NCBI GenBank assembly: GCA_903874275.1
Contig: CAIQRS010000105.1
Location: 1-32,525, forward strand
Direction of reading: 5' to 3'
Origin: an uncultured Anaeromyxobacter sp.
GTDB lineage: Bacteria > Myxococcota > Myxococcia > Myxococcales > Anaeromyxobacteraceae
DNA: 32,525 bases
Numbering within the stretch: position 1 is the stretch's first letter; every line of letters starts with the position of its first letter. Position numbers and translations under genes: made by a program. Positions 1 through 32,525 of this stretch are shown here, one piece after another. The notes beneath the pieces were generated by a model. That model was not told the origin of the DNA. It ran no database searches and saw only the letters and a list, made by a program, of their open reading frames with translations.

Positions 1-90
1 CCCGCGCCGCCCCCGGCGCCCGCGCCCGCCGCCGGGACGCCTCCCACCCCGCCCGCGCCCGCGGCCCCGCCCGCCGCGCCGAAGGCCTAG
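1..90 (+). CDS. nuoC: C-terminal end of upstream gene, probably NuoC (partial)
   Basis: Only the last 29 codons of this frame are in the window, ending in TAG at 88-90. They encode an almost pure Pro/Ala tail ending in PKA. The identity is inferred from position: in nuo operons the gene immediately before nuoD is normally nuoC (30-kDa subunit), and the nuoD ATG follows 11 bp later. The low-complexity tail contains no recognisable NuoC motif, so family membership cannot be confirmed here. NuoI in this operon carries a similar Pro/Ala-rich tail. Confidence 0.55.
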
Positions 91-101
91 AGGACAACGC
101 C

Positions 102-1241
102 ATGTCGAAGCTCGTCCTGCGCCGCGTCGATCGGAACAACGAGGAGATGCTCATCAACTTCGGGCCGCAGCACCCGTCCACCCACGGCGTGCTCAACTTC
201 CTCGTCGAGACCGACGGGGAGGTGATGCGGAAGGCCATCCCGGACATCGGCTACCTGCACCGCTCGCTCGAGAAGATCGGCGAGATGGTCGGCTACCCCG
301 GGTACATGCCCTACACCGACCGCATCGACTACCTCGCCGCCATGTTCGCCAACGAGGGCTACGCGATCGCGGTGGAGCGGCTGCTCAAGATCGAGGTGCC
401 GAAGCGGGCCCAGTACCTGCGCGCCATCTCCTGCGAGCTGAACCGCATCGCCAGCCACCTGGTCTCGGTGGGCACCATGGCCACCGACATCGGCGCGGTC
501 ACCCCGCTGGTCTACGCGCTGCGCGAGCGGGAGATCATCAACGACCTGCTCGAGGCCCTCTGCGGCGCCCGGCTCACCTACAACTACCACCGCATCGGCG
601 GGGTGGCCTTCGACATGCCGACCGACTGGAAGGAGAAGGTCCTCGCCTACCTCGACCGGTTCGACAGCTCGGTCCAGGAGTGGGACCGGCTCATCTCCTT
701 CAACGAGATCTACAAGAAGCGGCTGGGCGGGGTGGCGGTCATCTCCCGCGAGCAGGCCATCGACTACGGCCTCTCCGGCCCCAACCTGCGCGGCAGCGGC
801 GTGGACTGGGACCTGCGCCGCGACGCCCCGTACGGCGCCTACGCCGACTTCAAGTTCGAGGTCCCGGTGGGGCGCGGCTGGGCCGGCGTGGTGGGCGACT
901 GCTACGACCGCTACTTCGTGCGGGTCATCGAGATGGCCCAGTCGTCGCGCATCGTCCGGCAGGCGCTGGAGCAGATGCCCGAGGGGGAGATCACCGCCAA
1001 GGTGCCCCGCAAGCCCAAGCCGGAGGCCGGCGAGGCGCAGAGCCGCATCGAGTCGGCCCGCGGGGAGATGGCCTACTACGTGGTCTCCGACGGCGGCGAG
1101 CGGGCCTACCGCCTCCGCGCCCGCACCGGTTCCTACATGGCGATGGGCATCATCGAGGACATCTCGCCCGGCCTCATGGTGGCCGACCTGGTGGCCCTCA
1201 TCGCCTCCCTCGACGTCGTGGCTCCCGAGACGGATCGCTAG
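102..1241 (+). CDS. nuoD: NADH-quinone oxidoreductase subunit D
   Basis: This is the 49-kDa subunit of complex I, in the peripheral arm next to the quinone site. The 379-aa product has the family signature near the N terminus ([10 protein letters not shown], about residues 21-30), which includes the quinone-pocket His. It is followed by [12 protein letters not shown] and, further on, [10 protein letters not shown] and YNYHRIGGV. The length is slightly short of the usual ~400 aa. The C terminus reads [11 protein letters not shown], where many homologues have SLDIVxGxVDR, so the very end has drifted. The start is preceded by a purine-rich GAGGA about 8 nt upstream. The nuoH start codon follows the stop by 2 nt, which indicates translational coupling. 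Confidence 0.96.
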
Positions 1242-1243
1242 AC

Positions 1244-2623
1244 ATGACCCAGTTCTCCTTCGCCTTCCCGAAGCCAGGCACGAAGAAGCTCCTCGTCGGC
1301 GCGTCGCTCGGGGCCGTGATCGGCATCCCGGTGCTGCTGGCCTGCCTGCTCGTCTTCGTCATCCCGATGATGCACAAGCCGCTCTTCGACGCCTTCATCC
1401 GCGAGAAGCTCGGCCGCGACCCGGCCAGCTGGGCCGGCACCCAGTGGACCTACGGGCTGGCCTTCTTCGTGGCCGGCATCGTCATGTTCACCTTCGCCGC
1501 CATCACCGGCGGCATCTTCTCCTGGTACGAGCGGCGGGTGGCGGCGCGCATGCAGAGCCGCATCGGCCCGAACCGGGTGGGCGCGGGCGGCTTCCTCCAG
1601 TGGATCGCCGACGCGGTGAAGCTCCTCTTCAAGGAGGACCTCGTCCCCGGCGAGGCCGACGCGCTGGTCTTCCGCGCCGCCCCCTACTTCGTGGTGGCCG
1701 GCATGACGCTGGTGCTGGTGGCGCTCCCGGCCGGCCAGGCCATCGTGGTGGCCGACCTCGACGTGGGCATCTTCTACATCCTGGCGGTCACCTCGTTCAT
1801 CGTGGTGGGCGTCATCCTCTCGGGCTGGTCCTCCAACTCGAAGTGGTCGCTCTTCGGCGCCATCCGCGCCACCGCGCAGATCATCAGCTACGAGATCCCG
1901 GCCGGCCTGGCCATCCTCGTGCCGGTGCTGATGGCCGGCACCCTCTCCACCCAGGGGCTCATCCAGGCCCAGGGCGGCTGGCCCTGGGAGTGGTTCTTCT
2001 TCCGCAACCCGGCGGCCGCGGTGGCCTTCTTCATCCTCTTCATCTCCCAGCTCGCCGAGGGCAACCGCACCCCGTTCGACCTGGCCGAGGCCGAGTCGGA
2101 GCTGGTGGCCGGCTACTTCTCCGAGTACTCGGGCTTCCGCTTCGCCCTCTACTTCCTGGTCGAGTGGGCCAACCTCTGGATCATCGGCGCGGTGGCCACC
2201 ACCCTCTTCCTGGGCGGCTGGCAGATCCCCGGCGTGGGCACGCAGACCTGGGCGGCGGTGCGCGGCTCCGGCTCCTTCCCGGCCTGGGGCTGGTGGGCGC
2301 TGCAGTTCGTCTCGCTGGGCGTCTTCGCGCTGAAGACTCTCTTCCTCGTCAACGTCGTCATCTGGATCCGATGGACGCTGCCGCGCATCCGCATCGACCA
2401 GATGATGACCCTGTGCTGGAAGTACCTGGTCCCGGCCGGTTTCGCGGCCATGCTCTTCACGCTCATCTGGCAGATGATCGCGACCTGGGCCCCGGTGGTC
2501 GAGCGCATCACCGCGCTCGCCGTGCTGGCGGCCACGATCTGGGTGACCTGGCGCTTCCTCGTGCAGACCCGGAAGAACGTCTCCCTCATCGCGCACGAGC
2601 GCATCGACCTCTCGAACTGGTAG
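1244..2623 (+). CDS. nuoH: NADH-quinone oxidoreductase subunit H (long form)
   Basis: NuoH is the membrane subunit that anchors the peripheral arm and helps form the quinone chamber. The 459-aa product has the hallmark segments ERRVAARMQSRIGPNRVG (about residue 90) and QLAEGNRTPFDLAEAESELV (about residue 265), the latter carrying the conserved acidic residues near the quinone tunnel. At 459 aa it is clearly longer than typical NuoH (about 325-365). The extra length comes from an N-terminal helix/loop of about 60-70 residues and insertions around GGWPWEWFFFRN and QIPGVGTQTWAAVRGSG. The start was chosen at the ATG 2 nt after the nuoD stop, giving a full-length subunit. Multiple hydrophobic segments agree with the family. 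Confidence 0.95.
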   Translation: MTQFSFAFPKPGTKKLLVGASLGAVIGIPVLLACLLVFVIPMMHKPLFDAFIREKLGRDPASWAGTQWTYGLAFFVAGIVMFTFAAITGGIFSWYERRVAARMQSRIGPNRVGAGGFLQWIADAVKLLFKEDLVPGEADALVFRAAPYFVVAGMTLVLVALPAGQAIVVADLDVGIFYILAVTSFIVVGVILSGWSSNSKWSLFGAIRATAQIISYEIPAGLAILVPVLMAGTLSTQGLIQAQGGWPWEWFFFRNPAAAVAFFILFISQLAEGNRTPFDLAEAESELVAGYFSEYSGFRFALYFLVEWANLWIIGAVATTLFLGGWQIPGVGTQTWAAVRGSGSFPAWGWWALQFVSLGVFALKTLFLVNVVIWIRWTLPRIRIDQMMTLCWKYLVPAGFAAMLFTLIWQMIATWAPVVERITALAVLAATIWVTWRFLVQTRKNVSLIAHERIDLSNW

Positions 2624-2635
2624 GAATCGAAGCCC

Positions 2636-3328
2636 ATGTCCACGACCGCCAGCGAATACGTCGGTAACATCCGCGACACCGTGACCTCGTTCTGGCACGG
2701 GATGTCGGTGACGCTTTCCCAGGTGCTTCGCCGCCCCATCACCGTCCAGTACCCCGACCGGCTCGAGCTTCCCGTCCAGGACGTGCTGCCGGCCCGCTAC
2801 CGCGGCTTCCTCGAGGTGGACGTAGACATCTGCACCGGCTGCCAGGCCTGCGAGCGCGCCTGCCCCATCAGCTGCATCTCCATCGAGCTCGAGAAGGACC
2901 CGTCGAACCCCAAGCAGCGGGTGGTCACCCAGTTCGACATCGACGAGGCCAAGTGCATGTTCTGCGGCCTGTGCGTCGAGCCCTGCCCGACCGGCTCCAT
3001 CCAGCACACCCGCGAGTTCGAGGCCACCCAGCGCTCGGTGCGCAACCTGGTCTTCCGCTGGGCCGATCCCATCAAGCCCTTCCCGGTCTACAAGGTCGTC
3101 AAGGGGGCGCCGTACATCCCCCGCGCGCCGCTCGGGTCGCTGGTCCAGGCCCTCGTCGCCCGGCGTCGATGGGACGCGCCGGCCCTGACCTACCTGCCGC
3201 CCGAGCCCCTGAAGGCGCCGCCCCCGCCGCCGCCCAAGCCTGCCCCGGCTGCCAAGCCCGCGGCTGCTGCGGCTCCCGCGGCTCCTGCCGCTCCCGCCGC
3301 GGCGAAGCCCGACGCACCCAAGCCCTGA
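2636..3328 (+). CDS. nuoI: NADH-quinone oxidoreductase subunit I (2x[4Fe-4S] ferredoxin)
   Basis: This peripheral-arm subunit carries the N6a/N6b clusters that pass electrons toward the quinone-proximal N2. Two ferredoxin motifs are visible: CTGCQACERACP (Cys66, 69, 72, 76) and CMFCGLCVEPCP (Cys107, 110, 113, 117). The 230-aa protein ends in a low-complexity Pro/Ala/Lys tail of about 42 residues, starting near PEPLKAPPPPPP, that is absent from typical NuoI proteins. The gene starts 12 bp after nuoH. The tail resembles the end of the upstream partial gene, so low-complexity tails may be a lineage trait of these subunits. Confidence 0.96.
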   Translation: MSTTASEYVGNIRDTVTSFWHGMSVTLSQVLRRPITVQYPDRLELPVQDVLPARYRGFLEVDVDICTGCQACERACPISCISIELEKDPSNPKQRVVTQFDIDEAKCMFCGLCVEPCPTGSIQHTREFEATQRSVRNLVFRWADPIKPFPVYKVVKGAPYIPRAPLGSLVQALVARRRWDAPALTYLPPEPLKAPPPPPPKPAPAAKPAAAAAPAAPAAPAAAKPDAPKP

Positions 3329-3341
3329 CCGAGAGCCACGC

Positions 3342-3971
3342 ATGCGAACCAAGACGAAGCTCGTCGCCTGGACCCTCGGAAGCGCCGCCGTCGTCGGCGC
3401 CGTCGGGGTGCTCTCCGCGCTCCTCTCCCCCGCCATGGCGGCCGGAGCCACCCGCCCGCTGGCCGGGACCTTCACGCTGGCCGACGGGATCTTCTACGCC
3501 GTGGCGGCCCTCACCGTGGCCGGCGCCGCCGCCGTGGCCTTCTCGCGGAACATCCTCTACTCGGCGCTGGGGTTGCTCGCCTCGCTTCTCGGCGCGGCCG
3601 GGCTCTACGTCTTCCTCTCCGCCGACTTCGTCGCCGTCGCCCAGGTCTTCATCTACATCGGCGGGGTGCTGGTCCTCATCCTCTTCGCGGTCATGCTGAC
3701 CAACCGCATCGGAGAGGTGAACATCTCCAACTCCACCATGGGCTGGGCCAGCGCCGCCATCCTCTGCGCGGCGATGCTCGGGCTCCTGCTCGTGGTGGCC
3801 TTCGACGTCCCCTGGCCGGTGCGCGTCACCGGCGGCGCCCCCACCACCGCCCCGCTGGGCCACGCACTGCTCCAGCAGTGGCTGCTCCCGTTCGAGCTCG
3901 CCTCCCTCATCCTGCTGGCCACCCTGATCGGCGCCATCATCATCGCCCGCAAGGAGATCCGGGCCGACTAG
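3342..3971 (+). CDS. nuoJ: NADH-quinone oxidoreductase subunit J
   Basis: NuoJ is a small antiporter-like membrane subunit of complex I. The 209-aa product has an N-terminal hydrophobic segment (about residues 8-30), then the conserved run SRNILYSALGLLASLLGAAG and the motif VAQVFIYIGGVLVLILFAVM (about residues 96-115), which is the NuoJ signature around the pi-bulge helix. It ends IIIARKEIRAD, as in many homologues. About five to six transmembrane segments are apparent. Its position between nuoI (13 bp gap) and nuoK (12 bp gap) is the canonical order. Confidence 0.94.
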   Translation: MRTKTKLVAWTLGSAAVVGAVGVLSALLSPAMAAGATRPLAGTFTLADGIFYAVAALTVAGAAAVAFSRNILYSALGLLASLLGAAGLYVFLSADFVAVAQVFIYIGGVLVLILFAVMLTNRIGEVNISNSTMGWASAAILCAAMLGLLLVVAFDVPWPVRVTGGAPTTAPLGHALLQQWLLPFELASLILLATLIGAIIIARKEIRAD

Positions 3972-3983
3972 GCCGGAGCCGCC

Positions 3984-4292
3984 ATGATCCCCACCCTCTC
4001 CCACTACCTGGCGGTCGCCGCGATCCTCTTCGCGCTCGGCCTCTTCACGGTCCTCACCCGGCGCAACGCGGTGGCGGTCCTGATGGGCGTCGAGCTGATG
4101 CTGAACGCCGCCAACGTCAACCTGGTCGCCTTCAACAAGTTCATGGTGGGCGGGCTGGCCGGCCAGACCTTCGCCCTCTTCGTCATCGTGCTGGCCGCGG
4201 CCGAGGCCGCGGTCGGCCTGGCCATCGTCCTCAGCATCTTCCACACCTTCAAGACCATCGACGTCCGCGCCGCGGACCTGATGCGAGAGTGA
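3984..4292 (+). CDS. nuoK: NADH-quinone oxidoreductase subunit K
   Basis: This 102-aa product has three transmembrane segments, the usual NuoK length and topology. The conserved region GVELMLNAANVNLVAF (about residues 36-51) contains the Glu in TM2 used in proton translocation, and LAAAEAAVGLAI carries the TM3 Glu. It starts 12 bp after nuoJ, and its TGA stop is separated from the nuoL ATG by a single base, indicating tight coupling. Confidence 0.96.
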   Translation: MIPTLSHYLAVAAILFALGLFTVLTRRNAVAVLMGVELMLNAANVNLVAFNKFMVGGLAGQTFALFVIVLAAAEAAVGLAIVLSIFHTFKTIDVRAADLMRE

Positions 4293-4293
4293 G

Positions 4294-6759
4294 ATGAACC
4301 ACGCCACCCAACACCTCGGACCCACGGTGGTCCACGCGGCGGGCTACCTCTGGCTCATCCCGCTCTTCCCGGCCGTCGGTGCCATCATCAACTCCCTGCT
4401 GGGCACCCGCATCCAGCGGAACCTGGGCAAGCGGTGGAACCACGCCATCGCCATCGGGATGATGACGCTGTCGTTCCTCACCGCGCTGCGGGCCTTCGCG
4501 CAGATGGTCGCGCTCCCCGGCGACGAGCGGTTCCTCCAGAACACCCTCTGGAACATGCTCACCGCCGGGCAGATGCAGTTCGACCTGGCCTTCGCCCTCG
4601 ATCCGCTCTCGATGATGATGGTGCTCATCATCACCTTCATCGGGACGCTCATCCACGTCTTCTCGGTCGGCTACATGGCCGACGAGCCGTCCTACTGGCG
4701 GTTCTTCGCCTACCTGAACCTCTTCGTCTTCGCCATGCTGCTGCTCGTCATGGGCGACAACTTCGCCGTGATGTTCTTCGGCTGGGAAGGGGTGGGTCTG
4801 GCCTCCTACCTGCTCATCAGCTTCTGGTACACCGACATCGAGAAGGCCCAGGCCGGCATGAAGGCCTTCGTGGTGAACCGCTTCGGCGACTTCGGGTTCA
4901 TCCTCGGCCTCTTCCTGCTCTTCTGGTCGCTGGGCGGCATCTGGGAGCCGCGCGCCGACGCCCGCTCGGTCACCTACGTCCCGGAGATCGGCTACAAGGC
5001 CGACCCGGCCGCCCAGAACCCCTTCGAGTCCACCGGGCCGCGCGCCGTGGTCGTCGACGGGCACGCCGTCAAGGTCGGCCCCACCCTCAACTTCCGCGAG
5101 CTGCGCGACCAGGTGGTCATCGAGGCCACCGGGGTCGGCGAGCACCTGCGCCACCAGAAGCTCTGGGGCGTGGCGCTGCTCACGCTGGTGGGCATGCTGA
5201 TGTTCGTGGGAGCCATGGGCAAGAGCGCCCAGCTCCCCCTCTACGTCTGGCTCCCCGACGCCATGGCCGGCCCCACCCCGGTCTCGGCCCTCATCCACGC
5301 CGCCACCATGGTGACGGCAGGCGTCTACATGGTGGCCCGCCTCTCCTACATCTACGCGATGTCCCCCACCGCCATGGGCTGGGTGGCCACCATCGGCGTG
5401 CTCACCGCCTTCTTCGCCGCCACCATCGGCTTCTTCCAGTACGACATCAAGAAGGTGCTGGCCTACTCCACGGTCTCCCAGCTCGGCATCATGTTCATCG
5501 GGGTGGGCGTGGGCGCCTACTGGGCCGGCACCTACCACCTGCTCACCCACGCCTTCTTCAAGGCCACGCTCTTCCTCGGGTCGGGCTCGGTGATCCTGGG
5601 CTGCCACCACGAGCAGGACATGCGGAAGATGGGCGGGCTGAAGAAGCTCATGCCGGTCACCGCCTGGACCTACCTCGTCGCCACCTGGGCCATCGCCGGC
5701 TTCCCCTGGGCCAGCGGCTTCTTCTCCAAGGACGAGATCCTCTGGAAGGCCTTCACCCAGCGTGGGATGGAGCTCTTCGGGGTCCCGGCCCCCTGGCTCG
5801 GGCCCGCCATCTTCGTGATCGGCATCCTGGCCGCCACCGGGACCAGCTTCTACATGTTCCGCAGCTACTACATGACCTTCACCGGCCACTACCGGGGCGG
5901 CGCGGGTCACGACGAGGAGCACGGCGAGGATCCGCATTCGGCCCACGCGGCGCCGCACCACGCCCCCGCGGCGGCCCATGCGCCCGCGGCGGCCCACGGC
6001 CACGACGACCACGCCGCCCACGGCCACGCCGCTCCGGCCGCGGCGCACGGGGTCCACGCGGCCCCGGCGCACGCGACGCACGCGGCCCCGGCGCACGACG
6101 ACCACGGCCACCACGGCGGCCCTCCGCACGAGTCCCCACGCTCCATCACCTGGGTGCTCGCCACGCTGGCCTTCGGCGCGGTCGCCGTCTCCTTCCTGGG
6201 CATCCCGCTCCTCTGGACCGGGCACGCGCCCATCCTGGAGCACTGGCTGGCCCCGGCGCTGCCCGCCGAGGTGACGTTCCTGCACTTCGGCCACGCCACC
6301 GAGTGGCTCTTCCAGGGCATGGGCGTGGCGGCGGCCACCATCGGCTGGTTCTTCGCCATGAAGCTCTTCAAGGACGGCCAGAGCCGGGTGCCGCACGACC
6401 TCAAGCACCGCTTCTTCGGCTTCTGGACGGTGGTCTACAACAAGTACTACGTGGACGAGGCCTACCACGCGCTGGTGATCCGCCCCTCGCTCTTCCTGGC
6501 CGCCTTCCTGTCCTGGTTCGACCAGCACGTCATCGACTGGCTGGTGAACTTCGCCGGCTGGCTGGCGCGCGTCTTCGCCGCAATCGACGACGCCATCGAC
6601 AAGTACGTCGTCGACGGCGCGGTCAACGGCGTGGGCGGCCTCACCCGCGAGGGTGGGCGCGTGCTCCGCCGCATCGAGACCGGCCGCATCCAGACCTACC
6701 TCTACGGCGCGGCCTTCGGGTCGCTGCTCGTCGTCCTTCTCAACTTCCTCTTCCGCTAG
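4294..6759 (+). CDS. nuoL: NADH-quinone oxidoreductase subunit L with His-rich insert
   Basis: NuoL is the distal Mrp-antiporter-like proton-pumping subunit of complex I. The 821-aa product contains the core motifs FFGWEGVGLASYLLI, GAMGKSAQLPLYVWLPDAM and GPTPVSALIHAATMVTAGVY, plus the C-terminal amphipathic/anchor helix region typical of NuoL. It is longer than the usual 610-700 aa for two reasons. A soluble insert of about 60 residues lies near ARSVTYVPEIGYK, and a low-complexity loop rich in His and Ala with about 22 His (roughly residues 530-616; nt 5880-6140) lies between transmembrane segments. Codon use across the loop is like its neighbours and the frame is open throughout, so it is not a frameshift artefact. 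Confidence 0.96.
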   Translation: MNHATQHLGPTVVHAAGYLWLIPLFPAVGAIINSLLGTRIQRNLGKRWNHAIAIGMMTLSFLTALRAFAQMVALPGDERFLQNTLWNMLTAGQMQFDLAFALDPLSMMMVLIITFIGTLIHVFSVGYMADEPSYWRFFAYLNLFVFAMLLLVMGDNFAVMFFGWEGVGLASYLLISFWYTDIEKAQAGMKAFVVNRFGDFGFILGLFLLFWSLGGIWEPRADARSVTYVPEIGYKADPAAQNPFESTGPRAVVVDGHAVKVGPTLNFRELRDQVVIEATGVGEHLRHQKLWGVALLTLVGMLMFVGAMGKSAQLPLYVWLPDAMAGPTPVSALIHAATMVTAGVYMVARLSYIYAMSPTAMGWVATIGVLTAFFAATIGFFQYDIKKVLAYSTVSQLGIMFIGVGVGAYWAGTYHLLTHAFFKATLFLGSGSVILGCHHEQDMRKMGGLKKLMPVTAWTYLVATWAIAGFPWASGFFSKDEILWKAFTQRGMELFGVPAPWLGPAIFVIGILAATGTSFYMFRSYYMTFTGHYRGGAGHDEEHGEDPHSAHAAPHHAPAAAHAPAAAHGHDDHAAHGHAAPAAAHGVHAAPAHATHAAPAHDDHGHHGGPPHESPRSITWVLATLAFGAVAVSFLGIPLLWTGHAPILEHWLAPALPAEVTFLHFGHATEWLFQGMGVAAATIGWFFAMKLFKDGQSRVPHDLKHRFFGFWTVVYNKYYVDEAYHALVIRPSLFLAAFLSWFDQHVIDWLVNFAGWLARVFAAIDDAIDKYVVDGAVNGVGGLTREGGRVLRRIETGRIQTYLYGAAFGSLLVVLLNFLFR

Positions 6760-6771
6760 GAGATCGGCTTC

Positions 6772-8460
6772 ATGATCCGCCCCGACAACGTGCTGGTTTG
6801 GGCCACATTCCTCCCGGTCATCGGCTCCGCCGTCATCCTGGCGCTGATGGTCGTGAGGCACTTCCTCGGCCTCAAGAAGAGGTTCCTCGACCAGGCCTCA
6901 CGCGTGGTCACGATGGTCGCCAGCTTCCTCATGCTGGTGGCGTCCATCCTGGCCTGGCACTGGTTCGACCCCCGGGCCCAGGGGCTCCTCGTCCAGGGCA
7001 AGGCCACCGGCGTGCAGATGGTGAGCCGGGCCATCTGGATCCGCCCCTTCAACGTCGAGTGGTTCGTCGGCGTGGACGGGCTCTCCATCTCGATGGTGCT
7101 CCTCACCGGCATCATCTCCTTCGTGGCCGCCATCGCCTCCATGCCCTGGTGGCAGGGCGGCGCCAAGGCGATCCACATGGCCGGGATGGACGAGGACGAC
7201 CACGGCCACGGCGACGACGAGCACCACCCCAAGCACTTCACGGTGCGCATGGTGCCCGGCTACATGATCCTGCTGCTCCTCCTCATGACCGGGATGATGG
7301 GCACCTTCGTCGCCCTCGACATGTTCCTCTTCTACGTCTTCTGGGAGGTCATGCTCCTCCCGATGTACTTCCTCATCGGCGTGTGGGGCGGACCCCGCCG
7401 CGAGTACGCGGCCATCAAGTTCTTCCTCTACACCCTGGCGGGCTCGGTCCTCATGCTGCTCGCCATCATCGCCGTCTACTACCGGAGCCTGCCGGCGGTG
7501 ATGGCCGACGGGACGCTCTCGGCGCGCCACACCTTCAACCTGCTCGAGCTGGCCGCGCAGGGCCGGGCCGGGCAGTTCGCCACGGCGCTCCCCATCCTGG
7601 GCGTCGCCTTCAGCAAGATCGTCTTCGTGGCCTTCTTCATCGGGTTCGCCATCAAGATCCCGATGTTCCCCTTCCACACCTGGTTGCCCGACGCGCACGT
7701 CGAGGCCCCCACCCCCATCTCGGTCATCCTGGCCGGGATCCTCCTGAAGATGGGGCCGTACGGCATCCTGCGCTTCAACTACCCGCTCCTGCCCGACGCC
7801 ACCGAGTGGGCCGCCAACGCCATCGCCGTCTTCGGCGTCATCAACATCATCTACGCCGCCTACGTGGCCCTGGCCCAGCGCGACTTCAAGAAGATGGTGG
7901 CCTACTCCTCGGTCTCGCACATGGGGTTCACCCTGCTCGGCATGGCCGCCATGACCCCCATGGCCATCTCCGGCGCGGTGTACAACATGTTCACCCACGG
8001 CATCATCAGCCCGGCGCTCTTCCTCATCGTGGGCGTGATCTACGATCGCGCCCACCACCGCGACATGGAGCGCTTCGGCGGCCTGGCCAAGGAACTGCCC
8101 GAGTACAGCGGGCTCACCGGCCTGGCCTTCTTCGCCTCGCTCGGCCTGCCCGGCCTGGCCGGCTTCATCCCAGAGTTCATGGTGCTGGCGGGCAGCTTCC
8201 CGGTCTACCTGACCTTCACGGTCATCTCGGCCACCGCCGTCATCATCACCGCCGCCTACTACCTGTGGGCCATGCAGCGGGTCTTCCTGGGCAAGCTCAA
8301 CAGCGCCTACGCCGGCTTCCCCGACGTGAACTGGCGGGAGCGGATCATGCTCTACCCGCTGGCGGCGATCATGATCTTCCTCGGGTTCTACCCGCAGTTC
8401 ATCCTGCACGCGATCAACCCGGCGCTCCAGCTGCTCATCCAGAACCTGCGCCCGGTGTAG
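6772..8460 (+). CDS. nuoM: NADH-quinone oxidoreductase subunit M
   Basis: NuoM is the second antiporter-like proton-pumping subunit. The 562-aa product shows FYVFWEVMLLPMYFLIG with the key TM5 Glu, FAIKIPMFPFHTWLPDAHVEAPT with the TM7 Lys, and KKMVAYSSVSHMGF. A short His/Asp-rich loop, DEDDHGHGDDEHHPKH, lies near residues 139-156 just before the TM4-5 region. It is a smaller counterpart of the His-rich insert in NuoL. The start lies 12 bp after nuoL. Other antiporter families (MrpD, HyfF) are less likely given the operon context. Confidence 0.96.
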   Translation: MIRPDNVLVWATFLPVIGSAVILALMVVRHFLGLKKRFLDQASRVVTMVASFLMLVASILAWHWFDPRAQGLLVQGKATGVQMVSRAIWIRPFNVEWFVGVDGLSISMVLLTGIISFVAAIASMPWWQGGAKAIHMAGMDEDDHGHGDDEHHPKHFTVRMVPGYMILLLLLMTGMMGTFVALDMFLFYVFWEVMLLPMYFLIGVWGGPRREYAAIKFFLYTLAGSVLMLLAIIAVYYRSLPAVMADGTLSARHTFNLLELAAQGRAGQFATALPILGVAFSKIVFVAFFIGFAIKIPMFPFHTWLPDAHVEAPTPISVILAGILLKMGPYGILRFNYPLLPDATEWAANAIAVFGVINIIYAAYVALAQRDFKKMVAYSSVSHMGFTLLGMAAMTPMAISGAVYNMFTHGIISPALFLIVGVIYDRAHHRDMERFGGLAKELPEYSGLTGLAFFASLGLPGLAGFIPEFMVLAGSFPVYLTFTVISATAVIITAAYYLWAMQRVFLGKLNSAYAGFPDVNWRERIMLYPLAAIMIFLGFYPQFILHAINPALQLLIQNLRPV

Positions 8461-8478
8461 CGCCGCGGAGACCGCACG

Positions 8479-10014
8479 ATGGACATCCAGCCCTTCCTCG
8501 TCGCCGAGAACGTGCGCAGCACGGGGTGGTTCCGCCCCGAGCTGGTGCTCACGTTCGGAGCGCTATCGCTCTTCCTGCTCGACCTGGCCTGGCGCAGGAG
8601 CGAGTCGCGGGCCCGCCTGCTCTCGGCCGCCACCCTGACCGTCTTCGGCCTGGCGGCGATCCTGCTCTCGCTCCAGCCCGGCACGCCCCAGTCGCTCTTC
8701 AACGGGATGATCGCGAACGACGCCTTCGCGAACTTCTTCAAGTGGATCTTCCTGGCCGGCGGCGCGCTCACCGTGCTCATCGCCGGGCCGTCCCGGGCCT
8801 ATCCGCCCTCCCGCATCGGACCCTTCTACGCGCTGCTCGTCACCATCGTGCTGGGCCTCTTCCTCATGGCCAGCGCCACGGATCTATTGATGATCTACAT
8901 GGCCATCGAGCTGGTCTCGATGGTGAGCTACGCGCTGGCCGGCTACTCCAAGGGCGACCGCAAGGCCGCCGAGGCGGCGCTGAAGTACGTCATCTTCGGG
9001 GGCGTGGCCTCCGGGGCCATGATCTTCGGCATGAGCTACCTGTACGGGATGCTCGGCACCACCGACATCACCCGCTTCGCGGCGGCCATCGCGCAGGTCC
9101 CCACCACCCTGCCCCACCGGCTCGGGCTCATCCTGGGAGTGGTGCTGGTCTCCTCGGGCGTGGGCTACAAGATCGCCGCGGTGCCCTGGCACATGTGGGC
9201 GCCCGACGTCTACGAGGGCGCCCCCACCCCGTTCACGGCCTTCCTCTCCACCGGACCCAAGGCGGCCGGCTTCGCCCTGGCGGCCCGCCTGCTCTGGGGC
9301 GCGCTCGACACCCGCGGGTCGATGATGGGGCTGTCGGAGGCGGTCGGAAACATCCCCTGGCCGGCGGTGGTGGGCGTGCTCTCCGCCGTCACCATGACGC
9401 TCGGCAACTTCACGGCGCTCCCGCAGACGAACCTCAAGAGGCTTCTCGCCTACTCCTCCATCGCCCACGCCGGCTACGGGCTCATGGGGCTGGCCGCCAA
9501 CTCGTTCGTGGGCACGCAGGCGGTCATGGTCTACATGCTCGCCTACCTGATCATGAACCTGGGCGCCTTCCTGGCCGTCATCGTGGTCGAGCGCTTCACC
9601 GGCTCCCCCTCGATCTTCGAGTTCCGCGGACTGGGGCACCGCGCCCCGCTGGCGGCGGTCTCGATGGCCATCTTCCTCTTCGCGCTCACCGGCCTCCCGC
9701 CCTCCATCGGCTTCACCGGCAAGTACTGGCTCTTCGTGGCCGTGCTGGACCGGGTCTCGGGCCCGACCGGTGGCTGGTACGCGACGCTGGCCATCATCGC
9801 CGCGCTCAACACGGCGGTGGCGCTCTACTACTACGCGCGGATCCTGCGGGCGATGTTCTTCGAGGCGCCGCTCTCCGAGGTCGAGGTCACCTACCCGACC
9901 TCCTACAAGTGGTTGCTGGCCGGGTTCGCCGCGGCCACGGTGCTCTTCGGCATCTGGGTCACGCCCATCATGGACTGGACCCGGCTGTCGCTGGGGCAGT
10001 TCTACCGCGGGTGA
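8479..10014 (+). CDS. nuoN: NADH-quinone oxidoreductase subunit N
   Basis: NuoN is the third antiporter-like pump subunit and the last gene of the operon. The 511-aa product has MIYMAIELVSMVSYALAGY (TM5 Glu), VPWHMWAPDVYEGAPTPFTAF (TM7 region; the functional Lys lies just upstream in GVGYKIAAVPWH) and KRLLAYSSIAHAGYGLMG. The length is usual for the family (about 480-510). It follows nuoM by 18 bp, and a hairpin downstream separates it from a convergent gene, consistent with the operon ending here. Confidence 0.96.
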   Translation: MDIQPFLVAENVRSTGWFRPELVLTFGALSLFLLDLAWRRSESRARLLSAATLTVFGLAAILLSLQPGTPQSLFNGMIANDAFANFFKWIFLAGGALTVLIAGPSRAYPPSRIGPFYALLVTIVLGLFLMASATDLLMIYMAIELVSMVSYALAGYSKGDRKAAEAALKYVIFGGVASGAMIFGMSYLYGMLGTTDITRFAAAIAQVPTTLPHRLGLILGVVLVSSGVGYKIAAVPWHMWAPDVYEGAPTPFTAFLSTGPKAAGFALAARLLWGALDTRGSMMGLSEAVGNIPWPAVVGVLSAVTMTLGNFTALPQTNLKRLLAYSSIAHAGYGLMGLAANSFVGTQAVMVYMLAYLIMNLGAFLAVIVVERFTGSPSIFEFRGLGHRAPLAAVSMAIFLFALTGLPPSIGFTGKYWLFVAVLDRVSGPTGGWYATLAIIAALNTAVALYYYARILRAMFFEAPLSEVEVTYPTSYKWLLAGFAAATVLFGIWVTPIMDWTRLSLGQFYRG

Positions 10015-10020
10015 ACCAGG

Positions 10021-10047
10021 GCGGCGCCCCGCCGCTACGGGCGCCGC
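10021..10047. terminator. Hairpin between convergent nuoN and PHP gene
   Basis: GCGGCGCCC (10021-10029) pairs perfectly with GGGCGCCGC (10039-10047) around a 9-nt loop. There is no T-tract, so it may be an intrinsic-like or Rho-assisted bidirectional terminator. It sits just behind the nuoN stop and overlaps the stop codon and last codons of the minus-strand gene. Confidence 0.45.
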
Positions 10048-10886
10048 GCCTCCAGCCGATCGAGCTCGGCCGCCGACATCCGGGACGTCCCCAGGAAACG
10101 GTCCGGGGAGACCAGTTCCCCGTGGAAGTCGGTCCCCGCCGTGCAGACCAGGTCCACCGTCCCCGCCACCTCGCGGTACCGGGCAGCCTGCTCGGGGTGG
10201 TGCTCGGGGTGCTCCGCCTCGACCCCGTCGAAGCCCATGGCGCGCAGGCGCCGGAGCTCCAGCGCCTGCACCTTCGACGGCCCGGGGTGGGCCAGCGTCG
10301 CGACCCCCCCGGCCCGCCGGATCATCGCCACCGCATCCTCCACCGTGAGCCGGAACCGCCCCACGTAGCAGGGTCGTCCGTCCCCCAGGAACTTGTCGAA
10401 GGCCTCCCGGACCGTGAGCACGGCGCCCGCCTCGACCATGGCCCGGGCCACGTGCGGACGGCCGATGGTCTTCCCACCGCTGCAGGCGACGATGGCCTCC
10501 TCGGTCACCGAGACGCCCTGCTCGGCCAAAAGCCGGACGATCTTCCGGACCCGGCCGCGCCGGTGGTCGGCCAGCATGTCCTCGAACCGGCACAGTTCCG
10601 GATGGACCGGGTCGATGAAGTGGCCCAGCACGTGGACTTCCCGCTCGTCGAGGAGGGCGGAGAGCTCGATCCCGGGAATGAAGCGGAGATCCAGGTCCTT
10701 GGCCGCCGCGGCGGCGGGGAGGAGCCCTGCCACGGTGTCGTGATCCGTGAGCGCCCAGGCCACCGTCCCCGCCTTCGCCACCCTTGCCGCGACCTCCGGC
10801 GGAGCGTACTGTCCATCGGAGGCAGTAGAATGAGTGTGCAGGTCGATAATGTCGATGATACCGTCGTGGACCGGTCCGTTCGTCAC
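10035..10886 (-). CDS. PHP-domain phosphoesterase (RNase AM / TrpH / YciV-like)
   Basis: Enzymes of this family are metal-dependent phosphoesterases. The YciV/TrpH branch removes nucleotides 5'-to-3' from short RNAs and 3',5'-nucleotide bisphosphates. The PHP metal-binding motifs are present in order: DLHTHSTASDG, TDHDTV, GIELS, EVHVLGHF, TLAHPG and GTDFHG. The chosen GTG start at 10886 gives 283 aa, the usual length for the group. An in-frame ATG at 10952 would overlap the divergent regulator by about 20 bp and adds a Cys-rich leader with no family counterpart. Neither start has a strong ribosome-binding site. The gene is divergent from an Rrf2-type regulator, but a regulatory link is unproven. 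Confidence 0.85.
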   Translation of the reverse strand: MTNGPVHDGIIDIIDLHTHSTASDGQYAPPEVAARVAKAGTVAWALTDHDTVAGLLPAAAAAKDLDLRFIPGIELSALLDEREVHVLGHFIDPVHPELCRFEDMLADHRRGRVRKIVRLLAEQGVSVTEEAIVACSGGKTIGRPHVARAMVEAGAVLTVREAFDKFLGDGRPCYVGRFRLTVEDAVAMIRRAGGVATLAHPGPSKVQALELRRLRAMGFDGVEAEHPEHHPEQAARYREVAGTVDLVCTAGTDFHGELVSPDRFLGTSRMSAAELDRLEARRP

Positions 10887-10896
10887 GCCGGCGTCA

Positions 10897-10918
10897 TATA
10901 ACCCCCGAACCCAGGGGT
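10897..10918 (+). promoter_or_regulatory. Possible -10 and overlapping dyad upstream of the Rrf2 gene
   Basis: TATAAC at 10897-10902 resembles a -10 element. The dyad ACCCC (10901-10905) / GGGGT (10914-10918) overlaps its downstream edge. A convincing -35 is not seen. The position is suitable for autoregulation of the regulator, or for the divergent PHP gene. This is inference from symmetry and position only. Confidence 0.3.
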
Positions 10919-10932
10919 GCCAGGGAGTCCCG

Positions 10933-11409
10933 ATGCAGCATGTGCTCCGCATCTCTCGAAAGATCGACTACGCCATCCGGGCCATGATCCACCTGGCCAC
11001 CATCCCCGAGGGGACGGTCGTGCCCTTTCGCGAGATCGGCCGGCAGATGGACGTCCCCGAGGACTTCCTCGCCAAGATCCTGAAGACACTGGTCGATCAG
11101 GGAATCGTCCGCTCCACCCGCGGACCGCACGGCGGCTACAAGCTGGCACGTCCGGCCGGGGCCATCAGCGTCCTCGAGATCATCGAGGCCGCCGAGGGGC
11201 CCGTGGCCATCAACGTCTGCCTCGACGACGACGACGCCTGCGGGCGCCAGCCCATCTGCAACATGTCGGCGGTCTGGCGCGAGGGACAGGAGCGAATGCT
11301 CGACGTCTTCCGGCGCACCTCCCTCGCCTCCCTCGCCGACCGGCCGGTGCGGATCGAGGCCCTCCCGGTCAACCTTCCGACGACCACGGCAACCGCGACC
11401 AGTCCCTGA
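10933..11409 (+). CDS. Rrf2-family transcriptional regulator, probable Fe-S sensor
   Basis: This is a winged-helix regulator of the IscR/NsrR/Rrf2 family, 158 aa. The N-terminal helix-turn-helix region (KIDYAIRAMIHLA, FREIGRQMDVPEDFLAKILK, GIVRSTRGPHGGYKLARP) is typical. Three Cys, at residues 96, 103 and 109, have spacing C-x6-C-x5-C, close to the [2Fe-2S]-ligating Cys triad of IscR-type proteins, so cluster binding is likely. The ATG at 10933 is preceded by AGGGAG at 10922-10927. No isc/suf genes are in view, so the ligand and targets (iron, redox or NO) cannot be deduced from neighbours. Confidence 0.9.
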   Translation: MQHVLRISRKIDYAIRAMIHLATIPEGTVVPFREIGRQMDVPEDFLAKILKTLVDQGIVRSTRGPHGGYKLARPAGAISVLEIIEAAEGPVAINVCLDDDDACGRQPICNMSAVWREGQERMLDVFRRTSLASLADRPVRIEALPVNLPTTTATATSP

Positions 11410-11410
11410 A

Positions 11411-11434
11411 CTCAAGGGATTCTGGGTACTTGAG
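11411..11434. promoter_or_regulatory. Dyad element between Rrf2 gene and DHS-like gene
   Basis: CTCAAG (11411-11416) and CTTGAG (11429-11434) form perfect 6-bp inverted arms separated by 12 bp, directly after the regulator's stop and about 60 bp before the next start codon. It could be an operator for the downstream gene or a weak hairpin. It has no T-tract. Function unknown. Confidence 0.25.
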
Positions 11435-11492
11435 CAGGCTCCACGGGATTCGTTGACGGCGGGCGGTCGCTCGGAGAGGATCCGCGCCCGCC

Positions 11493-12641
11493 ATGCCGAC
11501 GAAGCCGACCCCGAAGCAACTCCGAAAGCGCTACCTCTCCCGCCCCCCCGTCGAGCCCATGCGGCTCCGCAAGGGGATGTCGGTCGTGGACCTGGTGGAC
11601 GTCTACCGAAGGGCGGGCGCCTTCAACGGCGGCCGCCTGGCCGAGGGGTGCGACCTCTTCGGGCGGATGATCGACGCCAACGCCACCATCGCCCTCACCG
11701 TGACCGGTGCCATGGCGCCAGCCGGCCTGGGCGGCGCCATCCAGGCCATGATCGAGGCGGGGTTCGTGGACCTCATCGTGTCGACCGGCGCGAACCTCTA
11801 CCACGACTTCCACTTCGCCCTGGAGCTGCCGGTGGTCCAGGGGCACTTCCAGGTGGACGACCGGGAGCTCTACCGGGCCGGCATCGAGCGCATCTACGAC
11901 GTCTTCATCACCGAGGACTCCCTGCTCGACACCGACGCCTTCGTGCGCGAGGCGCTCGAGAAGGCGCCGCCCGAGCTGCGCGGGCGCATCTCCACCCCGC
12001 GGCTCCACGACTACCTTGGGCAGCTCATCCTCCGGAACGCCCCCCAGCCGCAACGCTCCTGGGTGGCCACCGCCGCGAAGCACCGGGTCCCCATCTTCAC
12101 GAGTTCCCCGGGCGACTCGTCGATCGGGATGAACGTGGCCGCCATGAAGCTGCGGGGCGGGCAGACCACCATCGACCCCGACCTCGACGTCCTCGAGTCC
12201 ACGGCCATCGTCTACGACGCCGACGTGAACGGGGTGGTGATCCTGGGGGGCGGCTCGCCGAAGAACTTCTACCTCCAGACCCAGCCCACCCTCTGGCAGA
12301 TCCTCGACCTGAACCGGGGTGGCCACGAGTTCGTGCTGCAGATCTCCACCGACTCCCCGCAGTGGGGCGGGCTCTCCGGCGCCACCCCCAGCGAGGCCAT
12401 CAGCTGGGGCAAGGTGCAGGCCGACATGCTGAAGAACCACGTGGTGGTCTACTCCGACTCGACCATCTCGGCCCCCATCGTCTTCGCCTACGCGCTCTCC
12501 ACCCGGAAACCTCGCAAGCAGCGTCGGCTCCTCGACCGGCTCGACGGGCTCTACCGCAACCTCGAGAAGGCCCACGAGAAGCGCCACCCCGGCTCGGGAG
12601 CGATGCGGGACGTGGGGAAGGCGACGCGGAAGTCGAGGTAG
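11493..12641 (+). CDS. Deoxyhypusine synthase family protein
   Basis: The 382-aa product belongs to the deoxyhypusine synthase (DHS) fold family, which transfers an aminobutyl group from spermidine in an NAD-dependent reaction. In bacteria the eukaryal acceptor eIF5A is absent, and some relatives act as homospermidine synthases. Seen here: the NAD/substrate region SVVDLVDVYRRAGAFNGGRL, TGAMAPAGLGG, VSTGANLYHD, TSSPGDSSIG, and GGGSPKNFY with Lys257 aligned to the catalytic Lys of DHS. A late WGGLSGATPSEAISWGKV corresponds to the SGARPDEAVSWGK region. A GGAGAGG lies about 14 nt before the ATG. The C terminus is Lys/Arg-rich. The real acceptor substrate cannot be read from the sequence. Confidence 0.88.
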   Translation: MPTKPTPKQLRKRYLSRPPVEPMRLRKGMSVVDLVDVYRRAGAFNGGRLAEGCDLFGRMIDANATIALTVTGAMAPAGLGGAIQAMIEAGFVDLIVSTGANLYHDFHFALELPVVQGHFQVDDRELYRAGIERIYDVFITEDSLLDTDAFVREALEKAPPELRGRISTPRLHDYLGQLILRNAPQPQRSWVATAAKHRVPIFTSSPGDSSIGMNVAAMKLRGGQTTIDPDLDVLESTAIVYDADVNGVVILGGGSPKNFYLQTQPTLWQILDLNRGGHEFVLQISTDSPQWGGLSGATPSEAISWGKVQADMLKNHVVVYSDSTISAPIVFAYALSTRKPRKQRRLLDRLDGLYRNLEKAHEKRHPGSGAMRDVGKATRKSR

Positions 12642-12648
12642 CGCGAGT

Positions 12649-12669
12649 GGGCCGGCGTCGCCGGCCCTT
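12649..12669 (+). terminator. Hairpin after DHS-like gene
   Basis: GGGCCGGCG (12649-12657) pairs with CGCCGGCCC (12659-12667) and is followed by TT. It begins 7 bp after the stop codon. The rest of the stretch to 12820 is GC-rich non-coding DNA between convergent genes, with no further feature recognised. Confidence 0.5.
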
Positions 12670-12820
12670 GCGAGGTGCCGGCGACGCGGCCCACGGCGAC
12701 CGCGTGCACATTCCTCGAAGCGTGCGCGCGCGAGTCGCCTTCGGGCTCGCATTCCCCAGCCGGCGGGGGCGCCACTCGGAGCGGCGGCACCCCGGTATTC
12801 GGGCCCGAAGGCGATCCTCG

Positions 12821-13534
12821 TCAGCGCGGCACGCGCCGGTCCAGCCGCTCCTGCGCCGCCTCGAGCCTTTGCCGGAAGGTGGGGTCGGAGAGCAGGCGCA
12901 GGGCTTCCGGGGAACGGGCCACGTCGCCGCGCCCCGCCGCCCGGACCTCGTCCACCAGCGCCCGGACCCGCGGATCGGCGAGCAGCGCCCGGAGGTCGGG
13001 GTCGGCGGAGAGGCGCCCCACCGCGCCCGGCTTGTCGGCCGCCGCGAGGAGCGCCGCCAGCCCCTCCTCGGCGCGGCGCCGCCACTCGCCGAGGAGGTCG
13101 TTCTCCCGCACCAGCCCGGCCAGGTCGCTCTTCCCGAGGGCCGACTGCCAGTGATCCGGAAGGGAGGGCGCCACCGCCTCGGCCACGGCGAGCCCGACCC
13201 ACGCCGCCGCGGCCGCCGCGAGCCCCGCAAGCAGCGCTCCGGCTGCCCGGTCCACCGGGCGCCCCTCCCCCTCCCGGTTGCGGGAGAGCTTCCGGCCGAC
13301 CCAGGCGACGACCCCCGCCACCACGACGAAGAGCAGGACCGCCGCCACCGCCCGGGAGGCCGAGGTGGGCAGGACGCCGGAGAGCAGCCGCGCCACCGGC
13401 CCGGAGAGGTGGCGCGCCGCCAGCCACCCGAGCGCCGCACCGGTGAAGAGGAAGAGGGGGCGCAGGAGGCCCGCCATCGCCCCGAGGGCCGACGACACCG
13501 CGAGGAAGAGCAGCAGGGCCGCGTCGAGGAGCAC
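12821..13534 (-). CDS. CvpA-like membrane protein
   Basis: The 237-aa product has about four hydrophobic segments (roughly residues 4-22, 25-42, 61-80 and 96-118). They are followed by a C-terminal helical, charged region of about 115 residues with repeated short Leu/Arg segments ending in AQERLDRRVPR. The N-terminal half resembles the CvpA/colicin-V-production family, which has no firmly assigned molecular role. The start is GTG at 13534, 6 bp after the stop of the J-domain gene, so it is probably co-transcribed with the Hsp70/J pair. The C-terminal extension is not part of the usual CvpA domain. Confidence 0.65.
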   Translation of the reverse strand: MLLDAALLLFLAVSSALGAMAGLLRPLFLFTGAALGWLAARHLSGPVARLLSGVLPTSASRAVAAVLLFVVVAGVVAWVGRKLSRNREGEGRPVDRAAGALLAGLAAAAAAWVGLAVAEAVAPSLPDHWQSALGKSDLAGLVRENDLLGEWRRRAEEGLAALLAAADKPGAVGRLSADPDLRALLADPRVRALVDEVRAAGRGDVARSPEALRLLSDPTFRQRLEAAQERLDRRVPR

Positions 13535-13540
13535 GGCGCC

Positions 13541-14092
13541 CTACTTGATCCGGAAATCGTGCTTGGGCCGGTTCTTCTCGGCCTGGACGAGCAACTCCTT
13601 GAAGCGCTCGTTGCCCGGCTCGTAGGCCAGCGCCATCTTCATGTTCCGCTCCACCCCCTCCCAGCGTCCGGCCTGCGCGTCGGCCAGCGCGGCCGAGTAG
13701 AACTTCCGCCCGTTGGGGGTCTGCCCGAGTTGCTCGACGGCCCGCTTCTTCTGGGCCTCCTTCACGGCGGCCTCGTCGTCCTCGGAGAAGCGGAGCTTGC
13801 CGGCCCGGTCCGGACCGGCCAGGTCGCCGGCGTACTTCTTCCGGCGCGCGTCATCGCGCAGCACGGTGTAGGCCTCGTTGATGCGCCGGTAGATGCGCCC
13901 GATCTGCTCGCGGAACGGGGTGTCGTCCACGGCAGCGTAGCGGTCGGGGTGGTACGTTCGCGACTCGCGGTGGTAGGCGGCGCGGATCTCCGCCGGCGTC
14001 GCCGCCGCGGCGAGCTTCAGGACGGCGAAGTAGTCGAGCTGGTCGAGCGCCTCGGCCAGCGTCTCGACCTCGATCCGGAAGGCAACGTCCAT
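13541..14092 (-). CDS. J-domain co-chaperone-like protein
   Basis: This 183-aa protein has a J domain beginning after an 18-residue leader: YFAVLKL..ATPAEIRAAYHRESRTYHPDRY with the HPD triad at 48-50, and INEAYTVLRDDARRKKY closing the domain near residue 88. J domains stimulate Hsp70 ATPase activity. There is no Gly/Phe-rich or zinc-finger region, so it is not DnaJ proper. The C-terminal part (about 120-178) looks like one or two TPR-type helical pairs (FYSAALADAQAGRWEGVERNMK). It lies 19 bp downstream of the Hsp70 gene, its obvious partner. Confidence 0.85.
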   Translation of the reverse strand: MDVAFRIEVETLAEALDQLDYFAVLKLAAAATPAEIRAAYHRESRTYHPDRYAAVDDTPFREQIGRIYRRINEAYTVLRDDARRKKYAGDLAGPDRAGKLRFSEDDEAAVKEAQKKRAVEQLGQTPNGRKFYSAALADAQAGRWEGVERNMKMALAYEPGNERFKELLVQAEKNRPKHDFRIK

Positions 14093-14111
14093 CGCGGTGC
14101 GAAGGCTCCCC

Positions 14112-15713
<1,602 letters not shown>

Positions 15714-15739
15714 GGACCTTCCGTCAAAGGAGTGGCGGG

Positions 15740-15769
15740 ATCGTAGGCGCGCCCCGCGCGGGCTGTCAA
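15740..15769 (-). promoter_or_regulatory. Sigma70-type promoter of the Hsp70-J-CvpA unit
   Basis: Read on the minus strand: a perfect -35 TTGACA (15769-15764), an 18-bp spacer and -10 TACGAT (15745-15740), placing transcription start about 20 bp before the Hsp70-like ATG. The -35 overlaps the stop codon of the upstream dGTPase-like gene, so the chaperone unit can be expressed independently of it. No CIRCE-type inverted repeat is seen. Confidence 0.6.
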
Positions 15770-16815
15770 ACGATCGCCCACGGGCGCGGCACGAAGACCT
15801 TCTCCCAGGTCTCCATGGCGAAGCGGTCGGTCATGCCGGAGACGAAGTCGGCGACCGCCCGGGGCAGGTCCTCGCCCGGCCGGGGCGCCACCCCGAAGCG
15901 GGCCCGGAGCCGTTCCCCGTCCTCCAGGCACCAGCGGTGCAGGTCCTCGAGGATGCGCTGGGCCTTCTTGAACTCGTCCTGGACCACCGGGTTCTCGTAG
16001 ACGCGAGCGTAGAGGAACTCGCGCAGGGCGAGGAGCGCGCCGTGCACCTCTCCCGACATGGCGATGTGCCCTCCTCCGTCGATGTCGGACGAACGGATCA
16101 CGTCGCCGATGAGGGTGTGCAGCCGCACCGAGTGGCGGTCGCCGAGGACCGAGGCGATCGCGCGGGGGACTTCCTCCTCCCGCAGGAGACCGCCCCGCAC
16201 GGCGTCGTCGAGGTCGTGGTTCACGTAGGCCACGATGTCGGCCAGGCGGACGATCTCGGCCTCGAGCGTCAGGGCCTTGACCCCGCCGCCGGCCATGAGG
16301 ACGTTCCCGCGCCCCTTGGAGTGGCGCAGGATGCCGTCGCGGACCTCGACCGTGAGGTTCAGCCCCTCCCCCTCCTTCTCCAGCACCTCCACCACCCGCA
16401 CCGACTGCTGCACGTGGTGGAAGCCGTGGGGCATCACCTGGTTCAGCACCCGCTCGCCGGCGTGGCCGAAGGGGGTGTGCCCGAGGTCGTGCCCCATCAC
16501 CATGGCCTCGACCAGCATCTCGTTGAGCCGCAGCGCCCGGGCGATGGATCGCCCCACCTGCGCGACCTCCAGCGTGTGGGTGAGCCGGTTGCGGTAGTGG
16601 TCCCCACGCGGCGCCAGGAAGACCTGGGTCTTGCCCATGAGCCGCCGGAAGGACTTGGAGTGGAGGACGCGGTCCCGGTCCCGCTGGTAGGCGGGGCGCA
16701 TGTCGTCCTCCGGATCCTCGCGATCGCGGCCGCGGGTGTCCCGGGAGAGCGCGGCCCGGGGGTGCAGGCTCGCGACCTCCTGCTCCTCGAGCATCGCGCG
16801 GATCGTGGGAGGCAT
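15766..16815 (-). CDS. dgt: dGTP triphosphohydrolase-like HD-domain protein
   Basis: The family hydrolyses dNTPs (typically dGTP) to nucleoside and triphosphate. The 349-aa product has the N-terminal signature AYQRDRDRVLHSKSFRRLMGKTQVF and an HD metal centre consistent with His80 (RLTHTLEV), His109-Asp110 (MGHDLGHTPFGHAGE) and Asp193 (LADIVAYVNHD). The length fits the shorter dGTPase-like class. The start was set at the ATG at 16815, 14 bp after the CPBP gene. The open frame continues far upstream, but that extension has no family similarity and runs over other genes. The next in-frame Met (residue 8) is an alternative. Confidence 0.9.
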   Translation of the reverse strand: MPPTIRAMLEEQEVASLHPRAALSRDTRGRDREDPEDDMRPAYQRDRDRVLHSKSFRRLMGKTQVFLAPRGDHYRNRLTHTLEVAQVGRSIARALRLNEMLVEAMVMGHDLGHTPFGHAGERVLNQVMPHGFHHVQQSVRVVEVLEKEGEGLNLTVEVRDGILRHSKGRGNVLMAGGGVKALTLEAEIVRLADIVAYVNHDLDDAVRGGLLREEEVPRAIASVLGDRHSVRLHTLIGDVIRSSDIDGGGHIAMSGEVHGALLALREFLYARVYENPVVQDEFKKAQRILEDLHRWCLEDGERLRARFGVAPRPGEDLPRAVADFVSGMTDRFAMETWEKVFVPRPWAIV

Positions 16816-16829
16816 GGATCTGGACCTAA

Positions 16830-17567
16830 TCACCGGTGACCTGCAAGGCTCGCCTCGAGGAAGAGGACGAGCAGGTTGGAGAGGGCGTGGGCCACCGCCG
16901 GCGCGACGACCCCGCCGGTGCGGGCCCGGAGCCAGCCGAAGAGGAGCCCGGGGAAGAAGGTCGCGAGCCGCCAGGGCTGGAGCGTCACCATGTGGCCGGC
17001 GGCGAAGAGGGCCTGGGTGGCCAGGAAGCCAGGTCCGATCTCGGCCCCCAGGACGAGGCGGGAGGGGCCCTTCCGGCCCCAGGAGGTCTGCATGAATCCC
17101 CGGTAGAAGAGCTCCTCCGGGAGCGCGACCACCAGGAACTGGACGACCACGGCGAGCGCGAACCCGGGCGGCAGGCGCGGCGCGAACGTGGCGGGGATCC
17201 CGGCCAGGCGGGCGCCTCCCACGAGCAGCACCGCGAAGAGGGGGAGGACGACCACCGACACGGCGAGGCCGGATGCGGCGGCGCGCCCCCAGGCCCGCCA
17301 GGTCCGGGGATCGCGTATCCCCCACCAGGGCAGCCCGTACTCCTGCCACCCCTCCCCCCGGGCCCGCAGGATCCGGTCCGGCACCAGGATGAAGAGCAGC
17401 GCGGCCAGCCCTGCCAGGTTGCCCCGGAGGAGTCCGGTCGGCTCGACCCCGGCGAGGGCCGACGCGACCCCGATCCCGCCCACCACCACACACCAGGAGA
17501 GGAGGAGTTCCCGGGTGGTCGGGGGAGGTCCCCCGGTGTGCGTGGCCGGTGCTATCCTCGGCATCAT
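16830..17567 (-). CDS. CPBP-family intramembrane metalloprotease
   Basis: This polytopic membrane protein of 245 aa belongs to the Rce1/CAAX-protease-and-bacteriocin-processing (ABI) family. The three diagnostic motifs are present: EELFYRGF (Glu151-Glu152...Arg156), FAAGH (Phe188...His192) and HALSN (His227...Asn231), which together form the metal-dependent active site. Six to seven hydrophobic segments are apparent. The substrate is unknown; bacterial members process diverse targets or have unassigned roles. The first ATG overlaps the start codon of the divergent Memo-like gene by 2 bp, so the true start of one of the two may lie further in. Neither has a strong SD. Confidence 0.87.
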   Translation of the reverse strand: MMPRIAPATHTGGPPPTTRELLLSWCVVVGGIGVASALAGVEPTGLLRGNLAGLAALLFILVPDRILRARGEGWQEYGLPWWGIRDPRTWRAWGRAAASGLAVSVVVLPLFAVLLVGGARLAGIPATFAPRLPPGFALAVVVQFLVVALPEELFYRGFMQTSWGRKGPSRLVLGAEIGPGFLATQALFAAGHMVTLQPWRLATFFPGLLFGWLRARTGGVVAPAVAHALSNLLVLFLEASLAGHR

Positions 17568-18396
17568 GCCCGACGTGGCGATGGAGCGCGAACCCGCCGT
17601 CGCGGGCCGTTTCTACCCGTCCGATCCCGGGGAACTGGCCGGTGAGGTGGCCTCCCTGCTGGCCGTGCCATCGGGCGAGGATGCCGCCACCGTCGCTCCC
17701 CGCGTCGCCCTGGGCGTGCTCTCCCCGCACGCGGGGTACGTCTACTCGGGGGCGGTGGCCGGGGCGACCTTCGCACGCGTCGCCGTCCCGCGGCGGGTGA
17801 TCGTCCTCTGCCCGAACCACACCGGGAGGGGGCAGCGGGTCGCCGCCTGGCCCGGCGGGGCGTGGGCGACCCCGCTCGGCCCGGTCCCGGTGGACGAGGA
17901 GATGACGCGGGAGATCGTCGAGGCCGGACTCGCCACCCCCGACCGCGAGGCCCACCGGATGGAGCACGCGCTCGAGGTGCAGCTCCCCTTCCTCCGGGTC
18001 CGGCGCCCCGACGTGGCCATCGCGGCGCTCTGCGTGTCCGGTCTGTCGTACTCCCGGTGCGAGGAGATCGGGGAGGGGCTGGCCGCCGTGGCGGAGCGCC
18101 ACCGGGCCCTCGTCGTCGCCTCCAGCGACATGAGCCACTACCTCCCGGCGGCGGAGGCGCGGAGAAAGGACCGGCTGGCCCTCGACCGGATCCTGGCGCT
18201 CGACGCACGCGGGCTCCACGAGGTGGTCTCCCGCGAGGAGATCTCCATGTGCGGCTTCGTGCCGGCCACCATCATGGTCGTGGCCGCCGTGGCCCGCGGT
18301 GCCCGCCGGGCGGAACTGGTGCGCTACGCGAACTCAGGGGAGGTGACCGGGGACGACCGCAGCGTGGTGGGGTACGCCGGCGTCGTCCTGGCCTGA
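17566..18396 (+). CDS. Memo-like protein (AmmeMemoRadiSam system protein B family)
   Basis: The 276-aa product matches the Memo family, which is structurally related to class III dioxygenases. Motifs seen: REPAVAGRFYPSDP at the N terminus, SPHAGYVYSG (His55), CPNHTGRG (His85), MEHALEVQLPFL (His134), SSDMSHYL (Asp188, His191) and MCGFVPATIM (Cys229). His55, His85, His191 and Cys229 correspond to the metal/vestigial active-site ligands of the family. In many prokaryotes Memo is encoded next to AMMECR1 and a radical SAM protein. Neither neighbour is here, so this is an orphan copy. An in-frame ATG at 17581 is an equally plausible start that would avoid the overlap with the CPBP gene. Confidence 0.88.
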   Translation: MPDVAMEREPAVAGRFYPSDPGELAGEVASLLAVPSGEDAATVAPRVALGVLSPHAGYVYSGAVAGATFARVAVPRRVIVLCPNHTGRGQRVAAWPGGAWATPLGPVPVDEEMTREIVEAGLATPDREAHRMEHALEVQLPFLRVRRPDVAIAALCVSGLSYSRCEEIGEGLAAVAERHRALVVASSDMSHYLPAAEARRKDRLALDRILALDARGLHEVVSREEISMCGFVPATIMVVAAVARGARRAELVRYANSGEVTGDDRSVVGYAGVVLA

Positions 18397-18429
18397 TGGC
18401 GCCTCCGGGTTGTGCTAGTTTCCGCGCCC

Positions 18430-19851
18430 ATGAGCGCTCCGGTCCGCGTCCGATTCGCCCCCTCCCCCACCGGCTACCTCCACATCGGAGGGGCCCGTGC
18501 GGCGCTCCTCAACTGGCTCTGGGCCCGCCACACCGGCGGCAAGTTCATCCTGCGCATCGAGGACACCGACCAGGAGCGCTCCACCGAGGATGCCGTGCGC
18601 GCCATCCTGGACGGCATGCGCTGGCTGGGCCTCGACTGGGACGAGGGGCCCGACGTGGGCGGCCCCTTCGGCCCGTACTTCCAGATGCAGCGGCTCGGGC
18701 TCTACAAGGAGTACGCCGAGAAGCTCGTGAAGGCCGGCAAGGCCTACGCCTGCTACTGCTCCAAGGAGGACCTGGACGCCCAGCGGGAGCTGGCGAAGGC
18801 CGAGAAGCGGCAGTTCATCTACCCGGGGACCTGCCGCGATCTCGCCTACGATCCATCGCGCCGCCACGTCATCCGTTTCCGCCTCCCCAAGCTCCTCGAG
18901 CTGACCTTCACCGACCTCGTGAAGGGGGCCATCACCCGCCCCGGCTCCACCCTGCAGGACGAGGTCATCGTCCGGGCCGACGGGGTCCCGCTCTACAACT
19001 TCGGCGCGGTGGTGGACGACGTCACCATGGAGATCAACCTGGTGGCCCGGGGCGACGACCACGTGAACAACACCGCCGTCCAGGTGCTCCTCTACGAGGC
19101 CCTCGGCTACCCGGTACCGGCCTTCGCCCACCTGCCCATGATCCTGGGCGCCGACAAGACCCGCCTCTCCAAGCGGCACGGCGCCACCAGCGTGACCGCC
19201 TACCGGGACATGGGGTTCCTGCCCGAGGCGGTGGTGAACTACCTGGTGCGCCTCGGCTGGTCCCACGGCGACCAGGAGATATTCACCATGGGTGAACTGG
19301 TGAAGCACTTCGGCTTCGACCACGTGGGGGCCACGGCCAGCGTGTTCAACCCGGAGAAGATGGTCTGGGTGAACCAGACGTGGGTGAAGTCGCTCCCGCC
19401 GGCGGAGCTGGCCCGGCGTGCGCTGCCGTACTACCGGGCGGCCGGGCTCGAGGTGGAGGGCGACCCGCGCCTCCCCGACGTCGCCAAGGCCTACCAGGAG
19501 CGGGCCAAGACGCTCGTGGACCTGGTCTCCCAGTCCCGCTGCTACTTCGCCCCGGTGGAGATGGACCCGAAGGCCCAGGAGAAGTTCCTGGGGTCCGACG
19601 CCGCCCCGATCCTCCAGGCCATCCGCGACGGGATCGCGGCCAGCGCGGCGCTCGACGCTGCCGGGCTCGAGAAGCTCTTCCACGACGTGGCGGCGGCGCG
19701 GTCGCTCGGACTCGGGAAGGTGGCCCAGCCGGTCCGGGTCGCGCTCACCGGCGGCACGGCGTCGCCGGGAATCTACGACGTGATCCTGCTCCTCGGGCGG
19801 GAGGAGTCGCTCGCCCGGCTCGACGCGGGGCTGAAGCTCGCGGGCGGCTGA
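18430..19851 (+). CDS. gltX: Glutamyl-tRNA synthetase
   Basis: This class I aminoacyl-tRNA synthetase charges tRNA-Glu. The 473-aa product has the HIGH-type motif in FAPSPTGYLHIGGARAAL (HIGG at 18-21) and the KMSKS-type motif KTRLSKRHGA (about 243-252). A CYC...C arrangement (YACYCSK ... PGTCRD) resembles the zinc-binding insertion seen in some GluRS. The length is canonical. The ATG at 18430 was preferred over a GTG at 18412 because MSAPVRVRFAPSPTG places the catalytic motif at the usual distance. A TGCTAGTTT sequence just upstream could be an extended -10, but no -35 is clear. Whether it is discriminating or also charges tRNA-Gln cannot be decided by eye. Confidence 0.96.
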   Translation: MSAPVRVRFAPSPTGYLHIGGARAALLNWLWARHTGGKFILRIEDTDQERSTEDAVRAILDGMRWLGLDWDEGPDVGGPFGPYFQMQRLGLYKEYAEKLVKAGKAYACYCSKEDLDAQRELAKAEKRQFIYPGTCRDLAYDPSRRHVIRFRLPKLLELTFTDLVKGAITRPGSTLQDEVIVRADGVPLYNFGAVVDDVTMEINLVARGDDHVNNTAVQVLLYEALGYPVPAFAHLPMILGADKTRLSKRHGATSVTAYRDMGFLPEAVVNYLVRLGWSHGDQEIFTMGELVKHFGFDHVGATASVFNPEKMVWVNQTWVKSLPPAELARRALPYYRAAGLEVEGDPRLPDVAKAYQERAKTLVDLVSQSRCYFAPVEMDPKAQEKFLGSDAAPILQAIRDGIAASAALDAAGLEKLFHDVAAARSLGLGKVAQPVRVALTGGTASPGIYDVILLLGREESLARLDAGLKLAGG

Positions 19852-19865
19852 CGGCGCGCCTTGGT

Positions 19866-19911
19866 TGGGGCAGTGCGCACATTGCCCCACCTCCCTGGGT
19901 GAGTAGCCCCA
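19866..19911 (+). promoter_or_regulatory. Upstream element of cytochrome gene 1 (putative enhancer-binding-protein site)
   Basis: TGGGGCA (19866-19872) and TGCCCCA (19883-19889) form perfect inverted arms around a GTGCGCAC palindrome (19873-19880). A further GCCCCA occurs at 19906-19911, 22 bp after the GCCCCA at 19884. The same arrangement recurs before cytochrome genes 2 and 4, each time about 85-120 bp upstream of a sigma54-type promoter. That placement suits an activator of sigma54-RNA polymerase. The protein that binds is unknown. Confidence 0.55.
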
Positions 19912-19938
19912 AGGCTGGACCCGTGGCGGGGCGTCCTG

Positions 19939-19980
19939 AAATATTTTACTTAATAATTATAGATAGTTGAAGAACATGTG
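19939..19980. other. AT-rich island between upstream element and promoter
   Basis: This 42-bp block is about 80% A+T in a very GC-rich region, lying between the upstream element and the -24/-12 promoter of cytochrome gene 1. The position is where a DNA-bending (IHF-type) site is often found in sigma54 promoters. It does not contain a good match to the IHF consensus. The rest of the 19852-20056 gap holds only the flanking elements listed. Confidence 0.4.
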
Positions 19981-19992
19981 TCCACTCTAATC

Positions 19993-20008
19993 TGGCTCGA
20001 TGCGTGCA
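19993..20008 (+). promoter_or_regulatory. Sigma54-type promoter of cytochrome gene 1
   Basis: TGGCTCGATGCGTGCA matches the -24/-12 pattern TGGCNCG-N4-NTGCA with GG and GC exactly 12 bp apart. The expected transcription start is near 20018, about 40 bp before the ATG. Equivalent sequences at the same distance from the ATG occur before genes 2 and 4. Confidence 0.6.
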
Positions 20009-20056
20009 GCCACCGCCGGGGCCGGTGCGGCGCAGCCAGCCGCCAGAGGGGACCAC

Positions 20057-22108
20057 ATGAAGCAGTTGTCGAATCTCGCCGTACTGGCCGTCGCCACGGT
20101 CGTCATCGCCGGATGCGGGGGCAACACGCCCACCCCGGCGGGAACTTCGGGCGAGCAGAAGGGCGTGTTCGGGGTCAGCTACTACGTGAGCGTGTCCCGC
20201 CCGGTGGGCGGCACCATCACCTCCGCCGACGGCCGGATCGACTGCGGCACCGCGGGCGGCACGAAGAACCTCTGCGAGCCCGTCTCCTTCGCGTGGGGCG
20301 CGACCGCCACCTTCACGGCCACCCCCGACGCGGGACAGTTCTTCCAGTCCTGGGCCGGTGACTGCTCGGGCGCCGTCGCCAGCGGCGTCGGCGGCTGCAG
20401 CCTGAACACCCTGACCCACGGCGCCGACAAGTGGGTGGTCGCGGTCTTCAATCCGCCCGACCAGCTCGGCCACTCCCGCATCCCGAACCCCGCACAGCAC
20501 TCCCCCCTCTTCTTCGACTTCATCAAGTCGAAGGCCACGCCGAATCCCGGCGCCCCGAAGTGCACCAGTTGCCATGGCGTGAACTACGACGGGGTCGCGA
20601 ATGCCCCCTCGTGCACCGCCTGCCACGCCGCGGCCAACCACGCCAACTGGCTCACCGACTGCAACTTCTGCCACGCCTTCCCGCCGGACACCGCGGGCCA
20701 CCGCGGCGATGCCCTGGCCACTCCTCCGGTACCTCCCGTCCCCTCGGTTGCGACGGCCTGCTCCCAGTGCCATCCCGAAACCGTCCTCGCCAGCGGCGCA
20801 ATCAACGCCGCCACGGGCGCACACATGAACGGCAAGTTGGACGGAGGGTGCAACTCCTGCCACGGCTTCCCGCCGGCCACCGGCGTGCACCTCGCGCACC
20901 TGTCCGGGAGCGCGAGCGCATACGGGGACCTCGGGACGCTGCAGTCGCGGTCGCCCGGGTCCGCGCAGCCCACCACGGCTTCGGCCACCTACGCCTTCGG
21001 CTGCGGCAATTGCCACCCCCTGGATCCTGCGCAGCACGTCACCACGGCGCCCCGCGCTGCCAAGGTCGTCCTCGACGACGGCGCCGGAACGACGACCCTC
21101 GCGTACTCGGACGCCCCGGACCTCCTCCCCCGCGTGCCCAGCCTCAAGTCCAGGAACGCCCCCGGCGCCTCGTACAACACGGCCAACAGGACCTGCAGCG
21201 GCGTCTACTGCCACTCCTCCGGGCAGGAGAACCCCACCTACGCCGTCACGCCCGCGTGGAATGGCACCTACACCACCAGGCTCGCGTGCAACTCCTGCCA
21301 CGCCAACCCGCCCAGGTACGTGTCGGGAGGGCCAAATGCCGGCAACGCCAACAGCCACCTCGGGTTCTCGGATCCGAGCAATCCCGCGCTGGGGGTCGAG
21401 GCCGGCCACTTCCTCGGGATGCCCGGACCGAGACACGAGCCGGGCTTCCCTGCGGGAGGAAGCAAGCACGGGCGCGGGCAATGGGCCGCGGGCGAGAACT
21501 CGGCTCCGATCACCTGCGAGAGTTGCCACTACGACACGACCGATCCTGCGAGCCGTGGACCGAGCGGCTTCTACTGGCTCGACACCACGGGCAATTACCA
21601 GCTCCCTGGCGGATCTTCGAGCCGGCTCGTGCCGACCGCGCCCGGCTACTCCTACTACGGCGCCATTTACGCTCAGTTGCAGTGCACCGCCTGTCACGGG
21701 CAAGGGAATCCCTCGGCGCCGGTCCAGCCAGGCCGGGTGCTGCCTCTGCGACACGTGAACGGCAAACGGGACGTCGTCTTCGATCCGCGGTCGACGTTGC
21801 CCACCCCTCCCACTCCGCCGGCCGTGGACCTCCTCGCCTGGCTCCCTGCGCCGCCCAACCGGCCCACGGCCCCTTACTGGGCCACCAACTCGGAGTTCTC
21901 GCCGTACGTATTCATGCAAGGTTGGGCTCCCTTCGTCATCCACGATGGCACCACCCACTCCTTCGGGCTCGGCAACGCCTCCTACGACCCTGGGACGAAG
22001 ACCTGCTCGAACGTCGGATGCCACGTGGGGGAGGCGCAGCCCGTCTGGGGAACCCCCTACTACCAATCCACCAACGGCAGCCTGGCCTGCTCGAACTGCC
22101 ATCCCTAG
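20057..22108 (+). CDS. Multihaem c-type cytochrome lipoprotein 1 (10 CxxCH + 2 CX4CH)
   Basis: The 683-aa product has a lipoprotein signal (VVIAGC, Cys20, followed by GGN). Residues about 35-120 resemble a divergent InlB B-repeat (VGGTITSADGRIDCG..., FFQSWAGDCSGAV). The rest is a haem array with ten CxxCH motifs (CTSCH, CTACH, CNFCH, CSQCH, CNSCH, CGNCH, CNSCH, CESCH, CTACH, CSNCH) and two CX4CH (CSGVYCH, CSNVGCH). The CX4CH...CXXCH alternation is the pattern described in Geobacter-type multihaem proteins. Electron transfer at the periplasm or outer membrane is likely; Gly after the lipid Cys favours outer-membrane sorting. The ATG at 20057 was chosen because it begins the signal peptide, follows GAGGGG, and lies downstream of the promoter. 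An in-frame ATG at 20000 lies inside the promoter. Confidence 0.92.
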   Translation: MKQLSNLAVLAVATVVIAGCGGNTPTPAGTSGEQKGVFGVSYYVSVSRPVGGTITSADGRIDCGTAGGTKNLCEPVSFAWGATATFTATPDAGQFFQSWAGDCSGAVASGVGGCSLNTLTHGADKWVVAVFNPPDQLGHSRIPNPAQHSPLFFDFIKSKATPNPGAPKCTSCHGVNYDGVANAPSCTACHAAANHANWLTDCNFCHAFPPDTAGHRGDALATPPVPPVPSVATACSQCHPETVLASGAINAATGAHMNGKLDGGCNSCHGFPPATGVHLAHLSGSASAYGDLGTLQSRSPGSAQPTTASATYAFGCGNCHPLDPAQHVTTAPRAAKVVLDDGAGTTTLAYSDAPDLLPRVPSLKSRNAPGASYNTANRTCSGVYCHSSGQENPTYAVTPAWNGTYTTRLACNSCHANPPRYVSGGPNAGNANSHLGFSDPSNPALGVEAGHFLGMPGPRHEPGFPAGGSKHGRGQWAAGENSAPITCESCHYDTTDPASRGPSGFYWLDTTGNYQLPGGSSSRLVPTAPGYSYYGAIYAQLQCTACHGQGNPSAPVQPGRVLPLRHVNGKRDVVFDPRSTLPTPPTPPAVDLLAWLPAPPNRPTAPYWATNSEFSPYVFMQGWAPFVIHDGTTHSFGLGNASYDPGTKTCSNVGCHVGEAQPVWGTPYYQSTNGSLACSNCHP

Positions 22109-22137
22109 CGACCTCGTCCCACCCGGGGCGTCCCGTT

Positions 22138-22182
22138 TGGGGCCTGCGCACGTTCCCCCACATCGCTGGGTGATTACCCCCA
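22138..22182 (+). promoter_or_regulatory. Upstream element of cytochrome gene 2
   Basis: TGGGG (22138-22142) and CCCCA (22156-22160) flank a TGCGCAC core (22145-22151). CCCCCA recurs at 22155 and 22177, again 22 bp apart. Intervening positions CTGGGTGATTA closely match the copy before gene 1. The element ends 84 bp before the sigma54-type promoter. The DNA between (about 22203-22255) is moderately AT-rich. Confidence 0.5.
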
Positions 22183-22265
22183 GTTCCCCAGGAGGGGGGC
22201 TCCTGTGCAGTTTTCAGTCTTTCAATGAACCCAAAGACTTACGCACGGTAAGCCTTCGCTTGGGC

Positions 22266-22281
22266 TGGCCCGCCCCGTGCA
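22266..22281 (+). promoter_or_regulatory. Sigma54-type promoter of cytochrome gene 2
   Basis: TGGCCCGCCCCGTGCA keeps the -24 GG and -12 GC at the required 12-bp separation and shares the GTGCA -12 element with genes 1 and 4. The -24 start lies 64 bp upstream of the ATG, identical to gene 1. Confidence 0.6.
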
Positions 22282-22329
22282 ACCCGATTGCGACTCGCAC
22301 CGTCGCGAGAGGTCAATGCAGGGGGGGAT

Positions 22330-24066
22330 ATGAGCCTGATCCTGACGCGTCGTTTGATCGCGCTGATCGTGGTCGCGGTGGTGTCCGCGTGCGGCGGGAA
22401 CAAGCCCGCTCCTGCCACCGGCTCCACCGGCGAGCAGAAGGGCGTCTACGGGGTCTCCTACTACGTGAGCGTGTCGCGCCCGGTGGGTGGCACGATCACC
22501 TCGGAGGACGGCCGGATCGACTGCGGCACGGCGGGCGGCACGAAGAACCTCTGCGATCCAATCTCCTTCGCCTGGGGCGCGACCGCGACCTTCACCGCCA
22601 CCCCCGACACCGGCCAGTTCTTTCAGTCCTGGGCCGGCGACTGCTCCGGCGCCGTCGCCAGCGGCGTCGGCGGCTGCAGCCTGAATACCCTGACCTACGG
22701 CAGCGACAAGTGGGTGGTGGCCGTCTTCAATCCCCCCGACCAGCTCGGCCACTCCCGCATCCCGAACCCGTCCCAGCACTCTCCCCTCTTCTTCGACTTC
22801 ATCAAGTCGAAGGCCACGCCGAATCCCGGCGCCCCGAAGTGCACCAACTGCCACGGCGCGAACTACACCGGCCTCGCCAACGCTCCGTCGTGCACCGCCT
22901 GCCACGCCGCCGCCGGCTTCCCCAACTGGCTCACCGACTGCAACTTCTGCCACCGCGCCCCTCCGGCGACCGGCGGTCACGCGTCCGTCCCCCCCGGTGA
23001 CGTCACCGCGTGCAACGAATGCCACCCCGACACCGTGCTCGCCAACGGCACCATCAACGCCGCCTCGGGCGCACACATGAACGGGAAGATGGACGGAGGG
23101 TGCGGCGGCTGTCACGCCTTGCCGCCCCCCACCGGCGCGCACGTCGCACACTTCGGCCTCACCGCTGCCGAACTCACCGGCGCGGAGGGCTCCACGGGCC
23201 ACGGCGACCTGGGCACGCTCCAGACCAGGTTCCCGCCGACCAGCGTGATCCCGGCCCCGGCCAAGTACGCATTCGGCTGCGGCAACTGCCACCCAATGGA
23301 CGACTCGCTCCACAACAACGGCACGAAGGACGTCGTCCTCACGAGGCCAGGCGTGGCCGGAAGCCTGAAGGAACTGAACGACCCGAACGCGGGATACAAC
23401 TCCACTTCCAAGACCTGCAGCGGGGTTTACTGCCACAGCCGCCTGGAGTTCTCCGCTCCGTTCGTGCCCGACCCGATCCTGGGCACGGGTCCCGGGTTCT
23501 ATCCAATCACGTATCCGCCCTACGACGTGTTCGTCACGCGCGTCTACACGAACCCGACGTGGGATGGCGCAACCCTCACCTGCAACGCGTGCCACGGGAT
23601 GCCGCCCCAGTCGTCGGACCCGGCCAACGCCGGGGGTGCCGGAGACTCCCACTCCTGGGTCAATCCCTTCGGAGTAGCAGACCTCCACGGCTATGCCATG
23701 GGCACGGGCCCCATCGCCTGCGCCACATGCCATTTCGACACGGTGACCCTCCAGGGCGTTCGGTCGCTCACGGGTTGGCAGGACTTCCCCGTCTACGAGG
23801 ACCTGCCAATCGCTAGCTTCGCCTCGCACGTCAACGGTCGCCCCGATGTCCGCTTCACCGACGAGAACATCTTGATGGGTAGTACCCCGTTCACGGCAAA
23901 TCCCACGCCCGCCCTGCCCCCCGCCCCCGCCGTACTGGCACCGGGCTGGGAGAGCGGAACGAAGACTTGCACGAATGTCTCCTGCCACCTGCAGCAGACC
24001 GAGGTGAAGTGGGGTAGGCCCTACCGCTACTGGACCGAGGAGTGCAACGTCTGCCACGCGTACTAG
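22330..24066 (+). CDS. Multihaem c-type cytochrome lipoprotein 2 (9 CxxCH + 2 CX4CH)
   Basis: The 578-aa paralogue has lipobox VVSAC (Cys21, then GGN), the same InlB-like domain and the same three-haem linker (CTNCH, CTACH, CNFCH). A variable part follows, with CNECH, CGGCH, CGNCH, CSGVYCH (CX4CH), CNACH, CATCH, CTNVSCH (CX4CH) and a terminal CNVCH. The C-terminal half aligns with gene 1 around AFGCGNCHP and TCSGVYCH, but the region between the two CX4CH motifs is different and shorter. The ATG at 22330 begins the signal peptide. An in-frame ATG at 22288 would lie before the expected transcription start and add 14 residues. A run of seven G (22321-22327) replaces a normal SD. Role inferred: outer-membrane or periplasmic electron carrier. 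Confidence 0.91.
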   Translation: MSLILTRRLIALIVVAVVSACGGNKPAPATGSTGEQKGVYGVSYYVSVSRPVGGTITSEDGRIDCGTAGGTKNLCDPISFAWGATATFTATPDTGQFFQSWAGDCSGAVASGVGGCSLNTLTYGSDKWVVAVFNPPDQLGHSRIPNPSQHSPLFFDFIKSKATPNPGAPKCTNCHGANYTGLANAPSCTACHAAAGFPNWLTDCNFCHRAPPATGGHASVPPGDVTACNECHPDTVLANGTINAASGAHMNGKMDGGCGGCHALPPPTGAHVAHFGLTAAELTGAEGSTGHGDLGTLQTRFPPTSVIPAPAKYAFGCGNCHPMDDSLHNNGTKDVVLTRPGVAGSLKELNDPNAGYNSTSKTCSGVYCHSRLEFSAPFVPDPILGTGPGFYPITYPPYDVFVTRVYTNPTWDGATLTCNACHGMPPQSSDPANAGGAGDSHSWVNPFGVADLHGYAMGTGPIACATCHFDTVTLQGVRSLTGWQDFPVYEDLPIASFASHVNGRPDVRFTDENILMGSTPFTANPTPALPPAPAVLAPGWESGTKTCTNVSCHLQQTEVKWGRPYRYWTEECNVCHAY

Positions 24067-24220
24067 CGGCGCCCACGACAAGCCACGAACCATGCGACGA
24101 CCACCGTGCCGATCCATGCACGACGAGTCACCTCACTCGGGCGGTGGCGCGCCATATCCGATTGACTGGCGATTCCTCCGGTTCTTTCCGGCTCTTGTCG
24201 ATCTGCTCCGCCGGCGTCCA

Positions 24221-24240
24221 TGGCTCGTTCCCGCCATGCA
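24221..24240 (+). promoter_or_regulatory. Degenerate sigma54-type promoter of cytochrome gene 3
   Basis: TGGCTCGTTCC is identical to the -24 half and spacer of gene 4 and lies 65 bp before the ATG. The following bases are CGCCATGCA, so the -12 GC no longer falls at the correct distance: it is 1 bp short for GC at 24233-24234, and 4 bp long for the TGCA at 24237-24240. The upstream element is also only weakly recognisable (24117-24145). This looks like a decayed or altered copy. Confidence 0.4.
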
Positions 24241-24285
24241 GGAATTGCCCGTAGACGGCTGAGGGGCCGTACTTGGGGGGGGCAC

Positions 24286-26073
24286 ATGGTTCGTCTTCGG
24301 AAGCTCGCCGGACTGGCTGCTGCCATCGTCGTCGCCGCGTGCGGGGGCAACGCGCCTTCGCCGACGTCGACCACGGCGGGCGAGCAGAAGGGCGTGTACG
24401 GGGTCTCCTACTTCGTGAGCGTCTCCCGCCCGGTGGGAGGCACCATCACCTCCGCCGACGGCCTCATCGACTGCGGCACCGCGGGCGGCGCGAAGAACCT
24501 CTGCGCCCCGGTCTCTTACGCCTGGGGCGCCACTGCCGTCCTCTCCGCCAAGGCGGACGACGGCCAGTACTTCCAGTCCTGGGCGGGCGAGTGCGGCGGG
24601 GCCGTGGCCGACGGCGGCTGCAGGCTCGACACCGTGATCTACGGCACCGACAAGTGGGTGGTCGCCGTCTTCAACCCGCCCGACCAGCTCGGCCACTCCC
24701 GCATCCCCGACCCGGCCCAGCACGCCCCGCTCTACCGCGACTTCATCAAGTCCACCGCTACCCCGAACCCCGGTGTCCCGCAGTGCACCCGCTGTCACGG
24801 CCAGGATTACAACGGCCTCGCCAACGCCCCCTCCTGCACCGCCTGCCACGCCGCCGCCGGCAAGCCCAACTGGCTCGGCGACTGCTCCTTCTGCCACGCC
24901 TTCCCGCCCGCCACCGGGGCCCACGCCGCCCACTTCGGCCTGACCGGCGCCGCGGCCTCCGGCATCTACGGCGATCTGTCGGTCCTCCAGGACCGCTACC
25001 CCGGCGCCACGCCCACCAGCGCGCCCTCGACCTACGCCTTCGGCTGCGGCAACTGCCACCCCGCCACCGACGAGGGCAAGCACATGGATGGCGTCACCCA
25101 GGTCTCGCTCTTCGAGGCCAGCGCCCCGGCCAGCAGCCTGAAGGCGCGCAACTCGGCGACCGCCGCGTACGACCCGGCCGTAAGAACCTGCAGCGGCGTC
25201 TACTGCCACTCGAGCGGGAACGACGGCAGCCCGATCTACGTGACCACGCCGACCTGGGCGCTCCCCTCCCCCACTTCCAAGCTCGCCTGCAACGGCTGCC
25301 ACGCCAACCCGCCCAGGTACGCCTCCGGCGGGGCCGGTCTTGCCACGGCCAACAGCCACCTGCAGTTTTCGGCCGACGCGTCCTCCCCCTGGGGCCATTA
25401 CGCCTTCGTCATGACCGAGCGCCGGTACACGCAGCACGGGCGCGGGAACGCACCCAACTTCCTGAACTGGAGCCAGATCGTCTACTCCGACGCCGCGCCC
25501 ATCACCTGCCAGACCTGCCACTTCGACACCACCGACCCGTCGAGCACCGGGCCGAGCCGTTTCTACTGGCTCGACACGACCGGGGACTACACCCTGCTTC
25601 CCAACGCCTGGGACTACGAGTACGTCTGCACCTCCTGCCACTCCGCTGCGAGCGCGACGGCGCCGCTGGGCCAGGGCAGGGTCCTGCCGCTGCGGCACGT
25701 CAACGGCTCGCGCGACGTCCAGTTCGACGCCCGCACCGAGGATCCCGGCGCGAGCTGGGTGCCGGGCGCCGACAGGCCGGTGCGCCCCTACTGGTTCACC
25801 CAGGGTTCCACGACCTCGGCCTGGTGGATCAACACCAACCGGACCATGGTCGGGACGACGGCCCAGTTCGACCTCTCCCCGGCCCGCTACGATCCGGTGC
25901 AGAAGACCTGCACCAACGTCACCTGCCACATGGCCCAGGGCAACACGAGCTACACGGGTACGGACCCCTCGACCCGCTTCGAGGTGCTGCGGTGGGGCGC
26001 CCCGTACTACGTCAGCACCAACGTTCCGGCCACCGGACGGACAACCTGCAGCGCCTGCCACCGCGGCATGTGA
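24286..26073 (+). CDS. Multihaem c-type cytochrome lipoprotein 3 (8 CxxCH + 2 CX4CH)
   Basis: The 595-aa paralogue has lipobox VVAAC (Cys19, then GGN), the InlB-like domain, and a three-haem segment that is the most diverged of the four (CTRCH, CTACH, CSFCH). It lacks the CxxCH pair found next in genes 1 and 2 and passes directly to AFGCGNCHP, then CSGVYCH, CNGCH, CQTCH, CTSCH, CTNVTCH and CSACH. Its C-terminal half is closely related to gene 1: CHANPPRYxSGG, DTTDPxSxGPSxFYWLDTTG and RVLPLRHVNGxRDV are shared. The ATG at 24286 begins the signal peptide, behind a run of eight G (24275-24282). The reading frame is intact despite the altered promoter. It ends directly against a relic of aceE. 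Confidence 0.91.
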   Translation: MVRLRKLAGLAAAIVVAACGGNAPSPTSTTAGEQKGVYGVSYFVSVSRPVGGTITSADGLIDCGTAGGAKNLCAPVSYAWGATAVLSAKADDGQYFQSWAGECGGAVADGGCRLDTVIYGTDKWVVAVFNPPDQLGHSRIPDPAQHAPLYRDFIKSTATPNPGVPQCTRCHGQDYNGLANAPSCTACHAAAGKPNWLGDCSFCHAFPPATGAHAAHFGLTGAAASGIYGDLSVLQDRYPGATPTSAPSTYAFGCGNCHPATDEGKHMDGVTQVSLFEASAPASSLKARNSATAAYDPAVRTCSGVYCHSSGNDGSPIYVTTPTWALPSPTSKLACNGCHANPPRYASGGAGLATANSHLQFSADASSPWGHYAFVMTERRYTQHGRGNAPNFLNWSQIVYSDAAPITCQTCHFDTTDPSSTGPSRFYWLDTTGDYTLLPNAWDYEYVCTSCHSAASATAPLGQGRVLPLRHVNGSRDVQFDARTEDPGASWVPGADRPVRPYWFTQGSTTSAWWINTNRTMVGTTAQFDLSPARYDPVQKTCTNVTCHMAQGNTSYTGTDPSTRFEVLRWGAPYYVSTNVPATGRTTCSACHRGM

Positions 26074-26129
26074 AATGGATCGACGCCCTCGAGGGCGTCA
26101 TCGCCCGGGAAGGGCCGGAGCGGCCCCAC
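26074..26129 (+). pseudogene. Relic of the aceE 5' coding region
   Basis: These 56 bp match intact aceE at 28159-28214 with 52 identities and no gap, encoding WIDALEGVIAREGP (Trp15 onward of AceE) in one frame. The relic begins immediately after the TGA of cytochrome gene 3 and has no start codon, leader or continuation. Differences are one synonymous change (Leu) and a few near the 3' end. It is best read as a scar of a duplication or rearrangement involving the gene 3-aceE junction. Confidence 0.85.
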
Positions 26130-26134
26130 CCAGT

Positions 26135-26195
26135 TGGGGCTACCCCTCCGGGTACCGTGCGCACATTGCCCCACCCGCCTGAGTGAGTACACCCA
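26135..26195 (+). promoter_or_regulatory. Upstream element of cytochrome gene 4
   Basis: A GTGCGCACATTGCCCCACC block (26157-26175) is nearly identical to the gene 1 copy. GCCCCA (26168-26173) and CACCCA (26190-26195) are again 22 bp apart. The left TGGGGC arm is 15 bp further away (26135-26140), because a small hairpin TACCCCTCCGGGTA is inserted, probably a by-product of the rearrangement that left the aceE relic next to it. The element ends 82 bp before the sigma54-type promoter. Confidence 0.5.
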
Positions 26196-26276
26196 TGCGG
26201 GCTGACGCGCCCCTTCCGGGATCTTGGCTTTCCACTGTATTTTCCATGGCTTGACCTCCCGTCCCGTCCACGTCGA

Positions 26277-26292
26277 TGGCTCGTTCCGTGCA
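26277..26292 (+). promoter_or_regulatory. Sigma54-type promoter of cytochrome gene 4
   Basis: TGGCTCGTTCCGTGCA has the -24 GG and -12 GC at the correct 12-bp separation, 65 bp before the ATG. It shares the -24 half with genes 1 and 3 and the GTGCA element with genes 1 and 2. The leader also shares CGGCTGAGGGGCCG with gene 3 (26312-26325 versus 24256-24269). Confidence 0.6.
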
Positions 26293-26341
26293 CGCAGGGA
26301 ATGACTTTCTGCGGCTGAGGGGCCGCATCGGGGGGGGGCAC

Positions 26342-27931
26342 ATGGGACGTCTTTCGAAGATCGCAGTCTTGCTAGGGGCCACGGTCGTCATCGCCGGATG
26401 CGGGGGCAACCAGCCCACCCCGGCGGGAACTTCGGGCGAGCAGAAGGGCGTGTTCGGGGTCTCTTACTACGTGAGCGTGTCGCGCCCGGTGGGCGGCACC
26501 ATCACCTCCGCCGACGGCCGCATCGACTGCGGCACCGCGGGCGGCACGAAGAACCTCTGCGAGCCCGTCTCCTTTGCCTGGGGCGCTACCGCCTCCTTCA
26601 CCGCCACCGCCGACACCGGCCAGTTCTTCCAGTCCTGGGCCGGCGACTGCTCCGGCGCCGTCGCCAGCGGCGTCGGCGGCTGCAGCCTGAATACCCTGAC
26701 CTACGGCAGCGACAAGTGGGTGGTCGCGGTGTTCAACCCGCCCGACCAGCTCGGCCACTCCCGCATCCCGAACCCCGCCCAGCACTCTCCCCTCTTCTTC
26801 GACTTCATCAAGTCGAAGGCCACCCCGGATCCCGGCGCCCCGAAGTGCACCAACTGCCACGGCGCGAACTACACCGGCCTCGCCAACGCTCCTTCCTGCA
26901 CCGCATGCCACGCGGCGGCCGGTCACGGCAACTGGCTGACCGACTGCGGCTTCTGCCACGGAGCTCCGCCTCCTCCTCCTCACTCCACGTCCACCGGCTG
27001 CAACGGCTGCCACCCCGGCACCGTGAACTCCGACGGGACGATCGTCGCCGGCGGGCTTCACATGGACGGGCAGGTCCAGGGGAGCGGCGGAGGCGGTCAC
27101 GCCGCGGGCTTCGCCAACCCCGCCGTGCATGGCCCCCAGTACCTCGGCCACCTGGGCGGCGTTCCGAACAGCCCGGACTGCACCGGATGCCACGGTCCCA
27201 CCATGGCGACCTGCACGAATTGCCACTCGAGCGTGGCGGGTGGCAGCTGGGTGAACTGGCAGTCAAACTGCACCTTCTGCCACGGCACGGCCACCAAGAC
27301 CTACACCTTGGCCAATCTCGCGATGGCCGCGCCGCCGAGCGCGGTCGTCGCCTACGCCCCGCCGCCGGCCTTCCCGGAGAGCCAGCGCACGGGCAAGCAC
27401 GCAGCCCATGCGACGTCGGCCTGCACCACCTGCCACGTCGTGCCGACCAACCTCTCCCACATCGGAGCGACCGGGCGCGCCACGGTGACGCTGGTGGGGT
27501 ACAGCGCGGCGACCTCGACCTGTACGGTCTCCTGCCACGGTGCGACCACCCAGAGCTGGGACACTGCCGCTCCCTCGCTCAGCTGCACGAGTTGCCACGA
27601 TCAGCCGCCGCTCACGGGTAAGAATTCGAGCAAGTGGGTAAATAGCGGTCCCACCATGCACGACGGGCACGTCAACGATGCCCCCGAGTGGACCGCCTAC
27701 GTGGGCAACGTCGCCGGCATGTGGGATTCCGGCTACGCGGCGGAACTGGTCTGCGTGGACTGCCACGCAAACTCGGTGAACCCAGATGGCACCATCCGCG
27801 CCTTCGGAACCCACACGAATGGCATCCAGGGAGACGTCGCCTTCGGCGGGGGGCTGGGCGGGAGCGCGACGGTCACGCCGAGCCAGGTCACTTGCGCCAT
27901 GGCCTGCCACGGCTCCAGGACCTGGTACTGA
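26342..27931 (+). CDS. Multihaem c-type cytochrome lipoprotein 4 (10 CxxCH + 2 CX3CH)
   Basis: The 529-aa paralogue has lipobox VVIAGC (Cys20, then GGN), an InlB-like domain and a three-haem segment almost identical to genes 1 and 2. After CNGCH its C-terminal half is unrelated to the other three: CTGCH, CTNCH, CTFCH, CTTCH, CTVSCH, CTSCH, CVDCH and a final CAMACH. CTVSCH and CAMACH are CX3CH, not CX4CH. It contains Gly-rich stretches and several free His (HAAHATS, TMHDGHVND) that could serve as distal haem ligands. The ATG at 26342 begins the signal peptide, after a run of nine G (26330-26338). The likely role is periplasmic or outer-membrane electron transfer with a different partner or haem geometry. 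Confidence 0.91.
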   Translation: MGRLSKIAVLLGATVVIAGCGGNQPTPAGTSGEQKGVFGVSYYVSVSRPVGGTITSADGRIDCGTAGGTKNLCEPVSFAWGATASFTATADTGQFFQSWAGDCSGAVASGVGGCSLNTLTYGSDKWVVAVFNPPDQLGHSRIPNPAQHSPLFFDFIKSKATPDPGAPKCTNCHGANYTGLANAPSCTACHAAAGHGNWLTDCGFCHGAPPPPPHSTSTGCNGCHPGTVNSDGTIVAGGLHMDGQVQGSGGGGHAAGFANPAVHGPQYLGHLGGVPNSPDCTGCHGPTMATCTNCHSSVAGGSWVNWQSNCTFCHGTATKTYTLANLAMAAPPSAVVAYAPPPAFPESQRTGKHAAHATSACTTCHVVPTNLSHIGATGRATVTLVGYSAATSTCTVSCHGATTQSWDTAAPSLSCTSCHDQPPLTGKNSSKWVNSGPTMHDGHVNDAPEWTAYVGNVAGMWDSGYAAELVCVDCHANSVNPDGTIRAFGTHTNGIQGDVAFGGGLGGSATVTPSQVTCAMACHGSRTWY

Positions 27932-27977
27932 CGCCGGAGACCTGAGCCGGCGACGGCTCTCGTCATCGATGAACGTG

Positions 27978-28020
27978 AAGGCCCCGCCACCTCCCCCGGG
28001 AGGGGACGGGGCCTTCCCCT
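27978..28020 (+). terminator. Intrinsic-type terminator after cytochrome gene 4
   Basis: AAGGCCCCG (27978-27986) pairs with CGGGGCCTT (28007-28015). The interior adds CCTCCC pairing with GGGAGG, giving a long GC-rich stem. The pyrimidine-rich CCCCTTTCC follows. It lies 46 bp after the stop and separates the cytochrome array from aceE. Confidence 0.65.
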
Positions 28021-28118
28021 TTCCGCGCGCTGCCATCACTCCGATATCGCCCCCGCTGTTCCATGCTCCCGGCCGGATTCCCCGTTAACCTACTGGGATC
28101 CCCGGCCGAGGAGCGCAG

Positions 28119-30773
28119 ATGGACCGCCCACCCGACGTAGACCCGCAGGAAACCGGTGAATGGATCGACGCCCTGGAGGGCGTCATCGCCCGGGAAGGGC
28201 CGGACCGCGCCCACTGGCTCATCGAGAAGCTCATCGACCGCGCCCGCCGCTCCGGCGCCTACCTCCCCTTCTCGGCCAACACCGCCTACGTGAACACCAT
28301 CCCGGTGGAGCGGCAGCCTCCGCTCCCGGGCGACTTCGAGCTCGAGCAGCGCATCCGCCACTTCATCCGCTGGAACGCCATGGCCATGGTGATCCGGGCC
28401 AACAAGGACACCAACGTGGGCGGCCACATCGCCAGCTTCGCCTCGGCGGCGATGCTCTACGACATCGGCTACAACCACTTCTGGCGCGCGGCCTCCAATG
28501 AGCAGGGTGGCGACCTGGTCTTCATCCAGGGCCACTCCGCGCCGGGCATCTACGCACGCGCCTTCCTGCTCGGCCTGCTCACCGACCGGCAGCTCGACCG
28601 CTTCCGGCAGGAGGTGGACGGCCAGGGGATCTCCTCCTACCCGCACCCCTGGCTCATGCCGAGGTTCTGGAACTTCCCCACCGTGTCGATGGGGCTCGGG
28701 CCGCTCATGGCCATCTACCAGGCCCGCTTCATGAAGTACCTGGACGACCGCGGCATGGCGAAGACCCAGGGGCGCAAGGTCTGGGCGCTGACCGGCGACG
28801 GCGAGATGGACGAGCCCGAGTCCATGGGCGCCATCGGCATGGCCGGCCGCGAGAAGCTCGACAACCTGGTCTTCGTGGTGAACGCCAACCTGCAGCGGCT
28901 CGACGGTCCGGTGCGCGGCAACGGGAAGATCATCCAGGAGCTGGAGAGCGAGTTCCGCGGCGCCGGCTGGAACGTGATCAAGGTGGTCTGGGGGCGCCAC
29001 TGGGATCCCCTGCTGGCCCGCGACAGGACCGGGGCCCTGCAGCGCCGCATGATGGAGGCCGTGGACGGCGACTACCAGACCTACAAGGCCAAGAACGGGA
29101 CCTACGTCCGGGAGCACTTCTTCAACACGCCCGAGCTCAGGGCCATGGTGGCCGACTACTCCGACGAGGACATCTGGAACCTGAACCGCGGCGGCCACGA
29201 CCCGTTCAAGGTCTTCGCCGCCTACCAGGCCGCCATGCAGCACACCGGCGAGCCCACGCTCATCCTCGCCAAGACCGTGAAGGGCTACGGCATGGGCGAG
29301 TCGGGCGAGGCCCAGAACATCACCCACCAGCAGAAGAAGATGTCGGTGGAGGCCATCCGCCGCTTCCGCGACCGCTTCCAGATCCCGGTGCCGGACGACC
29401 GGCTCGAGGACGTCCCCTACGTGAAGTTCGAGGAGGGCTCGAGGGAGCTCGAGTATCTGAAGTCGCGCCGCACCGAGCTGGGCGGCGACCGGCCCCGCCG
29501 CGGCGGCGGATCGACGGTGCTGCCCATCCCCCCGCTCGCCACCTTCGCCCGGCTGCTGGAGGGGAGCGGCGATCGCGAGATCTCCACCACCATGGCCTTC
29601 GTGCAGTTCCTCCAGATCCTGCTGCGGGACAAGGTCGTCGCCCCGCACGTCGTGCCCATCGTCGCCGACGAGTCGCGCACCTTCGGCATGGAGGGCATGT
29701 TCCGGCAGCTGGGCATCTGGAGCCACGTCGGGCAGCTCTACACGCCGCAGGACGCCGACCAGCTCTCCTTCTACAAGGAGGACAAGAAGGGGCAGATCCT
29801 GCAGGAGGGCATCAACGAGGCCGGCGCCATGGCCGACTGGATCGCCGCGGCCACCTCCTACTCGGTGCACGGCGTGCCGATGATCCCCTTCTACATCTTC
29901 TACTCGATGTTCGGCTTCCAGCGCGTCGGCGACCTGGCCTGGGCCGCCGGCGACATGCGCTCGCGCGGCTTCCTGCTCGGAGGAACGTCGGGGCGGACCA
30001 CGCTGAACGGCGAGGGGCTCCAGCACCAGGACGGCCACTCGCACGTCATCTCGGCCACCATCCCCAACGCCGTCTCCTACGACCCGGCCTTCGGCTACGA
30101 GGTGGCGGTGATCATCCAGGACGGCCTGCGGCGCATGCACGAGGCGCAGGAGGACGTCTACTACTACCTGACGCTCCTCAACGAGAACCACCGGCAGCCG
30201 CCCATGCCGGAAGGGGTCGAGGACGGGATCCGGCGTGGGCTCTACCTCTTCCGCAAGGGGGGCGACGGGCCCAAGGCGCCGCGCGTGCAGCTCCTCGGCT
30301 CGGGCGCCATCTTCCACGAGGTCGCGGCGGCGGCGGAACTGCTGCGTGCCGACTGGGGCGTCGAGTCCGACCTCTGGAGCGCCCCCAGCTTCACCGAGCT
30401 GGCGCGCGAGGGGAACGCCGCGGCCCGGGAGAACCTGCTTCACCCCGAGGCGAAGCCGCGCCGGTCGTTCGTGGAGGAGAGGCTCTCCGCCACGAAGGGG
30501 CCGGTGGTCGCGGCCACCGACTACGTCCGCTCCTACGCCGAGCAGATCCGGGCCTTCGTCCCCCGGCGCTACGTCGTGCTCGGCACCGACGGCTTCGGCC
30601 GATCCGACACCCGCGAGAAGCTGCGCAGCTTCTTCGAGGTGGACCGCTTCCACGTCGTCGTCGCCGCCTTGAAGGCCCTCGCCGACGACGGGGTCCTTCC
30701 CGCCGCCCGCGCCGCCGAGGCCCTGCGCAAGTACGGCATCGACGGCTCCCGCCCCGCGCCCTGGACGGTGTGA
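28119..30773 (+). CDS. aceE: Pyruvate dehydrogenase E1 component, homodimeric type
   Basis: AceE is the thiamine-diphosphate-dependent E1 that decarboxylates pyruvate and acetylates the lipoyl group of E2. The 884-aa product has the family length and motifs: EWIDALEGVIAREGPDRAHWL near the N terminus, ANTAYVNTIP, GGHIASFASAAMLYD, the ThDP motif GDGEMDEPESMGAI...NLVFVVNANLQRLDGPVRGN, GYGMGESGE, and GEGLQHQDGHSHVI in the transketolase C-terminal part. GAGGAG (28108-28113) precedes the ATG at 28119. Inverted GGCCGG/CCGGCC arms in the leader (about 28069-28110) could be regulatory. A 56-bp copy of its codons 14-32 lies upstream at 26074-26129. aceF follows after 2 bp. Confidence 0.97.
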   Translation: MDRPPDVDPQETGEWIDALEGVIAREGPDRAHWLIEKLIDRARRSGAYLPFSANTAYVNTIPVERQPPLPGDFELEQRIRHFIRWNAMAMVIRANKDTNVGGHIASFASAAMLYDIGYNHFWRAASNEQGGDLVFIQGHSAPGIYARAFLLGLLTDRQLDRFRQEVDGQGISSYPHPWLMPRFWNFPTVSMGLGPLMAIYQARFMKYLDDRGMAKTQGRKVWALTGDGEMDEPESMGAIGMAGREKLDNLVFVVNANLQRLDGPVRGNGKIIQELESEFRGAGWNVIKVVWGRHWDPLLARDRTGALQRRMMEAVDGDYQTYKAKNGTYVREHFFNTPELRAMVADYSDEDIWNLNRGGHDPFKVFAAYQAAMQHTGEPTLILAKTVKGYGMGESGEAQNITHQQKKMSVEAIRRFRDRFQIPVPDDRLEDVPYVKFEEGSRELEYLKSRRTELGGDRPRRGGGSTVLPIPPLATFARLLEGSGDREISTTMAFVQFLQILLRDKVVAPHVVPIVADESRTFGMEGMFRQLGIWSHVGQLYTPQDADQLSFYKEDKKGQILQEGINEAGAMADWIAAATSYSVHGVPMIPFYIFYSMFGFQRVGDLAWAAGDMRSRGFLLGGTSGRTTLNGEGLQHQDGHSHVISATIPNAVSYDPAFGYEVAVIIQDGLRRMHEAQEDVYYYLTLLNENHRQPPMPEGVEDGIRRGLYLFRKGGDGPKAPRVQLLGSGAIFHEVAAAAELLRADWGVESDLWSAPSFTELAREGNAAARENLLHPEAKPRRSFVEERLSATKGPVVAATDYVRSYAEQIRAFVPRRYVVLGTDGFGRSDTREKLRSFFEVDRFHVVVAALKALADDGVLPAARAAEALRKYGIDGSRPAPWTV

Positions 30774-30775
30774 TC

Positions 30776-32050
30776 ATGAGCGTACTCGAGGTGCGGGTCC
30801 CGAACATCGGCGGGTTCAAGGACGTCGGGGTCATCGAGGTGCTGGTGAAGCCCGGCGAGGGCGTGGCGGCCGACGCGTCGCTCGTCACGCTGGAGTCGGA
30901 CAAGGCGACGATGGACGTACCCTCCCCGTTCGCCGGGACGGTGCGCGAGGTGCGGGTGAAGGTGGGCGACCGGGTGGGCGAGGGGTCCCTGGTCATCCTG
31001 CTCGAGACCGCGGGGGAGTCGGGCGTCCCGGCGACGCCGGTGTCGGCGTCCGTCGCGCCTCCGGTTGCACCGCCAGTCGCGGCTCCCGCGGCGCCACCCG
31101 TTCCCGTGGCGCCACCCTCTCCCGCGGCCGTGGCCGCGTCCGGACCGACCCCGTCCGGCCAGGCCCACGCTTCGCCCGCCGTCCGGAAGGTGGCCAGGGA
31201 ACTGGGCGTGGACCTCTCCCGGGTCACCGGAAGCGGACCGCGCGGCCGCGTCCTCCAGGAGGACGTGCAGAAGTTCGTCAAGCAGGCGCTGGCCGGGCAG
31301 GTGCCGGGCGGCGTCGGGCTCGACCTGCTCCCCTGGCCCAAGGTGGACTTCGCCCGCTTCGGACCGGTGGAGACCCGGCCCCTCTCCCGGATCCGCAAGA
31401 TCGCCGGCGCCAACCTGGCCCGCAACTGGGTGATGATCCCGCACGTCACCCAGTTCGACGAGGCCGACGTGACCGACCTCGAGGATTTCCGGGTGAAGCT
31501 CAACGCCGAGCTGGGGGAGAAGGGGCCCAAGGTCACGCTGCTCGCCTTCCTGGTGAAGGCCTGCGTGGCCGCCCTGAAGCGCTTCCCGGACTTCAACTCC
31601 TCCCTGGACGGCGACAGCCTGGTCCTGAAGCGCTACTTCCACGTCGGGTTCGCCGCCGACACCCCGAACGGCCTGGTCGTCCCTGTGCTCCGCGACGCCG
31701 ACCGCAAGGGGGTGCTCGAGATCGCCCGTGAGCTCGGGGAGCTCTCGGCCCGGGCGCGCGAGGGCAAGCTCGCCGCCGCCGACATCCAGGGAGGCACCTT
31801 CTCCATCTCCAGCCTGGGCGGCATCGGCGGCACGGCCTTCACACCCATCGTGAACGCGCCCGAGGTGGCCATCCTGGGGGCGTCGCGCGTCTCGGTCCGC
31901 CCGGTCTGGGACGGCGAGCGCTTCGCGCCCCGCAAGATCCTCCCGCTCTCGCTGTCCTACGACCACCGGGTCGTGGACGGGGCGGCCGGGGCCCGCTTCA
32001 CCACCTACCTGGCCGAGCTCCTGCGCGACATGCGCCGGGCCATGCTGTAG
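30776..32050 (+). CDS. aceF: Dihydrolipoamide acetyltransferase (PDH E2)
   Basis: This E2 core transfers acetyl from lipoamide to CoA. The 424-aa product has one lipoyl domain (about residues 3-78, with the lipoylated Lys in LESDKATMDVP). An Ala/Pro-rich flexible linker follows (about 80-125), then a peripheral-subunit-binding domain (ASPAVRKVARELGVDLSRVTGSGPRGRV in two parts around residues 131-158). The catalytic domain ends with LSYDHRVVDGAAGARF, the HRxxDG active-site motif. A single lipoyl domain contrasts with the three of E. coli AceF. The start 2 bp after the aceE stop indicates coupling; an upstream in-frame GTG at 30770 is an alternative. No dihydrolipoamide dehydrogenase gene is in the window. 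Confidence 0.96.
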   Translation: MSVLEVRVPNIGGFKDVGVIEVLVKPGEGVAADASLVTLESDKATMDVPSPFAGTVREVRVKVGDRVGEGSLVILLETAGESGVPATPVSASVAPPVAPPVAAPAAPPVPVAPPSPAAVAASGPTPSGQAHASPAVRKVARELGVDLSRVTGSGPRGRVLQEDVQKFVKQALAGQVPGGVGLDLLPWPKVDFARFGPVETRPLSRIRKIAGANLARNWVMIPHVTQFDEADVTDLEDFRVKLNAELGEKGPKVTLLAFLVKACVAALKRFPDFNSSLDGDSLVLKRYFHVGFAADTPNGLVVPVLRDADRKGVLEIARELGELSARAREGKLAAADIQGGTFSISSLGGIGGTAFTPIVNAPEVAILGASRVSVRPVWDGERFAPRKILPLSLSYDHRVVDGAAGARFTTYLAELLRDMRRAML

Positions 32051-32063
32051 GGCGCGGCCGGCC

Positions 32064-32525
32064 TCAACCGAAGGGCAGGAGCCCCGGATCCGGCGGCGCC
32101 ACCCGCCGCGGCGGCGTCTCGTGCAGGTGCTCCCCCGCGCGCACCCGCTCGTAGGCCTCCAGGTACCGGTCGGTCATGGTCCCGACCCCGAAGCCCGTCA
32201 CGGCGTGCTCGTGGCACCGCCTCCGGTCGAAGCGCACCGCGCCGCGGACCGCCTCGGCCAGCTCCCCGGCGTCGGCCGAGAGGAATCCCACGTCGGGAGG
32301 CACCAGCTCCGGCAGCGACCCGTAGGGCGTCCCGAAGACGGGGCAACCGAAGTAGAGGCTCTCCACGATGGCCAGGCCGAAGGGCTCCCGCCAGCGGACC
32401 GGGAAGAGGAGCCCCTTCGAGCCGGAGAGGATGCGCCGCTTCTCCTCCTCCCCCACCCAGCCGTGAAACTTCACCCGTGGTGACAGGGTGAGGCGGAACC
32501 CCATCCGGAAATTGAGCCGGAAGCC
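32064..32525 (-). CDS. GT-B glycosyltransferase, C-terminal part (partial)
   Basis: The frame is open through the right window edge, so the N terminus is missing. The visible 153 residues contain the C-terminal donor-binding half of a GT4-type glycosyltransferase: VKFHGWVGEEEKRRIL, then LLFPVRWREPFGLAIVESLYFGCPVFG with the E-x7-E motif, and GSLPELV. The acceptor and donor sugar cannot be deduced. It converges on aceF with a 13-bp gap. An internal ATG at 32504 is not likely to be the true start because the upstream codons continue in frame with similar composition. Confidence 0.85.
   Translation of the reverse strand, partial: GFRLNFRMGFRLTLSPRVKFHGWVGEEEKRRILSGSKGLLFPVRWREPFGLAIVESLYFGCPVFGTPYGSLPELVPPDVGFLSADAGELAEAVRGAVRFDRRRCHEHAVTGFGVGTMTDRYLEAYERVRAGEHLHETPPRRVAPPDPGLLPFG

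Follow-up and report, generated by a model that had tools for sequence, protein, structure and literature searches.

Upstream regions of the tandem cytochrome genes

Genomes of the Anaeromyxobacteraceae are rich in multihaem cytochrome genes, and a dedicated transcriptional regulator of these genes was not found in the literature searched. The stretch of 32,525 nucleotides analysed here (the window), on contig C105 of a 5.07-Mb draft genome of an uncultured Anaeromyxobacter sp., contains four genes for lipoprotein multihaem cytochromes in tandem and raises the question whether these genes share a common switch and which regulator would operate it. Enhancer-dependent control by sigma54 is classical, and a preliminary description of the DNA had proposed a sigma54-dependent regulon under the control of a dedicated enhancer-binding protein (EBP), in which each gene forms its own transcription unit. 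Genes were called with a simple GC3 heuristic; their products show variable matches to PF09698, Cytochrome_C7 and MtrC/F-like models, and an InlB-like N-terminal domain was detected in genes 1 and 2. The coordinates of all features are compiled in Table 1.

The -24/-12 elements of genes 1, 2 and 4 were confirmed at the positions and with the spacing described before. All three have the GG-N10-GC spacing and match 10 of 12 consensus positions (TGGCACG-N4-TTGCW). In isolation the motif is weak evidence for a sigma54 promoter, four matches being found against 0.9 expected when one mismatch is allowed; the strength of the evidence lies in the position of the elements and in the recurrence of their combination with one and the same palindrome (see below) before further cytochrome genes, both in this genome and in relatives. 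Upstream of gene 3 only a degenerate promoter is present, and a weight-matrix search for a dyad in this region found none. Gene 3, which the preliminary description had not included, lacks both the palindrome and an intact -12 element; its transcription may depend on read-through from gene 2, or its expression may be low. The view that each gene is its own transcription unit therefore holds for genes 1, 2 and 4 but not for gene 3.

Further upstream, a TGCGCAC core and two half-sites 22 bp apart had been described. These sequences and the period are present (CCCCA, CCCCA and ACCCA repeats at 19885/19907, 22156/22178 and 26169/26191, respectively), but the element is in fact a 38-bp block of two imperfect 16-bp palindromes in tandem, separated by 6 bp. 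TGCGCAC is the left arm of the distal palindrome, and the 22-bp period is the distance between the palindrome centres at each of the three genes. The block of gene 1 reads TGCGCACATTGCCCCA-N6-TGGGTGAGTAGCCCCA, the blocks of genes 2 and 4 are equivalent, and 81 to 83 bp lie between the end of the block and the -24/-12 element. The consensus of the palindrome is TGGGKGAWWTCMCCCA. Within the 5.07-Mb genome the 38-bp pattern TGCGCAC..CCCCA..TGRGTGA..CCCA occurs three times, exclusively at genes 1, 2 and 4 (reversed control: 0), and for a 27-bp core no occurrence is expected from shuffling.

The dyads were scored with a model that had been trained, with the window excluded, on cytochrome promoters from elsewhere. 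Within the 32.5-kb window its top five matches are the three proximal dyads (genes 2, 1 and 4) and two of the distal ones (genes 1 and 4). The proximal dyad of gene 2 is also one of three matches in the genome to the palindrome with at most one mismatch. The putative dyads of genes 1 and 4 differ from the consensus at three positions and are weak against the strict pattern, which at three mismatches is by itself not significant within the window; their assignment rests on the weight matrix together with the context.

Table 1. Positions of the cytochrome genes, their upstream elements and the candidate regulatory pair (window coordinates unless a contig is given).
Feature	Position	Strand	Remarks
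Gene 1 distal dyad, TGCGCACATTGCCCCA	19874..19889		score 12.2
Gene 1 proximal dyad, TGGGTGAGTAGCCCCA	19896..19911		score 14.6
Gene 1 promoter, TGGCTCGATGCGTGCA	19993..20008	+	64 bp before ATG 20057
Gene 1	20057..22108	+	lipoprotein multihaem c-type cytochrome, 683 aa, 10 CxxCH + 2 C4xCH
Gene 2 distal dyad, TGCGCACGTTCCCCCA	22145..22160		score 9.2
Gene 2 proximal dyad, TGGGTGATTACCCCCA	22167..22182		score 20.4, top match of whole window
Gene 2 promoter, TGGCCCGCCCCGTGCA	22266..22281	+	64 bp before ATG 22330
Gene 2	22330..24066	+	multihaem cytochrome, 578 aa
Gene 3 degenerate promoter, TGGCTCGTTCCCGCCA	24221..24236	+	no -12 GC at right spacing
Gene 3	24286..26073	+	multihaem cytochrome, 595 aa, without shared promoter
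Gene 4 distal dyad, TGCGCACATTGCCCCA	26158..26173		score 12.2
Gene 4 proximal dyad, TGAGTGAGTACACCCA	26180..26195		score 14.5
Gene 4 promoter, TGGCTCGTTCCGTGCA	26277..26292	+	65 bp before ATG 26342
Gene 4	26342..27931	+	multihaem cytochrome, 529 aa
NtrC-family response regulator	C253, L193 2773-4161
Partner histidine kinase	C253, L193 4158-5669		membrane protein, periplasmic Cache-type domain, one CxxCH haem motif

Conservation of the elements

The genes are tandem paralogues, and the N-terminal domains of genes 1, 2 and 4 (about 170 residues) are 91-94% identical, so that the similarity of the three upstream regions could be read as a remnant of recent tandem duplication without regulatory meaning. 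This is hardly conceivable in view of the intergenic DNA itself: pairwise identity amounts to 0.76-0.87 in the block (shuffled about 0.6) and 0.75-0.88 in the promoter (shuffled about 0.55), whereas the roughly 82 bp between them reach only 0.49-0.59, which is the level of shuffled sequence. Moreover, the same elements precede non-syntenic cytochrome genes on other contigs and in other genera. Recent duplication, an objection already raised in the preliminary description, was therefore rejected as the cause of the conservation, and the persistence of element and promoter amid DNA at shuffle level supports the proposed regulon. It is likewise very improbable that the block is an RNA element or a terminator of the upstream gene and not a protein-binding site. 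Its inverted repeats could fold as RNA, but it is located upstream of the promoter, terminator-like sites are absent at the blocks, and a fixed 16-bp palindrome with helical phasing is kept in many contexts. Neither the region nor the related loci matched an Rfam covariance model (e.g., GEMM riboswitches), and a known riboswitch or another cis-acting leader RNA of Rfam was rejected on this ground.

Two observations on the genes themselves can be added. Across genes 1, 2 and 4 (20057-27931) the haem-bearing remainder is only 32-47% identical; as the N-terminal domain is far more alike, the genes appear to be mosaics, the domain perhaps being homogenised by gene conversion. Fourfold sites in the conserved N-terminal coding domain differ by 22-25%, and a search with this domain among named genomes found seven loci, three of them within the Anaeromyxobacteraceae. 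In relatives, the 5' leaders of cytochrome genes (L049, L050, L051, L053 and L054; about 110 nt from promoter to ATG) contain two conserved hairpins, with two-sided, pair-keeping changes in 5 of 16 predicted pairs and no Rfam match, and a structured leader RNA is possible there.

Occurrence of the palindrome and helical phasing

For an analysis independent of motif selection, the upstream regions of 59 cytochrome genes of the family were screened for the half-sites TGGGK and MCCCA at spacers of 3 to 12. A spacer of 6 was most enriched (17 of 59 against 2.7 in shuffles); spacers of 7 to 12 gave 1 to 6 of 59, and runs of C spill half-site matches into spacers 4 and 5. All ten half-site positions at spacer 6 were matched in 4 of 59 cytochrome upstream regions (0.1 expected) and at 4 of 110 non-cytochrome genes of the same loci; the dyad is thus not exclusive to cytochromes. 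Sigma54 sites with at least 10 of 12 positions were found at 13 of the 59 (0.8 expected by shuffling) and at 5 of 110 other genes. A strong dyad is absent at about two thirds of the multihaem genes of the family, including a paralogue of the own genome on C270.

De novo palindromic expectation maximisation (EM) on 28 sigma54-associated cytochrome upstream regions, with the window excluded, yielded TGGGkGAwwTCmCCCA (LLR 106.9, shuffled maximum 29.1). A separate run on 12 kinase promoters (see below), which used no cytochrome data, yielded TGGGTGAwwTCACCCA (LLR 79 against 32 shuffled), so that both promoter sets lead to the same palindrome, TGGGKGAWWTCMCCCA. The 12 promoters were those kept from 19 after removal of loci in which the EM had captured conserved hemA coding sequence. 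With at most one mismatch, the pattern TGSGKGAWWTCMCSCA occurs at 59 sites in 24 family genomes, compared with four for the reversed control. In other genera, both orthologues and paralogues of the cytochrome genes are preceded by palindrome and sigma54 promoter, which further supports the regulon; the relatives matched include Anaeromyxobacter oryzae Red232 and A. oryzisoli SG63. Many palindromes in relatives are without a sigma54 match at the threshold used. The pattern of a single half-site plus promoter was not enriched over the control across the family and is therefore uninformative.

The own genome was covered by pattern searches and, with the weight matrix, by about 470 kb of fetched loci (overlaps included). 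Among the loci examined, dyad and sigma54 promoter are combined at six multihaem cytochromes (genes 1, 2 and 4 and one each on C226, C85 and C128) and at three genes of a kinase-hemA locus, encoding the kinase, a sigma-70-type factor and a B12-radical-SAM protein. Wherever a dyad scoring at least 14 bits in these fetched loci was accompanied by a sigma54 match and followed by a gene, it belonged to a multihaem cytochrome or to the kinase-hemA locus. In several family genomes, palindromes also flank genes for large lipoprotein cytochromes that contain 9-10 CxxCH and have a collagen-like N-terminus rich in glycine (L292, L295, L300 and L306).

The gaps between dyad and -24 lie near 32, 41, 51, 63, 75, 82 and 104 bp and show a Rayleigh peak at 10.5-10.75 bp (R 0.60, permutation p about 3e-4; R 0.56, p 1e-4 with the window excluded), in a list in which obvious orthologues were collapsed by hand and which includes loci fetched by the dyad pattern. 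The distances of secondary dyads fall mainly into groups at 21-22, 29-33 and 39-40 bp; fewer lie at 14 and 17-19. Dyad sites, usually two or more, located upstream and helically phased to the promoter are characteristic of NtrC-type enhancers; in the window there are two tandem dyads per promoter. Such phasing is predicted if an oligomeric activator reaches the sigma54 polymerase by looping from a single helix face.

A candidate activator encoded beside hemA

Contig C253 of the own genome carries TGGGTGGATTCACCCA, which ranks among the best palindromes found elsewhere than in the window. It is located 32 bp upstream of TGGCGCGGTCCTTGCG and in front of an operon encoding a histidine kinase and an NtrC-family response regulator. 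Among 22 activator operons checked, this is the only one with the arrangement of dyad and promoter. The regulator comprises PF00072, PF00158 and PF02954 (receiver, AAA+ and Fis-type HTH), and its GAFTGA-type loop reads GSFTDA. The pair adjoins hemA, which encodes the first step of haem synthesis, and the arrangement hemA-kinase-activator is found repeatedly in the family. Of the 24 family genomes, 22 contain a single copy of the kinase, and dyads precede the kinase or hemA in most of those that carry it; in the genus including A. dehalogenans and A. oryzae the dyad is found before hemA instead. A kinase orthologue in another family has kept the dyad together with TGGTACGGTCCTTGCT, and several orthologues outside the family lack the dyad.

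The AlphaFold model of the kinase sensor domain (pLDDT 89.6) has a Cache fold which resembles CitA, WalK and the Geobacter haem-c domains GSU0935 and GSU0582, and CxxCH is present in the kinases of the family. The domain does not reach the Pfam cut-off for sCache_haem/DUF3365 (PF11845; 13.8 bits against 24.1, best E 0.0042 among the orthologues).

Two kinase orthologues from another family of the order (L331 and L332) have CxxCS in place of CxxCH. L332 keeps dyad and promoter, so that the haem motif may have been lost while these elements remained. The own genome encodes a second kinase with two CxxCH (L242, C253:40500-48500), which forms an operon with an NtrC-type activator and lacks the palindrome.

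Comparison with known systems

The arrangement resembles the EBP regulons of Desulfovibrio vulgaris (PMC4641369), in which a dyad enhancer, usually in tandem, lies upstream of a GG-N10-GC promoter, the EBP operon has its own site and the motif can be derived by comparison of promoters; motif reconstruction from activator promoters thus has a precedent. In comparison with NtrC-family enhancer/sigma54 systems, the palindrome TGGGKGAWWTCMCCCA and the cytochrome and hemA targets were not found in the literature searched. Among myxobacteria, NmpRSTU of Myxococcus xanthus (PMC11841059) likewise combines an NtrC-like regulator of a respiratory regulon with tandem enhancers and sigma54, but the NmpR site is GCGCA-N5-TGCGC and the proposed sensor is a protoglobin kinase. 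NmpR sites were rejected as an explanation of the elements, the window containing 44 matches with at most two mismatches (50 expected) and none within the elements.

With the haem Cache sensors DUF3365/Tll0287 (PMC12889525) and Geobacter GSU0935/GSU0582 the kinase shares the periplasmic Cache fold and one similarly placed CxxCH. Foldseek finds both Geobacter proteins, and the matches to PF21563 and PF11845 stay below the cut-off. The kinase differs from these sensors in being too divergent for the Pfam cut-offs, in its coupling to an EBP beside hemA and in the CxxCS of the two orthologues mentioned above. In Geobacter sulfurreducens, the RpoN regulon (PMC2725144) ties sigma54 to extracellular electron transfer genes including cytochromes; a common enhancer motif or a dedicated cytochrome EBP was not found in the passages of that study consulted. 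No description of the palindrome, of the kinase/activator pair or of a sigma54 regulon for cytochromes in Anaeromyxobacter came to light in the literature searched, which contained few subscription journals.

Proposed regulation

The best explanation, to which we assign a probability of about 0.8, is that genes 1, 2 and 4 are transcribed from sigma54 promoters and activated through the tandem dyads, most likely by the NtrC-family regulator encoded on C253 together with its haem-Cache kinase. Each of the three genes would be transcribed separately, with activation from two tandem 16-bp palindromes lying on the same helix face about 80 bp upstream of -24. Once phosphorylated, the activator would occupy the dyads and make contact with RNA polymerase-sigma54 by looping, and multihaem cytochromes would be raised, in some species together with hemA. 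The kinase/activator pair is itself predicted to be autoregulated since it carries the same palindrome and a sigma54 promoter, which provides a specific candidate for the dedicated EBP postulated earlier. Together with the conservation of the elements and their occurrence in other genera, this makes the regulon of the preliminary description well supported. A switch apparently shared by three genes here, by cytochromes of relatives and by one putative haem-sensing pair points to a single, previously unnamed master controller.

Alternatively, the sigma54 promoters could be real while another regulator, either a second EBP or a factor of the CRP/FNR type, binds the palindrome and has the haem-kinase operon among its targets. 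The connection between the sites and the regulator gene consists solely of the shared motif and the predicted autoregulation, the genome contains 34 PF00158 matches (22 operons checked), and there is the second CxxCH kinase/activator pair, but none of the other 21 checked activator operons has the element. As the element is met again at the kinase locus in different genera of the family and in one further family, and its helical phasing to -24 is what a sigma54 activator needs, we consider this alternative improbable and prefer the C253 regulator.

Signalling haem-Cache domains are reported in a 2026 preprint (PMC12889525) to have properties of NO sensors and not of O2 sensors. Purely by analogy with such characterised sensors, NO or redox would be a plausible signal for the C253 pair; haem or maturation status may serve instead. 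As a tentative and rather doubtful extension, the regulon might govern haem economy: the kinase haem would report maturation capacity or haem supply (or NO/redox), and one sigma54 activator would set hemA, its own synthesis, an alternative sigma factor gene and the multihaem cytochromes of extracellular respiration throughout the Anaeromyxobacteraceae. The analysis provides a defined predicted binding site, an activator/kinase pair conserved in 22 of the 24 family genomes and a connection with the enzyme that starts haem synthesis; the matching of cytochrome output to haem supply or an environmental signal thereby becomes directly testable in cultured strains.

A sigma-70-family factor gene is oriented divergently from the kinase/activator operon (L193 1773, L211 656) and, as it has its own dyad, suggests a sigma cascade inside the regulon.
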